Shown here: positions 1 through 64,000 of the stretch, piece by piece
How the letters are laid out: each line of letters starts with the position of its first letter
Numbering within the stretch: the stretch's first letter is position 1
From: Thiohalospira halophila DSM 15071
Lineage (GTDB): Bacteria > Pseudomonadota > Gammaproteobacteria > Thiohalospirales > Thiohalospiraceae
Length of the DNA stretch: 64,000 nucleotides
Direction of reading: 5' to 3'
Assembly: GCF_900112605.1 (NCBI RefSeq)
Contig: NZ_FOMJ01000002.1
Span: forward strand, 62,001-126,000
The notes under the pieces: model-generated
Told to the model about the DNA's origin: nothing
Database searches by the model: none
What the model saw: only the letters and a program-made list of their open reading frames with translations
Translations under genes and position numbers: made by a program

Positions 1-304
1 TCAGATCCACCGGCACCTCCACGAAGGTCGGCTGGAGGCTGCTCACCGGCCCCAGGACCTGGCGGGCCACCTCGAAATTGGCCACCACGATATCGGCCAG
101 GACCCGGCCGATGTAGGCCGGGATCCGCCCCGGCCGCGCCAGTCGGGGTCGATCCGGCCAGAAACGCCAGGTGATCCAGGGGATGGTCAGCCCCAGCACC
201 GCGGCCAGGAGCAGGTGGCCGATGGTCACGGTATTCGCCACCAGCAGCCAGGTGGCCGCCAGCACCAGGGAGAGCACGGGATGGGGTAACAGGGGTCGGG
301 TCAC
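1..304 (-). CDS. mrpE: Mrp Na+/H+ antiporter subunit E, truncated by window edge
   Basis: This is the first ~101 residues of MrpE/MnhE, a small membrane subunit of the multisubunit Na+/H+ antiporter. Translation from a GTG at 304 gives an N-terminus with two hydrophobic segments followed by a basic stretch and the segment IGRVLADIVVANFEVARQVL, typical of the family. The start is preceded by a strong ribosome-binding site (GAGGAGGAG) and lies 18 bp after the mrpD stop, so it is in the same operon. Family members are about 160 aa, so roughly 60 residues lie outside the window. The TGA apparent at 1-3 is not in frame. Confidence 0.85.
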   Translation of the reverse strand, partial: MTRPLLPHPVLSLVLAATWLLVANTVTIGHLLLAAVLGLTIPWITWRFWPDRPRLARPGRIPAYIGRVLADIVVANFEVARQVLGPVSSLQPTFVEVPVDL

Positions 305-321
305 GGCCTCTCCTCCTCCGG

Positions 322-1803
322 TCACGGTAGCACCGCCGCGCGCCAGGCGTCGCCCTGGTCGAGCCAGCCGGCGGCGCTGGCGGCGTACTCGGCCGCCGGG
401 GCCGCGGCCAGGGCCCAGCCGATCACCCCGACCACGAGCAGGGCCGCCGGCGCAAAGGCTGCCCGATCCACCCGGATCCCCGGCTCCGCCTCCGGCTCCA
501 GCCGCCAGAAGACGATGGAGCCGGCCCGTGCGGCGGCGACGATCATCACCAGGCCCGTGGCCAGGACCACGGTCCAGATGGTCGCCTGCCAGGGGTGGTC
601 CGCGGCCGCCTGCAGCAGCAGGACCTTGCCCAGGAAGCCGCCCAGCGGGGGCAGCCCCACCATGCCCACGGCGGCCGTCATGAACAGCAGTCCGGCGCCG
701 CTCCCCAGGACTCCGGCCGGGCCGGCGCCGATGCGGTCCGAGCGGCTGCCGCGCGCCTCGGCGATGAGGCCGGCCAGCAGGAAGAGGGCGCCAGCGGCCC
801 AGGTGGAGTGGACCAGGTAGTAGACGGCGGCGGTGAGGGCGTCGGCCCCGCCGATGCCGATGCCGATGAGCAGCGTCCCTACGGAGGCGATGACCAGCCG
901 CGCGACCAGGGAGGCCAGCCGCGTGGCGCCCAGCGCCCCCAGCGCGCCGTGGGTCAGGGTGATCAGGCCCAGGACCAGGAGGCCGTCCTTCAGCAGCGGG
1001 TCCAGGCTCGCCGGGGCGCCCACGGCATCGGTGAGCCGCAGCAGGGCGTAGATCCCGACCTTAGTCATCACCGCGAACAGCGCCGCCACCGCCGGCGTGG
1101 CGGCGGTGTAGGCGCGGGTGAGCCAGAAGTGCAGCGGGATGAGGGCCGCCTTGAGGCCGAAGACCACCACCAGCAGCAGCACGGCCATGGCCGCCAGGCC
1201 GCCCTCGTCGGGCCCCAGTGTGGCCATGGCGCGGCCGGCGTCGGCCATGTTCAGGGTGCCGAGGCTGGCGTAGACCATGCCCAGGCCGATGAGGAAGACC
1301 GCCGAGCCGGCCAGGTTGAGGATGACGTAGTGGACCGCCGCCCGGCTCCGGCTCCCGCCGCCCCCGTGGATGAGCAGGCCGTAGGAGGCGATGAGGAGGA
1401 TCTCGAAGAAGACGAAGAGGTTGAACAGGTCGCCGGTGAGGAAGGCGCCGTTGAGCCCCATGAGCTGGAACTGGAACAGCGCGTGGAAGTTCAGCCCCCG
1501 ATCGTCATCGCCCCGGCTGGCGTGGAGCAGGGCGGCCAGCCCCAGAACGGCGGTGGTGGCCACCATGATCGCCGCCAGCGGATCGAGGATCAGCAGGATC
1601 CCGAAGGGGGCCGGCCAGTCGCCCAGGGCGTAGGTCATGGGCTCCCGCGCCGCCGGCAGCAGCCAGAAGAGGCTGGCCACCAGGGCCAGGGTGGCGCCGA
1701 TGCCGATGGCGCGCTGGGTGGCGATGTCCCGCGGATGCCAGGCCAGCAGCAGGAGCGCCCCGGCCAGCGGGATGAGGATGGGCGCGATGGGCAGGTGGTT
1801 CAT
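322..1803 (-). CDS. mrpD: Mrp Na+/H+ antiporter subunit D
   Basis: A 493-aa polytopic inner-membrane protein of the NuoN/MrpD proton-translocating family. It is very hydrophobic with about 14 predicted membrane segments. The region around residues 215-240 (FGLKAALIPLHFWLTRAYTA) is the family's conserved lysine/histidine helix thought to carry protons. In the Mrp complex, MrpA and MrpD drive exchange of cytoplasmic Na+ for external H+, which supports pH and salt homeostasis. The start overlaps the mrpC stop by one base, indicating translational coupling. Length matches the family. Confidence 0.93.
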   Translation of the reverse strand: MNHLPIAPILIPLAGALLLLAWHPRDIATQRAIGIGATLALVASLFWLLPAAREPMTYALGDWPAPFGILLILDPLAAIMVATTAVLGLAALLHASRGDDDRGLNFHALFQFQLMGLNGAFLTGDLFNLFVFFEILLIASYGLLIHGGGGSRSRAAVHYVILNLAGSAVFLIGLGMVYASLGTLNMADAGRAMATLGPDEGGLAAMAVLLLVVVFGLKAALIPLHFWLTRAYTAATPAVAALFAVMTKVGIYALLRLTDAVGAPASLDPLLKDGLLVLGLITLTHGALGALGATRLASLVARLVIASVGTLLIGIGIGGADALTAAVYYLVHSTWAAGALFLLAGLIAEARGSRSDRIGAGPAGVLGSGAGLLFMTAAVGMVGLPPLGGFLGKVLLLQAAADHPWQATIWTVVLATGLVMIVAAARAGSIVFWRLEPEAEPGIRVDRAAFAPAALLVVGVIGWALAAAPAAEYAASAAGWLDQGDAWRAAVLP

Positions 1804-2129
1804 CAGTCCTCCTCCCGGCCGTCGACGCGGTCACTGTCGTGGTCGCCGTAGGCGCGAATGGCGAGGATGACCAGGAAGGCGGTCATGCCGAAGCCGATGA
1901 CGATGGCCGTGAGGACCAGCGCCTGGGGCAGCGGGTCGGTGTAGGGGCCGTCGCCGTGGATGAGGGCCGGCGCATCCTCGGTGAGCCGCCCGGCGGCGAA
2001 GAGGAAGAGGTTGACGCCGTAGGAGAGCAGGGTCAGCCCCAGGACCACGGGGAAGGTCCGCCCGCGCAGCATCAGGTAGACGCCGCTGGCGACCAGGCAG
2101 CCGATGGCGATGGCGACGAGGATCTCCAT
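1803..2129 (-). CDS. mrpC: Mrp Na+/H+ antiporter subunit C
   Basis: A 108-aa NuoK/MrpC-type membrane protein with three hydrophobic helices. The motif GVYLMLRGRTFPVVLGL and the segment DPLPQALVLTAIVIGF are family signatures. The ATG at 2129 is chosen over an in-frame upstream start because it follows GCAAGGAGGGCTGAG and begins just after the mrpA/B stop at 2131. Extending upstream would add 16 residues inside mrpA/B that do not resemble the family. It sits in the middle of the operon and is needed for assembly of the antiporter. Confidence 0.92.
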   Translation of the reverse strand: MEILVAIAIGCLVASGVYLMLRGRTFPVVLGLTLLSYGVNLFLFAAGRLTEDAPALIHGDGPYTDPLPQALVLTAIVIGFGMTAFLVILAIRAYGDHDSDRVDGREED

Positions 2130-2130
2130 C

Positions 2131-4935
2131 TCAGCCCTCCTTGCCGATGGTGTGGTGGCCCGGGGCATCCTCGTCACCCAGCCGCCCCAGTTCGGCGAGG
2201 ATGAGCAGGACCGAGGCGATCACCGTGATGAAGACCCCCAGGTCGAAGACCAGGGCCGAGGCCAGCTCGACGTTTTCCCCCCAGGGGAGGTGGACGTGCT
2301 TGAAGGTGCTGGTGAGGAAGGGGTAGCCGAAGGCCCAGGAGGCCAGGCCGGTCCCCGCGGCCAGCACCGCTCCCAGGGCGAACAGGCGGTGGTAGTCCAT
2401 CTCCACCCGCTGGCGGGTCCACTCCAGGCCGTTGGCGAGGTGCTGGAGGATCAGGGCGATGGCCGCCACCAGGCCGGCGATGAAACCGCCACCGGGGGCG
2501 TTGTGGCCGCGCAGGAAGAGATAGACCGCTACCAGTAGCGCCAGCGGCAGCAGGGGGCGCGCCAGCATGGCCAGGAAGAGGGGGTGGCGCTCCTGCGACC
2601 AGGGGCGGCCGCCGGGGCCGGTGGCCGGGACCCGGAGGTGGAGGCCCTGGAGCATGGCGTGGATCCCCAGGGCGGCGATGGCCAGGACCAGGATCTCACC
2701 GAAGGTATCGAAGCCGCGGAAGTCCACCAGGATCACGTTGACCACGTTGTGGCCGCCGCCGCCCGGGACGGCGTTCTCCAGGAAGTAGCCGGAGATGGGC
2801 TCACTGGTGCCGGTGAGGACCGTCAGCGCCGCCAGGGTGGCCGCCACGCCGGCGGCCAGGGCCAGCACGGCGTCCCGGCCCCGCTGCCAGGCCGGGCTCT
2901 CCGGCTCGGTCTCCTGGGGCAGGAAGTAGAGGGCCAGCAGCAGCAGGATGATGGTGACCACCTCCACCGAGAGCTGAGTCAGCGCCAGGTCGGGGGCGGA
3001 GAAGCGCACGAAGAGCAGCGAGACCACCAGCCCGACGATGCCGATGACCACGACGGCCACCAGCCGCCGGCGATGCATTGCCACCGTGGCGGCGGCCCCC
3101 AGCGCCAGCGCCAGCACCGCGGCGATGCCGGCGGCGTCCACCGGCAGCAGCTCGCGGCCGCCGAACAGGGCCGGCGGTTCCAGGGCGACGGCGGCGAGCC
3201 CTGCCGCCACGGCGGCGGTGAAGAAGACGAAGAGGTAGCGCTGCAGGCCGCCGCCGTCGCCGCCGTCGACGATGGTCCGGGCGACGCGGGCGATGCCGTT
3301 GACGGTGGCCTCGAAGGCGGCCTCGCCGTCGCCGTGGGGCATCCGGTCGTAGAGGGCGAAGAGCCGGAAGCGCAGGGCGTAGAGCGTCAGGCCGCCGAGC
3401 ATGGCGATGATGCTCATCAACAGCGGCAGGTTCAGGCCGTGCCAGATCGCCAGACTGTAGTCGGGCAGCCCCGAGGGGACCACGGCCCCGGCGGAGACGG
3501 CCAGCAGCGGGCCAACCACCAGCGCTGGCAGGACACCCACCAGCAGGCAGAGCCCCACCAGGACCTCCACCGGGATCTTCATCCAGCGCGGCGGCTCGTG
3601 GGGGGTGCGGTCCAGGTTGATGGGCTCGCCGTTGAAGAAGACGTCGTGGATGAAGCGCAGGGAGTAGGCCATGGAGAAGATCCCGGCGGCGGTGGCCACC
3701 ACCGGCAGGACCCAGGCCCATCCGCCCAGCCACTGCTGGTGGAGGGTCTCGGCGAAGAACATCTCCTTGGAGAGGAAGCCGTTGAGCAGCGGCACCCCGG
3801 CCATGGCCAGCGCCGCCACCATGGCCAGCACCGCGGTGTGCGGCATGTAGCGGAACAGGCCGTTGATCCGGCGCATGTCCCGGCTGCCGGTCTCGTGGTC
3901 GATGATCCCGGCGGCCATGAACAGCGAGGCCTTGAAGGTGGCGTGGTTGATGATGTGGAAGACGCCGGCCACGGCGCCCAGGGGTGTGCCGAAGCCGAAC
4001 AGCAGGGTGATGAGCCCCAGGTGGCTGATGGTGGAGTAGGCCAGCAACCCCTTGATGTCGTGCTGGAAGATGGCCGTGAAGGCGGCGTAGGTGAAGGTGA
4101 GCAGGCCCGCCCCGCCCACCAGGAAGAACCAGGTATCGGTCCCGGCCAGTGCCGGGTGCAGCCGCGCCAGCAGGAAGACGCCGGCCTTCACCATGGTCGC
4201 CGAGTGGAGGTAGGCGGAGACCGGGGTGGGCGCGGCCATGGCGCGCGGCAGCCAGAAGTGGAAGGGGAACTGCGCCGACTTGGTGAAGACCCCCAGCAGG
4301 ACCAGTAGCAGCGCCGGGATGTAGAGGTCGTGACCGCGGATGAGGTGGCCGGCGGCGATGACCGTGGAGAGGTCGTAGCTCCCCACCATCTCGCCCAGCA
4401 GCAGGATCCCGCCCAGCAGGGCCAGCCCGCCCGCCCCGGTGACGGTCAGCGCCATGCGCGCGGATCGCCGGGCGTGGTAGTCGCCGTGGTAGTAGCTGAT
4501 GAGGAAGAACGAACTGAGGCTGGTGAGCTCCCAGAAGACCAGCATCACCAGCAGGTTCTCCGAGAGGACCACGCCGAGCATGGCCCCCATGAAGACCAGC
4601 AGGAGGGTGTAGAAGCGACCCAGGGGCCGATCCGCCGGCAGGTAGTAGCGGGCGTAGAGGACCACCAGCAGGCCGATGCCCAGGATCAGGGTGGTGAAGA
4701 GCAGGCCCAGCCCGTCCATGCGCAGGGCCAGCTCCAGCCCCGCCGCCGGTAGCCACTGCCAGCGCTCGACAATGACCTCGCCGGCAAAGACCCGGCCCCA
4801 GAGGCCGGAGAGCAGGACAAGGCCGGCCACGGCCGTGGCGCCCGCCAGCCAGGCCGGCCAGAGCCGGCCGGCGCGGGCGAAGAGGAAGGGTAGCAGCGCG
4901 CCCAGGAAGGGGGACGCTACCAGTGCCAGCAACAT
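2131..4935 (-). CDS. mrpA: Mrp Na+/H+ antiporter subunit A fused to subunit B
   Basis: A 934-aa fusion. Roughly residues 1-600 are the NuoL-like antiporter core, with conserved helices such as FPFHFWLPRAMAAPTPVSAY. About 620-690 is the MbhD/DUF4040 part (SAPDLALTQLSVEVVTIIL). About 700-770 is MbhE-like, and about 785-934 is a full MrpB domain with its hallmark PGGGFIAGL. A-B fusions are known in proteobacterial Mrp loci. This is the first gene of the operon; A/B, C, D and E follow, and F and G are expected beyond the window. The presumed role is Na+ extrusion and pH homeostasis in saline or alkaline conditions. The ribosome-binding site before the ATG is weak. Confidence 0.93.
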   Translation of the reverse strand: MLLALVASPFLGALLPFLFARAGRLWPAWLAGATAVAGLVLLSGLWGRVFAGEVIVERWQWLPAAGLELALRMDGLGLLFTTLILGIGLLVVLYARYYLPADRPLGRFYTLLLVFMGAMLGVVLSENLLVMLVFWELTSLSSFFLISYYHGDYHARRSARMALTVTGAGGLALLGGILLLGEMVGSYDLSTVIAAGHLIRGHDLYIPALLLVLLGVFTKSAQFPFHFWLPRAMAAPTPVSAYLHSATMVKAGVFLLARLHPALAGTDTWFFLVGGAGLLTFTYAAFTAIFQHDIKGLLAYSTISHLGLITLLFGFGTPLGAVAGVFHIINHATFKASLFMAAGIIDHETGSRDMRRINGLFRYMPHTAVLAMVAALAMAGVPLLNGFLSKEMFFAETLHQQWLGGWAWVLPVVATAAGIFSMAYSLRFIHDVFFNGEPINLDRTPHEPPRWMKIPVEVLVGLCLLVGVLPALVVGPLLAVSAGAVVPSGLPDYSLAIWHGLNLPLLMSIIAMLGGLTLYALRFRLFALYDRMPHGDGEAAFEATVNGIARVARTIVDGGDGGGLQRYLFVFFTAAVAAGLAAVALEPPALFGGRELLPVDAAGIAAVLALALGAAATVAMHRRRLVAVVVIGIVGLVVSLLFVRFSAPDLALTQLSVEVVTIILLLLALYFLPQETEPESPAWQRGRDAVLALAAGVAATLAALTVLTGTSEPISGYFLENAVPGGGGHNVVNVILVDFRGFDTFGEILVLAIAALGIHAMLQGLHLRVPATGPGGRPWSQERHPLFLAMLARPLLPLALLVAVYLFLRGHNAPGGGFIAGLVAAIALILQHLANGLEWTRQRVEMDYHRLFALGAVLAAGTGLASWAFGYPFLTSTFKHVHLPWGENVELASALVFDLGVFITVIASVLLILAELGRLGDEDAPGHHTIGKEG

Positions 4936-4989
4936 GAGTCGGTCCCTATCGGGGGGCTCCCCCGAGATCCGGATTCTTCGTGTCAGTAT

Positions 4990-5007
4990 CTCCCGCCTGC
5001 GCGGGAG
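4990..5007. other. Small GC hairpin between protease and mrp operon
   Basis: CTCCCGC and GCGGGAG form a 7-bp stem around a 4-base loop just downstream of the protease stop. There is no clear T-run, so it is at most a weak terminator. The space 4936-5029 shows no other convincing element; I found no good -10 for mrpA. Confidence 0.3.
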
Positions 5008-5029
5008 GGTAAACCGACCGCGGGTGCCG

Positions 5030-5563
5030 CTACCGCGCCGGCTGCCGCAGGGTCAGCCGGCCGTTGCGCTGCTCCAGTTCCAGGGCCTCCAGGGCGCTCA
5101 TGCCCAGGAGCACCTCGCGATCCCCCATGGCGGGGTTGAGACTCGCCCGGACGTCGCGAAGTTCCAGCGGGCCCAGGCTCAGCTGCTCGATCCGGGTGGC
5201 GTGGGCCCGGATGCGACCGTTGGCGGTACGGTAGACCAGCGTCGCCCCCGGTTCCAGGCCCAGCTCCTCGCCCAGGTGGGCGGGGATGGAGACGTCGCTG
5301 GCCCCGGTATCGATGATGAAGGTGACCGGCTCGCCGTTGATGTGGCCGGGGGCGACGTAGTGCCCGCCGCGATTGCGGCTGAGCACCACCTCCCGGGCCC
5401 CATCCTCGATGACCCGCCCCTGCAGATTCTGGTTCGGGTTGGAACGGCCGGAGAGGTGGTGCTCGAAGGCAAAGGCCAGCAGGCCCAGGGCCAGCACCCA
5501 GGCGGCGATGATCATCCCGAGCCCGAGTCGGCTCGAGGGCTCCGAAGGGGTAGGCCGGTTCAT
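5030..5563 (-). CDS. Membrane-anchored retropepsin-like aspartic protease (TIGR02281-type)
   Basis: A 177-aa protein with one membrane anchor at about residues 14-34 and a periplasmic single-lobed aspartic protease domain. The catalytic motif DTGA is at residues 85-88 within TFIIDTGASDV, and a second conserved segment VLLGMSALEAL lies near residue 153. Such proteins (clan AA) act as dimers because each chain supplies one aspartate. The ATG at 5563 is chosen because the anchor follows directly; the open frame continues far upstream without features. The biological substrate is unknown. It has no operon partner. Confidence 0.8.
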   Translation of the reverse strand: MNRPTPSEPSSRLGLGMIIAAWVLALGLLAFAFEHHLSGRSNPNQNLQGRVIEDGAREVVLSRNRGGHYVAPGHINGEPVTFIIDTGASDVSIPAHLGEELGLEPGATLVYRTANGRIRAHATRIEQLSLGPLELRDVRASLNPAMGDREVLLGMSALEALELEQRNGRLTLRQPAR

Positions 5564-5902
5564 GGAGTCATTATTGCAGAGCCCCGGGGCGCGGCATAGC
5601 GCCTTGTGGGAGTTGTGACGGGCGCAATTGCGTGTGTGGCGGCGGGTGGTATTCTGCGCGGTCCGGACAGGCTTTGGTGGTGCTGCGGCGCCATCCGCTC
5701 CCGGTCGGGATAACGGGCCGCCAGAGGCCCGAAAAGGCGCCCATGAGGCCGGGCTCATGGGTGACAAAAAGACGACAGTGCAACCCGGAAAGGTGAGGGA
5801 ACGTGGAACAAGACTCTGTATTCGCGAGAGGCCCTGTCCCCGGCCTTGAAGGGGTGGAAAACGAACAGTTGGTGGCGGTGGAGATGGCCACGGAGGGGCG
5901 CC
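5564..5902. other. Intergenic region upstream of the XRE regulator
   Basis: About 340 bp between the protease (minus) and the XRE-ampD pair (plus). A plausible sigma-70-like promoter is TTGCGT (5628-5633), 16 bases, then TATTCT (5650-5655), pointing right. A 36-codon open frame starts at a GTG (5803) behind AGGTGAGGGA and ends at 5913, overlapping the start of the XRE gene. It may be a leader peptide or chance. I see no repeat or RNA gene here. Confidence 0.4.
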
Positions 5903-5913
5903 ATGGAGGGTGA
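5803..5913 (+). CDS. Possible 36-aa leader ORF upstream of the XRE regulator
   Basis: GTG start at 5803 preceded by AGGTGAGGGAAC, stop TGA at 5911-5913. It encodes an acidic 36-residue peptide without recognisable similarity. Its stop overlaps the first codons of the XRE regulator at 5903, so translation could be coupled. It is unproven and could be chance in GC-rich sequence. Confidence 0.2.
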   Translation: MEQDSVFARGPVPGLEGVENEQLVAVEMATEGRHGG

Positions 5914-6310
5914 ACTGCGTAATCCGGATTTTCACGGCCGGCTGCGCCAGCTGGTGGGCCAGGAGCGGCCCTACTCCTGGGCGGCCCGGGTGGGGATCTC
6001 CAAGGGGGCCTTCACTCGGATCTGGCGGGAGGGGACCATCCCCAGTCCCGAACTGCTGCTGCGCATCCGCGAGCATGCCGGCGTCTCCCTGGACTGGTTG
6101 CTCACCGGCGACGGGGTCGGCCCCGGCGAGGCGGCGATGGACACGGAGCTGCTGGCACGGACCCTGGAACGGGTCGAAGGGGTGCTGGCGGAGAGTGGCG
6201 AGGCGATGCAGCCGGCGCGCAAGGCCCAGCGCGTGGCTGCCCTCTACGCCCTGGGGCTGGAACGTGGTCAGCCGCCGGAGGCCGATGCCGTGCGCCGGCT
6301 GGTGCCGTGA
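5903..6310 (+). CDS. XRE/CI-repressor-type DNA-binding protein
   Basis: A 135-aa protein. Residues ~8-62 form a lambda-repressor-like helix-turn-helix; the segment WAARVGISKGAFTRIWREGT resembles phage CI/Bacteriophage_CI_repr domains, and SLDWLLTGDG is a frequent ending of that domain. The rest (65-135) is helical without a peptidase domain, so it is not a self-cleaving repressor. The ATG at 5903 follows GGAGGGG. Its stop TGA overlaps the GTG start of ampD (6307), so the two are translationally coupled. A role in controlling ampD or cell-wall recycling is inferred from position only. Confidence 0.7.
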   Translation: MEGELRNPDFHGRLRQLVGQERPYSWAARVGISKGAFTRIWREGTIPSPELLLRIREHAGVSLDWLLTGDGVGPGEAAMDTELLARTLERVEGVLAESGEAMQPARKAQRVAALYALGLERGQPPEADAVRRLVP

Positions 6311-6885
6311 CGCCGATGGCAGGCGCACCATCCGGAGTGGGCAGCGACGGCTGGCTGGCCGGGGCCCTGCGGCGGCCCTCGCCCAACTGCGACGAGCGAC
6401 CGCCCGACACGGAGGTGGACCTGCTGGTGATCCACGCCATCAGCCTGCCCCCCGGGGCCTTCGGCGGCGAGGGGGTGGAGCGGCTCTTCACCAATCGGCT
6501 GGATCCCGACGCCCACCCCTTCTTCCGGGAGATCCAGGGGCTGCAGGTCTCGGCCCACCTCTTCATCCGCCGCGACGGGACCCTCTACCAGTTCGTGCCG
6601 CTGCACCGGCGCGCCTGGCATGCCGGGGCGTCCAACTTCCAGGGCCGCGAGCGCTGTAACGACTTCTCTGTGGGGATCGAGCTGGAGGGGACGGATGAAC
6701 ACCCCTATACCCCGGCGCAGTACCGCCGGCTGGGGTGGACCGCGGCGCGGGTCATGGCCGCCTGCCCGGGGATTACGCGCGACCGTATCGCCGGCCACGC
6801 CGATATCGCACCCGGTCGCAAGACCGATCCCGGCCCCGCCTTTGACTGGCCGCGCTTTCGCACCGAGCTGAACGGGACGGTCTAG
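6307..6885 (+). CDS. ampD: 1,6-anhydro-N-acetylmuramyl-L-alanine amidase AmpD
   Basis: A 192-aa cytoplasmic zinc amidase that cleaves the stem peptide from anhydro-muropeptides during cell-wall recycling, lowering the inducer of ampC in enterobacteria. The N-acetylmuramoyl-amidase domain spans nearly the whole protein. The expected zinc ligands are visible as H43 (VIHAIS), H164 (GHADIAPGRK) and D174 (KTDPG). The GTG at 6307 overlaps the upstream stop; an ATG at 6316 is an alternative. A 7-bp hairpin (6874-6892) straddles the stop codon without a T-run. The usual partner ampE is not next to it here. Confidence 0.95.
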   Translation: MTPMAGAPSGVGSDGWLAGALRRPSPNCDERPPDTEVDLLVIHAISLPPGAFGGEGVERLFTNRLDPDAHPFFREIQGLQVSAHLFIRRDGTLYQFVPLHRRAWHAGASNFQGRERCNDFSVGIELEGTDEHPYTPAQYRRLGWTAARVMAACPGITRDRIAGHADIAPGRKTDPGPAFDWPRFRTELNGTV

Positions 6886-6964
6886 CCGTCCCCTCCCGGG
6901 GGCGACCCTTGGGCGGCGGGCGTGGAAAGTGCTATACCACGCAGAGGCCCCTCGGGAGTTCTCC

Positions 6965-7603
6965 ATGCCCTTTACCGTCTTTGGCCCCGGCGTCCAGGCC
7001 TCCATGTCCGCACGCCAGCTCTTCCCGAATCAGGGGGTGCAGGACGTCGAGGAGGTCGCGCCCTTCCCGCGTATCCACGGCTCCGAGGAGGCCGATCAGG
7101 GCACCGAGGGCTGGCCGCTCCCCCCGCGGCAGCGCACCCGCGGTCAGCAGGCCCGGGCTGCCTACGGCGAGGCCGAGCACCCCTCCACCGAGCCCGAGCG
7201 GGTGGAGACCGCCGCCGAGATCATGTCCTCGCCGGTGGTCACCCTGAACCGCGATGCCACGGTGGCCGATGGCTGGGAGCTCTTCCGCCGGCGGGGTTTC
7301 CGCCATCTCCCCATCCTCGACCCCGCCGGCAACCTGGTGGGTATCCTCTCCGACCGCGATCTGCTCCGGCAGGCCTCTGTCCTACAGGGAGATCCCGAGG
7401 GCGGGCTCGGCGACCTCATCGTCGACCGGGTCCTGACGGCCACGCCGGACACCAGCATCCGGGACGTGGCCCGGGTGATGTACGAGCACCACATCGGCGC
7501 CCTGCCCATCGTCACTATCAACGGCGATCTGCGCGGCATCATCACGCGTGAGGATATCCTGCGTACCCTTATCCGCTCCGCCTCCCTGGAGCTATGGGCT
7601 TGA
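6965..7603 (+). CDS. CBS-domain protein with disordered N-terminus
   Basis: A 212-aa protein with two CBS domains at about residues 80-140 (IMSSPVVTLNRDATVADGW) and 148-205 (TREDILRTLIR near the end). Paired CBS domains usually bind adenine nucleotides and regulate a partner. The first ~75 residues are polar and look flexible, starting MPFTVFGPGVQ. The ATG at 6965 is preferred over one at 6929 because CGGGAGTTCTCC precedes it. It is a single gene between ampD and the chemoreceptor, and its partner is not evident. Confidence 0.8.
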   Translation: MPFTVFGPGVQASMSARQLFPNQGVQDVEEVAPFPRIHGSEEADQGTEGWPLPPRQRTRGQQARAAYGEAEHPSTEPERVETAAEIMSSPVVTLNRDATVADGWELFRRRGFRHLPILDPAGNLVGILSDRDLLRQASVLQGDPEGGLGDLIVDRVLTATPDTSIRDVARVMYEHHIGALPIVTINGDLRGIITREDILRTLIRSASLELWA

Positions 7604-7674
7604 TCATGGGCAATGTCCCGCCAGCCTGCTAACGTGACACTCGTTGATCAGACGGGTGGGGGAGTGTGCAAGCC

Positions 7675-9303
7675 ATGGGCAGGTTGGTCTCGTATTTCCA
7701 CAACGTCCGGATCTGGGTCCGCCTCGGCGTCCTGATCTGGCTCCTGCTGGCCGTGGCCTGGTCCGGGATGATCGTCTGGGCCGCCTTCGAACAGCGCGAT
7801 ACGGCGGTGGAGCAGGCCGAGGGCTTTGCACGGAGTCTCCACCAGAGCACCCTCGCCGGGCTGACCACCCTCATGATCACCGGCCAGATGGGCCAGAGGG
7901 ACCACTACCTGGAGCAGGTCCAGGAACTGGGCTCCATCCGGGATCTGCGGGTACTGCGAGGGGATGGCGTGGCCCGCCAGTACGGCGAGGGCAAGGCCAA
8001 CGAGCAGCCCCGGGACGGGATCGAGCGGGAGGTCCTGGAAAGCGGTGAGTCCTGGATCGCCGAGGTCGATGGCGGTGCCAGCCTGCGAGCGGTGATCCCC
8101 GCCTACAACCGCGAGGACTACCTCGGCAAGGACTGCACCATGTGCCATACCCAGGCCGAGGAGGGGGAGGTTCTCGGGGCGGTGGCCATGCGCATGGACC
8201 TCTCCGGCGTGAACGGGGCCGTCTTCGACTTCACGCGGAACATCTTCGTGGTCGCCATCCTCATCAGCCTTCCGCTCATCGCGGCGGTCTGGTTCTTCAT
8301 TACCCGCTTCGTTACCAACCCCCTCAAGGACATGACCCGGGGCATGGACGAGATCGCCTCCGGCGAGGGCGATCTGACCCACCGGCTACCGGTGCGGGGC
8401 AAGGACGAGATCGGGGAGGCCTCGGCGGCCTTCAACCGGGTCATGGAGACCTTCCGCGACCTGGTCTCCCGGGTGACCACGGCAGTGGAGCGGCTGGGCT
8501 CCGCCTCCGACGAGCTGGGCCACGCCGCCCATTCCACCCAGGAGACCGGGAGCAAGCAGCGCACCCAGACCGACCAGGCGGCCACCGCCACCACCGAGAT
8601 GACCAGCTCCGTTCAGGAGGTGGCGCGGAACGCCCAGCAGGCCGCGGATGCGGCCAATCAGGCCAACACCAACGCCAACCAGGGTGCGGAGACCGTGCGC
8701 GAGACGGTCCAGCGCATCGAAGGGCTGGCCGACGAGGTCCGCAAGGGGGCCGAGGCCATCTCCGATCTGGAGGCCAAGAGTACCGACATTGGCCGGGTCA
8801 TGGAGATGATCCGGGAGATCGCCGAGCAGACCAACCTCCTGGCCCTCAACGCCGCCATCGAGGCGGCGCGGGCCGGGGAGGCCGGTCGCGGGTTTGCGGT
8901 GGTCGCCGACGAGGTGCGCAATCTCGCCCAGCGCAGCGAGCAGTCCACCCACGAGATCGATGGCCACGTGGCGGCGCTGCAGAGCGGGATCCGTGAGGCC
9001 GTGGGGGTCATGGAGGAATCCCGGCAGCAGGCGACCAGCACGGTGGAGCAGGCCGAGGCCGCCGGGGAGGCCCTGCGCTCCATTACCGAGTCGGTGGCCA
9101 CCATCTCCGACATGAATACCCAGATCGCCTCCGCCGCCGAGGAGCAGAGCGCGGTGGCCGAGGAGATCAACCAGAACGTCTCCACCATCAACGACACCGC
9201 CGACGAGAACGCCTCCCACGCCCAGCGCAGCAGCGAGGCCGGGGAAGAGCTGGCCCGGATCACCCACGAGCTGCAGGAACTGGTGGGCCGCTTCCGCATC
9301 TAA
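7675..9303 (+). CDS. Methyl-accepting chemotaxis protein with periplasmic c-haem motif
   Basis: A 542-aa chemoreceptor. It has a membrane segment at ~17-37, a periplasmic sensor at ~38-190, a second membrane segment at ~190-212, HAMP at ~213-265 (ITNPL-like [11 protein letters not shown]), and a signalling domain with the hairpin tip [19 protein letters not shown]. The sensor contains CTMCH at residues 154-158 (8134-8148), the CxxCH motif for covalent c-type haem. Haem-c sensor chemoreceptors are known in Geobacter and Desulfovibrio and sense redox or oxygen. There is no C-terminal pentapeptide for CheR binding. The ATG at 7675 is ten bases after GGGGGAG; a GTG at 7666 is an alternative but too close to it. 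Confidence 0.93.
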
Positions 9304-9309
9304 ACCGGC

Positions 9310-9792
9310 ATGCTCGACGCCATTCGCCGATTCTTCGACGACCGCCTCGCCCCTGCCGGGGGGGAGGCAGGGGATGACGACCACCGCCTGAAGCTGGCCA
9401 CGGCGGCCCTGTTGCTGGAGGTGGGGCGGGTGGATGGTCTGCGCGACGACGAGGAGCTGGCGGCCACCCGCCAGGCCCTGGGCGACGTCTTCGGCCTCTC
9501 GGACGCCGAGACCGAGGAGTTGATGCGCCTGGCCGATACCGAGGCGCGCGAGGCCAGCTCCGACCACGACTTCACCCGGCTCATCCACGCTGCCTACGGC
9601 CCCGAGGAGAAGAGCGCGGTGCTGGAGCGGATGTGGCGGGTGGCGTGGGCCGATGGCGTCATCGACCCCTACGAGGAGCAGATGCTGCGCAAGGTGGCCG
9701 ACCTGCTCTACCTCCCCCATGCCGCCTATATCGAGGCCAAGCTCCGCGCCGCCGAGGCCATGGGCGTGGAGCCCCCCGAGGCTACTCGGTAA
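9310..9792 (+). CDS. TerB-family tellurite-resistance-like protein
   Basis: A 160-aa all-helical cytoplasmic protein of the TerB/DjlA-N superfamily. Two copies of the family's acidic helix pattern are visible: LLLEVGRVDGLRDDEELA near residue 40 and MWRVAWADGVIDPYEEQML near 120. These sites are thought to bind metal. It starts 6 bp after the chemoreceptor stop and is probably cotranscribed with it. Its last 11 bp overlap the convergent transpeptidase gene. Actual tellurite resistance is not implied; the biochemical role of lone TerB proteins is unclear. Confidence 0.82.
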   Translation: MLDAIRRFFDDRLAPAGGEAGDDDHRLKLATAALLLEVGRVDGLRDDEELAATRQALGDVFGLSDAETEELMRLADTEAREASSDHDFTRLIHAAYGPEEKSAVLERMWRVAWADGVIDPYEEQMLRKVADLLYLPHAAYIEAKLRAAEAMGVEPPEATR

Positions 9793-10789
9793 TCACCACC
9801 CGGTCGCCCTCGTCGACATAGCGCCAGACCCGGTCCATGGCCTCGTTGGCGGCGCGGATGCAGCCGTGGCTCACCCGCTGGCCCAGGCTGTCCTCCGGGT
9901 TGTTGGTCCCGTGGATGGCGTAGGGGCCGCCAATGTTCAGCGCCAGATTTCCCAGCGCCCCCTCGAAGCAGCGCTTGCCCCTGCGGATATGCTCCCGGTA
10001 TTCGGGTTCCTCCGCCATGGAGTCCGGGATGCACCACTCGATGCCGTCGGTGCGGTGGATCTTCCAGCGGACCTCGTACTCCCCCGGTTCGGTAAAGTAG
10101 CAGCGCCCGCCCTGTTCCTCCGGCAGGCAGCGGTCCATGCCCAGCCCCACCTCGGTGGTGTAGAGGGTATGCTCCTCGCCGCTCGGCGTGCGCTCGCGGA
10201 CCTCCAGGCGGAAGCGATCCTTGTCCACCCGGATCCAACGTTCGAAGCCCTCCGGGCGGGGATAGGTCGGAGGTGAGCCCACATCCTCGAGGAGCAGGCG
10301 GGGAAGCCATTGCTCCGAGTCCACCGCTTGCCAGCTCTCTTCCGGGAAGTGGCCGGTAAGCCGGACGCGGCCGTCGCCCAGATCGCGTCCCGTCACCAGG
10401 GAGCCCGCGGCCAGCCCTCCTGTCGCCAGGAGACCGCTGTCAAAGAGTGGCGGGAGGGGGGTCCGCAGCCGCCAGGTGCGGGGCGGGCGGGGTCCGTCGT
10501 GGGGCTCCGTCGCCGAGGTGTGCAGCCAGCGGGGCTCCTCCAGGGGCGTCCACCGCCCCTCCGGGAAGTGGCCGGTGGCGCGGGTCCAGTCGCCGGCGGC
10601 CCGGTTGGAGGTGATCAGGCGCCCGCGCTGCCATTCCGCAATCGGGTCGCCGGCCGGGGTCGTCCGGACCACGGCAGGGCTGGTAAGGACCAGCGTCCGG
10701 GCCTCCGTGACCCGGCCGGCCTCTTCCCCGGTAGCCGGTGCGGCGGCAGCCAGGGCGCAGAGGGTGAGGAGGAACCGTCGTAGGGCCAC
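9782..10789 (-). CDS. Secreted L,D-transpeptidase (YkuD)
   Basis: A 335-aa periplasmic protein. Residues 1-21 form a signal peptide (cleavage near PATGEEA). The middle has two SH3-like repeats marked by GHFPEGRW and GHFPEESW. The YkuD catalytic domain is at ~180-335, with H293 in the HGTNN segment and the active-site motif SHGCIR with nucleophile C310. YkuD enzymes make 3-3 cross-links in peptidoglycan or attach lipoproteins to it. The start is GTG at 10789 behind GGGGAAAAC. It diverges from the spermidine-synthase-like gene across 79 bp. Confidence 0.92.
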   Translation of the reverse strand: MALRRFLLTLCALAAAAPATGEEAGRVTEARTLVLTSPAVVRTTPAGDPIAEWQRGRLITSNRAAGDWTRATGHFPEGRWTPLEEPRWLHTSATEPHDGPRPPRTWRLRTPLPPLFDSGLLATGGLAAGSLVTGRDLGDGRVRLTGHFPEESWQAVDSEQWLPRLLLEDVGSPPTYPRPEGFERWIRVDKDRFRLEVRERTPSGEEHTLYTTEVGLGMDRCLPEEQGGRCYFTEPGEYEVRWKIHRTDGIEWCIPDSMAEEPEYREHIRRGKRCFEGALGNLALNIGGPYAIHGTNNPEDSLGQRVSHGCIRAANEAMDRVWRYVDEGDRVVITE

Positions 10790-10868
10790 GTTTTCCCCGG
10801 GTTGGCTGAGATCGTCGTCGCGGTGAACGTAGATGATAGGATAATCGCATCGAGAGGAGGATTCATCC

Positions 10869-12407
10869 GTGGCCCCCGTTTCCGCACCCAGCCAAGTCCA
10901 TCCCGCCCGCCGCAGGCTGGCCGCCTACGGGGCCACCGTCTTCCTGGCGGCGGCCCTGACCATGGTGCTGGAGATCGCCGCCGGTCGCCTGGTGGCCCCC
11001 TATGTGGGGAGCTCCCTCTATACCTGGACGGCCATCATCGGGGTCGTCCTCGCGGGCCTCTCCGTGGGCAACTGGCTGGGGGGCCGCTGGGCCGATCGCG
11101 GCGCCGGGCCGGCGGCGGCCGGAGTGGCGCTGGGCGCGGCGGCGGTGGCGAGTCTGGCCATCCTGCTGTCGCTGGAGCTGCTGGGCCCCCTCGTTCGTAC
11201 CAGTGCCATGGGCCCCCTGGGTGGAACCCTGGTGCTGGTGGGGGGGCTCTTCCTGTTACCCGCCGTCCTTCTGGGTATCCTGACCCCGCTGCTGACCACC
11301 CTGGCCCTGGGGCTGGATGAGCGCACCGGCCACGTGGTCGGGCGGATGCACGCCCTGGGCGCCCTGGGGAGTATCGCGGGGACCTTCCTCGCCGGTTACT
11401 GGCTCATCCCCGCCATGGGGGTACACGGCGTCATCCTGACAACGGCGCTGGTGCTGGCGGCGCTGGCGGCACCCTTCCTCATCAGTGCCTGGCGGCGGGG
11501 AGCGGCACTGGCCGCCCTGTTCGCCCTGGTATCCGGGCTGGCCTGGCAGCAGCAGGTGCTGGTCTCCCCCTGTGACGAGGAGAGCGCCTACTTCTGCATC
11601 CGGGTGGAGAATGCCACTCGCGACGTCCCCTTCGGGGAGGCGCGGGCCCTGGTCCTGGACCATCTGCTGCACAGTATCAACCACCGGCAGGAGCCGGCCC
11701 TGCTGGCCTCCCCCTATCTCCACCTGATGGACGAGGTGGCCCGCCAGTGGCCGGGCATGGAGCCGGAGTCGGCCGACTGGTTCTTCGCCGGCGGCGGTGC
11801 CTATACCCATCCCCGCGCCCTGAACGCCCTGGATCCGGGGGCCTCGGTCACGGTGGCGGAGGTGGACCCGGCGGTGACCCGGATGGCCGAGGAGGCGCTC
11901 TTCGTGGAGACCGAGGGCTGGCGGGTTCTCCATCGCGATGCCCGACTGGCGCTAGCTCGCCTGGAGGGCGAACGGTTCGATGTCGTGGTAGGGGACGTAT
12001 TCCACGACGTTGCGGTGCCGGCCCATCTGGTTACCCGGGAGTTCGCCGAGCTGGTCCGCGAGCGGCTGCGTCCCGGCGGGCTGTATACCCTGAACATCGT
12101 CGATCGCCACCCCGAGCCCCGGCTGGTGGCCAGCCTGCTCCGGACCCTGGAGGGAGTCTTCGGGCATGTGGATGTGTGGCACCAGGGGCTGCCGTCGGAT
12201 GGCGATCCGGCGCGGGTCACCTACGTCCTGACGGCGAGCGACACGCCGCCCCCGGCCTCGCCGCTGCGCGCCCGACACGGGCTGCCACGGCAGTGGGAGC
12301 GGGTCACCGGCCGGGTGGAGGGGGCCGTGGCCGACCCTCTGGTCCTGACCGATTCCCACTCACCGGTGGCGTCGCTGCTGGCCCCCCTGCTGCTGAGGGG
12401 AGGATGA
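10869..12407 (+). CDS. Membrane-fused spermidine-synthase-like methyltransferase-fold protein
   Basis: A 512-aa fusion. Residues ~18-215 contain seven or eight membrane helices of the type found in fused MFS/spermidine synthases. Residues ~230-510 form a Rossmann domain with a nucleotide/SAM-binding-like motif (FAGGGAYTHPRAL) and an acidic motif (VTVAEVDPAVTRMAEE). Substrate and product of these fusions are mostly unproven, so true spermidine synthesis is doubtful. The GTG at 10869 follows AGGAGG. The stop overlaps the ATG of the carbonic anhydrase (ATGA at 12404-12407). Confidence 0.82.
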   Translation: MAPVSAPSQVHPARRRLAAYGATVFLAAALTMVLEIAAGRLVAPYVGSSLYTWTAIIGVVLAGLSVGNWLGGRWADRGAGPAAAGVALGAAAVASLAILLSLELLGPLVRTSAMGPLGGTLVLVGGLFLLPAVLLGILTPLLTTLALGLDERTGHVVGRMHALGALGSIAGTFLAGYWLIPAMGVHGVILTTALVLAALAAPFLISAWRRGAALAALFALVSGLAWQQQVLVSPCDEESAYFCIRVENATRDVPFGEARALVLDHLLHSINHRQEPALLASPYLHLMDEVARQWPGMEPESADWFFAGGGAYTHPRALNALDPGASVTVAEVDPAVTRMAEEALFVETEGWRVLHRDARLALARLEGERFDVVVGDVFHDVAVPAHLVTREFAELVRERLRPGGLYTLNIVDRHPEPRLVASLLRTLEGVFGHVDVWHQGLPSDGDPARVTYVLTASDTPPPASPLRARHGLPRQWERVTGRVEGAVADPLVLTDSHSPVASLLAPLLLRGG

Positions 12408-13039
12408 CCGGGCTCATGAAAAACGACCCTGTGGAGGACATCCACGAACTCATCCAGCGAAACCACCGCTGGGCGGAGGGTGTGGCGGCGACGGATCCCG
12501 GGTTCTTCCCCCATCTGGCGAGGGAGCAGGCGCCGGACTATCTGTGGATCGGTTGCTCCGATTCCCGGGTGCCCGTCAATCAGGTGGTGAACATGGACCC
12601 GGGGGAGATCTTTGTCCACCGGAATATCGCCAACCTGGTCGGGAGTAACGACCTCAATGCCCTCTCGGTGATCCAGTTCGCCGTGGAGGTCCTCCAGGTG
12701 CGCCACGTCCTGGTTACCGGTCACTATGGCTGCGGCGGGATACGCGCCGCGCTGGACGGGAGGGAGCACGGGCTCATCGACAACTGGCTGGAAGAGGTCC
12801 GGCGAGTGGCGCGCCAGCACGCCGACGAACTCGACGCCCTGGACGATTTCGACGCCCGGGTGGATCGGCTGTGCGAGCTCAATGTCGCCGCCCAGGTGGA
12901 GAGCGTCTGTCGTACCGCGGCGGTTCGCGGCGCCTGGGAACGGGGCCAGGAGCTGGCCGTACACGGACTGATCTACGGCCTGTCCGATGGCCGGCTGCAG
13001 CCCGTGGGCGAGCCGCGGACCGGCGTCGACGGCGACTGA
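12404..13039 (+). CDS. can: Beta-class carbonic anhydrase
   Basis: A 211-aa zinc enzyme interconverting CO2 and bicarbonate. The beta-class zinc ligands and dyad are visible: C51, D53 and R55 in GCSDSR, and H107 and C110 in TGHYGCGG. The sequence from MKNDPVEDIHELIQRN onward follows the proteobacterial Can type closely. The ATG at 12404 overlaps the upstream stop; an ATG at 12416 (MKNDP) is an equally plausible start. Supply of bicarbonate to carboxylases fits an autotrophic lifestyle, but the enzyme is also common in heterotrophs. Confidence 0.95.
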   Translation: MTGLMKNDPVEDIHELIQRNHRWAEGVAATDPGFFPHLAREQAPDYLWIGCSDSRVPVNQVVNMDPGEIFVHRNIANLVGSNDLNALSVIQFAVEVLQVRHVLVTGHYGCGGIRAALDGREHGLIDNWLEEVRRVARQHADELDALDDFDARVDRLCELNVAAQVESVCRTAAVRGAWERGQELAVHGLIYGLSDGRLQPVGEPRTGVDGD

Positions 13040-13074
13040 ATCCACCGCAAGATCACGCGATATGGGAGGTAACC

Positions 13075-13266
13075 ATGGGCGGTGAACTGGCAACCTGGGA
13101 GCAGATCCTGCTCGGCGTGGCCGCCGTGCTCATTCTTCTCTTCTTCTTCCCCGGCGCCAAGCGGATGCTGGAGGAGAGCCGCGAGAAGGAGAAGGACTGG
13201 CGCGGCGTGCTCCTGCCCCTGGGGCTGGTGGTCCTGTTCGTGCTGCTGCTGATCAGCCTGGTCTGA
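13075..13266 (+). CDS. Small two-helix membrane protein, function unknown
   Basis: A 63-aa protein with hydrophobic segments at about 10-26 and 45-63 separated by a charged stretch (KRMLEESREKEKDWR). The ATG at 13075 is preceded by a good ribosome-binding site (GGGAGGTAACC). It follows the carbonic anhydrase by 35 bp and may be cotranscribed. I do not recognise a characterised family. Its hairpin topology would put both ends on one side of the membrane. Confidence 0.75.
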   Translation: MGGELATWEQILLGVAAVLILLFFFPGAKRMLEESREKEKDWRGVLLPLGLVVLFVLLLISLV

Positions 13267-13269
13267 CGC

Positions 13270-13473
13270 TCAGGCGTAGAGGTCCACGTGGCTGGGTTTC
13301 CCCTTCTCGAAGAATTCCTGCGTCTCAGGCGACAGGGCGGAGCGGAGCTGCTCGCCCTGGGCGCGGGTATTGGCCTCGACAACCTGCATGGCCTGGCGCT
13401 GTAGCCCGACGCCGGTAGTACTCGGGTCGCGCTGCTGGAGCAGGGTGGTGGCGTTCGTGCTGCCGGCATCCAT
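13270..13473 (-). CDS. Small soluble protein, function unknown
   Basis: A 67-aa hydrophilic protein, ATG at 13473 behind GGAGGATAGGCCC. The central segment [19 protein letters not shown] is a predicted amphipathic helix, and it ends KPSHVDLYA. The layout faintly recalls the YjfB-like putative motility proteins, but the match is too weak to name it. It converges with the small membrane protein, 3 bp apart, and diverges from msrB. Confidence 0.6.
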
Positions 13474-13553
13474 GGGCCTATCCTCCGTGGGGGACTCTCT
13501 TCTATCCTAGCACGACCGCCGCACGGCGGAAGGCCGATACCCGGGAGGCGAAC

Positions 13554-13967
13554 ATGAGCGATCCCCTGGAACGCACCGAGGCGGAGTGGCAGGTCCTGCT
13601 TACCGATGAGCAGTACCGGGTCTGTCGGCAGGGCGGGACGGAGCCGCCCTTCTCGAGCGCCTACCATGATGACCACTCCCCGGGGCTCTACCGCTGCGTC
13701 TGCTGCCGGGCGCCGCTCTTCCACAGCGAACACAAGTTCGATTCCGGTAGCGGCTGGCCCAGCTACTGGCAGCCGGTGGATTCCGCGGCCGTTACCGAGC
13801 ATACCGACCAGAGCCTGGGCATGCACCGGACCGAGGTCCGGTGCGCGAACTGTGCCGCCCACCTCGGGCATGTCTTCCCCGATGGCCCGCCGCCCACTGG
13901 CCGGCGCTTCTGCATCAACGGCGTATGTCTGGAGCGGGAGGAGAACGCCCCCGCCCCATCCGCCTGA
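13554..13967 (+). CDS. msrB: Peptide methionine-R-sulfoxide reductase MsrB
   Basis: A 137-aa enzyme that reduces the R-epimer of methionine sulfoxide in proteins. Two CxxC pairs that bind structural zinc are present (CVCC near residue 48, CANC near 97), as are the substrate-site segments SGSGWPSYW and HLGHVF. The catalytic cysteine lies in RFCINGVCL near residue 120; the usual resolving partner is thioredoxin. It is a complete single-domain MsrB without fused MsrA. The reading frame of the disrupted rhodanese overlaps its 3' end. Confidence 0.95.
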
Positions 13968-14246
13968 GCCCGGCGGAGATCCGGTCCCTGGTGGACGGGG
14001 GGCGGACGCTGGTGGTGGATACCCGGAGCCCGGCGGAGTTCGCCGAGGGGGCGTTACCGGGGGCGGTGAATGCCCCCTGGCCACGGATCAAGCGACCCCT
14101 TGGCGGTGGTCGAGCGGACCACGCCCGTGGCCGTCTACTGCGACACCGGCGCCCGGGCGCGCAAGACCGCCGAGGTGATGGTCGCCATGGGCTTCACCCG
14201 GATCGACCTCATCGGCGTCATGCGCCGTTACCACGAGGCGGAGTGA
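13925..14246 (+). pseudogene. Rhodanese-domain gene interrupted by a frameshift
   Basis: Two frames together encode one rhodanese. The first (from about 13925, overlapping msrB) gives [26 protein letters not shown]...PWPRIKRP. The second, ending at the TGA at 14244-14246, gives PLAVVERTTPVAVYCDTGARARKTAEVM with the active-site loop CDTGAR. Removing one C from the CCCC run at 14096-14099 joins them exactly. It is either a real one-base insertion or a sequence error. No good start codon or ribosome-binding site is seen, so translation probably depended on msrB. The intact form would transfer sulfane sulfur. Confidence 0.8.
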
Positions 14247-14262
14247 GGCCCGGAGCCGATCC

Positions 14263-14457
14263 TCAGGCCCTCTGGCCGCCGCAGGTATTCATCCCGAGGA
14301 GGGAGTAGAGCGGGCACCAGCCCACCAGCGCGGTGGCCAGCGGGATGATCCCGATCCAGCCCCACGGGGTCTGCGGCCCCATGAAGACCAGCAAGATGAG
14401 AACCACGCCGATGACGGCGCGGGCACCGCGGTCGATATTTCCCATGTTCACGGTCAT
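14263..14457 (-). CDS. YgaP-type two-helix membrane protein (DUF2892)
   Basis: A 64-aa protein with two membrane helices and the family ending CPLYSLLGMNTC. It starts MTVNMGNIDRGARAVIG, again typical of the DUF2892/YgaP transmembrane domain. In E. coli YgaP the same domain is fused to a rhodanese, and here a (broken) rhodanese lies directly beside it on the other strand. The ATG at 14457 follows GGAGGCAGGAAC. Its likely role is a membrane module in sulfur-relay chemistry, inferred from the YgaP fusion. Confidence 0.88.
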   Translation of the reverse strand: MTVNMGNIDRGARAVIGVVLILLVFMGPQTPWGWIGIIPLATALVGWCPLYSLLGMNTCGGQRA

Positions 14458-14552
14458 GTTCCTGCCTCCAGTTGCCGGGGGTGGCGGGCGCCACCCGTTC
14501 TCAAGCCTTGCAGAGACCGGGCGTAGTGTCACCCCGGCCCCTGGCGAGTGGA

Positions 14553-15068
14553 CTATTCCGAGCCGGGGCCGCTGTTCTCCAGCAGCTTGGCCACCATCTC
14601 CCGGGATTCCTCGGCCTTGCCCACCTGGTCCGCCGGGGTCCAGGACATGTCCTGGTTGAGGACGTAGGAGTTGACGTAGGTATCCGGGTGGTTCCCGCCC
14701 CATTCCCGGGGGGAGACCATGGAGAAGTAGCGGCTGCCGTCCGCCTTCTCGTAGAGGTGGTAGGTGTGGCCCGGCTTGCGGTGGAAGTGGCACTTCGCCC
14801 GGTGGAGGTCGTGGTCTTCCTGGGCCTCCTCCAGGGTCTTGCGCGCCTCTTCCTGCAGGGAGCGGATCTGGTCGGCCAGGACCTGGAGCTTGGCGCTGAC
14901 GCGGGTGTTCAGATGGCTGTCCGCCTCGGCCAGCTCCTTGCTCACGTCCACCGGCTCGAAGGCCGTGGCCAGCCGGCTCACCGGGTAGGGGGAGCTGTGG
15001 TCGGGGCCCATGTGCCTCAGCCCCTTGTCCTGACTCTCGCCGGAATTGTTGTCCTGCTCGTCACTCAT
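14553..15068 (-). CDS. DUF2452 protein
   Basis: A 171-aa soluble, acidic protein. It has a polar N-terminus, a helical segment at about 60-95 (LQVLADQIRSLQEEARKTLEEA), and a conserved C-terminal half with FHRKPGHTYHLYEKADG and the tryptophan-rich SPREWGG. This matches the uncharacterised DUF2452 family. There is no signal peptide or catalytic motif I can name. It stands alone between the YgaP-like gene and the divergent universal stress protein. Confidence 0.75.
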   Translation of the reverse strand: MSDEQDNNSGESQDKGLRHMGPDHSSPYPVSRLATAFEPVDVSKELAEADSHLNTRVSAKLQVLADQIRSLQEEARKTLEEAQEDHDLHRAKCHFHRKPGHTYHLYEKADGSRYFSMVSPREWGGNHPDTYVNSYVLNQDMSWTPADQVGKAEESREMVAKLLENSGPGSE

Positions 15069-15147
15069 GGGTAGTTTGGATACCTGCTTGGGATTCCCGT
15101 TAGCCTAGTGCGGGCAGGCCGGACTGACAACAGCCCCGGAGGGCGCC

Positions 15148-15594
15148 ATGGCCATCTACAACCACCTTCTCCTGGCTACCGATTTCATGCCGGAGGCCGA
15201 CCAGCTCGGCGCCCGCGCCCGGGAACTGGCCCACGGCTTCGGCGCGCGGCTCTCCCTGGTCCACGTCCTGGAGCCGTCGGTCCTGGCGCCGCCCTACGAG
15301 ATGATGCCGAGCCTCCCGGACGGCACCGAACAGGCGCTGGAGGAGGCGGCCCGACAGGGGCTGGACCGGCAGGGGGAGCAGATGGGGGTCCCCTCGGTGA
15401 GCCGCCATCTCCTCTACGGCTCGGTGCGCCGGGCGGTGGCCGACTTCGTCACCGAACACGGGGTGGACCTGGTGCTGGTGGGCAGCCACGGCCGACACGG
15501 CGTGGAACGGCTGCTGGGCTCCACCGCCAGCGCCATCCTCCAGGCGGCGCCCTGCGACGTCCTCGCCCTGCGCCTGGATCAGCAGGAGCCCTGA
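15148..15594 (+). CDS. Universal stress protein (UspA family)
   Basis: A 148-aa single-domain USP. The C-terminal ATP-binding signature GSHGRHGVERLLGSTA (G-2x-G-9x-G-S/T) is intact, so it belongs to the nucleotide-binding subgroup. The N-terminal strand IYNHLLLATDF carries the usual aspartate. Such proteins respond to starvation, oxidative or salt stress; its specific trigger is unknown. It has its own upstream region and is followed by the hemerythrin gene after ~90 bp. Confidence 0.92.
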   Translation: MAIYNHLLLATDFMPEADQLGARARELAHGFGARLSLVHVLEPSVLAPPYEMMPSLPDGTEQALEEAARQGLDRQGEQMGVPSVSRHLLYGSVRRAVADFVTEHGVDLVLVGSHGRHGVERLLGSTASAILQAAPCDVLALRLDQQEP

Positions 15595-15682
15595 TCGAGC
15601 GCGCCCCGATTAACGACCCCCGATTGAGCAGCCGGGGGGCCTCGGCTATGCTGCCTCGACACTGAACATCGGAGGTCTCCCC

Positions 15683-16423
15683 ATGGCGGAGCACGCCACC
15701 ATCGACCTGCGCGAGCGCGGCGACCAGCCCGCCCGCATCGCGGCCTATCACCAGGTTCGCCACCTCTCCCCCGGCGATTACATGGACCTGCTGGTGGACG
15801 AGGAGCCGGCGCTGATGATGGAGATGGTCAGCGTCCAGCTGCGTAACCGGGTCCACTGGGAGGTGGTGGAATCCGGGCCGCCGCTGTGGCGGGTGCGCGC
15901 CTACCACCGCTCCGACCGCCACGATGCCTCGCTCATGGAACTCCTCTCCTGGGATCACGAGCGCATCGACCGCCTCTTCGCCTCGGCCCTGCACAAGGTG
16001 AACCGCAACGAGGTGGCGTCGGCCGGGATGGACCTGGTCGATTTCGGCCTCAGCCTGCGGCGCCACGTCTACGCCGAGAACCTCATCCTGGCGCCGGCCT
16101 TCCACGTGGAGCGCGACCCGGCCGGGAACGACCCCACCTCGGTGATGATCCGGGAGCACGACCAGATCCTGGAAGAGACGGCCATGATCGAGTCCTTCTT
16201 CGAGGACGATCGGCCGGAGGCGGGGGAGGTCGCCCCCTTCCTGGGCATGCTCTCCGGCGGCCTGGCCAAGCACGAGGGGCGCGAGGAGCAGAACCTCTTT
16301 CCCCTCTGGGACATGGCGCTGCGGCGGGCGGAGGACCACGGGATCCAGCGGGAACTCATCGACCGGGTCCAGGGGATCCTGGCCGGGGACGAGGACCGCG
16401 AAGCCGGCCTGGAAGGGAACTAG
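15683..16423 (+). CDS. DUF2249-hemerythrin HHE two-domain protein
   Basis: A 246-aa cytoplasmic protein. Residues ~15-78 resemble DUF2249 (segment SPGDYMDLLVDEEP, ending PLWRVRAY). Residues ~83-235 form a hemerythrin-like four-helix bundle with candidate di-iron ligands H92, H128, E132, H159, H197 and E201. HHE proteins bind O2 or NO or act in iron and redox sensing; the combination suggests oxygen or NO handling. It is followed 9 bp later by a small conserved-looking gene, probably cotranscribed. Confidence 0.82.
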   Translation: MAEHATIDLRERGDQPARIAAYHQVRHLSPGDYMDLLVDEEPALMMEMVSVQLRNRVHWEVVESGPPLWRVRAYHRSDRHDASLMELLSWDHERIDRLFASALHKVNRNEVASAGMDLVDFGLSLRRHVYAENLILAPAFHVERDPAGNDPTSVMIREHDQILEETAMIESFFEDDRPEAGEVAPFLGMLSGGLAKHEGREEQNLFPLWDMALRRAEDHGIQRELIDRVQGILAGDEDREAGLEGN

Positions 16424-16432
16424 GGGGCAGCC

Positions 16433-16744
16433 ATGGTCGGACCGCTTCAGCGCAAGCAGCGTCAGCAGGGGGCCGAGCAGATCCGGGAGTGGGCCTTCAA
16501 CCTGTTGCAGGCCGAGGGCATCGAGCCGGTCTCCGTGGTCTGGGACCTGGGGCAGCTCGACCTCGACAAGGAGGAGCACACCCTCAACATCATCACCGAG
16601 TCGGGGATCGTGAAGGCCTCCTTCACCGCCCGGGAGCTGGAGGATTCCTTCAGTTACGTCCACACCCCCCAGGTGGACGAACTCCGGGAGGCCCTGGGCC
16701 GGCTGCGCGAGCAGACCGGTCAGCCCCCGGTGGGAGAGGCCTGA
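16433..16744 (+). CDS. Small protein cotranscribed with hemerythrin gene, function unknown
   Basis: A 103-aa soluble protein with a mixed alpha/beta pattern: helix ~10-27, strands around SVVWDLGQL and HTLNIITESGIVKASF, then a helix ~80-95. I do not recognise the family. The ATG at 16433 lies 9 bp after the hemerythrin stop behind GGGGGCAGCC. Its last 25 bp overlap the convergent cation-efflux gene. A role linked to the hemerythrin protein is inferred only from position. Confidence 0.65.
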   Translation: MVGPLQRKQRQQGAEQIREWAFNLLQAEGIEPVSVVWDLGQLDLDKEEHTLNIITESGIVKASFTARELEDSFSYVHTPQVDELREALGRLREQTGQPPVGEA

Positions 16745-17670
16745 GCCACCCCGGTCTGGCCCTCCATCCGCTGCAGCGGGAAGGTGGGCGGCAGCTCCGG
16801 CTGCAGGGTGGCGTGGGTGATGTGCCAGTGATCGGCCAGCCGGGCCTGCAACCGGTCCAGCACCTCCGGCCAGATGGCCGGCTCGCGCAGGACCACGTGG
16901 GCCGAGAGGGCCACCGTCTCCGAGCCCGCCTGCCAGATGTGCAGGTCGTGGAGGGAGGCCACCGCCGGGTCGGCGGCCAGGTCCCGGCCCACCTCCTCCG
17001 GGTCGAGATGGGCGGGGACCCCCTCCAGCATCACGTGCAGGGCCTCGCGCAGCAGGGCCAGGCTGGCGCGCAGAACCACGGCGGCGATGAGCAGGGAGAG
17101 GAGCGGGTCCACCGGCGTCCAGCCGGTGAAGAGGATGATGGCACCGGAGAGCAGGGCCGCCACCGAACCCAGCAGGTCACCCAGAACGTGGAGCAGGGCG
17201 CCGCGGATGTTGATACCGCCCTCGCCCCGGGAGAGGACCCAGAAGACCAGCAGGTTCACCACCAGGCCCAGGGCGGCCACCGCCATCACCGGTCCGCCGG
17301 CCACCTCGCCGGGGTCCAGCAGCCGGCGCACCGCCTCCACGGCGATCCCGGTGACGATGACCAGCATGAACAGGCCGTTGAACAGCCCGGCCAGCACCTC
17401 CACGCGCCCCAGCCCCCAGGTGTGGCGGCGGCCGGAGGGGATCCGGGCAATGCGGGCGGCGATGGCGGCCAGGCCCAGGGCCAGGGCATCGGAGACCATG
17501 TGGCCGGCATCGCCCAGCAGCGCCAGGGAGCCGGCGAGCCAGCCGGTGACCGCCTCCACCGCGGCGAACCCCCCGGTGAGCCCCACGGCGATGAGCAGGA
17601 CCCGGGTGGAGCTGGGGGGCGCGTGGTGGTGATGGTGGTCGTGCTCGTGGGAATGTTCGTGTCCGGCCAT
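16720..17670 (-). CDS. Cation diffusion facilitator (CzcD/ZitB-like metal exporter)
   Basis: A 316-aa inner-membrane metal/H+ antiporter, probably exporting Zn2+ and related divalent ions. The N-terminus is histidine-rich (HEHSHEHDHHHHH). Six membrane helices follow; the metal-site residues are visible as H57 and D61 (DAGHMVSD) and H161 and D165 (HVLGD). The cytoplasmic C-terminal domain (~215-300) has the dimerisation fold with LHDLHIW. Length and layout match ZitB/CzcD. No metalloregulator gene is adjacent. Confidence 0.93.
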   Translation of the reverse strand: MAGHEHSHEHDHHHHHAPPSSTRVLLIAVGLTGGFAAVEAVTGWLAGSLALLGDAGHMVSDALALGLAAIAARIARIPSGRRHTWGLGRVEVLAGLFNGLFMLVIVTGIAVEAVRRLLDPGEVAGGPVMAVAALGLVVNLLVFWVLSRGEGGINIRGALLHVLGDLLGSVAALLSGAIILFTGWTPVDPLLSLLIAAVVLRASLALLREALHVMLEGVPAHLDPEEVGRDLAADPAVASLHDLHIWQAGSETVALSAHVVLREPAIWPEVLDRLQARLADHWHITHATLQPELPPTFPLQRMEGQTGVAQASPTGG

Positions 17671-17753
17671 GGTTTTTTCCGGGCGCCTTCGGGGGTAGGC
17701 TGCACACCATCACAGACTGCGGGCAGCCGCCCGCCCATGCAAGCGAGGTAGAC

Positions 17754-18374
17754 GTGACGACCCTGCGCATCGGCTATCCCGGCGACGACCGGGTCATGCT
17801 CGAGATCCCCGACGATCTCCCGGAGCACGAGGAGATCTGGGTCTGGGACCTGCTCTTCGCCGCCACCCTCCACGAGTGCCACGGAGAGCCCGGCGTGGCC
17901 GAGTGGCAGGAAGATCGGGCCACCTGGGCCGTGAACATGGCGGGCAAGGTCTTCCTGCCGCCGGAGGAGATCAGCGCCGACGGCCAGGTCCGCTTCGGCG
18001 AGGTGGTGGTGGAGAGCGGGACGGTGGAGGATACCGACCCGGTGGAGATCGAGCTGGTCCACGAGGGCTCGGCCCTGCCGGGGCTGCGCGCCCGCTGGCC
18101 GGACGACCTCCCCGTGGGGCGGCGCCTGCAGGCGGTGGATGCCCTGGCCCAGTTCTTCATGGACCGCAACCGGCTCTTCCTGCGTGAACTGCCCCTGCAT
18201 CTTCTGGCGATGCAGAAGTTCTACCAGGAGGAACGCAGTGCCGCCGATCCCGAGAGCGTGGGCGAGGCGCCGGTCTATGCGCTCAACAAGGCCATGGAGT
18301 ACTTCGAGAGCCGCCGCCAGGAACTCTCCGAACCGGTGAGCTTCTTCGACACCCCGGGCTCTTCCTCTTCCTGA
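17754..18374 (+). CDS. Acidic protein of unknown function
   Basis: A 206-aa acidic soluble protein, GTG start at 17754 behind GCGAGGTAGAC. The N-terminal part contains strands and a tryptophan-rich segment (EIWVWDLLFAATLHECHG), and the C-terminal third is helical (LQAVDALAQFFMDRNRLFLRELPLHLL). I do not recognise a family and see no signal peptide or membrane helix. It diverges from the metal exporter across ~80 bp, so a shared promoter region is possible, but no functional link is shown. Confidence 0.6.
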   Translation: MTTLRIGYPGDDRVMLEIPDDLPEHEEIWVWDLLFAATLHECHGEPGVAEWQEDRATWAVNMAGKVFLPPEEISADGQVRFGEVVVESGTVEDTDPVEIELVHEGSALPGLRARWPDDLPVGRRLQAVDALAQFFMDRNRLFLRELPLHLLAMQKFYQEERSAADPESVGEAPVYALNKAMEYFESRRQELSEPVSFFDTPGSSSS

Positions 18375-18405
18375 ATCCTGCCCCGAATCCCTTTCGGGAC
18401 ACCGG

Positions 18406-18696
18406 TCACGCCCGGCAGCGGACCCCCTGGCACTCCCGCAGGCGGGTGCCGGCGGGCGGGTCGCCGCCGTAGCGGACGGCGGCCGGGTGGCCCAGCCCGT
18501 CCAGCAGCCGCAGCAGATCGCTTACCGAGCAGCAGCAGGGGCTGTACTGCACCAGGATCAATCGCGCGTTGCGCAGGGTGACGCGGGCGCTGATGACCCC
18601 CGTACGGGCGTGGAGCGCCTGCTCCAGCGCCTCGATCTGGCGGGCGGAGAGGGTCTCGTCCAGATGCAGAGTGGCGTCGAGGATGGGATAGACCAT
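18406..18696 (-). CDS. Small cysteine-rich HMA-like protein, function unknown
   Basis: A 96-aa protein. Residues ~1-75 show the beta-alpha-beta-beta-alpha-beta order of a heavy-metal-associated/BON-like domain (ATLHLDETLS..., RVTLRNARLILVQYSP, DLLRLLDGLGHPAAV). The cysteines are not in the usual N-terminal MxCxxC loop but as CCC near residue 55, plus CQGVRC near the C-terminus. The ATG at 18696 is chosen because GGAGGGAACCGCC precedes it. Metal or thiol chemistry is suggested by the cysteines; no partner is adjacent. Confidence 0.6.
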   Translation of the reverse strand: MVYPILDATLHLDETLSARQIEALEQALHARTGVISARVTLRNARLILVQYSPCCCSVSDLLRLLDGLGHPAAVRYGGDPPAGTRLRECQGVRCRA

Positions 18697-18953
18697 GGCG
18701 GTTCCCTCCCTGAAGTGGGCCATTCCGGCCCGGACAACTCCTCCGAGTGTAGCTCAGTGGTAGCAGCGGGGAAGGGTCCCGGCGCGAGAATCATGGCCCG
18801 GATCACGGTTCGGTCGGGAAGGGGCGTGGCCGGCTTGCATCGGTCAGGGGGGTCGACTAGCTTCAGTAGGTAGGGCATCGCCCTCGTCGGCACGGGCCGG
18901 CGTCGCTGTCGCAGGCCGGGGCGGATCCGGCATCCAGCCAGGGCAGGATCGCT
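18697..18953. other. Divergent intergenic region before the HPF-like gene
   Basis: 257 bp. A possible promoter for the rightward gene is TTGCAT (18835-18840), 17 bases, then TAGCTT (18858-18863). At 18747-18763 the 17-mer GTGTAGCTCAGTGGTAG is identical to the 5' D-arm region of many tRNAs, but no acceptor, anticodon or T arm follows, so it is not a tRNA gene. No ORF of note. Confidence 0.4.
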
Positions 18954-19496
18954 ATGAAGCAACCGTTGCAGATCACCAGCCGTTCCGTGGAACTCACCCC
19001 CGCCATCGAGGCGGCCATCCGGGAACGGGCCGAGCGCCTGGAGCGCTTCTTCCAGCCCATCATCGCCTGCCGGGTGGTGGTGGAGACTCCCCACCGCCAC
19101 CAGTACAAGGGCCACCAGCACAATGTCCGCCTGGACATCACCGTCCCTGGCGAGGAGATCGTTGTCCGCCGGGAGCCGCGGGAGGACCTCTACGTCGCCA
19201 TCCGCGATGCCTTCGACGCCGCCCGGCGCCGCCTCAAGGCGCGCGGGCGCAAGCGGCGCAATCACCACATCCACGGTGAGGCCCCCATGGCGGTGCCGGC
19301 CTGGGTCTCCGATCTGGAACCGGAGGCCGGCTTCGGCTTCATCACCACCTCCGAGGGCCGCGAGCTCTACTTCGAGAGCGGTGCCGTGCGGGGCGATCGC
19401 TTCGCCCATCTGAGCCTGGGAAGCCCCGTCCGGGTCACCGAGGGGGAGGGGGCCGGCGGTCCCGCCGCCCGCCGCGTGGAACCCCTGGCCGGCTGA
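18954..19496 (+). CDS. HPF/RaiA-like ribosome-associated protein fused to a cold-shock domain
   Basis: A 180-aa two-domain protein. Residues 1-~100 form the hibernation-promoting-factor fold (LQITSRSVELTPAIEAAI, then DLYVAIRDAFDAARRRLK). Residues ~112-178 form a cold-shock OB fold (VSDLEPEAGFGFITTSEGRELYF and FAHLSLGSPVRV). HPF proteins sit in the mRNA channel of inactive 70S ribosomes; the CSD could add RNA binding. This HPF-CSD architecture occurs in proteobacteria but is little studied. It is a single gene with a weak ribosome-binding site, converging with the metallo-hydrolase gene. Confidence 0.87.
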   Translation: MKQPLQITSRSVELTPAIEAAIRERAERLERFFQPIIACRVVVETPHRHQYKGHQHNVRLDITVPGEEIVVRREPREDLYVAIRDAFDAARRRLKARGRKRRNHHIHGEAPMAVPAWVSDLEPEAGFGFITTSEGRELYFESGAVRGDRFAHLSLGSPVRVTEGEGAGGPAARRVEPLAG

Positions 19497-19502
19497 GTCG
19501 GC

Positions 19503-20921
19503 CTACCCGGCCGGCAGCAGCCGTTCGGGGTTTGCCAGATCCATCCTTTCTCCCAGCCCCGGCGTCAGTATCGGGGCGTCGAACTCCCGTCCCAGCCGTG
19601 CCGCCAGCGCATCGCGCTGATCCGCCTCGCCGTGGACCAGGGCCACCGGCGGCCGGCCGTGGAAGCGACCGTACCACTCGGCCAGGCCGTCGCTGTCGGC
19701 GTGGGCGGAGAGCCCGCCGATGGTGTGGACCTTGGCCCCCACGCGGATGGGCTCGCCCCAGACCTTGATCTCCCGGGCCCCGTCCACCAGGGCGCGACCC
19801 GGCGTCCCCCGGGCCTGGAAGCCGGTGATGAGGACCTCGGTCTCCCGCCGCCAGAGGTTGTGCTTGAAGTGGTGGAGGATCCGACCGCCGGAGCACATGC
19901 CGGAGCCGGCGATGACCATGGCGCCACTGTGGATGCGGTTGATGGCCCGGGACTGGTTGGCGGTCCGGGAGAAGTGGAGGTTGGGCAGCTTGAAGGGGTT
20001 GGCCTGCTGTCCGCGCCACTGGCGGGCGGTCTCGTCGTAGAGCTGCCAGTGGCGGGCGTAGATCTCGGTGGCCTCGATGGCCATGGGGCTGTCTAGGAAG
20101 AGCTGCCAGCGGTCCACGCCCCACTCGGCGTAGTGGCGGTCCAGGACGTAGAGCAGCTCCTGGGTGCGGCCCACGGCGAAGGCGGGGATGAGGATGTTGC
20201 CGCGGTCGTGGCGGGCGCGCTCCAGGATCCCGGCCAGTTCCTCCCAGGTCGCGTCCCAGTCCCGGTGGTTGCGGCCGCCGTAGGTGCTCTCCAGCAGGAC
20301 CAGGTCGGCCTGCTCCAGCGGCTCGGGATCGCGCAGGATGGGGGCCCCGCGATGGCCCAGGTCGCCGGAGAAGACCACGCGCCGACGGGTTTCCCCCTCG
20401 GCCAGTTCCACCTCCACGGTGGCGGAGCCGAGGATGTGGCCGGCGTCGTGGAGGGTGAGCGTGACTCCGGGGACCACCTCGTGGGGCTGGCCGTACTGGT
20501 GGGCCCGCATCCGGCGCACGGCGGCGGTGGCGTCCGCCCGGGTAAAGGCCGGCTCCACCCCCTCCTGGCCGCGCCGCGCCCGGCGCCGGCTCTCGTGTTC
20601 GGCGTCCTTCTCCTCCAGGAAGGCGGCATCCCGCAGCATCACCCGGGCGAGCTCCCGGGTGGCGGCGTGGGTATGGATGCGCCCCTGGAAGCCGTTCCGG
20701 ACCAGTTGCGGCAGGCGGCCGCTGTGGTCGATGTGGGCATGGCTGAGGATGACAGCATCGAGGGAGGCGGGATCGAAGGGGAAGGGCTCGGCATTGCGGG
20801 CCTCGGCCTCGCGACCGCCCTGGATCATGCCGCAGTCCAGCAGGACGCGCCGGCCCCCCACCTCCAGGAGATGGCAGGAGCCGGTAACCTCGCCGGCGGC
20901 CCCGAAGAAGGTCAGCTCCAT
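19503..20921 (-). CDS. Metallo-beta-lactamase/beta-CASP RNA hydrolase-like protein
   Basis: A 472-aa enzyme of the YSH1/CPSF73-type family (COG1236). The zinc motif HAHIDHSG is near residue 60, with further metal residues in HDAGHILGSA and FSGDLG. The beta-CASP cap lies at ~215-345 and includes GSGMCSGGRILHHF, and the Zn-dependent RNA-hydrolase C-terminal part has HTIGGLSAHAD. Bacterial members are presumed ribonucleases. The ATG at 20921 overlaps the upstream rhodanese stop by one base (TGATG), so the two are coupled in a MarR-rhodanese-hydrolase operon. Confidence 0.9.
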   Translation of the reverse strand: MELTFFGAAGEVTGSCHLLEVGGRRVLLDCGMIQGGREAEARNAEPFPFDPASLDAVILSHAHIDHSGRLPQLVRNGFQGRIHTHAATRELARVMLRDAAFLEEKDAEHESRRRARRGQEGVEPAFTRADATAAVRRMRAHQYGQPHEVVPGVTLTLHDAGHILGSATVEVELAEGETRRRVVFSGDLGHRGAPILRDPEPLEQADLVLLESTYGGRNHRDWDATWEELAGILERARHDRGNILIPAFAVGRTQELLYVLDRHYAEWGVDRWQLFLDSPMAIEATEIYARHWQLYDETARQWRGQQANPFKLPNLHFSRTANQSRAINRIHSGAMVIAGSGMCSGGRILHHFKHNLWRRETEVLITGFQARGTPGRALVDGAREIKVWGEPIRVGAKVHTIGGLSAHADSDGLAEWYGRFHGRPPVALVHGEADQRDALAARLGREFDAPILTPGLGERMDLANPERLLPAG

Positions 20922-21208
20922 CAGCAGGTGTAGTACTTCTGGATGGAGCCGAGGTTGTAGACCTCGGGGAAGCCCAGCTGCTGGAGCAGCATCTGGGCCT
21001 GGGTGCTGCGGGCGCCGGAGGCGCAGTAGAGGACCACCGGCTTGTGCTCCTCCAGCTGGCCGGCCTGCTGGGCCATCACCTGGACCGGGATGTTCTGGGC
21101 GCCGGGGAGCGCCCCGCGGGCGAACTCGTCGGGGCCGCGGACATCCACCAGCTGGGCGCCGGCTTCCACCAGACGTTGGGCCTCGGGACAATCGATCTGC
21201 TCGAACAT
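20921..21208 (-). CDS. Single-domain rhodanese
   Basis: A 95-aa sulfurtransferase domain (PspE/GlpE-like size). The pattern VDVRGPDEFARGALPGAQNIPV and the active-site loop CASGAR, with the persulfide-carrying cysteine near residue 65, are intact. It starts 7 bp after the MarR-type regulator and ends in a one-base overlap with the hydrolase. It probably moves sulfane sulfur from thiosulfate or persulfides to an acceptor. With a MarR regulator upstream, the operon may respond to reactive sulfur, which is inference. Confidence 0.92.
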   Translation of the reverse strand: MFEQIDCPEAQRLVEAGAQLVDVRGPDEFARGALPGAQNIPVQVMAQQAGQLEEHKPVVLYCASGARSTQAQMLLQQLGFPEVYNLGSIQKYYTC

Positions 21209-21215
21209 GGTCGGT

Positions 21216-21677
21216 TCACTCCGGTTCGGATGGGGAAAGGGGTTCGGCCTCCTCGATCCCCTGCAGGCGGGCGCAGAGGGAGAGGAGGAGGCCCTGTTCG
21301 GCCTCGCTGAGGCGGCCGAACAGGCGGTCCTGCACGGCCGTGCGCGCCGGCTCGGTCCGCGTCAGCAGTGCCTCGCCCTCCTGGGTGAGGGTATAGCGGC
21401 GCTCACGTCCGTTGTCGCGGGGCAGTTCCTGGACCCAGCCGCGCTCGGCGAGGATGCGCAGCTTGCGGAACATCACGCTGCGCTCGGATTCCAGCGCCGT
21501 GGCCACCTCGCGCACCGTGGCCTCGGCACGGCCCCGGAGCTGCATGAGCACCGGGATCTGGGTCGCCCGGACGCCGTGTTCGCGGTAGGCCTCGTCGAAG
21601 CACTTGAGGACGTAGTGGCTCACCCGCAATACCTGCAGGTTCATGCAGGCGGTCTCCGCGAGGGTGGACTCGCTCAA
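21216..21677 (-). CDS. MarR-family transcriptional regulator
   Basis: A 153-aa winged-helix regulator. The wHTH covers ~40-105, with EATVREVATALESERSVMFRKLRILAERGWV as recognition region and the wing ERRYTLTQEG; helices at both ends form the dimer interface. I choose the TTG at 21677 because AGGAGGACGCC sits correctly before it and no ATG is better placed; the next ATG is 11 codons later. Cysteines C11 and C26 could serve as redox sensors. It probably controls itself and the downstream rhodanese-hydrolase genes. Confidence 0.87.
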   Translation of the reverse strand: MSESTLAETACMNLQVLRVSHYVLKCFDEAYREHGVRATQIPVLMQLRGRAEATVREVATALESERSVMFRKLRILAERGWVQELPRDNGRERRYTLTQEGEALLTRTEPARTAVQDRLFGRLSEAEQGLLLSLCARLQGIEEAEPLSPSEPE

Positions 21678-21751
21678 GGCGTCCTCCTGTGTATATGCAC
21701 AACCAGAATGGTATCGGCGCTCTGCTACTTTGTGCAAGCCGGGCGCTTCGC

Positions 21752-22915
21752 CTAGTCCTCGGGAAGAAAGCGGGTGAGCAGGTCGTCCAGATAGCGCCAG
21801 CCGGTCTCCGTGGGCCGGATCCGCTCGATGTCCCAGTGCAGCAGGCCGTCGGCCTCGGCCTGCTGCAGCGTCTCCTGGACCACCGTCAGCGGCTGGCCGG
21901 TGCGGGCGGCGAAGAGTGCCGAGGGGAAGCCGTCGGCCAGGCGCAGGGCGTTCATGAGGAACTCGAAGGCGACCTCGCGTCGCCCGGGGTGGTGTTCGCC
22001 GGCCACCGCCGCCTCGCCCCCGCCGCTGTCCAGCCACGCCTGGGGGCGGCGCAGCCGCCAGTAGCGGCGGATGGTGCCGGCGGCCGGGTCGGTGACCTTG
22101 CCGTGGGCGCCGGCGCCCAGCCCCAGGTAGTCGCCGTAGAGCCAGTAGTTGAGGTTGTGCTGGCACTGCTTCCCCGGCCGGGCGAAGGCGGAGACCTCGT
22201 AGTGCTGGAAGCCGGCGGCGGCCAGTTGCGCCTCGCCGGCCTCCTGGATGGCCGCCAGGTCGTCCTCGGCCGGCAGCCGCGGCGGGCGGCGGCCGAACTC
22301 CGTCCCCGGCTCCAGGGTGAGCTGGTACCAGCTCAGGTGGCCGGTCTCCAGGTCGATGGCATCGGCGAGGTCGGCGGCGGCGTCCGCCGGGGTCTGCCCC
22401 GGCAGGCCGTGCATGAGGTCGAGATTGATCCGGTCGAAGCCGGCCGCGTGGGCCGCCTCCACCGCTGCCAGCGCCTCCCGGCGGCCGTGGATCCGGCCCA
22501 GCCGCTCGAGGGCGTCATCGCGGAAGCTCTGGATGCCCAGGGAGAGCCGATTGACCCCGGCGCTGCGAAGATCCGCGAACCGGGCCGCCTCGGCGGTGCC
22601 GGGGTTGGCCTCCAGGGTGATCTCGGTGGTCGGCGGCGGATTGAGCAGGGCCCGGATCCCGGCCAGCAGGCGGTCCACCGCCTCCGGCGAGAGCAGGCTC
22701 GGCGTCCCGCCGCCGATGAAGATGCTGGCGATACCCCGCCCCCAGACGGCGGGCAGGTCGGCCTCCAGGTCGCGCAGCAGGGTGTCCACGCACGCGCTCT
22801 CCGGTAGAGGGCCCGTGTACTCGTGGGAATTGAAGTCGCAGTAGGGGCACTTGCGGACGCACCACGGGATGTGGATGTAGAGCGCCAGCGGCGGGGCTTC
22901 GGTGAAGGTCAGCAT
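21752..22915 (-). CDS. hemW: HemW-type radical SAM haem chaperone
   Basis: A 387-aa radical SAM protein. The 4Fe-4S motif CVRKCPYCDF is at residues ~19-28, followed by the GGGTPS glycine motif for SAM, and HNLNYW and the C-terminal HemW domain are present. HemW (formerly HemN-like) binds haem and delivers it to apo-proteins such as respiratory enzymes; it is not the coproporphyrinogen dehydrogenase. It lies upstream of the MarR operon, 75 bp apart, on the same strand. In many gammaproteobacteria it is next to rdgB, as here with one small gene between. Confidence 0.93.
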   Translation of the reverse strand: MLTFTEAPPLALYIHIPWCVRKCPYCDFNSHEYTGPLPESACVDTLLRDLEADLPAVWGRGIASIFIGGGTPSLLSPEAVDRLLAGIRALLNPPPTTEITLEANPGTAEAARFADLRSAGVNRLSLGIQSFRDDALERLGRIHGRREALAAVEAAHAAGFDRINLDLMHGLPGQTPADAAADLADAIDLETGHLSWYQLTLEPGTEFGRRPPRLPAEDDLAAIQEAGEAQLAAAGFQHYEVSAFARPGKQCQHNLNYWLYGDYLGLGAGAHGKVTDPAAGTIRRYWRLRRPQAWLDSGGGEAAVAGEHHPGRREVAFEFLMNALRLADGFPSALFAARTGQPLTVVQETLQQAEADGLLHWDIERIRPTETGWRYLDDLLTRFLPED

Positions 22916-22961
22916 GCCCCCATTCTACGCCGCCGCCCGCCGCCGGGACCACGGCGGCGGT

Positions 22962-23240
22962 TCAGGAAGAGGCGTGGTGCAGCCGGAAGAGGGCGGCGGT
23001 GGCGGCCCCCAGGGCGGCGACGGCGGTGGCCATGCCTAGGGTCAGGATGAAGCCGGGCGTGCTGGGGTGGTCGGTGGGTAGCCGGGCGGCCACGGCTACC
23101 AGTGCGCTGCCGGTAACCAGGGTGGCGATTCCCCACGCCGTGATACCGCAGCCACTGCCCAGCAACAGGCGCGCCAGGCCGCTGCCGGTCGCCAGGGCGG
23201 CGAGGAGGACCAGCAGTGCAATGGGGATATAGGCGGACAT
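22962..23240 (-). CDS. Small membrane protein, function unknown
   Basis: A 92-aa protein with three hydrophobic helices (about 4-25, 30-52 and 65-88) and no charged catalytic motif. The ATG at 23240 lies after GGGGGAAATCACC. It sits between rdgB and hemW on the same strand with ~100 bp upstream. I do not recognise the family. Confidence 0.6.
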   Translation of the reverse strand: MSAYIPIALLVLLAALATGSGLARLLLGSGCGITAWGIATLVTGSALVAVAARLPTDHPSTPGFILTLGMATAVAALGAATAALFRLHHASS

Positions 23241-23341
23241 GGTGATTTCCCCCGGTTATCGTCCATGGTCCGGGGGAGTCTGGCAGGGCCCTGATGACAC
23301 TGCTGTGACAATGGTCACAACCTGCATTCCCAGTCGGGTTT

Positions 23342-23935
23342 TCAGTCTGCCAGGGCGCTTCGCAGGGTGGCCAGGGCACGGCCCCGGTGGCTGATCCGGT
23401 TCTTCTCGGTGGCATCCAGTTCGGCCGAGGCGCAGCCGTGATCCGGCACCCAGAAGAGGGGGTCGTAGCCGAAGCCGCCCGCGCCGCGGGGCGCCTCCAG
23501 GATGCGGCCCTCCCAGAACCCCTGGGCGATGATCGGGGTGGGGTCGTCGGCGTGATCGAGGTAGGCGAGTACGCAGACGAAGCGGGCCGTGCGCCGCTCG
23601 GCCGGTAGGCCCTCCAGCTCTGCCAGCAGGCGGGCGTTGTTGGCGGCATCGTCGCTATCGGGCCCGGCGTAGCGCGCGGATAGGACCCCGGGCGCGCCGT
23701 CCAGGGCGTCCACCTCCAGGCCGGAGTCGTCGGCGATGGCGGCCAGTCCGGTGTGGCGGGCGGCATTGCGCGCCTTGGCCAGGGCGTTCTCGACGAAGGT
23801 GGGATGGGGCTCCTCCGCCTCCGGGACGCCGTGGTCGCTCTGGGGCTCCACCACGAGGCCCGCCGGCTCCAGCAGGGTGGAGAGTTCGGCCACCTTGCCG
23901 CGGTTGCCGGAGGCCAGGACCACGCGTCGGGTCAT
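23342..23935 (-). CDS. rdgB: Non-canonical purine NTP pyrophosphatase (RdgB/HAM1)
   Basis: A 197-aa Ham1-family enzyme that hydrolyses dITP, XTP and similar nucleotides to keep them out of DNA and RNA. The N-terminal [14 protein letters not shown] (phosphate-binding), [11 protein letters not shown] and GFGYDPLF motifs are intact. The start ATG at 23935 overlaps the rph stop (ATGA), giving the classic rph-rdgB pair. Length matches E. coli RdgB (197 aa). Confidence 0.96.
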
Positions 23936-24648
23936 TGCGACAGGGCCTCCCGCTGGGCCGCCACCAGGCGGGCGATGCCGCCCTGGGCGAGATCCAGCAT
24001 CGCGTCCATCTCGTCCCGCCGGAAGGGGTGGCCCTCGGCGGTGCCCTGGACCTCGATGAAGTCCCCGGCGTCGTTCATGACCACGTTCATGTCGGTCTCG
24101 GCGTTGGAGTCCTCGGCGTAGTCCAGGTCCACCACCGGGGTCCCCTGGTAGATACCCACCGAGACCGAGGCGATGCCGTGGCGGATGGGGCTGGCCGGCA
24201 GCCGGCCGGCGGCTACCTCGCAGGCCATGGCATCGGCCAGGGCGACGAAGCCGCCGGTGATGGAGGCGGTGCGGGTGCCGCCGTCGGCCTGGATGACGTC
24301 GCAGTCGATGGTCACCGTCCGCTCGCCCAGGGCCTCCATGTCCATGCCGGCGCGCAGGGAGCGGCCGATGAGGCGCTGGATCTCCACGGTGCGGCCGCCC
24401 TGCTTGCCCCGGGCTGCCTCGCGCTGGCCGCGGGTGTCGGTGGCCCGGGGGAGCATGCCGTACTCGGCGGTCACCCAGCCCCGGCCCTGGCCGCGCAGGA
24501 AGCCGGGCACCCGCTCCTCCACGCTGGCGGTGCAGATGACGCGGGTATCCCCGAACTCCACCAGCACCGAACCCTCGGCGTGCTTGGTGAAGTTCCGGGT
24601 CAGGCGGACTTCGCGGATCTCGTCGGGCTGGCGACCGCTGGGGCGCAT
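23932..24648 (-). CDS. rph: Ribonuclease PH
   Basis: A 238-aa phosphorolytic 3'-5' exoribonuclease that trims tRNA 3' ends. Full-length RNase PH features are visible: [19 protein letters not shown]-like [32 protein letters not shown], and the D-rich [18 protein letters not shown]. The ATG at 24648 is chosen because GAGGAGGTCCCC precedes it. It diverges from gmk across ~118 bp. Confidence 0.96.
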
Positions 24649-24731
24649 GGGGACCTCCTCTCGAATGGCCGGCCATTGTAACCGGCAGGGCGGAGCGGGG
24701 ACGAGTCTGGCGACGCGCCCGGCCCCCCGCG

Positions 24732-24737
24732 TAGAAT
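24732..24737 (+). promoter_or_regulatory. Possible -10 element of gmk
   Basis: TAGAAT, 30 bp before the gmk start, in the context GCGTAGAATGCG. The matching -35 is poor. It resembles the -10 of rplU and the element before rpoZ. Confidence 0.3.
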
Positions 24738-24766
24738 GCGCGCCTGGCCAGCAGGAGACGACGCGC

Positions 24767-25402
24767 ATGAGCGAGCAGCAGCAACCCGGCACCCTCTACG
24801 TCATCTCGGCCCCCTCCGGTGCCGGCAAGACCAGCCTGGTGCGCGCCCTGGTCGAGAGTACCCCGGATATCGCCGTCTCCGTCTCCCATACCACCCGCCC
24901 GCCCCGGGAGGGGGAGACTGACGGTGTCGACTACCACTTCACCGACGTTGCCACCTTCGAGTCCATGGTCGCCGAGGGCGCCTTTCTGGAGCATGCGAAG
25001 GTCTTCGACAATTATTACGGGACCTCGCGCAATGCCGCCCTGGACGGCGTCAGCCAGGGTCGCGACGTCATCCTGGAGATCGACTGGCAGGGGGCCCGCC
25101 AGGTCCGCGAGTCCATCCCCCAGGCGGTGGGGATCTTCATCCTGCCGCCCTCCCGGACGGTGCTGGCCGAGCGGCTGCAGGGCCGCGGCCAGGACAGCGC
25201 CGAGGTCATCCAGCGGCGGATGGAGGCGGCGCAGGCGGAGATGGCCCACTTCGAGGAGTTCGACTACCTGGTGGTCAACGACGACTTCGACACCGCCCTG
25301 AGCGAGCTGTGCTCCGTGGTCACCGCCCGGCGCCTGCGCGGGGAGGCCCAGCGCTGGCGGCACGCATCCCTGCTGGAGGAACTTCTGGCGACGGGGCCCT
25401 AG
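24767..25402 (+). CDS. gmk: Guanylate kinase
   Basis: A 211-aa kinase converting GMP to GDP with ATP. The P-loop [10 protein letters not shown] is at residues 14-23, followed by the GMP-binding segment [11 protein letters not shown] and [14 protein letters not shown]. Length is standard. It heads the gammaproteobacterial cluster gmk-rpoZ-spoT, which ties guanine nucleotide supply to (p)ppGpp metabolism. The ATG at 24767 is preceded by CAGGAGACGACGCGC. Confidence 0.96.
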
Positions 25403-25422
25403 GCGCGGCCGTGTTCGTGCAG

Positions 25423-25428
25423 TAGAAT
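25423..25428 (+). promoter_or_regulatory. Possible -10 element of rpoZ
   Basis: TAGAAT in GCAGTAGAATCG, 33 bp before rpoZ, between gmk and rpoZ. There is no good -35 at 17 bp. Confidence 0.3.
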
Positions 25429-25461
25429 CGATCGGTCCGGGAAACCAATCTAGAGGCTGGC

Positions 25462-25722
25462 ATGGCACGTATTACCGTCGAGGACTGTCTGGACAACGTC
25501 GACAACCGCTTTCAGCTCGTGCTGGTGGCCACCCGCCGCGCGCGGCAGCTGGCCAATGGCGCCGAGCCCTACGTGCCGTGGGAGGATGACAAGCCCACCG
25601 TCGTCGCCCTGCGCGAGATCGCCGCGGGCCACGTGGGCCGCGAGGTCTTGGACGAGGAAGATGGCGCCCCGGCTCCGGCCGCCGAGCCGTCGCCCTTCCT
25701 GGAGGCCGACGAGCGGGCGTGA
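25462..25722 (+). CDS. rpoZ: RNA polymerase omega subunit
   Basis: An 86-aa omega subunit. The conserved core [19 protein letters not shown] and VATRRARQL is complete, with an acidic tail typical of the group. Omega helps fold and assemble the beta' subunit and forms part of a ppGpp-binding site. Its TGA overlaps the GTG start of spoT (GTGA at 25719-25722). Confidence 0.96.
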
Positions 25723-27845
25723 GCACCGCGGTTCAGCAGGAGCCCGTCCTGCTCATCAGTGACCTGTGCGAGCAGCTGGAGGACTACCTCGAGCCGGAAC
25801 AGGTCGCCGAGGTCTATCGCGCCTATCTCTTCGGCGCCGAGGCCCATGAGGGCCAGCAGCGTCTCTCCGGCGAGCCCTACATCTACCACCCCCTGGCGGT
25901 GGCCCAGATCCTCGCCGAACTCCGCCTGGACCACGAGAGCCTGGTGGCCGGTGTCCTCCACGACACCCTGGAGGACACCCGGGTCGCCAAGGAGGACATC
26001 GCCGCCGCCTTCAGCGAGGAGGTGGCGGAGCTGGTGGATGGCGTCTCCAAGCTCACCCAGGTCCATTTCAGCAGCAAGGCGGAGGCGGAGGCGGAGAACT
26101 TCCGCAAGATGATGCTGGCCATGGCCCGCGATCTGCGGGTCATCCTCATCAAGCTCGCCGATCGCCTCCACAACATGCGCACCCTCGGGGTCATGCGGCC
26201 GGACAAGCGCCGTCGCATCGCCCGGGAGACCCTGGACATCTATGCCCCCATCGCCAACCGCCTGGGCATGAACTCCCTGCGGCTGGAACTGGAGGACCTG
26301 GGTTTCCGGGCCCTGCACCCCATGCGTTACCGGATCCTGTCCAAGGCCGTGCAGCGCGCCCGCGGCAACCGCAAGGAGGTGGTGGCCCGCATCGAGGGCG
26401 GACTCAAGGCGCGCCTGGCCGAGGAGGGTCTGGAGGGGCGCGTGGAGGGCCGCGAGAAGCACCTCTACAGCATCTACCGCAAGATGCGGGACAAGCACCT
26501 GGCCTTCCAGGAGGTCTTCGACGTCTACGCCTTCCGCGTCGTCGTGGACCGGGTGGATACCTGCTACCGGGTGCTGGGCGCCGTCCACAACCTCTACAAG
26601 CCGGTGCCGGGGCGGTTCAAGGACTACATCGCCATCCCCAAGGCCAACGGCTACCAGTCCCTGCACACCGTCCTCTTCAGCCCCTGGGGCGTGCCCATCG
26701 AGATCCAGATCCGGACCCGGGACATGGACCGGGTGGCCGAGGCCGGCATCGCCGCCCACTGGCTCTACAAGACCGGGAACGAGGCCCACGCCACCGTCGC
26801 CCAGACGCGCGCCCGGGAGTGGCTGCGGGAGCTGCTGGAGATGCAGCAGAACGCCGGCAACTCCATGGAGTTCCTGGAGAACGTCAAGGTCGACCTGTTC
26901 CCCGACGAGGTCTACGTCTTCACCCCCAAGGGCCAGATCATGGAGCTGCCGCGGGGGGCCACGGCGGTGGACTACGCCTACGCCGTCCACTCCGATGTGG
27001 GCAATACCTGCGTCGGCGCCCGCATCGATCGGCGCCTCATGCCGCTGAACACCCGGCTGCTCAACGGCCAGACGGTGGAGATCGTCACCGCCCCGGGTGC
27101 CCATCCGAACCCTGCCTGGCTCAATTTCGTCATCACCGGCAAGGCGCGCACCGCCATCCGCGCCTACCTCAAGGACCTCCAGGCGGACGAGGCCGTCGCC
27201 CTGGGTCGCCGGTTGCTGGAACGAGCCCTCTCCGCCCGGGGGGAATCCCTGGAGGGCGTGGATCGCCAGCAGCTCGATCGCGTGGTCACCGAACTCGGTG
27301 CCGAGGACCCGGAGGGCCTGTTCCGCGACATCGGCCTGGGGCGCCAGCTGCCGGCCCTGGTGGCCCAGGCGCTGGCGCCGGTGGCCGTGGGCGGCGGGGA
27401 GACCTCGCAGCCCCTGACGGTGCGCGGTACCGAGGGGATGGTGGTGAGCTTCGCCAAGTGCTGCCACCCCATCCCCGGGGATGCCATCCTCGGCTTCATG
27501 AGCGCCGGGCGCGGGCTGGTCATCCACCGCCGCGGCTGTCGCAACGTGGTCGAGGACCGCCACGGCCCGGAGAAGTGGATGCACGTCGCCTGGTCCGACG
27601 AGGCCAGCGGCGAATTCCCGGTGGAGCTGCGCGTGGAGGTGGCCAACCGCCGCGGCGTGCTGGCCACCGTGGCCGCCACCATCGCCGAGCTGGAGGCGAA
27701 CATCGAGAATGTCGACGTGGAGGACCGCGACGGGGTCCACTCCGCGCTGCTGCTCACCGTCTCCGTGCGCGACCGGGTCCACCTGGCGCGGATCATGCGC
27801 CGCATCCGCAAGGTGGAGTCGGTGGCCCGGATCACCCGTTACTGA
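25719..27845 (+). CDS. spoT: Bifunctional (p)ppGpp synthetase/hydrolase SpoT
   Basis: A 708-aa stringent-response enzyme. Residues ~40-190 are the HD hydrolase with HDTLEDT, and ~235-350 are the synthetase with [20 protein letters not shown]. The RFKD residues (RxKD class) mark a bifunctional Mn2+-dependent enzyme, not a RelA-type EXDD one. TGS is at ~385-450, and the zinc-finger-like helical region ([13 protein letters not shown]) and C-terminal ACT domain end the protein. No separate relA is in the window. It starts with GTG inside the rpoZ stop and is followed by ridA, a common neighbour. Confidence 0.96.
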
Positions 27846-27867
27846 AACCCGTCATCGAGGAGGACCC

Positions 27868-28248
27868 ATGCCCCGCGAGATCATCGCCACCGACGCCGCC
27901 CCCGCCGCCATCGGGCCCTACTCCCAGGCGGTAAAGAGCGGCTCCACCGTCTATCTCTCCGGCCAGATCCCGCTGGATCCGGCCACCATGACCCTGGTGG
28001 AGGGCGATTTCGGCGCGCAGGTGCGGCGGGTGCTGGACAACCTTGCCGCCGTGGCCGCCGCCGCCGGGGGCAGCCTGGCCGATGTCGCCAAGCTTAACAT
28101 CTACCTCACCGACATGGAGCGCTTCGGCGAGGCCAACGCCATCATGGAAGAGGTCTTCGACGAGCCCTGGCCGGCCCGGGCCGCCATCGGCGTGGCCGCC
28201 CTGCCCAAGGGGGCGGCGGTGGAGATGGACGGCTTCCTGGAGCTGTAG
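27868..28248 (+). CDS. ridA: 2-iminobutanoate/2-iminopropanoate deaminase RidA
   Basis: A 126-aa YjgF/YER057c/UK114 protein that hydrolyses reactive enamines/imines formed by PLP enzymes. The family patterns [18 protein letters not shown] and [15 protein letters not shown] (with the catalytic arginine) are intact. The ATG at 27868 follows GAGGAGGACCC. It lies between spoT and recG, an arrangement widespread in gammaproteobacteria. Confidence 0.95.
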
Positions 28249-28251
28249 CTG

Positions 28252-30303
28252 ATGGCCGCTTCGGCGCCGCCGGAGCGGCGGCCGATCACCGACCTCCACG
28301 GCGTGGGACCCCGGCAGGCCGAGCGGCTCGGCCGGCTCGGGGTCACCACCGTGGCCGATCTCCTGTTCCACCTGCCCCTGCGCTACCAGGACCGGACCCG
28401 GGTGCTCCCCCTGGGCAGCCTGCGGCCCGGCGACGAGGCGGTCATCGAGGCGGAGGTGGTCCAGGCCGGCACCCACGACGGTCGCCGCCGCAGCCTCCTG
28501 GCCCGGGTGGCCGACGGCACCGGCTGGCTGACCCTGCGCTGGTTCTACTTCGGCCCCGGGCTCCAGCGCAGCCTCGTCCCCGGCGCTCGGGGTCGCTGGT
28601 TCGGTGAGGTGCGCACCGGGCCCACGGGGCTGGAGATGGTCCACCCCGAGGCCATGAAGGAGGGGGAGGGCGACGCCCTGACCCCCATCTACCCGGCTAC
28701 CGAGGGGCTCACCCAGCCCGCCCTGCGGACGCTCATGGAGCGCGCCCTGCCGGCAGCCGCCGAGCTGGCCGATCCCCTGGCCGGCGAGGGGGACGACCTC
28801 CCGGAGCTGGCCACCGCTCTGCAGACCATCCACCGCCCACCCCCCGAGGCCGACACCGAGGCGCTGCTGGAGGGCACCCATCCGGCGCGCCGGCGGCTCG
28901 CCTTCGAGGAGCTGGTGGCGCGCCAGATCGGCCTGCGCCGCCTGCGCGCGGCGGCCGGGGCCCACGCGGCACCGCCCCTGGCCCCCACCGGCCGGCTCAC
29001 CAACGCCCTGCTGGCCTCGCTGCCCTTCAACCTCACCGCCGCCCAGGAGCGGGTGGCCGCCGAGATCCGTGCCGATCTCGGCGAGGCCCACCCCATGCAG
29101 CGGCTGGTCCAGGGCGACGTGGGCTCCGGCAAGACCGTGGTGGCCGCGCTGGCGGCCCTGCAGGCGGTGGAGGCCGGCTGGCAGGTGGCGGTGATGGCGC
29201 CCACCGAGATCCTGGCCGAACAGCACCGCGCCAGCTTCCAGGCCTGGTGCGAACCCCTGGGGCTGGAGGTGGCGTGGCTCTCCGGCCGCGACCGCGGCGA
29301 CAGCCGGCGCGCCGCCGCCGAGGCGGTGGCCAGCGGCCGCGCCGCCATCGCCGTGGGGACCCATGCCCTGTTTCAGGAGGGGATGGCCTTCCACGACCTG
29401 GGGCTGGTGATCATCGACGAACAGCACCGCTTCGGCGTCCACCAGCGCCTGGCCCTGCGCGAGAAGGGCGGTGGCGAGGGCCGCTGGCCCCACCAGCTCA
29501 TCATGACCGCCACCCCCATCCCGCGGACCCTGGCCCAGAGCGCCTACGCCGACCTGGACGTCTCGGTCATCGACGAGCGCCCGCCCGGCCGCACGCCGGT
29601 GGAGACCGTCGCCGTCCCCGACAGCCGCCGCCCCGAGGTGGTGGAGCGGGTGGGCCGGGCCTGCGCCGAGGGCCGGCAGGCCTACTGGGTCTGCACCCTC
29701 ATCGAGGAGTCGGAGGCCTCCGCCGCCCAGGCGGCGGAGCAGACCGCCGCCGAGCTGGGGGAGGCGCTGCCGACACTGCACGTGGGCCTGGTCCATGGCC
29801 GCCTGCGCCCGGAGGAGAAGGAGGCGGTGATGGCCGCCTTCAAGGCCGGCGAGCTGGACCTGCTGGTGGCCACCACCGTCATCGAGGTGGGGGTGGATGT
29901 CCCCAACGCCAGCCTCATGATCATCGAGAACCCCGAACGGCTGGGGCTGGCCCAGCTCCACCAGCTCCGCGGCCGGGTGGGGCGGGGGAGCGCGAAGTCC
30001 TCCTGCGTCCTCCTCTACCACGGTCCCCTCTCGGAGAACGCCGGCCAGCGGCTGGCGGTGATGCGCGAGAGCGACGATGGCTTTACCATCGCCCGTCACG
30101 ACCTGGCCCTGCGCGGCTCCGGCGAGGTCCTGGGAACCCGCCAGACCGGCGTGGCCGGGCTGCGCGCCGCCGACCTCCAGCGCGACGCCGACCTGCTGCC
30201 GGCGGTGCAGCAGCGCGCCGATGCCCTGCTGGAACGCCCCGAGGCGGCCGAGGTGCTGGAACGCCGCTGGCTCCCCGAGGGCGAGCGCTACGCCGCCGTC
30301 TGA
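28252..30303 (+). CDS. recG: ATP-dependent DNA helicase RecG
   Basis: A 683-aa helicase that remodels stalled replication forks and Holliday junctions. The N-terminal wedge/OB domain (~15-180) starts with ITDLHGVGPRQAERL. Walker A is QGDVGSGKT near residue 287, Walker B DEQH (IIDEQHRFGV), and motif VI is in QLRGRVGRG. Length matches the family. It begins 3 bp after ridA and is followed by ubiC after 22 bp. Confidence 0.96.
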   Translation: MAASAPPERRPITDLHGVGPRQAERLGRLGVTTVADLLFHLPLRYQDRTRVLPLGSLRPGDEAVIEAEVVQAGTHDGRRRSLLARVADGTGWLTLRWFYFGPGLQRSLVPGARGRWFGEVRTGPTGLEMVHPEAMKEGEGDALTPIYPATEGLTQPALRTLMERALPAAAELADPLAGEGDDLPELATALQTIHRPPPEADTEALLEGTHPARRRLAFEELVARQIGLRRLRAAAGAHAAPPLAPTGRLTNALLASLPFNLTAAQERVAAEIRADLGEAHPMQRLVQGDVGSGKTVVAALAALQAVEAGWQVAVMAPTEILAEQHRASFQAWCEPLGLEVAWLSGRDRGDSRRAAAEAVASGRAAIAVGTHALFQEGMAFHDLGLVIIDEQHRFGVHQRLALREKGGGEGRWPHQLIMTATPIPRTLAQSAYADLDVSVIDERPPGRTPVETVAVPDSRRPEVVERVGRACAEGRQAYWVCTLIEESEASAAQAAEQTAAELGEALPTLHVGLVHGRLRPEEKEAVMAAFKAGELDLLVATTVIEVGVDVPNASLMIIENPERLGLAQLHQLRGRVGRGSAKSSCVLLYHGPLSENAGQRLAVMRESDDGFTIARHDLALRGSGEVLGTRQTGVAGLRAADLQRDADLLPAVQQRADALLERPEAAEVLERRWLPEGERYAAV

Positions 30304-30325
30304 GGCCACGAGGAGAGGAATCCGC

Positions 30326-30832
30326 GTGCCGGAACCCACCTGGTATCCCGCAGCCATTGCCCGGCTCCCCCGCCAGCAGGCCGCCCTGCTGCGCGAGACC
30401 GGCTCCTTTACCCGCGCCCTGGGCCGGGCCTGCGGGCAGCCGCCCCGCGTCCGACTGCTGGATCAGGGCTGGGGCCGGCCGCGAGGGGAGGAGGTCCGGG
30501 CCCTGGCCCTGGCGGAGGGCCGCTTCGGCCTCATCCGGCGGATAGAGCTGCACTGTGGTGTGGAGCCGGTCTTCGCCCGCACCGTCATCCCCCCGGAGAC
30601 CATCGCCGCCCGTCCCGGGCTGGGGCGCATGGGCGAGCGCGCCCTGGGCGCCGCGCTCTTCGCCGACCCGGCGGTGGAGCGCGGTCGGCTGGAGGTGGCG
30701 CGGCTGGCGCCGGGGATGGCGCTGCACGCCGAGGCGGGCGGCGGGGCCCCGCGCTGGGCACGCCGCTCCCTCTTCCGGGTGGGCGGCAAGGCGCTGCTGG
30801 TCTGCGAGGTGCTACCGCCCCTCGATTTGTGA
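30326..30832 (+). CDS. ubiC: Chorismate pyruvate-lyase UbiC
   Basis: A 168-aa enzyme making 4-hydroxybenzoate from chorismate, the first step of ubiquinone head-group synthesis. Substrate-binding arginine (RRIELHC) and the catalytic glutamate in LLVCEVLPPL are in the expected places, and length matches E. coli UbiC (165 aa). The GTG at 30326 follows GAGGAGAGGAA. ubiA lies one gene downstream, so the two early ubiquinone genes flank gloA. Confidence 0.9.
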   Translation: MPEPTWYPAAIARLPRQQAALLRETGSFTRALGRACGQPPRVRLLDQGWGRPRGEEVRALALAEGRFGLIRRIELHCGVEPVFARTVIPPETIAARPGLGRMGERALGAALFADPAVERGRLEVARLAPGMALHAEAGGGAPRWARRSLFRVGGKALLVCEVLPPLDL

Positions 30833-30886
30833 CCCACCGCCGGGTCTGCGAAGATCCCCCCATTCCCGCAATTCCGGAGGTTGCCC

Positions 30887-31270
30887 GTGCGTATCGCCCA
30901 CACCATGATCCGCGTTGCCGATCTCGACGAGTCCATCGACTTCTACACCAACAAGATCGGCCTGGAGCTGGTCTCCCGGGATGAACTCCCCGGCGCCGAT
31001 GCCACCCTGGCCTTCATCCGCGACCCGAAATCGGGCCACGAGATCGAGCTGACCTACAACCACGACGGCCGCGACTACGACCTGGGCGACGCCTTCGGCC
31101 ATATCGCCTTCTACGTCGCCGACGTCGACGCCACCATCGCCCAGTGGCGGGAGCGCGGGGTCCCCGTCGCCCTGGAGCCGCTGGTCATCGGCAACGGCAT
31201 GAAGATCGCCTTCGTCACCGACCCCACCGGCTACGCCCTGGAACTCATCGAGAAGCCGGAAGCGGCCTGA
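30887..31270 (+). CDS. gloA: Glyoxalase I (lactoylglutathione lyase)
   Basis: A 127-aa metalloenzyme detoxifying methylglyoxal as its glutathione hemithioacetal. The metal ligands align as H5 (MRIAHTM), E54 (IELTYN), H72 (GHIAF) and E119 (LELIE). The GTG at 30887 is chosen because CGGAGGTTGCCC precedes it; a TTG at 30881 is less likely. Compact size indicates the Ni/Co-type bacterial enzyme. It lies between ubiC and ubiA. Confidence 0.94.
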   Translation: MRIAHTMIRVADLDESIDFYTNKIGLELVSRDELPGADATLAFIRDPKSGHEIELTYNHDGRDYDLGDAFGHIAFYVADVDATIAQWRERGVPVALEPLVIGNGMKIAFVTDPTGYALELIEKPEAA

Positions 31271-31281
31271 GGGAGGGCAGC

Positions 31282-32184
31282 ATGGCCACCGGCGCGCTCC
31301 TCACACCCCGGCGGCGGGCCCGACTCGCCGACTACGGCCGGCTCATGCGGGTGGACCGGCCCATCGGCACCCTGCTGCTGCTCTGGCCCACCCTCTGGGC
31401 GCTGTGGCTGGCCGCCGATGGCTTCCCGGACCTCCACCTCTTCCTCATCTTCTTCGTGGGGGTCTTCCTCATGCGCTCGGCCGGCTGCGTCATCAACGAC
31501 TTCGCCGACCGCGATTTCGACCCCCATGTCCGCCGTACCCGCGACCGGCCACTGGCCGCCGGGCGAGTGAGTCCGGGAGAGGCGCTGGCGCTCTTCGCCG
31601 GTCTCTGTCTGCTCGCCTTCATCCTGGTCCTGTTCACCAACACCCTGACCATCCAGCTCGCCTTCGTGGGAGTGCTGCTGGCGGCGGCCTACCCCTTCGC
31701 CAAGCGCTACACCCATCTGCCCCAGGTGGTCCTCGGTGCCGCCTTCGGCTGGTCGGTGCCCATGGCGTGGGCGGCCCAGGCCGGCCACGTGCCGCCGGAG
31801 GGGTGGCTGCTCTTCATCGCCAACCTGCTCTGGACCACCGCCTACGACACCATGTACGGCATGGCCGATCGCGAGGAGGACCTGAAGATCGGCGTGAAGT
31901 CGACGGCCATCCTCTTCGGCGAGCTGGACCGCTTCTGGGTCGGCGTTCTCCAGACCGCGGCGGTCATTGCCCTGTTCCTGCTGGGGCTGAAGCTCCAGCT
32001 CGGTGCCTTCTACTACATGGGTATCACCGTGGCCGCCGGTCTGGCAGCGTGGCACCAGCTACTCATCGAGGACCGCGATCCCCGGCGCTGCTTCGAGGCC
32101 TTCCTCCACAACAACTGGTTCGGCTTCGCCATCTTCATCGGCATCGTCCTGGATCGGCTCGTACCTCTGGGGGGCGGCGGTTGA
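31282..32184 (+). CDS. ubiA: 4-hydroxybenzoate polyprenyltransferase UbiA
   Basis: A 300-aa integral membrane prenyltransferase that adds the polyprenyl tail to 4-hydroxybenzoate in ubiquinone synthesis. Two aspartate-rich Mg-diphosphate motifs are present: NDFADRDFD near residue 75 and [12 protein letters not shown] near 195. Eight or nine helices are expected. The ATG at 31282 follows GAGGGAGGGCAGC, 11 bp after gloA. Its tail substrate would come from IspB, also encoded in the window. Confidence 0.95.
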
Positions 32185-32260
32185 GGCGAGCGCCGGGTTA
32201 ACAGCCGGACCCCGGCGCGATAGGCTGACCCATTCCGATTCCACCAGTGGGGGATCACCC

Positions 32261-32995
32261 TTGAACCAATACCTGCGCTCGGTACTGGCCCCCTTCCTGG
32301 GCAGCCTCCGGGATCTGGCACCCATCGTCCTGGTTATTGGCTTCTTCCAGGCGGTGGTGGTGCGCCAGCCCCTGCCGGAGGTGAGTGCCATCCTCTCCGG
32401 CGCGGTCCTGGTGGTTCTGGGGCTGACCCTCTTCATACGGGGGCTGGAGATGGGGCTCTTCCCCCTGGGCGAATCCATGGCGCGCGCCTTCGCCCGCAAG
32501 GGCAGCGCCTTCTGGCTCTTCACCTTCGCCTTCGCCCTGGGCTTCGGGACTACCGTGGCGGAGCCGGCCCTGGTGGCGGTGGCGGACAAGGCCGCGGAGA
32601 CGGTGGCCACCGCCGGGGTGATCGCCGATACCGATGTCGCCCGGGCGGAGTACGCGCTGGTCCTGCGCTACGTGGTGGCGCTGGCGGTGGGCAGTGCCGT
32701 CCTCCTGGGGGTGCTGCGCATCCTCAAGGGCTGGCCGCTCCACTACCTGGTGATCACGGGCTACGCCCTGGTCCTGGCGCTCACCAGCATCGCCCCGGAG
32801 AGCATCATCGGCATCGCCTATGACGCCGGCGGCGTGACCACCTCCACCATTACCGTGCCCCTGGTCACCGCCCTGGGCGTGGGGCTGGCCTCCAGCATCG
32901 AGGGGCGCAACCCGGTGCTGGACGGCTTCGGCATCATCGCCTTCGCCTCGGTGATGCCCATCCTCTTCGTTCTGGCCTACGGGGTGGTTCTTTGA
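32261..32995 (+). CDS. DUF1538 membrane protein, first paralogue
   Basis: A 244-aa polytopic membrane protein of the uncharacterised DUF1538 family, about 6-7 helices. Signature segments are LFPLG (66-70), [11 protein letters not shown] (101-111), [11 protein letters not shown] (190-200) and NPVLDGFG (217-224). All recur in the next gene, so the two are paralogues and may form a heterodimer. TTG start at 32261 behind GGGGGATCACCC. The pair is followed by P-II-like and CBS proteins, suggesting a transporter or channel gated by nucleotides; the substrate is unknown. Confidence 0.85.
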
Positions 32996-33768
32996 GCGGC
33001 CTGTTCGCCACCCTGGGCGAGGTTCTCCTGGGGACGCTGCGCGATGTCCTGCCCATCGCCGTGATCCTGTTCGTCTTCCAGGCGCTGGTGCTGCGCAAGC
33101 GGGTGCCCCACGTGGGCCGGGTGCTCCTGGGCTTTGGCTACGTGGTCGCCGGGCTGACCCTCTTCCTGGCGGGGCTGGACCAGGCGCTCTTCCCCCTGGG
33201 CGACCTCATGGCGCGCCAGCTTACCGACCCGGCCTTCATCACCGGTGAGGAGGGCGCCGAGGCCGGGGACCTGATCTGGCACGACTACTACTGGGTCTAC
33301 CTCTTCGGGGCGACCATCGGCTTCGCCACCGCCATGGCCGAGCCGGCGCTCATCGCCGTGGCCATCAAGGCGAACCAGGTCTCCGGCGGGGTGGTCGGCG
33401 TCTGGGGACTGCGGGTGGCCGTGGGGATCGGCGCCGCCCTGGGGATCGCCATCGGCGCCCTGCGCATCGTCACCGGGATCCCGCTGGCGGCGGTGGTCTC
33501 GGTGGCCTACGCCCTGGTCATCATCCAGACCTTCCTGGCGCCCCGGGCGATCATCCCGCTCGCCTACGACTCCGGCGGGGTGACCACCTCCACGGTGACC
33601 GTGCCCATCGTCACCGCCCTGGGGCTGGGGCTGGCCGGGACCATCCCCGGCCGGGACCCGGTGCTGGACGGCTTCGGCATGATCGCTACCACCTGTCTCT
33701 TTCCCATCGTTACCGTCATGGCCTACGCCCAGTTGAGCGACTGGCGCGCGCGTCGGCGGGCGGGCTAG
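32992..33768 (+). CDS. DUF1538 membrane protein, second paralogue
   Basis: A 258-aa paralogue of the preceding protein with the same motifs: LFPLG (66-70), [11 protein letters not shown] (117-127), [11 protein letters not shown] (195-205) and DPVLDGFG (222-229). It has an extra ~15-residue acidic loop ([19 protein letters not shown]) at 83-101 not present in the first copy. The TTG start overlaps the upstream TGA (TTGA), giving 1:1 translational coupling. Motifs rich in small and hydroxyl residues within helices (TTST) are compatible with an ion or anion path; this is inference. Confidence 0.85.
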
Positions 33769-33786
33769 GCTCTCGCGGAGGAAACC

Positions 33787-34137
33787 ATGCACTTCAAGCT
33801 CATCATCACCCTGGTTGAAGACGACAAGACCGAGGAGGTCATGCGCGCCGCCAAGGAGGAGGGCGCCACCGGCTCCACCATCATCAACCAGGCGCGCGGC
33901 GAGGGGCTGGGCAAGCAGAAGACCTTCTTCGGCCTCTCCCTGCAGACCCAGCGGGACGTGCTGCTCTTCCTGGTGGAAGAGCACCTCTCCCGGCGTATCC
34001 TTGAGCGCATCGGCGAGGTGGCGGAGTTCGAGGAGAACCCCGGCACCGGCATCGCCTTCCAGGTGGACGTGGAAGACGCCGTGGGCGTGACCCGGCAGGT
34101 GCGCCAGCTCACCAACCTCGTGGAGGACGAGATATGA
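33787..34137 (+). CDS. P-II-family signalling protein
   Basis: A 116-aa protein with the P-II ferredoxin-like fold: FKLIITLVEDDKTEEVMRAAKEEGATGST (strand-helix-strand) and the C-loop PGTGIAF (85-91). The T-loop region (~37-55) is short and lacks the tyrosine that is uridylylated in GlnB/GlnK; there is no tyrosine in the whole protein. P-II proteins bind ATP/ADP (or AMP/cAMP) and gate transporters such as AmtB or SbtA. Lying 18 bp after two membrane genes and overlapping a CBS gene, it is likely their regulator. Confidence 0.85.
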   Translation: MHFKLIITLVEDDKTEEVMRAAKEEGATGSTIINQARGEGLGKQKTFFGLSLQTQRDVLLFLVEEHLSRRILERIGEVAEFEENPGTGIAFQVDVEDAVGVTRQVRQLTNLVEDEI

Positions 34138-34556
34138 GCAACCACCAGCATCGCGAGCCCGTCCGCGTACGGGCGGTCATGAAGGAGAAGGTGGATATCG
34201 TCGACGGCATGCTCACCGTCGCCGAGGCGCTGGAGGAGATGCGCCACACCGAGACCAAGAGCCTCATCGTCGACCGCCGCCACGACGACGACGAGTACGG
34301 CATCGTGCTGCTGGCGGATATCGCCAAGCAGGTGCTGGCTCGGGATCGGGCGCCGGAGCGGGTGAACGTCTACGAGGTCATGTCCAAGCCGGTGCTCGGG
34401 GTCGACCCGGAGATGGACATCCGCTACTGCGCCCGCCTGTTCGAGCGCTTCGGCCTGGCCCGGGCGCCGGTGATGGAGGGTCGCCGGATCGTCGGTATTG
34501 TCAGCTACACCGACATGGTCCTCAACGGCCTGCGGCCGGGAGGTGTTAACTCATGA
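34134..34556 (+). CDS. CBS-pair protein of the DUF1538/P-II module
   Basis: A 140-aa stand-alone CBS pair: first domain ~12-70 (VRAVMKEKVDIVDGMLTVAEAL), second ~78-133 (VYEVMSKPVLGVDPEMDIRYCARLF). CBS pairs usually bind AMP, ADP, ATP or SAM. The first domain carries an acidic insert (DRRHDDDEYG). The ATG overlaps the P-II stop and its own stop overlaps the next ATG (both ATGA). The likely role is a second adenylate sensor for the DUF1538 proteins. Confidence 0.88.
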   Translation: MSNHQHREPVRVRAVMKEKVDIVDGMLTVAEALEEMRHTETKSLIVDRRHDDDEYGIVLLADIAKQVLARDRAPERVNVYEVMSKPVLGVDPEMDIRYCARLFERFGLARAPVMEGRRIVGIVSYTDMVLNGLRPGGVNS

Positions 34557-35446
34557 CGTTCCTCGCTATCGCCCTTGCCCTGGTCGTCGACCGCTTCCTG
34601 GGGGTGCTCGCCGAGTGGCGCCGCTGGGACTGGTTCAATGCCTGGACCGACTGGCTCAATCAGCGCCTGGGGGGCTACGCCTTCCAGGCCGGGCCGGCCG
34701 GGGTGATCCTGGCCCTGGCACCGATCCTCCTCGGCGTGGGCCTGCTCTACCAGGGGCTGTCGGAGCTGCTGGGCCTGTTCGGCTTCCTCTTCGCCGCCGC
34801 CGTCCTGCTCTTCTCCCTGGGGCCGCGCTGCCTGGAGGATGATGTGGAGGAGTTCGAGGGTGCGCGCCTGCGCGGCTCCCGGGAGGCGGCCTGCCACTAC
34901 GCGGATGAACTCGCCGGTAGTACCTCGGCCGAGGACGGGGATCGGGACGACGATCCCTGGGGCACGGTGCTGGCCACCCGGGGCGTCCTTACCGAGGCCC
35001 ACGAGCGCCTCTTCGGCACCCTGTTCTGGTTCGCCGTCCTGGGGCCGGTGGGCGCCGTGCTCCACCGCCTGAGCGTGGTCCTGCGGGGGCACGCAGTCCG
35101 GGAAAGGAGCGTGGGCGGCTTCGCCCGAGCGGCGGACCTGCTCCACGCCATCCTCGCCTGGCCCTCGGCGCGGCTGCTGGCGGCGGGCTATGCCCTCTCC
35201 GGGCGTTTCGCGGAGGCGGCGACCGCCCTGCGTCGGCGCCTCCTGCGGGTGGGTGCCGATGCCCGTGAGCTGCTGGTGGCCGTGGGCCAGGGCGCCCTGG
35301 ATGTCGACGCCGACCGCCTGCGCGAGGCCGAGGCGAAGAACGAGGGCGGCAAGCCGGTGGCCGAGGCCTTCGCCCTGGTTCGCCGGAGCCTGGTCATCTG
35401 GCTGGCGGTGCTGGCCCTGATGACCCTCGCGGGGTGGTTTGGCTGA
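34553..35446 (+). CDS. ampE: AmpE-like inner-membrane protein
   Basis: A 297-aa protein with helices near the N-terminus (DRFLGVLAEWRRWDWFNAW), at ~45-90, ~150-175 and at the C-terminus. The segments ERLFGTLFWFAVLGPVGAVLHRL and LHAILAWPSARLLAAGYAL match AmpE. AmpE is distantly related to CbiB/CobD, the adenosylcobinamide-phosphate synthase, so its place before cobU is notable; I still call AmpE because the sequence resembles it more. It is coupled to the CBS gene (ATGA). ampD lies 28 kb away. Confidence 0.75.
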   Translation: MTFLAIALALVVDRFLGVLAEWRRWDWFNAWTDWLNQRLGGYAFQAGPAGVILALAPILLGVGLLYQGLSELLGLFGFLFAAAVLLFSLGPRCLEDDVEEFEGARLRGSREAACHYADELAGSTSAEDGDRDDDPWGTVLATRGVLTEAHERLFGTLFWFAVLGPVGAVLHRLSVVLRGHAVRERSVGGFARAADLLHAILAWPSARLLAAGYALSGRFAEAATALRRRLLRVGADARELLVAVGQGALDVDADRLREAEAKNEGGKPVAEAFALVRRSLVIWLAVLALMTLAGWFG

Positions 35447-35449
35447 GGC

Positions 35450-35965
35450 ATGGTCGAGCTCTTTCTGGGCGGGGCCCGTAGCGGCAAGAGCCGTCTGGCC
35501 GAGGAGCGGGCCGAGCAGCTTGGCGGCGCGGTCACCTACCTGGCCACGGCCACGGCCGGGGATACCGAGATGGCGGAGCGTATCGCCCACCATCGCTCGC
35601 GGCGCCCCGCCCACTGGGGCCTGGTGGAGGAGCCGCTGGCCCTGGGGCGCGCCCTGCGGAACACCGCGATCCCGGACGGGGTGGTCCTGGTGGATTGCCT
35701 CACCCTGTGGCTGGCCAATGCCCTGGCCGCCGGCGAGGAGCGCTTTGCCGCCGAGCGCGAGGAACTGCTGCGGGCCCTGGAGTCCGCCGCCGGGCCGGTG
35801 GTCCTGGTGAGCAACGAGGTGGGTAGCGGCATCGTGCCCCTGGGGGCGGAGACACGCCGCTACGCCGACGAGGCGGGCCGGCTCAACCAGGCCGTGGCCG
35901 CTTGCTGCGACCGCGTCACCCTGGTGGTGGCCGGCCTGCCCTGGGTTCTGAAGGAGGCAGCATGA
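35450..35965 (+). CDS. cobU: Adenosylcobinamide kinase/guanylyltransferase CobU
   Basis: A 171-aa bifunctional enzyme phosphorylating adenosylcobinamide and then transferring GMP to it. The P-loop [13 protein letters not shown] is at residues 7-19 and the guanylylated-histidine region is around [20 protein letters not shown] and [11 protein letters not shown] are family hallmarks. It begins 3 bp after ampE and its stop overlaps the cobT start (ATGA). With cobT, cobC and cobS it forms the nucleotide-loop assembly branch of B12 synthesis. Confidence 0.95.
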
Positions 35966-37011
35966 ATGATTTTCCCGCCTGGGTAAGCAAGCCCCCGGCC
36001 GGCCCCGAACCGGCCGTCCGGCAGGCGGCGGAGCGGCGTCAGCAGGAGCTGACCAAGCCTCCCGGCTCCCTGGGGCACCTGGAAGCGATCGCGGTCCGGC
36101 TGGCGGCGCTTCAGGGGACCCAGGCCCCGCGGGTGGACCCGGTGCGGGTGGTGGTCTTCGCCGCCGACCACGGCGTGACCTCCGAGGGGATCTCCGCCTT
36201 CCCCGCCGAGGTCACCCTGGCCATGGTGCAGAATTTCGCCGCCGGTGGTGCGGCCATCAATGCCCTGGCCCGCGCCGCCGGCGCCGAGCTGGAGGTGGTG
36301 GATGCCGGGGTGATCCAGGACCCCGGCCGCCTGGGCGGAGTGATCCCCCAGCGGGTGGGGCCGGGGACGGCCAACTTCGTCGAGGGGCCGGCCATGAGCA
36401 CCGATCAGTGCGTGGCGGCCCTGGATGTCGGGCGCGCGGCGGTGGACCGGGCCCGGAGCGCCGGCACCCGGCTCTTCGTTGCCGGCGAAATGGGCATCGG
36501 TAATACCACCCCGGCCACGGCGCTGGCCTCGGCCCTGCTGCGGCTGGATCCGGTGGAGCTGGCCGGCCCGGGCACCGGCCTGGACGAGGCCGGGGTTTCC
36601 CACAAGGTGAAGGTGATCCGGCGCGCCCTGGCGCTCCACGGTGATGCCGGTGCGGACCCCCTGGAGACGCTGCGCTGCCTGGGCGGTTTCGAGATCGCCG
36701 CCATGGCGGGAGCCTATATCGCCGCCGCCCACGATGGCATCCCGGCGGTGGTGGACGGCTTCATCGCCACGGCGGCCGCCCTGGTGGCGGTGCGCGCCAA
36801 CCCGGCGGTGGCCGACTGGCTCTTCCTGGGCCACGTCTCCGCCGAGCCGGGCCATCGTCGGCTGGTGGCCGCCCTGGACGACACCCCGCTGCTCGATCTG
36901 GGGCTGCGCCTGGGCGAGGGGAGCGGGGCGGCCACGGCGGTGCCGCTCCTGCGCTCCGCGGCCGCCATCCATCGCGAGATGGCCACCTTCGCCGAGGCGG
37001 GGCTGACGTGA
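35962..37011 (+). CDS. cobT: Nicotinate-nucleotide-dimethylbenzimidazole phosphoribosyltransferase CobT
   Basis: A 349-aa enzyme making alpha-ribazole phosphate from the lower-ligand base and nicotinate mononucleotide. Family features visible: [10 protein letters not shown] near the N-terminus, [16 protein letters not shown], the GNTTPA loop and the catalytic glutamate in [10 protein letters not shown] near residue 317. Length matches Salmonella CobT. Overlaps cobU (ATGA) and cobC (GTGA). Confidence 0.96.
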
Positions 37012-37634
37012 TCGGCGAGCACCACACGACCGTGGACCTTATCCGCCACGGCGAGCCGGTGGGCGGCAAGCGCTTCCGCGGCCAGTCGGACGACCCCCTG
37101 AGCGAGACCGGCTGGGCGCAGATGCGCGCCGCCGTCGCCGGGGCCACGCCCTGGACCGCCGTGGTGACCTCGCCGCTGACCCGCTGCCGCGCCTTCGCCG
37201 AGGCGCTGGCGGGGGAGCGCGACCTGCCCCTGCGCGTGGAGCCCGATTTCCGCGAGATCGGCTTCGGCGAGTGGGAGGGGCGGACCCACGCCGAGGTGGA
37301 GGCGGCCGAGCCCCATGCCCTGCGCGCCTTTCGCGCCGATCCCGCCGGCCATCGCCCGCCCGGGGCGGAGCCGGTGGGCGACTTCCGCGCCCGGCTGGCG
37401 GCCGCCTGGGAGCGGCTGCTGGCCGCGGAGGGGGACGGCCACGTCCTGCTGGTGGCCCACGCCGGGGTGATCCGCGGCCTGGTGGCCGGGCTGCTGGAGG
37501 CCCCCGATCACGCCCTCTTCCGCATGAGCGTGGGTTACGCCAGCCTGACCCGCCTGGCGGTCCACGAGCTGGACGGCGACGTCTGGCCCCAGATCGTCAC
37601 CCATGCCGCGCCGCTGCCGGAGGCCCAGACGTGA
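37008..37634 (+). CDS. cobC: Alpha-ribazole phosphatase (histidine phosphatase)
   Basis: A 208-aa phosphoglycerate-mutase-fold phosphatase. The catalytic RHGE is near residue 14, a supporting region is TSPLTRC, the acid is in [10 protein letters not shown], and the second histidine is in VAHAGVIRG. In this operon its expected job is removing phosphate from alpha-ribazole phosphate or cobalamin phosphate. GTG start inside the cobT stop; its stop overlaps cobS. Confidence 0.88.
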
Positions 37635-38371
37635 AAGCCCCGGGGAGTCCGGACGGCCTCTGGCTCGCCCTGCGTTTCCTCACCCGGCTGCCCACGCCGG
37701 AGCCCAGGGCGATGGACGAGCAGGCCGTTGCCGCCTCCCTGGCCTGGTATCCCGCTGCCGGCCTCGCCATCGGCCTGCCGGTGGCGGCCCTCTACGCGCT
37801 GGTCGCCCCGGCGGGGGGCGAGCTCCTGGCGGCGGCACTGGCGGTGGCGGCCCTGGTCGCCATCACCGGGGCACTCCATCTGGACGGTCTCTCGGATACC
37901 GCCGACGCCTGGGTCGGGGGGGGCGGGGACCGCGAGCGGATGCTGGCCATCCTCCAGGACATGGCCATCGGACCGGTGGGGACCGCCGTCCTTGTCGCCG
38001 TGCTGCTGGTGAAGGTGGCCGCCGGCGCCCAGGCCGGTGCCACGGGGCTCTTCCTGGCCGTGGTCCTGGCGCGGCTGGTGCCCGCCGGTCTGCTCCTGAC
38101 GACCCCCTACCTCCGCGCCGGCGGCCTGGGGGAGGCGCTGGCCTCGGCGCCGCGGCAGGCGACCCTGGGCGGCCTGGCCGCCGCGGCCCTGGTGCTGCTG
38201 GTCCTGGATCCCCTGGCGGCCGTGGCGGGCCTGGCGGCCGCCTTCCTCGTAGCCGGGCTCCTGCGCTCCTTCCTCCTGCGCCGCCTGGGCGGCACCACCG
38301 GCGACACCGTGGGGGCCGGCGTGGAGCTGGTGGAGGCGGCCGCCCTCGTCGCCATGGCGCTGGTGGCGTAA
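37631..38371 (+). CDS. cobS: Adenosylcobinamide-GDP ribazoletransferase CobS
   Basis: A 246-aa integral membrane enzyme joining the lower loop to adenosylcobinamide-GDP, the last main step of B12 assembly. N-terminal ALRFLTRLPTP, the acidic motif HLDGLSDTADAWVGG near residue 85, and C-terminal GGTTGDTVGAGVEL are CobS hallmarks. GTG start at 37631 overlaps the cobC TGA. It ends the long coupled run that begins with DUF1538. No cobD/cbiB or corrin-ring genes are in the window. Confidence 0.95.
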   Translation: MKAPGSPDGLWLALRFLTRLPTPEPRAMDEQAVAASLAWYPAAGLAIGLPVAALYALVAPAGGELLAAALAVAALVAITGALHLDGLSDTADAWVGGGGDRERMLAILQDMAIGPVGTAVLVAVLLVKVAAGAQAGATGLFLAVVLARLVPAGLLLTTPYLRAGGLGEALASAPRQATLGGLAAAALVLLVLDPLAAVAGLAAAFLVAGLLRSFLLRRLGGTTGDTVGAGVELVEAAALVAMALVA

Positions 38372-38389
38372 GGCCCGGCTCCGGAGGGG

Positions 38390-38417
38390 TTGCAAGGTAG
38401 GGATGGTGTCCTAATAT
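38390..38417 (+). promoter_or_regulatory. Sigma-70-type promoter of the outer-membrane barrel gene
   Basis: TTGCAA (38390-38395), 16-bp spacer, TAATAT (38412-38417), 50 bp before the ATG. The area is AT-rich compared with its surroundings. Confidence 0.6.
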
Positions 38418-38467
38418 TAGCGCATACTGATATTCAGACCCCATCCAACCGTGACAAGGAGCAACCC

Positions 38468-39028
38468 ATGCAGCGTACGCTGATCGCCTCCACCGTTGCC
38501 GCCGGCCTGACCCTGGCCGCCGGTACCGCCTCCGCCGCCGACTGGTTCCCCGTCGCCGAGGATAGCTATAGCGCCGCGCCCTCCGTGGCCGTGGTGGGCG
38601 GTAGTCAGGAGTTCGACTCGGACGGCGCCGACAGCGGCTCCATCGCCGGCGTCGAGTTCGCCCTCAACTGCCCGCTGCTCGCCGTGGACAGCGGCCGGAT
38701 CCGCCAGCAGGTGAGCCTCACCCAGTACGACGAGGACGGTCTGGAGACCACCCACCTGGAGCTCAATCCCCACTACCTCTTCGTCGACGACGGCAATCTC
38801 ACCGTGGGCGCCGGCCCGGGCTTCGGTCTGGTCCAGGGCGACCTGGACGGCGCCGGTGATGACAGCGTCTTCGCCCTCCAGGCCGGTGCCAGCGTCAACT
38901 ACGACTTCGGCCCCGCCTTCGTCGGCGCCGAGGCCCGCTACCAGTGGACCACCGAGGCCGACTTCGGCTCCGTCGAGGAAGACCTGAGCAACACCCGGGT
39001 CATGGCCAAGGTCGGCGTGAACTTCTAG
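38468..39028 (+). CDS. Outer-membrane beta-barrel protein
   Basis: A 186-aa exported protein. The signal peptide covers residues 1-23 (cleavage after TASA). The mature part alternates polar and hydrophobic residues (LNPHYLFV, NLTVGAGPGFGLV, FVGAEARYQW) and ends VMAKVGVNF with a terminal phenylalanine, as expected for an eight-stranded barrel inserted by BAM. I cannot assign a substrate. Strong ribosome-binding site AAGGAGCAACCC. It is monocistronic, with its own promoter and terminator. Confidence 0.75.
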   Translation: MQRTLIASTVAAGLTLAAGTASAADWFPVAEDSYSAAPSVAVVGGSQEFDSDGADSGSIAGVEFALNCPLLAVDSGRIRQQVSLTQYDEDGLETTHLELNPHYLFVDDGNLTVGAGPGFGLVQGDLDGAGDDSVFALQAGASVNYDFGPAFVGAEARYQWTTEADFGSVEEDLSNTRVMAKVGVNF

Positions 39029-39065
39029 CCCACCTCGTCGGACCCGTTCGGCAGGGCCGAGCGCC

Positions 39066-39098
39066 GAGGGGCCGTCCCGTCAGGGGCGGCCCCTCTTT
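39066..39098 (+). terminator. Rho-independent terminator after the barrel gene
   Basis: GAGGGGCCGTCCC and GGGGCGGCCCCTC form a 13-bp stem (one G-U) around GTCA-like loop bases, followed by TTT. Confidence 0.75.
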
Positions 39099-39252
39099 GC
39101 GTGGGGCCCCGGGGCGTGTGGCCGAGATGTGGCGGCCACGCCCAGGGGAACGCATCGGGGCGCATCGCAACGCTCCGTTCGGAGGGGGCTTTCAGGATTC
39201 GGCGATGCTGCAGGAGCGGCGGTCGGCGAGGAGGGGCCGGCCGCCCGGGAGA

Positions 39253-39329
39253 TGGTGCGCCCGAGAGGATTCGAACCTCTGACTTCCACCTCCGGAGGGT
39301 GGCGCTCTATCCAGCTGAGCTACGGGCGC
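39253..39329 (-). tRNA. tRNA-Arg (anticodon CCG)
   Basis: A complete 77-nt cloverleaf on the minus strand with encoded CCA. The acceptor stem is GCGCCCG/CGGGCGC with A73, the D arm is GCTCAGCTGGATAGAGC, the anticodon loop CTCCGGA is within stem CCACC/GGTGG, and the T arm is AGAGGTTCGAATCCTCT. It reads CGG codons. It stands between the barrel gene and the cytochrome, in the opposite direction. Confidence 0.96.
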
Positions 39330-39342
39330 TGAGAAGTTGCAC

Positions 39343-39371
39343 AGGATAGCGCTCGTGGCGGCGTTCGTCCA
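39343..39371 (-). promoter_or_regulatory. Probable promoter of tRNA-Arg
   Basis: On the minus strand: TGGACG (39371-39366), 17 bases, TATCCT (39348-39343), 14 bp before the tRNA. Confidence 0.45.
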
Positions 39372-39402
39372 CAGCCCGGAGGGCGAGCTGGGGCCGGGTG
39401 TG

Positions 39403-39431
39403 TTTTCTCGCGCACTTGATGCGGCTATACT
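39403..39431 (+). promoter_or_regulatory. Possible promoter of cytochrome c5 gene
   Basis: A good -10 TATACT (39426-39431) with a weak -35 TTTTCT 17 bp upstream (39403-39408). Confidence 0.35.
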
Positions 39432-39512
39432 CCCGCGCTTGGAAGACTTAGCGAGGGTGGCGGCGCCGCCCGCACCCGCGAAAACGACAAGCAGCCAAGC
39501 GAGGTTTCCGGC

Positions 39513-39944
39513 ATGCATACATTCAAGCGTTGGAGCGTGGCCGCGGCCGCGGCGCTCGTGGCGGGTAGCGCCTGGGCGGTGATGGAGGCCCCCGAGCAGG
39601 ATCCGATGGAGAAGGAGATCATCGAGGAGCGCATCGCCCCGGTGGGCTCGGTGACCGCCGTGGACAAGGAAGAGGCCGCCGAGGAGTCCGGTCCCATGGC
39701 AGCCTCCGAGGTCTACAGCCAGGTCTGCGCCGCCTGTCACGACAACGGCGCCGCCGGTGCGCCCATCATGGGCGAGAAGGGCCAGTGGCAGCCGCGCGCC
39801 GACAAGGGCATGGACACCCTCATGGACCACGCCCTCAACGGCTTCAACGCCATGCCGGCCAAGGGCGGCAACCCCTCCCTCTCCGAGGAGGAGGTCCAGG
39901 CGGCCATCGAGTACATGCTCGAGGAGACCGGGATCAGCCTCTGA
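39513..39944 (+). CDS. Periplasmic cytochrome c5-type monohaem protein
   Basis: A 143-aa class I c-type cytochrome. The signal peptide ends near residue 22 (SAWA). An acidic linker rich in Glu follows (24-62), then the haem domain with CAACH (C72, C75, H76) and likely axial methionine M114 in NAMPAKGG. It resembles the cytochrome c5 group that shuttles electrons to terminal oxidases. The acidic linker fits a protein acting in salty periplasm. It ends at a strong bidirectional terminator. Confidence 0.92.
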   Translation: MHTFKRWSVAAAAALVAGSAWAVMEAPEQDPMEKEIIEERIAPVGSVTAVDKEEAAEESGPMAASEVYSQVCAACHDNGAAGAPIMGEKGQWQPRADKGMDTLMDHALNGFNAMPAKGGNPSLSEEEVQAAIEYMLEETGISL

Positions 39945-39963
39945 TACCCGGCTGATCCGAATG

Positions 39964-40000
39964 AAAAGGGGCCGGCACGCGTGGCGTGCCGGCCCCTTTT
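39964..40000. terminator. Bidirectional rho-independent terminator
   Basis: AAAAGGGGCCGGCACGC and its exact complement form a 17-bp stem around GTG, with A-tract and T-tract on either side. It serves both the cytochrome (plus) and the aminotransferase (minus). Confidence 0.92.
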
Positions 40001-40037
40001 GCGTGTGGGCGCCCGGAATCGGGCGCCACCGGATGTC

Positions 40038-41228
40038 TCAGCCGTTGCCGAGCTTCGCCATGGCCGCCGGTACGGCGCGACCGCTCTGGATGGCCGCCCC
40101 CTCGTCGCTCAGGACGGCGTCCAGCGCACCCAGGCAGTTGAGGATGTTGGTGGCACTGGCGGAGTGGCCCATGAGGCCGATGCGCCAGATCTTCCCGGCC
40201 ATGGGGCCGAGGCCGGCGCCGATCTCCAGGTTGTACTGCTCCAGCAGCCGGCTGCGCACCCGCGCCTCGTCCACCCCCTCGGGGATGGTGACGGAGTTGA
40301 GCTGGGGCAGGCGGTGGGCCTCGTCCACGAAGAAGCTCAGCCCCATGGCCTCGATGCCGGCCTTGAGCGCCTCGTGCATCCGCGCGTGGCGGGCCCAGGC
40401 GTTCTCCAGCCCCTCCTCCCGGAGGATCACCAGCGCCTCGTGGAGGGCGTAGAGCGGGTTGATGGGGGCGGTGTGGTGGTAGGCACGCTTGGCGCCGCCC
40501 TCGTTGCCCCAGTAGCCCATGACCAGGTTGAGGTCGAGGAACCAGCTCTGGACCTTCGTCTTCCGGTTGCCGATGGCCTCCACGGCGCGCTCGCTGAAGG
40601 TCACGGGGGAGAGGCCGGGGGTGCAGGAGAGGCACTTCTGGGTGCCGCTGTAGACGGCGTCGGCGCCCCAGGCATCGACCTCCACCGGGGTGCCGCCCAG
40701 GGAGGTAACGGTGTCGACGATGGTCAGGCAGCCGTGCTCCCGGGCCAGGCCGCAGAGGGTGGCCGCATCCGACTGGGCGCCGGTGGAGGTCTCGGCGTGG
40801 ACGAAGGCCACGACCTTGGCGTCGGGGTTGGCCTTGAGGGCCTCCTCGACCTTGGCCGGGTCCACCGGGCTGCCCCACTCGTCCTCGACCAGGATGGCGG
40901 TGCCACCGCAGCGCTCGACGTTCTCCTGCATGCGGTTACCGAAGACGCCGTTCTTGCAGACGATGACCTGGTCGCCCGGCTCCACCAGGTTCACGAAGCA
41001 CATCTCCATGCCGGCGGAGCCGGGGGCGGAGACCGGCAGGGTCAGCCGGTTCTCGGTGCGGAAGGCGTACTGCAGCAGCCCCTTCACCTCCTCCATCATC
41101 TCCACGAAGACGGGGTCCAGGTGGCCGATGGTCGGCCGGGAGAGCGCCTCGAGGATGCGCGGGTGGACGTCGGAGGGGCCGGGGCCCATGAGGGTTCGCT
41201 CGGGCGGATGGAAGGATTGCGTGGTCAT
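40038..41228 (-). CDS. Alanine/serine-glyoxylate aminotransferase
   Basis: A 396-aa class V PLP aminotransferase. The PLP lysine is in SGTQKCLSC near residue 197, and MGPGPSDVHPRILEAL near the N-terminus and GLGPMAGKIWRIGLMG near the C-terminus are family features. It transfers amino groups from serine or alanine to glyoxylate, giving glycine. It is divergent from glcDEF, which makes glyoxylate from glycolate, so together they form a phosphoglycolate salvage route. The exact amino donor cannot be read from sequence. Confidence 0.9.
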   Translation of the reverse strand: MTTQSFHPPERTLMGPGPSDVHPRILEALSRPTIGHLDPVFVEMMEEVKGLLQYAFRTENRLTLPVSAPGSAGMEMCFVNLVEPGDQVIVCKNGVFGNRMQENVERCGGTAILVEDEWGSPVDPAKVEEALKANPDAKVVAFVHAETSTGAQSDAATLCGLAREHGCLTIVDTVTSLGGTPVEVDAWGADAVYSGTQKCLSCTPGLSPVTFSERAVEAIGNRKTKVQSWFLDLNLVMGYWGNEGGAKRAYHHTAPINPLYALHEALVILREEGLENAWARHARMHEALKAGIEAMGLSFFVDEAHRLPQLNSVTIPEGVDEARVRSRLLEQYNLEIGAGLGPMAGKIWRIGLMGHSASATNILNCLGALDAVLSDEGAAIQSGRAVPAAMAKLGNG

Positions 41229-41331
41229 CGGTTTCCAGCCTCGGTTAGGGATGTTCTTCAGCGAGCGGCGCTAGTGGTGCCACCGGGGTCGGTTTGTTCG
41301 GAACGGAGCCGGTTAGCCGATAAGCGGGCAC

Positions 41332-41445
41332 GGCCATCGGGGCGGCAGGGGTGGTCCGGGGCCCCGACGGCCATGGATGGCCGTCGTGGAGCGTACAGGG
41401 ATGTATTCACAGCGTCCCCGGACCACCCCTGCCGCCCCGATGGCC
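41332..41445. repeat. Nested inverted repeat (REP/MITE-like palindromic element)
   Basis: A perfect 30-bp inverted repeat: arms 41332-41361 and 41416-41445. Inside it is a 22-bp palindrome with 10-bp arms, CGACGGCCAT/ATGGCCGTCG (41365-41386), and a small TACA...TGTA hairpin (41394-41405). The transcript would fold into a long stem topped by two hairpins. The composition and nested form resemble extragenic palindromic repeats scattered in proteobacterial genomes. No second copy was noticed in this window. Confidence 0.85.
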
Positions 41446-41548
41446 CCAGTCGAAGCCTCATTGCCCGGGCCCGAACCAGACCCCGCCACAGGCCTATCAG
41501 TTGCGGACTCTACTGCCCGGACGAATGTCGTTGTCCAGCAGCCCGTCC

Positions 41549-41578
41549 TTGTCCCGCCGCGCCGCTCGCGCGTAAACT
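41549..41578 (+). promoter_or_regulatory. Possible glcDEF promoter
   Basis: TTGTCC (41549-41554), 18-bp spacer, TAAACT (41573-41578), about 19 bp before the first ATG of glcD; the start at 41612 would leave a 5' leader of normal size. Confidence 0.35.
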
Positions 41579-41596
41579 TGACCGCTCTGCTGCGGG

Positions 41597-43132
41597 ATGC
41601 GGAACCCTACCATGGAACCAACCGGCACCGCACCACCCGGGCCCGGCCCGAATGGCGCCACGGCCCCCTCGAACCCCGAGGAAGCAGCCGAACTGGCCCG
41701 GGCGCTGCGCCGCCACCTCCCCGAGTCGGCGGTGATCACCACCGAGGAGGAGTTGCGCCCCTGGGAGTGCGACGGCCTCTCCGCCTATCGCCAGCTCCCC
41801 ATGCTGGTGGTCATCCCGGAGACCGAGGAGCAGGTCCGTGCCGTCCTCGCCGCCTGCCACGCCCGCGCCATGCCGGTGGTCGCCCGCGGCGCGGGGACCA
41901 GCCTCTCCGGCGGTGCGCTGCCGCTGGAGCGGGGCGTGGTCCTCTCCCTGGCCCGCTTCAACCGGATCCTGGAGATCGACGCCGACAACCGCTGCGCCCG
42001 GGTGCAGCCCGGGGTACGCAACCTTGCCGTCTCCGAGGCGGCGGCCCCCCACGGCCTCTTCTACGCCCCCGACCCCTCCTCGCAGATCGCCTGCACCATC
42101 GGCGGCAACGTTGCCGAGAATGCCGGCGGCGTCCACTGCCTCAAGTACGGGCTCACCGTCCACAACGTCACCGGCCTGCGGGTGCTCACCATGGAGGGGG
42201 AGGAGCTGGAGCTGGGCGGCAAGGGGCCGGACGGGCCGGGGCTCGATCTGCTGGCCCTGATGCACGGCAGCGAGGGCATGCTGGGGCTGGTCATGGAGGC
42301 GACGGTGCGGCTGACGCCGAAGCCGGAGCGGGTCCAGGTGATGCTTGCCGCCTTCGATGACGTGGAGGCGGCCGGCGCGGCGGTGGCCGCCGTCATCGCC
42401 GCCGGCATCATCCCGGCGGGGCTGGAGATGATGGACAACCCGGCCATCCGGGCGGCGGAGGACTTCGTCCACGCCGGCTACCCCACCGACGCCGCGGCCA
42501 TCCTCCTGTGCGAGCTGGACGGGACCAACCGCGAGGTCTCCGAGGAGGTGGCCCGGGTGCGCGCCATTCTGCGCGAGGCCGGGGCCACCGAGGTGCGCAC
42601 CGCCGATACCCCGGAGCAGGCGGCCACCTTCTGGTCCGGGCGCAAGGCCGCCTTCCCGGCCACCGGCCGGCTGGCGCCGGACTACTACTGCATCGACGGC
42701 ACCATCCCGCGCAAGCACCTGGGCGAGGTCCTCCTCCGCATCGGCGAGATCTGCCGCGACCAGGGCCTGAGCGCGGCCAACGTCTTCCACGCCGGCGACG
42801 GCAACCTCCACCCCCTGGTCCTCTACGATGCCAATCGGGAGGGCGATCTGGAGCGCGCCGAGGCCGCCGGCCGGGCCATCCTGGAGCTGTGCGTGGCCCG
42901 CGGCGGGACGGTCACCGGCGAGCACGGCGTTGGCGTGGAGAAGCTGGATGCCATGTGCAGCCAGTTCGGTGCCGCCGAGCTGGAGCGCTTCTACGCCGTG
43001 AAGGCCGCCTTCGACCCCGCCGGACTGCTCAATCCCGGCAAGGCGGTGCCCACGCTCACCCGCTGCGCCGAGCACGGCGGGCTCCACGTCCACGAGGGGG
43101 AGCTCCCCTTCCCGGATATCCCCCGCTTCTGA
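41597..43132 (+). CDS. glcD: Glycolate oxidase subunit GlcD (FAD-linked)
   Basis: A 511-aa FAD-dependent 2-hydroxy-acid dehydrogenase subunit oxidising glycolate to glyoxylate. The PCMH-type FAD domain (~60-240) has GAGTSLSGGALP and CTIGGNVAENAGG. The C-terminal oxidase domain contains HAGDGNLHP and GTVTGEHGVGVEK. Neither candidate start (41597 or an ATG at 41612) has a strong ribosome-binding site; 41612 may be right. It is the first gene of glcDEF, with 7 bp to glcE. Confidence 0.95.
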   Translation: MRNPTMEPTGTAPPGPGPNGATAPSNPEEAAELARALRRHLPESAVITTEEELRPWECDGLSAYRQLPMLVVIPETEEQVRAVLAACHARAMPVVARGAGTSLSGGALPLERGVVLSLARFNRILEIDADNRCARVQPGVRNLAVSEAAAPHGLFYAPDPSSQIACTIGGNVAENAGGVHCLKYGLTVHNVTGLRVLTMEGEELELGGKGPDGPGLDLLALMHGSEGMLGLVMEATVRLTPKPERVQVMLAAFDDVEAAGAAVAAVIAAGIIPAGLEMMDNPAIRAAEDFVHAGYPTDAAAILLCELDGTNREVSEEVARVRAILREAGATEVRTADTPEQAATFWSGRKAAFPATGRLAPDYYCIDGTIPRKHLGEVLLRIGEICRDQGLSAANVFHAGDGNLHPLVLYDANREGDLERAEAAGRAILELCVARGGTVTGEHGVGVEKLDAMCSQFGAAELERFYAVKAAFDPAGLLNPGKAVPTLTRCAEHGGLHVHEGELPFPDIPRF

Positions 43133-43139
43133 GGCCGCC

Positions 43140-44234
43140 ATGAGTCCGAATCCCACCCACCAGGACCGCGAGGCGGAGCTGGCCGCCGCCGTGGCCGAGG
43201 CGGCCGCCAGCGGCACCCCCCTGGCCATTCGCGGCGGCGGCACCCGGGCCGGCTGCGGCCGCCCGGAGGCAGGGACGCCGCTGGCCGTGGCCGGCCACAG
43301 CGGCATCGTCGCCTACGAGCCCTCGGAGCTGGTGGTCACCGTCCGCGGCGGCACGCCGCTGGCGGAGCTGGAGGCGGCCCTGGCCGCCGAGGGTCAGATG
43401 CTCGGTTTCGAGCCGCCGCGCTTCGGGGCCGGTTCCACCATCGGCGGGGCCGTGGCCAGCGGCCTGGCCGGGCCGCGCCGCGCCTGGACCGGTGGCGTAC
43501 GCGACGCCCTGCTGGGGGTGCGGCTGCTGGACGGGCAGGGGCAGGCCCTGCGCTTCGGCGGCCAGGTGATGAAGAACGTCGCCGGTTACGACATCGCCCG
43601 GCTCCAGGCCGGCGCCCTGGGGATCCTCGGGATCCTGCTGGAGGTCTCCCTGAAGGTCCTGCCCCGGCCGCCGGCCGAGGCGACCCGGGTGCTGGCCATG
43701 GGGGCCGACGCCGCCCGGGCACGCATGGTGGAGTGGGGGCGGACCCCGCTCCCCCTGGCCGGCGCCGCCTGGGTCGATGGCCGGCTGCATCTGCGCCTGG
43801 CCGGTAACGAGTCGGCGGTGGCCGAGGCCGGCGAGCGCATCGGCGGCGAGGCGGAGGCCGGCGAGGCCTTCTGGGCCGCCCTGCGGGATCGCACCCACCC
43901 CTTCTTCGGCGGCCCCTTCTCCGATGGCGAGGCCCCGCTCTGGCGGCTGGCGGTGCCGCCGGCCGCCCCGGCCCTGGGTCGGGACCTGCCCGGCGACTGG
44001 CTGCTGGACTGGGGCGGGGCGCAGCGCTGGCTGGCCGGGGAGGCCCCGGCGGAGCGCGTTCGAGCCGTGGCTCGGGAGGCCGGCGGCCACGCCGTCCACG
44101 TCCGCGGCGCCGCGCCGGAGGGGGAGGTCCTGACCCCGCCCACGGCGCCGGCCCTGGCCGTCCAGCAGCGCCTCAAGGCCGCCTTCGACCCCCACGGGAT
44201 CCTCAATCCCGGCCGCCTCTACCGCGAGCTCTGA
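43140..44234 (+). CDS. glcE: Glycolate oxidase subunit GlcE
   Basis: A 364-aa FAD-binding subunit related to GlcD but shorter. The PCMH FAD site shows IRGGGTRAGCG near residue 35, ELVVTVRGGTPLAELEAAL and STIGGAVASGLAG. The C-terminus ends LKAAFDPHGILNPGRLY, as in the family. It works in complex with GlcD and GlcF. It starts 7 bp after glcD and ends 3 bp before glcF. Confidence 0.94.
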   Translation: MSPNPTHQDREAELAAAVAEAAASGTPLAIRGGGTRAGCGRPEAGTPLAVAGHSGIVAYEPSELVVTVRGGTPLAELEAALAAEGQMLGFEPPRFGAGSTIGGAVASGLAGPRRAWTGGVRDALLGVRLLDGQGQALRFGGQVMKNVAGYDIARLQAGALGILGILLEVSLKVLPRPPAEATRVLAMGADAARARMVEWGRTPLPLAGAAWVDGRLHLRLAGNESAVAEAGERIGGEAEAGEAFWAALRDRTHPFFGGPFSDGEAPLWRLAVPPAAPALGRDLPGDWLLDWGGAQRWLAGEAPAERVRAVAREAGGHAVHVRGAAPEGEVLTPPTAPALAVQQRLKAAFDPHGILNPGRLYREL

Positions 44235-44237
44235 CCC

Positions 44238-45452
44238 ATGCAGACCCGGATCCCCGAACACATCCGCGAGACCGTCGCCGGCGCCGAGGCCGAGGGCATC
44301 CTGCGCAACTGCGTCCACTGCGGCTTCTGCAACGCCACCTGCCCCACCTACCAGCTCCTGGGTGACGAACTGGACGGCCCCCGGGGCCGGATCTACCAGA
44401 TCAAGGACCTGCTGGAGGGGGGCGAGGTGACCCGGCGGACCCAGCAGCACCTGGACCGCTGCCTCACCTGTCGCAACTGCGAGACCACCTGCCCCTCCGG
44501 GGTGGAGTACGGTCGGCTGGTGGATATCGGCCGGGAACTGGTGGAGGCGCGGGTGGCGCGGCCCTGGCGCGAGCGCGCGGCGCGGCGGGCCCTGCGGGTC
44601 GTCATCCCCGAGCCCCGGCGCTTCCGGGCGCTGCTGGGGCTGGGGCGGCTGGCGCGGCCGGTGCTCCCCGCCGGCCTGCGTCGACGGATCCCGGCGCGCC
44701 AGGCCGCCGGCACCTGGCCGGCGCCGCGCCATGCGCGCCACATGCTCTGCCTCACCGGCTGCGCCCAGCCGGCCCTGGCCCCGCGCACCGATGCCGCCGC
44801 CGCCCGGGTGCTGGATGCCGTGGGGGTCAGCCTCGTCGCCGCCCCCGCCGGCTGCTGCGGCGCCGTGGACCAGCACCTGGCGGCCCCCGAGGCGGCCCGG
44901 GCGCGGATGCGGGCGAACATCGACGCCTGGTGGCCGGCGCTGGAGGCCGGCGCCGAGGGGATCCTGGTGACCGCCAGCGGCTGCGGGGCCCAGGTCCGCG
45001 ACTACGGCCATCTGCTGGCCGACGACCCCGACTACGCCGAGCGCGCCGCCCGGGTGAGCGAGGCCGTGCGGGACCCGGTGGAGGTCCTCACGGCCGAACA
45101 ACTGGCGACGCTGCGCCCGGATCCGGCGCCCCGGGTGGCGGTGCAGGAGCCCTGCACCCTCCAGCACGGCCAGAAGCTGGGTGGCCGGCTCACTGCGCTG
45201 CTGCAGGGGGCCGGGCTGGAGACGGTGCCGGTGGCGGAGGGCCACCTCTGCTGCGGCTCGGCGGGGACCTATTCCCTGCTCCAGCCGGGGCTGGCGGGGC
45301 AGCTTCGCCAGCGCAAGCTGGGCCATCTCACCGCCGGGGAGCCGGAGGTCATCGCCACGGCCAATATCGGCTGCCAGCACCACCTGGAGGCGGCTAGCCC
45401 CGTCCCCGTCCGCCACTGGCTGGAACTCTTCGACCCGGAGGAGATCGCATGA
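44238..45452 (+). CDS. glcF: Glycolate oxidase iron-sulfur subunit GlcF
   Basis: A 404-aa protein passing electrons from GlcD/E to the membrane quinone pool. Two 4Fe-4S motifs are at the N-terminus: CVHCGFCNATCP near 22-33 and CLTCRNCETTCP near 75-86. Two cysteine-rich CCG domains follow (GCCGAVDQHL, LCCGSAGTY). Length matches E. coli GlcF (407). Its stop overlaps the start of the next small gene (ATGA). Confidence 0.95.
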   Translation: MQTRIPEHIRETVAGAEAEGILRNCVHCGFCNATCPTYQLLGDELDGPRGRIYQIKDLLEGGEVTRRTQQHLDRCLTCRNCETTCPSGVEYGRLVDIGRELVEARVARPWRERAARRALRVVIPEPRRFRALLGLGRLARPVLPAGLRRRIPARQAAGTWPAPRHARHMLCLTGCAQPALAPRTDAAAARVLDAVGVSLVAAPAGCCGAVDQHLAAPEAARARMRANIDAWWPALEAGAEGILVTASGCGAQVRDYGHLLADDPDYAERAARVSEAVRDPVEVLTAEQLATLRPDPAPRVAVQEPCTLQHGQKLGGRLTALLQGAGLETVPVAEGHLCCGSAGTYSLLQPGLAGQLRQRKLGHLTAGEPEVIATANIGCQHHLEAASPVPVRHWLELFDPEEIA

Positions 45453-45889
45453 GACTACCCGGCGCCCGCAATCGCCAGCTCCGTCGGCTCGCCCGCGCCG
45501 TGGAACAGGGCCGCGGGGCGGTGGAGACCGTCCTGGGGTTGCCCCACGTCCTCGCGAAGCCGCTCATCGAGCGCCACTTCGGTACCCAGGCCCACCCCTC
45601 CAGCGAGGAGTTCCGGGAGACCGGCCGCGAGGGCGCCTGGCACCTGCCGGCGGCGGCCCCGGAGTTCACCGTGCGGGTGGAGGCCGGCGGTGACGGTCGG
45701 ATCACCCTGGGCCGCATCGACGGCCACGGCGTGGCGGCGGGGCTGCTGGTCTTCAGCCAGTGGGACCCGGAGCAGCCGGCGCCGGTGTGGCAGATCCGGC
45801 TGGTGGAGCCCCGGGGCGAGGAGGCCGCCGCCCTCTACGAGCGGCTGGTGGGGGAGCCGCCGCCGGAGCCGGAATCGGAACCGGCATAG
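45449..45889 (+). CDS. Hypothetical protein coupled to glcF
   Basis: A 146-aa soluble protein, ATG overlapping the glcF TGA. The N-terminal ~40 residues are basic and helical (RNRQLRRLARAVEQGRG), the middle is beta-rich (FTVRVEAGGDGRITLGRIDG), and the tail is a Pro/Glu repeat (PPPEPESEP). I do not recognise the family. Coupling suggests a function in glycolate oxidation or simply shared expression. Confidence 0.6.
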   Translation: MRLPGARNRQLRRLARAVEQGRGAVETVLGLPHVLAKPLIERHFGTQAHPSSEEFRETGREGAWHLPAAAPEFTVRVEAGGDGRITLGRIDGHGVAAGLLVFSQWDPEQPAPVWQIRLVEPRGEEAAALYERLVGEPPPEPESEPA

Positions 45890-45893
45890 CCCC

Positions 45894-46217
45894 TCACGGG
45901 TTCCACAGCCCCCCTTCCGGGTGGTCCAGCCAGACGGCCTCCGGCCGGCCACCGACGAAGCGCAGGAAGCCGGCCCGGCGGTCGCCGCCGCGGCTGAACT
46001 CGAACTGATAGGTCCGCCGGATGGCGGGCACCCCCCGATGCCACACCGGCCGCAGACCGGCCAGGCTCACGCTCTCGTCCAGCAGCTGGACGCCCGCCCG
46101 CTGGCAGGCCTGGCGGGCCAGGGCCAGCGCCCGCTCCCGGAAGCCCAGCCCGCGCGCCCAGGCGACCAGGATCAGCCCGATGGCGAAGGTGGTGAGGATG
46201 AAGGTGTGGTCGAGCAT
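45894..46217 (-). CDS. DUF3301 membrane-anchored protein
   Basis: A 107-aa protein with one N-terminal helix (FILTTFAIGLILVAWARGL) and a beta-rich C-terminal domain containing VQLLDESVSLAGLRPV and RTYQFEFSRGGDRR, matching the uncharacterised DUF3301 family of gammaproteobacteria. It converges with the glc operon, 4 bp apart, and diverges from soxC across ~106 bp. Confidence 0.82.
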   Translation of the reverse strand: MLDHTFILTTFAIGLILVAWARGLGFRERALALARQACQRAGVQLLDESVSLAGLRPVWHRGVPAIRRTYQFEFSRGGDRRAGFLRFVGGRPEAVWLDHPEGGLWNP

Positions 46218-46323
46218 GGGCCCCCTGTTGCCCGGCGCGGTTGTTGGCTATTGTGCCTCAATGGACCCCTCGGGGTCCTCGACAAGAATAAGGGGCACCG
46301 CCCCGCAGATGGAGGGGAAGAGC

Positions 46324-47613
46324 GTGACAGAACGAGACGACGAGCGCACCGACCGGAGCGCCGGCCCCGGCGACCCGTCTCGCCGCCGGTGGCTGGCGCG
46401 GACCATGGGGGCGGCCGCCGCGGCCACTGCCGGCTGGCTGGCCCCCGGGGCGACCCTGGCGAATACGCCCCCCGAGGTGCCGGACTGGATGAAGCGGCTC
46501 GGCTTCCCGGTGGGGGATCGGCCCTACGGCCGCCCCTCCGACCATGAGGGGCACGTGGTCCGCCGGGTTATCGAGGGGCTGAGTCCCAGCAATCACTCCA
46601 CGGCGAGCTTCACCCCCCTGGGCGACCTCCACGGGACCCTGACCCCCAACGGCCTGGTCTTCGAGCGCCACCACGGCGGTGTGCCGGACATCCCCCCGGC
46701 GGAGCACCGGCTCATGGTCCACGGCCTGGTGGAGCGGCCGCTCACCTTCACCATGGAGGACCTCCTGCGCTTCCCGGCGGTCTCCCGGATCCACTTCCTG
46801 GAGTGCGCCGCCAACACCGTTACCGAGCGCGCCGGTCCCAACCGCGAGAGCGTCCAGTTCACCCACGGCATGCTCTCCAGCTGCGAGTGGACCGGCGTCC
46901 CCCTGCGGCGGGTGCTGGAGGAGGCCGGGGTGCGCAGCGGGGCGAAGTGGGTCCTCGCCGAGGGGGCGGACGCCGCCGGCATGACCCGCAGCCTGCCGCT
47001 GGAGAACGCCCTGGACGATGCCCTGGTGGTCTACGCCCAGAACGGCGAGCGGCTGCGGCCGGAGCAGGGCTACCCCCTGCGGCTGGTGGTCCCCGGCCTG
47101 GAGGCCAACCTCTCCATCAAGTGGCTGCGCCGCCTGGAGGTGGGGGACAAGCCCTGGATGACCCGGGAGGAGACGTCCAAGTACAGCGACCTCATGCCCG
47201 ACGGCCGGGCGCGCCAGTTCTCCCTGCTCCAGGAGGCGAAGTCGGTGATCACCCACCCCTCCGCCGGCCATGTGCTGGAGGGCAAGGGCTTTCGCGAGAT
47301 CCGCGGGCTGGCCTGGTCCGGCGCCGGCCGGGTGAAGGCGGTGGAGGTTTCCACCGACGGCGGTCGCCACTGGCGCCAGGCCACCCTCCACGAGCCCGTT
47401 CTGCCCAAGGCGCTCACCCGCTTCTCCCTGCCCTGGGAGTGGCGCGGGGAGACCGCCTGGCTGCAGAGCCGGGTGTGGGACGAGACCGGCTACCTCCAGC
47501 CCACCCGGGAGCAGCTGGTCGCGGTGCGCGGCGAGACCTCCATCTACCACTACAACGCCATCCAGACCTGGAAGGTAGCGCCCACCGGGGAGGTGACCAA
47601 TGAGCGCGAGTAA
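46324..47613 (+). CDS. soxC: Sulfane dehydrogenase SoxC (molybdopterin subunit)
   Basis: A 429-aa periplasmic molybdoenzyme of the sulfite-oxidase family. The Tat signal SRRRWLA is at residues 19-25. The Mo-coordinating cysteine is C161 in HFLECAANT. The C-terminal dimerisation domain starts near 310 (GRVKAVEVSTDGGRHWR). SoxC with SoxD oxidises the sulfane sulfur bound to SoxYZ, giving six more electrons per thiosulfate. The GTG at 46324 follows GGAGGGGAAGAGC. soxD overlaps its 3' end by 14 bp. No soxXYZAB is in the window. Confidence 0.92.
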   Translation: MTERDDERTDRSAGPGDPSRRRWLARTMGAAAAATAGWLAPGATLANTPPEVPDWMKRLGFPVGDRPYGRPSDHEGHVVRRVIEGLSPSNHSTASFTPLGDLHGTLTPNGLVFERHHGGVPDIPPAEHRLMVHGLVERPLTFTMEDLLRFPAVSRIHFLECAANTVTERAGPNRESVQFTHGMLSSCEWTGVPLRRVLEEAGVRSGAKWVLAEGADAAGMTRSLPLENALDDALVVYAQNGERLRPEQGYPLRLVVPGLEANLSIKWLRRLEVGDKPWMTREETSKYSDLMPDGRARQFSLLQEAKSVITHPSAGHVLEGKGFREIRGLAWSGAGRVKAVEVSTDGGRHWRQATLHEPVLPKALTRFSLPWEWRGETAWLQSRVWDETGYLQPTREQLVAVRGETSIYHYNAIQTWKVAPTGEVTNERE

Positions 47614-48246
47614 CCGCCTGCTCACCGCGCTGCCCCGGCCGGCCCATCTGTTGCCGGCCGGGCTGCTGGTAGCCGGCCTGCTGCTGGCCGGCTGCGGCGA
47701 GGGATCGACGCCCCGCGAGGCCAGCGCCGATGCCGGCCCGCCGGCCCCCCTGGGGCTGGGCAGCGAGGCCAGCCCGGCCGAGATCGACGGCTGGGATATC
47801 GACGTCCGCCCGGACGGCCAGGGCCTGCCCGAGGGCAGCGGTACGGTCGTCGAGGGGGAGCGGGTCTACGAGGTCCACTGCATGCGCTGCCACGGGATCT
47901 TCGGGACCGACCCGGGCTGGGATGTCCTGGCCGGCGGGCGCGGCACCCTGGCCACGGACGAACCGGTGCTCACCGTGGGCAGCTTCTGGCCCCACGCCAC
48001 CACGCTCTTCGATTACACCCGGCGGGCCATGCCCTTCGATAACCCCCAGAGCCTGACCGTCGACGAGCTCTACGCGGTGACCGCCTACGTCCTCCACCTC
48101 AACGACATCCTGCCCCGGGATGCCGAGCTGGATGCCGAGAGCCTGCCCGAGGTGGAGATGCCCAACGCCGACGGCTTCATCCCCGACCCCCGGCCCGACG
48201 TGGAGCCGCAGGCCGAACCGCCGGCGGAGCCGGCGCCCCGGGTGCG

Positions 48247-48250
<4 letters not shown>
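47600..48250 (+). CDS. soxD: SoxD-like monohaem cytochrome c lipoprotein
   Basis: A 216-aa cytochrome. A lipoprotein signal ends at C32 (LLLAGC), so it should be membrane-anchored. One haem motif CMRCH (C94, C97, H98) and a likely axial M144 (RRAMPFDNPQ) are present; FWPHATTLFDYTRRAMPF is typical of SoxD. Paracoccus SoxD is about 380 aa with two haems, so this is a short form lacking the second haem domain. The tail is Pro/Glu-rich. It is the electron acceptor of SoxC. Confidence 0.87.
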
Positions 48251-49821
<1,571 letters not shown>

Positions 49822-49919
49822 ACGGGCCTCCTCGGCGGCGGGGAGCGGAGCAGCCCGGTATTGTACCGATTCTAAACAGCGATTCGTAGGCTCGGGCCCG
49901 GGAGTACTTCGAGCGGGGG

Positions 49920-50918
49920 TCAGAGGGGGAGGAGCTCCTCCCGCGGCAGCTCCAGCGGCGGCTCGTCAAGGTTGGCGAGCTGCTCGCGCAGGGCCAGGAC
50001 CTGGTCCTCCCAGAAGCGGGGGCCCTCGAACCACGGGAAGGCGACGGGGAAGGCGGGATCCGCCCAGCGGGCGGCGATCCAGCCGGCGTGGCGGAGGATC
50101 CGCAGGCCGCGCAGGGCCTCGATGAGGGCCAGCTCCCCCGGATCGAGGTCGCGGAAGGCGCGGTAGCCGCGCAGCAGGGCGGCCAGGCGCTGCTGCTGTT
50201 CCTCCCGCTCCCCGCCCAGGAAGAGCCAGAGATCGGCCACGGCCGGGCCGGTGAGGGTGTCGTCCAGGTCGACGATGTGCGGCCCCTCGGCCCACAGGAG
50301 GTTGCCCGGATGGGCGTCGCCGTGCAGCCGCAGGGTGGCCGGCGACACCGCCTCCCAGCGCTCGCGGATGCGCCCGACCAGCTCCCGGGCCACGGAGGTC
50401 CACGCCTCGTGGAGGTAGTCGGGGAGGCGGCCGGAGGCGGCCAGGGTCTCCACCGTGGTGGCACCGAAGTCGCCGGCCAGGGTGGGGCGGTGGTCGAAGT
50501 GGTCACTCGCGCCGATGGCGTGCAGCCGGCCCAGGAAGAAGCCGATGCGCTCCAGCACGGCCGGGTCCTCCAGCTCCGGCGGGCGGCCCCCGCGCAGGGG
50601 GAAGAGGGCGAAGCGGTAGCCGGCGTATTCGCGCAGGGGGCCGTCGCCGTCGTCCAGGGGCGGGACCACCGGGACGTCGGCGGCGGCCAGTTCGGCGGAG
50701 AAGGCGTGCTCCTCGTCGATGGCGGCATTGGACCAGCGCCCCGGCCGGTAGAACTTGGCGATGACCGGGGTGCCCTCTTCCAGTCCCACCCGGTAGACCC
50801 GGTTCTCGAAGCTGTTCAGCGGCAGCAGCCGACCGTCCGGCTCCCGGCCGGTGGCGGCCACCGCATCCAGGACGGTATCGGGGCCGAGGTCGGAGTAGGG
50901 GGTGGCCTCATCCGCCAT
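49920..50918 (-). CDS. srkA: Stress response kinase A (SrkA/YihE)
   Basis: A 332-aa protein kinase-like enzyme of the APH/HipA fold. Catalytic features are LHGDAHPGNLLW near residue 200 and the Mg-binding HIVDLDDTLTG. VIAKFYRPGRWSNAAIDEEH carries the nucleotide-binding lysine. In E. coli SrkA counters MazEF-linked death under stress. The ATG at 50918 lies inside the end of the upstream 111-aa gene (11-bp overlap), so they are coupled. Confidence 0.92.
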   Translation of the reverse strand: MADEATPYSDLGPDTVLDAVAATGREPDGRLLPLNSFENRVYRVGLEEGTPVIAKFYRPGRWSNAAIDEEHAFSAELAAADVPVVPPLDDGDGPLREYAGYRFALFPLRGGRPPELEDPAVLERIGFFLGRLHAIGASDHFDHRPTLAGDFGATTVETLAASGRLPDYLHEAWTSVARELVGRIRERWEAVSPATLRLHGDAHPGNLLWAEGPHIVDLDDTLTGPAVADLWLFLGGEREEQQQRLAALLRGYRAFRDLDPGELALIEALRGLRILRHAGWIAARWADPAFPVAFPWFEGPRFWEDQVLALREQLANLDEPPLELPREELLPL

Positions 50919-51243
50919 GTTCTTCGGCGAGCTGCTGGCGGTGCTTGCGCACCAGGGTCTGGAAGCGCGGCGTCGGCCCCGCGTCCTCGTGGATGGGGTC
51001 GCCCAGTTCGTCCTCGGCCACCACGCGTTCGCCGGCGACGTAGGGGAGGGTGGCCTCCACCTCGTCCAGGGCAGCGGCCACCAGCTCCTGGAGGATGGCC
51101 TCGGCATCCCGGTAGGGGTACATCTCCGCCAGGGCGCGGATCTTGGCGGCGTCGTCCAGGGAGAGCCGGACGGTCCACTCGTGGGGGGCCAGCGGCGCCC
51201 GCGGATCTTCCTGCCAGTATTCGATGAGTTGCCGGATCCCCAT
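50908..51243 (-). CDS. Conserved protein often annotated 'type 1 pili tip component'
   Basis: A 111-aa soluble protein. The segment VRLSLDDAAKIRALAEMYPYRDAEAILQELV and VEATLPYVAGERVV match a small family in gammaproteobacteria, frequently labelled type 1 pili tip component, although nothing here supports a pilus role: there is no signal peptide and no pilus genes nearby. The central helix pair is ribbon-helix-helix-like. Coupled to srkA. Confidence 0.7.
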   Translation of the reverse strand: MGIRQLIEYWQEDPRAPLAPHEWTVRLSLDDAAKIRALAEMYPYRDAEAILQELVAAALDEVEATLPYVAGERVVAEDELGDPIHEDAGPTPRFQTLVRKHRQQLAEEHGG

Positions 51244-51312
51244 GGTGCTTCCTCCGGTGGCGGCTGTTGCGGGAAAAGATGGGGCGGGCCATCGGCGGAT
51301 GCAAGGGCGGCG

Positions 51313-51341
51313 TTGACTGGTATCGGTGGAGGGCCTACTAT
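51313..51341 (+). promoter_or_regulatory. Sigma-70-type promoter of the peroxiredoxin gene
   Basis: TTGACT (51313-51318), 17-bp spacer, TACTAT (51336-51341). An AT-rich leader with a second TATACT-like stretch and AAGGAGG follows before the ATG at 51388. Confidence 0.7.
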
Positions 51342-51387
51342 CGGAGAGAGTTTATACTCGGTCTAAATACATAAGGAGGAATCGATC

Positions 51388-51990
51388 ATGGGTGTACTCG
51401 TTGGCAAGAAGGCCCCCGATTTCACCGCCCCGGCGGTGCTCGGCGACGGCAGCATCGTGGATGAATACAGCTTCTCCCGGGAGACCCAGGGCAAGTACAG
51501 CGTGGTCTTCTTCTGGCCGCTGGACTTCACCTTCGTCTGCCCGTCGGAGATCATCGCCTTCGACCATCGCTGCGATGATTTCGCCAGCCGCGGCGTCGAG
51601 GTGGTGGGCGTCTCCATCGACTCCCACTTCACCCACAACGCCTGGCGCAACACCCCGGTGGAGCAGGGCGGCATCGGCCCGGTGAAGTTCCCGATGATCG
51701 CGGACATGAACCACAAGATCGCCCGCGCCTACGATGTGGAGAGCGAGGGCGGCATGGCCTTCCGCGGCTCCTTCCTCATCGACAAGGACGGCGTGGTCCG
51801 CCACCAGGTGGTCAACGACCTGCCCCTGGGCCGCAACATCGACGAGATGGTCCGCATGGTCGATGCCCTGCAGTTCCATGAGGAGCACGGTGAGGTCTGC
51901 CCCGCCGGCTGGCAGAAGGGCAAGGCCGGCATGAAGGAAGGCCCCGAGGGCGTGGCCGAGTACCTCTCCGAGCACGCCGACGAGCTGTAA
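51388..51990 (+). CDS. 2-Cys peroxiredoxin (AhpC/Prx1 type)
   Basis: A 200-aa peroxidase reducing H2O2 and organic peroxides. The peroxidatic cysteine is C51 in FTFVCPSE and the resolving cysteine is C172 in EVCPAGW, as in typical 2-Cys enzymes. It is most like the Prx1/AhpC group using thioredoxin or AhpF; no ahpF is adjacent. It has a clear promoter, an excellent ribosome-binding site (AAGGAGG) and a strong terminator, so it is probably a highly expressed single-gene unit. Confidence 0.95.
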   Translation: MGVLVGKKAPDFTAPAVLGDGSIVDEYSFSRETQGKYSVVFFWPLDFTFVCPSEIIAFDHRCDDFASRGVEVVGVSIDSHFTHNAWRNTPVEQGGIGPVKFPMIADMNHKIARAYDVESEGGMAFRGSFLIDKDGVVRHQVVNDLPLGRNIDEMVRMVDALQFHEEHGEVCPAGWQKGKAGMKEGPEGVAEYLSEHADEL

Positions 51991-52016
51991 CCGGCTCTCC
52001 GGCTCTCTCGAAGAGA

Positions 52017-52055
52017 CCCCCGTCTCCCCGTGTACCCGGGAGGCGGGGGTTTTTT
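52017..52055 (+). terminator. Rho-independent terminator after peroxiredoxin
   Basis: CCCCCGTCTCCC (52017-52028) pairs with GGGAGGCGGGGG (52038-52049, one G-U), then six T residues (52050-52055). Confidence 0.92.
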
Positions 52056-52152
52056 GTGTTCTGTCCGTCGGGTTAACGGTTCCTGGTCGGGCCAGGTTAG
52101 TCAGAATCCCGATACCGATGTAGGATTCCCTCTCGAGCTACGGGAGAGGGCG

Positions 52153-53313
52153 ATGTCCTGGCAGCAGGTGGTGGCCGCCAGCAGGGAGCAGGCACTCAGC
52201 GGCGAAGAGGCCCTGGGCCCGGACGGCCGCTTTCTCGACCCGGCGATCGAGGCGGAGTACGCCGAGACGGAGACCGCTGCCCGCCGGCGGCCGTTCCTCA
52301 TCGTCCTGGGGATCATCGCGGCCATGCTGGTCGCTCTCTATCCACTGGACTGGCTGCGTCTGGAGGGCGGGCAGCTGGTCAGCGTGCTTACCGTCCGTAC
52401 GCTCTTCCTGGCCGGCCTTCTCGGGGTCGCCTGGCGGGGCTGGCGCCATCCCCGCGACCTGGATCGGATCGCCCCCGCCGCCGGCATGCTCTGCCTGGTG
52501 GCCACGCTGGCCCTGACCCTGCTCTATGGTACGGGGCCGGACCGGGGCGGGCCGCTGGCGAATGCCATGCAGTTCGTCTTTACCGGCCTCATCTTCCTGC
52601 TCCTGCTGCCTGCGTCCCGCCGGGCCCGTCTGGTCCTCTGGTTCGTGGCCACCGCTGCCGCGGTGAGTGCGGCGGTCTTCAGCCAGAATGGCGCGCCCTG
52701 GGCCTGGGTCTTCATGAGCAGCCTCTTCTCCTTCGGCGTCCTGCTGATGGTCCTGGTGGTCGCCATGCGGGAGGACCGGCTGCGCCGGGAGCGCTTCGCC
52801 GCTCTTCGCCAGATCGGCCGGCTGGCGGTTCGCGACCCGCTGACCGGGGCCGGGAATCGACGCGCCTTCTTCGACGTCGCCGGGGCCGAGATGGACCGGG
52901 CCGAGCGCAGCGGACGCCCCATCGCCCTGGTCCTCTTCGATGTCGACTGGTTCAAGGTCTTCAACGACAACCACGGCCACGCCATGGGCGACGAGGTCCT
53001 CCGGCATCTAGTGCGGCTGGTCCGGGAGCACCTGCGCCCCTCCGATCACCTGGCCCGGCTGGGCGGGGAGGAGTTCGCCCTGTTCCTCCCGGATACCGAC
53101 CTGGCCGCCGCCGAGGTAGTGGCCGAGCGGTTGCGCGCGGCCCTGCGTCAGCGTCCGGCCAGTTATCAGGGGCGGAGCTTCCCGGTGACGGTGAGTCTGG
53201 GGATATCCCTCTGGCGCCCCGGGGAGCCGGTGGACGCCTTCCTGGGCCGGGCGGACGCGGCCCTCTACCGCGCCAAGGCCGAGGGCCGGGATCGCGCCGT
53301 AATGGCCAGCTAG
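52153..53313 (+). CDS. Membrane-bound GGDEF diguanylate cyclase
   Basis: A 386-aa protein with a ~55-residue cytoplasmic N-terminus, six hydrophobic helices (~58-205), a short coil and a GGDEF domain (~225-380). The active loop is GGEEF; RPSD five residues before is an intact I-site. The N-terminal membrane part is a generic six-helix sensor I cannot name. The ATG at 52153 follows GGGAGAGGGCG. It is the second of three cyclases within 6.5 kb. Confidence 0.88.
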   Translation: MSWQQVVAASREQALSGEEALGPDGRFLDPAIEAEYAETETAARRRPFLIVLGIIAAMLVALYPLDWLRLEGGQLVSVLTVRTLFLAGLLGVAWRGWRHPRDLDRIAPAAGMLCLVATLALTLLYGTGPDRGGPLANAMQFVFTGLIFLLLLPASRRARLVLWFVATAAAVSAAVFSQNGAPWAWVFMSSLFSFGVLLMVLVVAMREDRLRRERFAALRQIGRLAVRDPLTGAGNRRAFFDVAGAEMDRAERSGRPIALVLFDVDWFKVFNDNHGHAMGDEVLRHLVRLVREHLRPSDHLARLGGEEFALFLPDTDLAAAEVVAERLRAALRQRPASYQGRSFPVTVSLGISLWRPGEPVDAFLGRADAALYRAKAEGRDRAVMAS

Positions 53314-53389
53314 CCCGATCTCGAGGCCTGCACCCGGGCAGATCGGTGGTGAAGCTGATAGGATCGGGGTCAGAACCGCAGGAGCGAAT

Positions 53390-54721
53390 GTGGGCACCTC
53401 CGAGACTGATGATCCCGGGAAACAGACCGCCGTGCGCCAGGTCATGGCGCGGGGATGGGTCAGGTGTACCCCGGAGACGCCGCTGTCCACGGTGGCCGCG
53501 GCCATGGAGGAGCGCGGTGCCGAGGTCGCGGTAGTGGCCGAGGCCGCCGGGGAGACCGGCGCCGACCCCGGGCCGGCGGGAATGGGGTTCGTCTCGACGG
53601 AGACCATCCTGGGCATGGTTGCCGCGGGCCGCGGCGCCGGGGATCCGGAGGTGGGGACGGTGGCCACCCGGCCGCTGCCCTGCGTGGCCGCCGATGACAC
53701 CGTGGAGCATGCCCGCCATCGCCTGGAGGCCCTGGGCGCGGCGCGGCTGGGAGTTACCGGCCGCGACGGAAGTCTGGTCGGGCTGGTGGATCGTCGCTCC
53801 CTGGAACGGGCTGCCGCCGCCCTCCCGCCACCCCCGGCGGTAACCCTGCCCGAGGGCGAGCTGGCGACCCTCTACACCATGGCCCCCCTGGCCATCCTGC
53901 TCACGCGTTTCGAGGACGGCTGCATCCTGGAGGCCAATCCGGCGACCCGGGCCCTGCTGGGGTACGGCCCCGAGGAGGTCACCGGCCTCGGTCTGGCCGA
54001 TCTGACCCCCGCCGAGGCGCAGGCCGAAGAGGCACTGCAGCATCGCCGCCTGCGAACCCACGGTCGCTGTGGCCCCTACGAGCTGGAGCTCCTCCGTGCC
54101 AATGGCGAGCAGGTCCCGGTGCTGGTCAACGGCGTCCGCGTGGAGGCTAGCGACGGTGAACCGCGCGCCTGGTATCTCCTTCAGGATATCGCCGAGCGCA
54201 AGGCGCTGGAGCGTGAACTCGCCCACCGCGCCACTCACGACCCCCTCACCGGCGCCTTCAACCGGATTCCCTTCGAGGAGCGGATCGATGCCGAGATGGA
54301 ACGCGTCGCCCGTTACGCCACCGCGCTGGGCTTCCTGGTCATCGATATCGACCACTTCAAGGCCATCAACGACACCCACGGCCACGATGTCGGCGACCGT
54401 GTCCTGGTCGAGGTGGCCCGCCGACTGCGTGACATCATCCGCGGCAGTGACCTCCTGGCTCGGTGGGGCGGGGAGGAATTCGTCGTCCTGCTGCCGGAGA
54501 CCGATCTGTTCGGTGCCCTGGAGCTGGGTGAGCGGTTGCGCGAGGCCATCGCCGATCGATCCTTTGAAGAGGCCGGTACCATCACCGTGAGCATCGGGGT
54601 GGCCCAGGCCGTCCCCGGGGAGTCGGTGCGGCGGCTGTTCAGCCGCGCCGATGCCGCCCTCTATCGCGCCAAGGCGGAGGGGCGTAATCGGGTCCTCCCA
54701 GCGGATCTCGTCGCGCCGTAG
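53390..54721 (+). CDS. CBS-PAS-GGDEF diguanylate cyclase
   Basis: A 443-aa soluble protein. The N-terminal ~20-150 region resembles a CBS pair (VMARGWVRCTPETPLSTVAAAM; RHRLEALGAARLGVTG). PAS is at ~160-270 (APLAILLTRFEDGCILEANPATRALLG) with its C-terminal motif, and GGDEF at ~275-440. The active loop GGEEF and I-site RGSD are intact. Cyclases with CBS sensors suggest control by adenine nucleotides. GTG start at 53390 behind CAGGAGCGAAT. Confidence 0.85.
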   Translation: MGTSETDDPGKQTAVRQVMARGWVRCTPETPLSTVAAAMEERGAEVAVVAEAAGETGADPGPAGMGFVSTETILGMVAAGRGAGDPEVGTVATRPLPCVAADDTVEHARHRLEALGAARLGVTGRDGSLVGLVDRRSLERAAAALPPPPAVTLPEGELATLYTMAPLAILLTRFEDGCILEANPATRALLGYGPEEVTGLGLADLTPAEAQAEEALQHRRLRTHGRCGPYELELLRANGEQVPVLVNGVRVEASDGEPRAWYLLQDIAERKALERELAHRATHDPLTGAFNRIPFEERIDAEMERVARYATALGFLVIDIDHFKAINDTHGHDVGDRVLVEVARRLRDIIRGSDLLARWGGEEFVVLLPETDLFGALELGERLREAIADRSFEEAGTITVSIGVAQAVPGESVRRLFSRADAALYRAKAEGRNRVLPADLVAP

Positions 54722-54795
54722 GGCAGAACGCCCTTGCATCGACCTCGCCCAAAAGGGGTCGGGTCTTTTGTTTGTTGTTGGAGGTACAACGAAGA

Positions 54796-54817
54796 GGCCC
54801 CGCCGGTCGACGGGGCC
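54796..54817 (-). terminator. Possible terminator after tRNA-Pro
   Basis: On the minus strand GGCCCCG and CGGGGCC form a 7-bp stem with an 8-base loop, followed by TCTTCGTTG, 26 bp beyond the tRNA. A second, weaker hairpin at 54740-54761 followed by TCTTTTGTTTG could stop the cyclase transcript from the other side. Confidence 0.4.
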
Positions 54818-54842
54818 CTCGAGCCCTGGATTCAGGGGAATA

Positions 54843-54919
54843 TGGTCGGGGTGACAGGATTTGAACCTACGACCTCCGCCTCCCGAAGGCGGCGCTCTAC
54901 CAAGCTGAGCTACACCCCG
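54843..54919 (-). tRNA. tRNA-Pro (anticodon CGG)
   Basis: A complete 77-nt cloverleaf with encoded CCA on the minus strand. The acceptor stem is CGGGGTG/CACCCCG with A73, the D arm is GCTCAGCTTGGTAGAGC, the anticodon loop TTCGGGA is in stem CCGCC/GGCGG, and the T arm has GGTTCAAATCC. It reads CCG codons. It begins 9 bp after the ispB stop, so it is probably cotranscribed with ispB. Confidence 0.96.
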
Positions 54920-54928
54920 TAGTCCGGG

Positions 54929-55897
54929 TCAGAAGCTGCGATCCACCGAGAAGGTGGCCAGCGCCGTGAGTCCCTCCTTGTAGGGGGAGTCGGGAATCGC
55001 CTTCAGGGCGTCCCGGGCGCGTGCAGCCTCGTCCCTGGCAGACTGCGCAGTGTAATCGAGGGCACCGGTGGATTCAATGGCCTCGCGGACGGCATCGATG
55101 GCGTCGCGCCCGTCCTTCTCGATGGCGCGGCGCACGGCGTCCGCCTGCTCGGCGTTCCCGGTGCGCATGGCGTGGATGAGGGGAAGCGTGGGCTTGCCCT
55201 CCGCCAGGTCGTCGCCGATGTTCTTGCCGATCTCGCCGGTGGCGCCGCTGTAGTCGAGGACGTCGTCCACCAGCTGGAAGGCGGTGCCCAGGTGCATGCC
55301 GTAGGCGGCCATGGCCTGCTCCACCGTCTCGTCGTGGCCGGCGAGGATGGCGGAGAGCCGGGCGGCGGCCTCGAAGAGCTTGGCCGTCTTGTAGCGGATG
55401 ACGTCCAGGTAGCGCTGCTCGGTGGTGTCGGCGTCGTGGCAGTTGAGCAGCTGCAGGACCTCGCCCTCGGAGATGATGTTGGTCGCCTCGGCGAGGATGC
55501 TCATCACCCGCATGGAGTCCACGTCCACCATCATCTGGAAGGCGCGGGTATAGAGGAAGTCGCCCACCAGGACGCTGGCCTCGTTGCCCCAGAGGGCGTT
55601 GGCCGTCTCCTTGCCCCGCCGCAGCTCGGAGGCGTCCACCACGTCGTCGTGGAGGAGGGTGGCGGTATGGATGAACTCCACCAGGGCGGCCACGTTGATG
55701 TGCTGGCGCCCCTGGTAGCCCAGGGCGCGGGCGCAGAGCAGGGTCAGGACCGGGCGCAGCCGCTTGCCGCCGCTGTTGATGATGTAGCCGCCGACCTGAT
55801 TGATCAGGACCACCTCGGAGGAGAGCCGCTCCCGGATGGTGGTGTTGACCTCGGCCATGTCGTCGGCGATGAGGTTGTAGATTTCGTCCAGGTCCAT
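54929..55897 (-). CDS. ispB: Octaprenyl diphosphate synthase IspB
   Basis: A 322-aa long-chain trans-prenyl diphosphate synthase making the ubiquinone side chain. First aspartate-rich motif is HDDVVD ([17 protein letters not shown]), second is VDDVLDYSG with [16 protein letters not shown]. The ATG at 55897 is chosen because [14 protein letters not shown] matches the family start; the frame continues upstream through its own promoter. It is divergent from rplU, a conserved gammaproteobacterial arrangement. Confidence 0.95.
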
Positions 55898-55925
55898 GAT
55901 GATCCCGCGCCGGGTGAAGGTGGCG

Positions 55926-55954
55926 ATGCTAGGGACCCCCCGGGGGGGTGTCAA
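55926..55954 (-). promoter_or_regulatory. Sigma-70 promoter of ispB
   Basis: On the minus strand: consensus TTGACA (55954-55949), 17-bp spacer, TAGCAT (55931-55926). The spacer is a GC palindrome (CCCCCCGGGGGG), which may affect promoter geometry. Confidence 0.75.
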
Positions 55955-55975
55955 GCCGAGCGGTCAGGACGGGAG

Positions 55976-56004
55976 TTGCCCTGGACGGGGTGGCGTTGTA
56001 GAAT
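55976..56004 (+). promoter_or_regulatory. Sigma-70 promoter of rplU-rpmA
   Basis: TTGCCC (55976-55981), 17-bp spacer, TAGAAT (55999-56004), 85 bp before rplU. It diverges from the ispB promoter with 21 bp between the two -35 boxes. Confidence 0.75.
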
Positions 56005-56089
56005 CCTGCGGTTTTCCAGAGGCGTTCGGCGCGGGCATCCATTCGATGCCTCGGCCGGGCGCACAAGCGGTGCGACGGAGAAGGCAGCC

Positions 56090-56404
56090 ATGTACGCGGT
56101 AATCAAGACCGGTGGCAAACAGTACAAGGTCTCGGAGGGCGAGCGACTGCGTGTCGAGCAGCTCCCCGGGGAAGAAGGTTCGACCGTGGAGTTCGACGAG
56201 GTCCTCATGGTCGCCGACGGTGACGACGTCAAGGTGGGCGCGCCCCGCCTGGACGGCGGCAAGGTCACCGCGCGGGTGGAGGGTCACGGCCGCGGCGACA
56301 AGGTGAAGGTGGTGAAGTTCCGCCGCCGCAAGCACAGCCGGACCCAGATGGGCCACCGCCAGAACTACACCGAGGTCACCATCACCGGCATCCAGGCCGG
56401 CTGA
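56090..56404 (+). CDS. rplU: 50S ribosomal protein L21
   Basis: A 104-aa large-subunit protein. The family pattern [17 protein letters not shown] and the basic C-terminal [19 protein letters not shown], which contacts 23S rRNA, are intact. First gene of the rplU-rpmA-obgE-proB group; 21 bp to rpmA. Confidence 0.98.
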
Positions 56405-56425
56405 CGTTCCGGAGGTCATCGAGAC

Positions 56426-56686
56426 ATGGCACACAAGAAGGCAGCGGGCAGTTCCCGCAACGGTCGCGATTCCCAGTCGAAGCGCCTCGGCGTGAAGCGC
56501 TTCGGCGGCCAGGCGGTGACGGCCGGGAATATCCTGGTCCGCCAGCGCGGCACCCACTTCCACCCCGGCGCCAACGTGGGTCGCGGCAAGGATGACACCC
56601 TCTTTGCCCTCACCGACGGTGAGGTGCAGTTCCAGCGCAAGGGGCCGAAGCAGCGCCGCTTCGTCACCGTGGTTCCGGCCGAGTAG
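56426..56686 (+). CDS. rpmA: 50S ribosomal protein L27
   Basis: An 86-aa large-subunit protein whose N-terminus reaches the peptidyl-transferase centre. [20 protein letters not shown] and [10 protein letters not shown] are characteristic; the N-terminus starts directly with AHKK, without the cleaved extension found in Firmicutes. Good ribosome-binding site (GGAGG). Confidence 0.98.
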
Positions 56687-56725
56687 GCCGCCACGGACGG
56701 GCAAGGCCGCCCCGCAGGCGTCTCC

Positions 56726-56750
56726 AGGAGCCCCGCCCGGCGGGGCTCCT
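56726..56750 (+). terminator. Strong hairpin between rpmA and obgE
   Basis: AGGAGCCCCGC and its complement form an 11-bp stem with a three-base loop, followed by TTGCGTTG, which is a poor T-tract. It may partly terminate the ribosomal-protein transcript and lower obgE expression. Confidence 0.5.
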
Positions 56751-56769
56751 TGCGTTGGGGCGTCGGTAG

Positions 56770-58955
<2,186 letters not shown>

Positions 58956-59038
58956 CCGCGTTCACCCGGGCCGCCTCGCAGGAACAGGGCCATTGCACTA
59001 TGGTCCAAGGGGCTGACAACAAGAGCGAGGAGGAGAAG

Positions 59039-59548
59039 ATGACCAACCAGTACACCGCTTCCGCCACCGCCCTGGTGGCCGCCCTCGGCCTGATGGCCGG
59101 CCCGGCCGCCGCCCAGGATGTCAGCGTCTCCACCCAGCGCATGACCATGGAGACCGCCAACAAGGCGGCCGTGGCCGCCGTGAAGGCGTGCCGGGAGGAG
59201 GGCGTCCAGGTCGCCGCCACGGTGGTGGACCGCTGGGGCGATCCCCAGGCCGTGGTCCGGGACACCCTGGCCATGGACCTGACCCTGGCCATCAGCGAGA
59301 AGAAGGCGTACACCGCGGTCCAGTTCAATACCGCGACCTCCAACATGGAGGGGAACTTCGAGGGCAACTACTCGGTGCCCAAGTACGAGAAGCTGGTCAT
59401 CGCCGCCGGCGGTGTGCCCATCAATGCCGGCGGCAACATGTACGGTGGCATCGGCGTCTCCGGCGCCCCCTCTGGGAAGCTGGACGAGGAGTGTGCCGCC
59501 GCCGGCGCGGAAGCCGTGACCGAGGACCTGGAGTTCGGCGGCATGTAG
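59039..59548 (+). CDS. Secreted GlcG/HbpS-type haem-binding-like protein
   Basis: A 169-aa protein of the GlcG/HbpS (DUF336) family. The signal peptide is residues 1-25 (cleavage at AAAQD). The domain starts MTMETANKAAVAAVKACREEG and ends GGIGVSGAPSGKLDEECAAAGAEAV, as in the family. Streptomyces HbpS binds haem and senses redox stress; GlcG genes often accompany glycolate genes, but here it is 14 kb from glcDEF. The ATG at 59039 follows GAGGAGGAGAAG. Confidence 0.85.
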   Translation: MTNQYTASATALVAALGLMAGPAAAQDVSVSTQRMTMETANKAAVAAVKACREEGVQVAATVVDRWGDPQAVVRDTLAMDLTLAISEKKAYTAVQFNTATSNMEGNFEGNYSVPKYEKLVIAAGGVPINAGGNMYGGIGVSGAPSGKLDEECAAAGAEAVTEDLEFGGM

Positions 59549-59615
59549 GCCCCGACAGGCGGGGCGGCCCGCTTGGTCGTGGCCGGCGCTCGCGCTACCA
59601 TTAGTACCCGCTTGT

Positions 59616-59646
59616 GAACCCGGGACCGGCACCGCCTCCCGGGTTC
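59616..59646. other. 10-bp stem hairpin upstream of the YfaZ gene
   Basis: GAACCCGGGA (59616-59625) and TCCCGGGTTC (59637-59646) form a perfect 10-bp stem with an 11-base loop. There is no T-run; it may be a weak terminator of the haem-binding gene or a 5'-leader structure. Confidence 0.45.
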
Positions 59647-59680
59647 CATCGTGACGGACCAACCCCAGGAGAGGGAGCCC

Positions 59681-60262
59681 ATGCGCCGTATCGCCCTTGC
59701 CGGCCTGCTTTCGGGCCTGGCCGCCCTGCCGGCCCAGGCCGGACAGCTGGACCTCAATCTCAACGACGACACCGCCTACGCCCAGTTCGGCTGGGCCATC
59801 AACCAGGGCCAGCCCGGTGCCCTCAACGGGGAGGCCGGCGCCTACTACACCACCGATGATGTCTACGTGGGCAACATCGGGATCATGGTGGTGGGCGAGA
59901 CCGGCTCCAGTGACAATCCCGTGGAGGCCGGGGTCGGTGTGAAGGCCCTCGGCGTCCACCGGGACGACAACCGGGACGATTTCGACAGCGTCGGCGTGGC
60001 GCCGGGGGTGGCCGTGCGCTACTACCCGGCGGCGGTGAACCGGCTGGTCCTTGGCGGCCGCGTCCACTACGCCCCCAACGTCGTCACCTTCGGCGATGCT
60101 GACAGCCTCCTGGAGGCCCAGGCGCGGGTGGAGTACCAGGTCATCCCCCAGGCCTTCGCCTACGTGGGCTACCGGCACCTGGAGGCGGAGCCGGAGACCG
60201 GCGGTGGCGATATGACCATGGACGAGGGCGGCCACGTGGGGATCCGGATCCTCTTCCAGTAG
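59681..60262 (+). CDS. YfaZ-family outer-membrane barrel protein
   Basis: A 193-aa exported barrel. The signal peptide is 1-20 (ALPAQA). The mature start GQLDLNLNDDTAYAQFGWAI and alternate-residue strands (RLVLGGRVHYAPNV, QAFAYVGYRHLEAE) match YfaZ. It ends GIRILFQ. Function is unknown. The ATG at 59681 follows AGGAGAGGGAGCCC; an upstream in-frame start would remove the signal peptide from the N-terminus. Confidence 0.82.
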   Translation: MRRIALAGLLSGLAALPAQAGQLDLNLNDDTAYAQFGWAINQGQPGALNGEAGAYYTTDDVYVGNIGIMVVGETGSSDNPVEAGVGVKALGVHRDDNRDDFDSVGVAPGVAVRYYPAAVNRLVLGGRVHYAPNVVTFGDADSLLEAQARVEYQVIPQAFAYVGYRHLEAEPETGGGDMTMDEGGHVGIRILFQ

Positions 60263-60268
60263 CGCCCG

Positions 60269-61933
60269 CTAGCGGGCGCCGGTCCGCGGCTCCAGGGTCT
60301 TCAGGTCCAGCCAGACCGGATCGTGGTCGCCGGCCCGCCACGGGCCTGTGGCGGCGGCCACTGCCGGCTCGTCGGCGTTCACACCCCACACGCCCATCCC
60401 GCGAACCCGCTCCTTCCCCCGCACGAACAGGTAGTCCAGCCGCCCGCTGCGGCCCCGGTAGTTGTAGGTGTAGCCAGCGCCCCGGCGCCGGGCATCCCGC
60501 AGGAGATCCGTATAGCCGGCGCGCCGCAGTCGTTCGGTGGGCCGCTCGGCGGGGTAGGCGTTGAGATCGCCGGCGATGATTACCGGCGGCGCCCGCTCGG
60601 TCAGGGCCGCGGCCAGCGCCCCGGCGGCGGCGGTGCGCTGATCGTCCCAGCAGCCGGAACCGCGATCGATATCCCCGCCCTCCGGGCAGCCGCCCTTGCT
60701 CTTGAGGTGGATGGCGACCACCGTGAAGGGCTCCCCGTCCCGGCCGGTGGGCCGAAAGCGCTGGACCAGCGGTGGCCGGACGAAGGGGCCGCTGTCCAGG
60801 ATCCGTAGTGGCCCCACGGGACGAACCCGGTCCGGGCGGTAGAGCAGCGCATTGCGAATGGCGTCGTCGCCCACCGGGGATCGCCGGCGGGCGCGGTAAT
60901 CGTCCCCACCGACTCTCTCTACCAGTAGCTCCACGGCGGCGGGCCGGTTCTCCAGCTCACTGATGGCGAGGACATCGGCCTCCAGCTCCGCGACCAGGGT
61001 ACCCAGACGGTCCGTCTGGCGACGACGCTGGGCCGCGGTCTTTGCCCCCCGCTCGCCCAGGGTCTGGAAGAGGTTCGCCAGGTTTACCGCCGCCACGCGG
61101 CGGTGCGCCGATCCCGGTGCGGGGGGTGGCGCGGGCCGCTCGCCGCCGGTGAAGGTCGGTTTTTCGGTGGGGTGGACCCGCCAGGCGCCGAAGGCGCGGG
61201 TGAGAATGCCGGTGAGTTCGGTAATCCGGCTGCCGGCGCGCCGGGTGCCGTGGGCATCGAGATAGGGGACCGGTTCCGGGCCGCGGCGGTATTCGCCGTC
61301 GTCCAGGACCAGCCACGGCGGGTCGGCCGGCCCGGGCGGGACATGGTTGGGATGGAAGACCCGCTCCCGCGAGAGGTGGAGGCTGCCGTAGCGACCCAGC
61401 TCGAAGTGGCCGCTTACTACCAGTTCGTGGCGCAGCTCTACCCGCGCTCCCGCGCGCCGGCGCAGCTCTTCGGCACTCGCCGGCCAGGCCAGCGGTGCGG
61501 GCTCCACCGAGGCGGGGCCGCAGTCATGGAACGCCTCCAGGTCGGCGAGCTGGATCCGGCTCCGGTAGCGGTCGATCTCGGCGGTGAGGGCCAGTCGCCG
61601 GCCTGCGCGGACCGCCCGGGCCTCCTCGGACCCGCTCGCCAGACCCGGTGCATAGACGAAGACCCCGCGCGCCCCCGAGCCCTCTCCCTGCTGGATCCAG
61701 AAGCCGTCCAGGCCTTCGAGGAAGGCGCCGCCTACGCGCCCGCGCAGGGTCACCGTCTCGTCCGCCGGAAGCGGCTCCTCGCCATCGGCGCCGGTGATGG
61801 CAGCGATGGCCACCCCCGGGCCGTCACAGGGGGCCGCCCGAAGCGGGCCGGCTCCGAGGGACAGGGCCAGGAGGGAGAGAGCCAGGGAGAACCGGGCGCT
61901 CCGGGCCGGGTGGAAGAGTCGGCGGCGTTCCAT
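60269..61933 (-). CDS. Secreted endonuclease/exonuclease/phosphatase-family nuclease (ExeM/NucH-like)
   Basis: A 554-aa exported nuclease. The signal peptide is at about 1-34. The middle (~35-265) contains the OB-like region found in extracellular nucleases (GRVGGAFLEGLDGFWIQQ). The EEP catalytic domain (~280-550) has NLANLFQTLG, ISELENR (metal Glu), AIHLKSKGG, GDLNAYP and the final DHDPVW. It probably degrades external DNA for phosphate or in biofilms. It converges with the YfaZ gene. Confidence 0.9.
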   Translation of the reverse strand: MERRRLFHPARSARFSLALSLLALSLGAGPLRAAPCDGPGVAIAAITGADGEEPLPADETVTLRGRVGGAFLEGLDGFWIQQGEGSGARGVFVYAPGLASGSEEARAVRAGRRLALTAEIDRYRSRIQLADLEAFHDCGPASVEPAPLAWPASAEELRRRAGARVELRHELVVSGHFELGRYGSLHLSRERVFHPNHVPPGPADPPWLVLDDGEYRRGPEPVPYLDAHGTRRAGSRITELTGILTRAFGAWRVHPTEKPTFTGGERPAPPPAPGSAHRRVAAVNLANLFQTLGERGAKTAAQRRRQTDRLGTLVAELEADVLAISELENRPAAVELLVERVGGDDYRARRRSPVGDDAIRNALLYRPDRVRPVGPLRILDSGPFVRPPLVQRFRPTGRDGEPFTVVAIHLKSKGGCPEGGDIDRGSGCWDDQRTAAAGALAAALTERAPPVIIAGDLNAYPAERPTERLRRAGYTDLLRDARRRGAGYTYNYRGRSGRLDYLFVRGKERVRGMGVWGVNADEPAVAAATGPWRAGDHDPVWLDLKTLEPRTGAR

Positions 61934-61974
61934 GCGCGGCTCCGGGCCGGGGTGGTCGTTGCGGGACCGGAGGG

Positions 61975-63033
61975 TTATTCCCCGGTGGATGCGTTGCCGA
62001 AGAGGGTCGCCGGATCGCTCGCGGTCAGGATCTGCTCGGACCAGGCAAGCAGGGCATCGCTGTCCGCGGCCTCGATGGTTGCCCGGTACTGCTCAGCGAC
62101 CTCGCGCCCGAACTTGCGCTCGAGCTGGCGGAGCAGGAGGGTGGCTTCCCCCTCGCGCAGGCCTTCCTGACGCCCTTCCTGGCGCCCTTCCTTCAGTCCC
62201 TGCTCGAGCCCCTGTTCTAGTCCCTGTTCGATGCCCTGCTCGAGCCCCTGTTCAAGACCTTGCTGGAGTCCCTTCTGCTTCCACTGCTCTTCCCATTCCT
62301 TTACGCGTTCGGACAGCATGCTCTCCATCTCCTGAAGATCGTTGGTGGGTGGCGGTGCCTGCTCCCCGAATCGGCCGGGGAGCAGGACTCGTCCCAGCCA
62401 GACGCTGAAGGCCCGCCGGATCGAGCGTTGTTCGGGGGCTGCCAGCCACTCCCGGAGGCGCTGGACCACGGCCTGGAGGTCTTCCGGGTTCCGGCTGTGC
62501 TCCAGCCGGAAGATGGCCGCCGCCAGATTGCGATCGGGCAGCTCCCCTGCACGGAACGCCCCCTCGTCGATAATCAGGTACCGGAAATCGGGGCGATAGG
62601 CCTCCAGTCCGCCCGGTACCGGCGCGATGAGGTCGGCGACCTCCCGGGGCGCGGTCCAGCGCCTGTCCCCATTATAGAGGACCAGGGGCAGGACGGGAGG
62701 GAGCTGGCCGTTGTCCGTGGTCTCCCCGGCCCGGAGCAGGTCCTGGTAGAGCAGCCCCAGATAGGTCATCAGCCGGATGGCCATGGAGCGGTCCACGGTG
62801 GACTGGAACTCCAGGAGGAGGTAGACGTAGCACCAGCCCTCGCCCCAGGGGGCGCGCCATAGGAGGTCGTCCTCCCGCTGGCGCAGGTCGTCGCTGACGA
62901 AACCGGCGTTGACTCGTTCCAGGCGGTCGAGGTCGAGCCGGTCCACCCACGGCTCGTGGACAAAGCCGCGCAGGAGGTCGGCGACGAGTTCGGGGTGGCT
63001 GAAGAGGTGCTTGTAGGCGCCGTCGTGTTCCAT
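61975..63033 (-). CDS. Rpn-family recombination-promoting nuclease (PD-(D/E)XK, YhgA-like)
   Basis: A 352-aa protein. Residues 1-~210 form the transposase-like nuclease domain: DGAYKHLFSHPELVADLL, the acidic REDDLLWR and the catalytic LLEFQST, then RLMTYLGLLYQDL. After a linker, about residues 243-286 are eleven near-perfect four-residue units of type EQGL/KEGR/QEGL, and a helical C-terminus follows (LLLRQLERKFGREV). Rpn proteins make DNA cuts that promote recombination, and their C-terminal repeats vary in number. The ATG at 63033 is chosen because the domain begins there. Confidence 0.87.
   Translation of the reverse strand: MEHDGAYKHLFSHPELVADLLRGFVHEPWVDRLDLDRLERVNAGFVSDDLRQREDDLLWRAPWGEGWCYVYLLLEFQSTVDRSMAIRLMTYLGLLYQDLLRAGETTDNGQLPPVLPLVLYNGDRRWTAPREVADLIAPVPGGLEAYRPDFRYLIIDEGAFRAGELPDRNLAAAIFRLEHSRNPEDLQAVVQRLREWLAAPEQRSIRRAFSVWLGRVLLPGRFGEQAPPPTNDLQEMESMLSERVKEWEEQWKQKGLQQGLEQGLEQGIEQGLEQGLEQGLKEGRQEGRQEGLREGEATLLLRQLERKFGREVAEQYRATIEAADSDALLAWSEQILTASDPATLFGNASTGE
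62145..62280. repeat. Tandem 12-bp coding repeat in the Rpn gene
   Basis: About eleven 12-bp units (consensus on the minus strand approximately CTCGAGCAGGGG) encode the four-residue protein repeat. Units in the centre are nearly identical, so copy number could change by replication slippage without shifting the frame. Confidence 0.8.
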
Positions 63034-63111
63034 GGGTCCCCTTCCCTGGGTACCGGATGTGGCGACCAGCGTACCACTGCCGGGGAGCGGGGAGTGAGCC
63101 CGACAGGGGCC

Positions 63112-63144
63112 GGAAACGAAAGAACCCCGGCCGGGGCCGGGGTT
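63112..63144 (-). terminator. Terminator after the porin gene
   Basis: On the minus strand AACCCCGGCC and GGCCGGGGTT form a 10-bp stem with a two-base centre, followed by CTTTCGTTTCC. It lies 48 bp past the porin stop. Confidence 0.75.
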
Positions 63145-63191
63145 CGGGGCGCCCATCGGGGGGATGGGCGCGGATTCAGCGGGCGGGAGCC

Positions 63192-64000
63192 CTAGAAGCT
63201 GTAGTGGGCGCCCACGGTGAAGGCGGAGCCGCCGTGCTGAGACACAGTATCCTCTTCGTAGGCGACCGGGGAGAAGCCGCCGCCCTCGTCCTCGTAGTAC
63301 TCGGCGAAGAACTTCATGGCCTCGGAGGCGTTGTAGTCGACGCCGAGGTGGACGAATTCACCCGTGGCGCCTTCGGCCTCACCGAACTTGGCCTTGTACT
63401 TGAAGTCGCCCGCGGTGTAGCCGGCGTAGAGGTTGTAGACGGTGGCATCCTCCTCGAGGTAGGCCGTACCGTCATAATTGCTAGCGCGGTTGCCATCGGC
63501 ATCGACGTAGAAGTCGCCGTCAGACGCCTTTTCGACACCGTCGGTGACCTGCTCGAACTGGGCAGCGAGGTCGAGGTTGCCGAGGTCGGCGCTGATGGCG
63601 CCACCTACTAGAGCTGACTCGTAATCGGGCTCACCCGCGGCCACATCCACACTATCCTGCTCGGAGTTACGCATCTCGTAACCCAGGCTGGCGGTCAGCG
63701 GACCGCCGGACCACGTGCCGGTGAAGGTGTAGACGTTGCCACCGCCCGAGGTACTGTCGTACGCGCCGTTGGAATCCTGACCCTTCCCGAAGGTGTATCC
63801 ATCCGATTCGGTGCCCTTGGCAAAACTCACTCCAGCATCGAACTGGAAGCCGCCCATCTCCGGGGTGGAGTAGACCAGCGTATCGGAGGTGCGGAAGAGG
63901 GCGTAGGTGGACCAGCCGGCGTAGTAGGAGCTGTACATGTCCGTGGGATAGGCGATGGCATTGTAGAAGACGCCCCACATCTTGCCGGCGTGGACGGAGC
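63192..64000 (-). CDS. Gram-negative porin, N-terminus outside the window
   Basis: About 268 C-terminal residues of a general porin (Porin_4/OmpC-like). Antiparallel strand patterns, YAGYTAGDFKYKAKFG, and the end VGAHYSF with terminal phenylalanine are typical of BAM substrates. The acidic loops (EQDSVDVAAGEPD, YEDEGGG) fit a saline habitat. The frame runs through the edge at 64000 (SVHAGKMWGVFYN), so the methionine at 63980 is internal. A signal peptide and first strands are missing from view. Confidence 0.88.
   Translation of the reverse strand, partial: SVHAGKMWGVFYNAIAYPTDMYSSYYAGWSTYALFRTSDTLVYSTPEMGGFQFDAGVSFAKGTESDGYTFGKGQDSNGAYDSTSGGGNVYTFTGTWSGGPLTASLGYEMRNSEQDSVDVAAGEPDYESALVGGAISADLGNLDLAAQFEQVTDGVEKASDGDFYVDADGNRASNYDGTAYLEEDATVYNLYAGYTAGDFKYKAKFGEAEGATGEFVHLGVDYNASEAMKFFAEYYEDEGGGFSPVAYEEDTVSQHGGSAFTVGAHYSF

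Follow-up and report, generated by a model that had tools for sequence, protein, structure and literature searches.

In the window analysed here, a stretch of 64,000 nucleotides of the Thiohalospira halophila DSM 15071 genome, one open reading frame encodes a protein of 542 residues in which two hydrophobic helices flank a sensor domain (Table 1), an arrangement already proposed in a sequence-only reading of this DNA and borne out by our hydropathy analysis. The HAMP and MCP signalling domains identify the product as a methyl-accepting chemotaxis protein (MCP); because both come after the second helix, the CTMCH motif of the sensor domain lies on the periplasmic side, where it had been placed before. 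The protein has only two cysteines, both within this CxxCH motif, and the chance expectation of such a motif per 150 residues is about 4e-5 with the protein's own composition, and 8e-4 with that of the long open reading frames of the window. A promoter and terminator scan gave no signal above chance.

Table 1. Features of the receptor gene, with positions in the window.
Feature	Residues	Position	Strand	Basis
c-haem chemoreceptor (MCP)	542 aa	7675..9303	+	ORF and Pfam; alternative GTG start at 7666
First transmembrane helix	about 13-36	7711..7782	+	hydropathy
Periplasmic sCache-haem sensor domain	37-187	7783..8235	+	PF21563, PDB profile matches, AlphaFold2, Foldseek
Met67, predicted sixth haem ligand	67	7873..7875	+	alignment to 3b47/3b42; invariant (59/59)
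Arg95, first residue of signature RGxxVxxQ[FY]GxG	95	7957..7959	+	invariant; no counterpart in the Geobacter pair
CTMCH haem-attachment motif (C154, C157, proximal ligand H158)	154-158	8134..8148	+	sequence
Second transmembrane helix	about 188-211	8236..8307	+	hydropathy
HAMP domain	208-259	8296..8451	+	PF00672, 5.2e-14
MCP signalling domain	324-507	8644..9195	+	PF00015, 4.4e-48

Two further features to which the sequence-only reading had drawn attention are present and add nothing to the interpretation. A TerB protein (PF05099, 5.1e-31) is encoded at 9310-9792 on the + strand, starting 7 bases past the receptor stop codon and possibly co-transcribed with it; we rejected it as a functional partner, since none was found in the roughly 4 kb around the close relatives in loci L009-L013, and no conserved gene neighbourhood was seen among the relatives' neighbours scanned. 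Likewise, the receptor C-terminus has no CheR-binding pentapeptide, and this is ordinary, as the two other MCP C-termini examined in the genome lack it too.

Sensor fold, family and distribution

The sensor domain passes the PF21563 (Mcp40H-20_sensor) cut-off of 27 bits narrowly, with 27.5 bits for the whole protein and 29.7 for the domain alone. A Pfam search gave no match of the receptor to PF11845 (Tll0287-like) at E up to 1, and we therefore do not place it in PF11845 itself; a comparison of profiles built from 59 relatives of the receptor and from 31 Tll0287-like members nevertheless gave a probability of 97.5% across the domain's C-terminal half. With the profile of the 59-sequence alignment, the best solved relatives were the Geobacter sulfurreducens sensors GSU0582 (3b47, 7.2e-6) and GSU0935 (3b42, 1.2e-4). 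Furthermore, an AlphaFold2 model of the monomer, computed from 31 sequences, was confident (mean pLDDT 93.1, pTM 0.86), and its best PDB match in Foldseek was again 3b42 (5.8e-6), with a low identity of 19%, a TM-score of 0.37-0.46 and a large rmsd; the modest TM-score and the rmsd may come from the domain-swapped dimers in the Geobacter crystals. Structure prediction, proposed earlier as a way to look for a PAS-like pocket, thus returned a well-defined sensor fold, but one that is now called Cache and not PAS. Taken together, the alignment, the model and the Foldseek matches show a conserved CxxCH within a Cache fold, and the receptor sensor accordingly joins the sCache_heme class as a new member (DUF3365, Tll0287-like; PF11845), in which, as in the receptor, the CxxCH is inserted before the last strand (PMC12889525). 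A 2026 preprint has already described this class and its Cache fold, and shows that it is widespread and occurs fused to MCPs (PMC12889525).

Relatives were gathered in two ways. Six came from a contig search with six seed peptides, one of which contains the CxxCH, so that this sample is biased; it gave the nearest named sensor relatives, in Thiorhodococcus, Imhoffiella, Sulfuricella, Hydrogenophilus and Giesbergeria. Further relatives came from searches not seeded with the motif, which covered 95 near genomes and a sample of 398 from the phylum; here the best matches alone were read. Of the 398 phylum genomes sampled, 76 contained a relative with E no greater than 1e-10, and the preprint reports thousands of class members (PMC12889525); the earlier view of c-haem chemoreceptor sensors as a rarity consequently does not hold, this sensor type having been described before in Geobacter and occurring widely among proteobacteria. 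Among the relatives scanned, the outputs fused to the sensor include MCP, HD, GGDEF-EAL, and MCP together with PilZ. The last of these was found in a Hydrogenophilus MAG (L012, 3914-5908, + strand), where the PilZ domain is C-terminal to the MCP domain, which suggests a link to cyclic-di-GMP.

Other candidate haem sensors are encoded in the T. halophila genome. A second c-haem MCP has a Tll0287-like sensor with CLNCH (L004, G000:C2:22755-26942, 886-2688, + strand), and Geobacter likewise has two such receptors. A stand-alone Tll0287-like c-haem protein (L015, G000:C1:404470-407964) has a cysteine in a VCNEAAP stretch, which fits Cys/His ligation. Finally, a GGDEF-EAL protein (L042, G000:C2:272467-275733, 1177-3267, + strand) carries an N-terminal sensor with CLRCH, a weak match and a distant relative of the receptor's sensor.

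Predicted haem attachment and axial ligands

In the alignment of the 59 relatives (A3), residues M67, R95, G104, P142, C154, C157, H158 and G168 are invariant. Loss of the CxxCH among orthologues had been named beforehand as an observation that would speak against haem; its retention in all aligned relatives favours the c-haem reading. One apparent orthologue devoid of the motif (L040, 1489-2058, + strand) was rejected and left out of the alignment: its sensor frame lacks the haem segment and continues directly into HD-domain-like sequence, which suggests either an internal deletion or a faulty assembly.

GSU0582 and GSU0935 share with the receptor a periplasmic domain between two helices, a HAMP domain, an MCP domain and a single CxxCH. 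In the profile alignment, their CxxCH aligns with C154-H158 and their distal Met60, a haem ligand in both proteins (PMC8396549), matches Met67; the correspondence follows from the numbering of His143 (GSU0582) and His144 (GSU0935) in that study, with a chain offset of 34 in both. Met67 is thus the predicted sixth ligand in the receptor's group, whereas stand-alone Tll0287 proteins use a cysteine. In contrast, neither Arg95 nor the RGxxVxxQ[FY]GxG signature occurs in the Geobacter pair, so that the pocket and the ligand may differ in the receptor. It is possible, if doubtful, that the domain belongs to a c-haem Cache subfamily marked by the invariant Met, the Arg and this signature, in which the Arg could sit along the haem pocket and confer a ligand preference unlike that of the Geobacter pair. 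This putative Met/Arg subfamily is the less familiar point of our analysis, and it is largely missed by Pfam models: at E up to 0.01, PF21563 matches 14 of the 59 members and PF11845 matches 7, which leaves at most 21 matched by either.

As to how the haem would be attached, maturation by Ccm, assumed in the sequence-only reading, does not agree with the genome: CcmE was not found by a search that recovers it in E. coli, and ResB and CcsB are present in adjacent genes. The organism thus appears to mature its c-haem by System II (ResB/CcsB), which is expected to attach the haem of the receptor. A CxxCH devoid of haem, with the cysteines forming a disulphide or binding a metal, is hardly credible, since among the 59 relatives the proximal His and distal Met are conserved without exception, just like the cysteines, the close structural relatives carry c-haem, and an attachment system is encoded. 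Conservation of the motif and of the sixth ligand, the fold, and the homology to GSU0582 and GSU0935 therefore best support a chemoreceptor with a covalent c-haem, as originally suggested.

The sensed signal

In the Geobacter pair, with midpoint potentials of -156 and -251 mV, the haem is largely high-spin, with water bound, in its oxidised state and low-spin, with Met60 bound, in its reduced state, and both CO and NO displace Met60 (PMC8396549). By analogy, our receptor would most likely signal when Met67 leaves the iron. In the mechanism that we propose, the periplasmic single-Cache domain would hold one c-type haem covalently through C154 and C157, with H158 as the proximal ligand and Met67 as an exchangeable sixth ligand; oxidation of the haem by the surroundings, or displacement of Met67 by NO or CO, would move the helix bearing Met67, and this movement would pass through the second transmembrane helix and the HAMP domain to the signalling tip and alter CheA activity, so that the cell would steer along a redox gradient, or respond to NO. 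CheW-domain matches occur at eleven places in the genome. We consider it probable that the receptor is of this kind, namely a c-haem receptor with a Met67 switch that steers cells along a redox gradient or responds to NO.

Redox potential, oxygen and NO had all been put forward as signals. We give redox a slight preference over NO, chiefly because the searches turned up no NO-producing enzyme and also because a cbb3-type oxidase is the only oxidase found. Family searches found neither NirS nor NirK in the genome; NorB was not found either, the sole strong COX1 match being CcoN of the cbb3 oxidase and the COX1 matches including nothing NorB-like beyond a single weak, short one (each of these absences comes from one family search of a draft genome with an estimated completeness of 99.99%). 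Nitric oxide as the physiological signal of the same c-haem receptor is rather unlikely, although it has precedents: a related class member linked to HAMP behaves as an NO sensor, letting go of NO slowly and giving no stable complex with O2 (PMC12889525), and in Geobacter the sensors bind NO whether oxidised or reduced (PMC8396549). The missing NirS, NirK and NorB make self-made NO from denitrification unlikely, even if neighbours could supply it, and the Geobacter pair has been argued to be redox sensors.

Direct sensing of oxygen, with O2 binding the haem iron, would suit a periplasmic haem in a cell with a cbb3-type oxidase, and DcrA of Desulfovibrio vulgaris has been described as sensing oxygen or redox potential. 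DcrA, as described, is likewise a chemoreceptor with a periplasmic c-haem, but it carries a cytoplasmic PAS domain as well (PMC8396549), which the receptor does not. By analogy with two tested members of the class, which showed no stable oxy complex and instead oxidised and yielded superoxide (PMC12889525), direct O2 sensing is very improbable here; moreover, the sixth site of the reduced haem is predicted to be filled by Met67.

The covalent c-haem receptor favoured here, slightly more as a redox than as an NO sensor, is a further c-haem chemoreceptor, this one in a proteobacterium that apparently makes its c-haem via System II, and it draws attention to a populous branch of haem sensors largely overlooked by current Pfam models. 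If the ligand switch is true, it would help to decide between redox potential and NO as the signal of the class members linked to signalling outputs.
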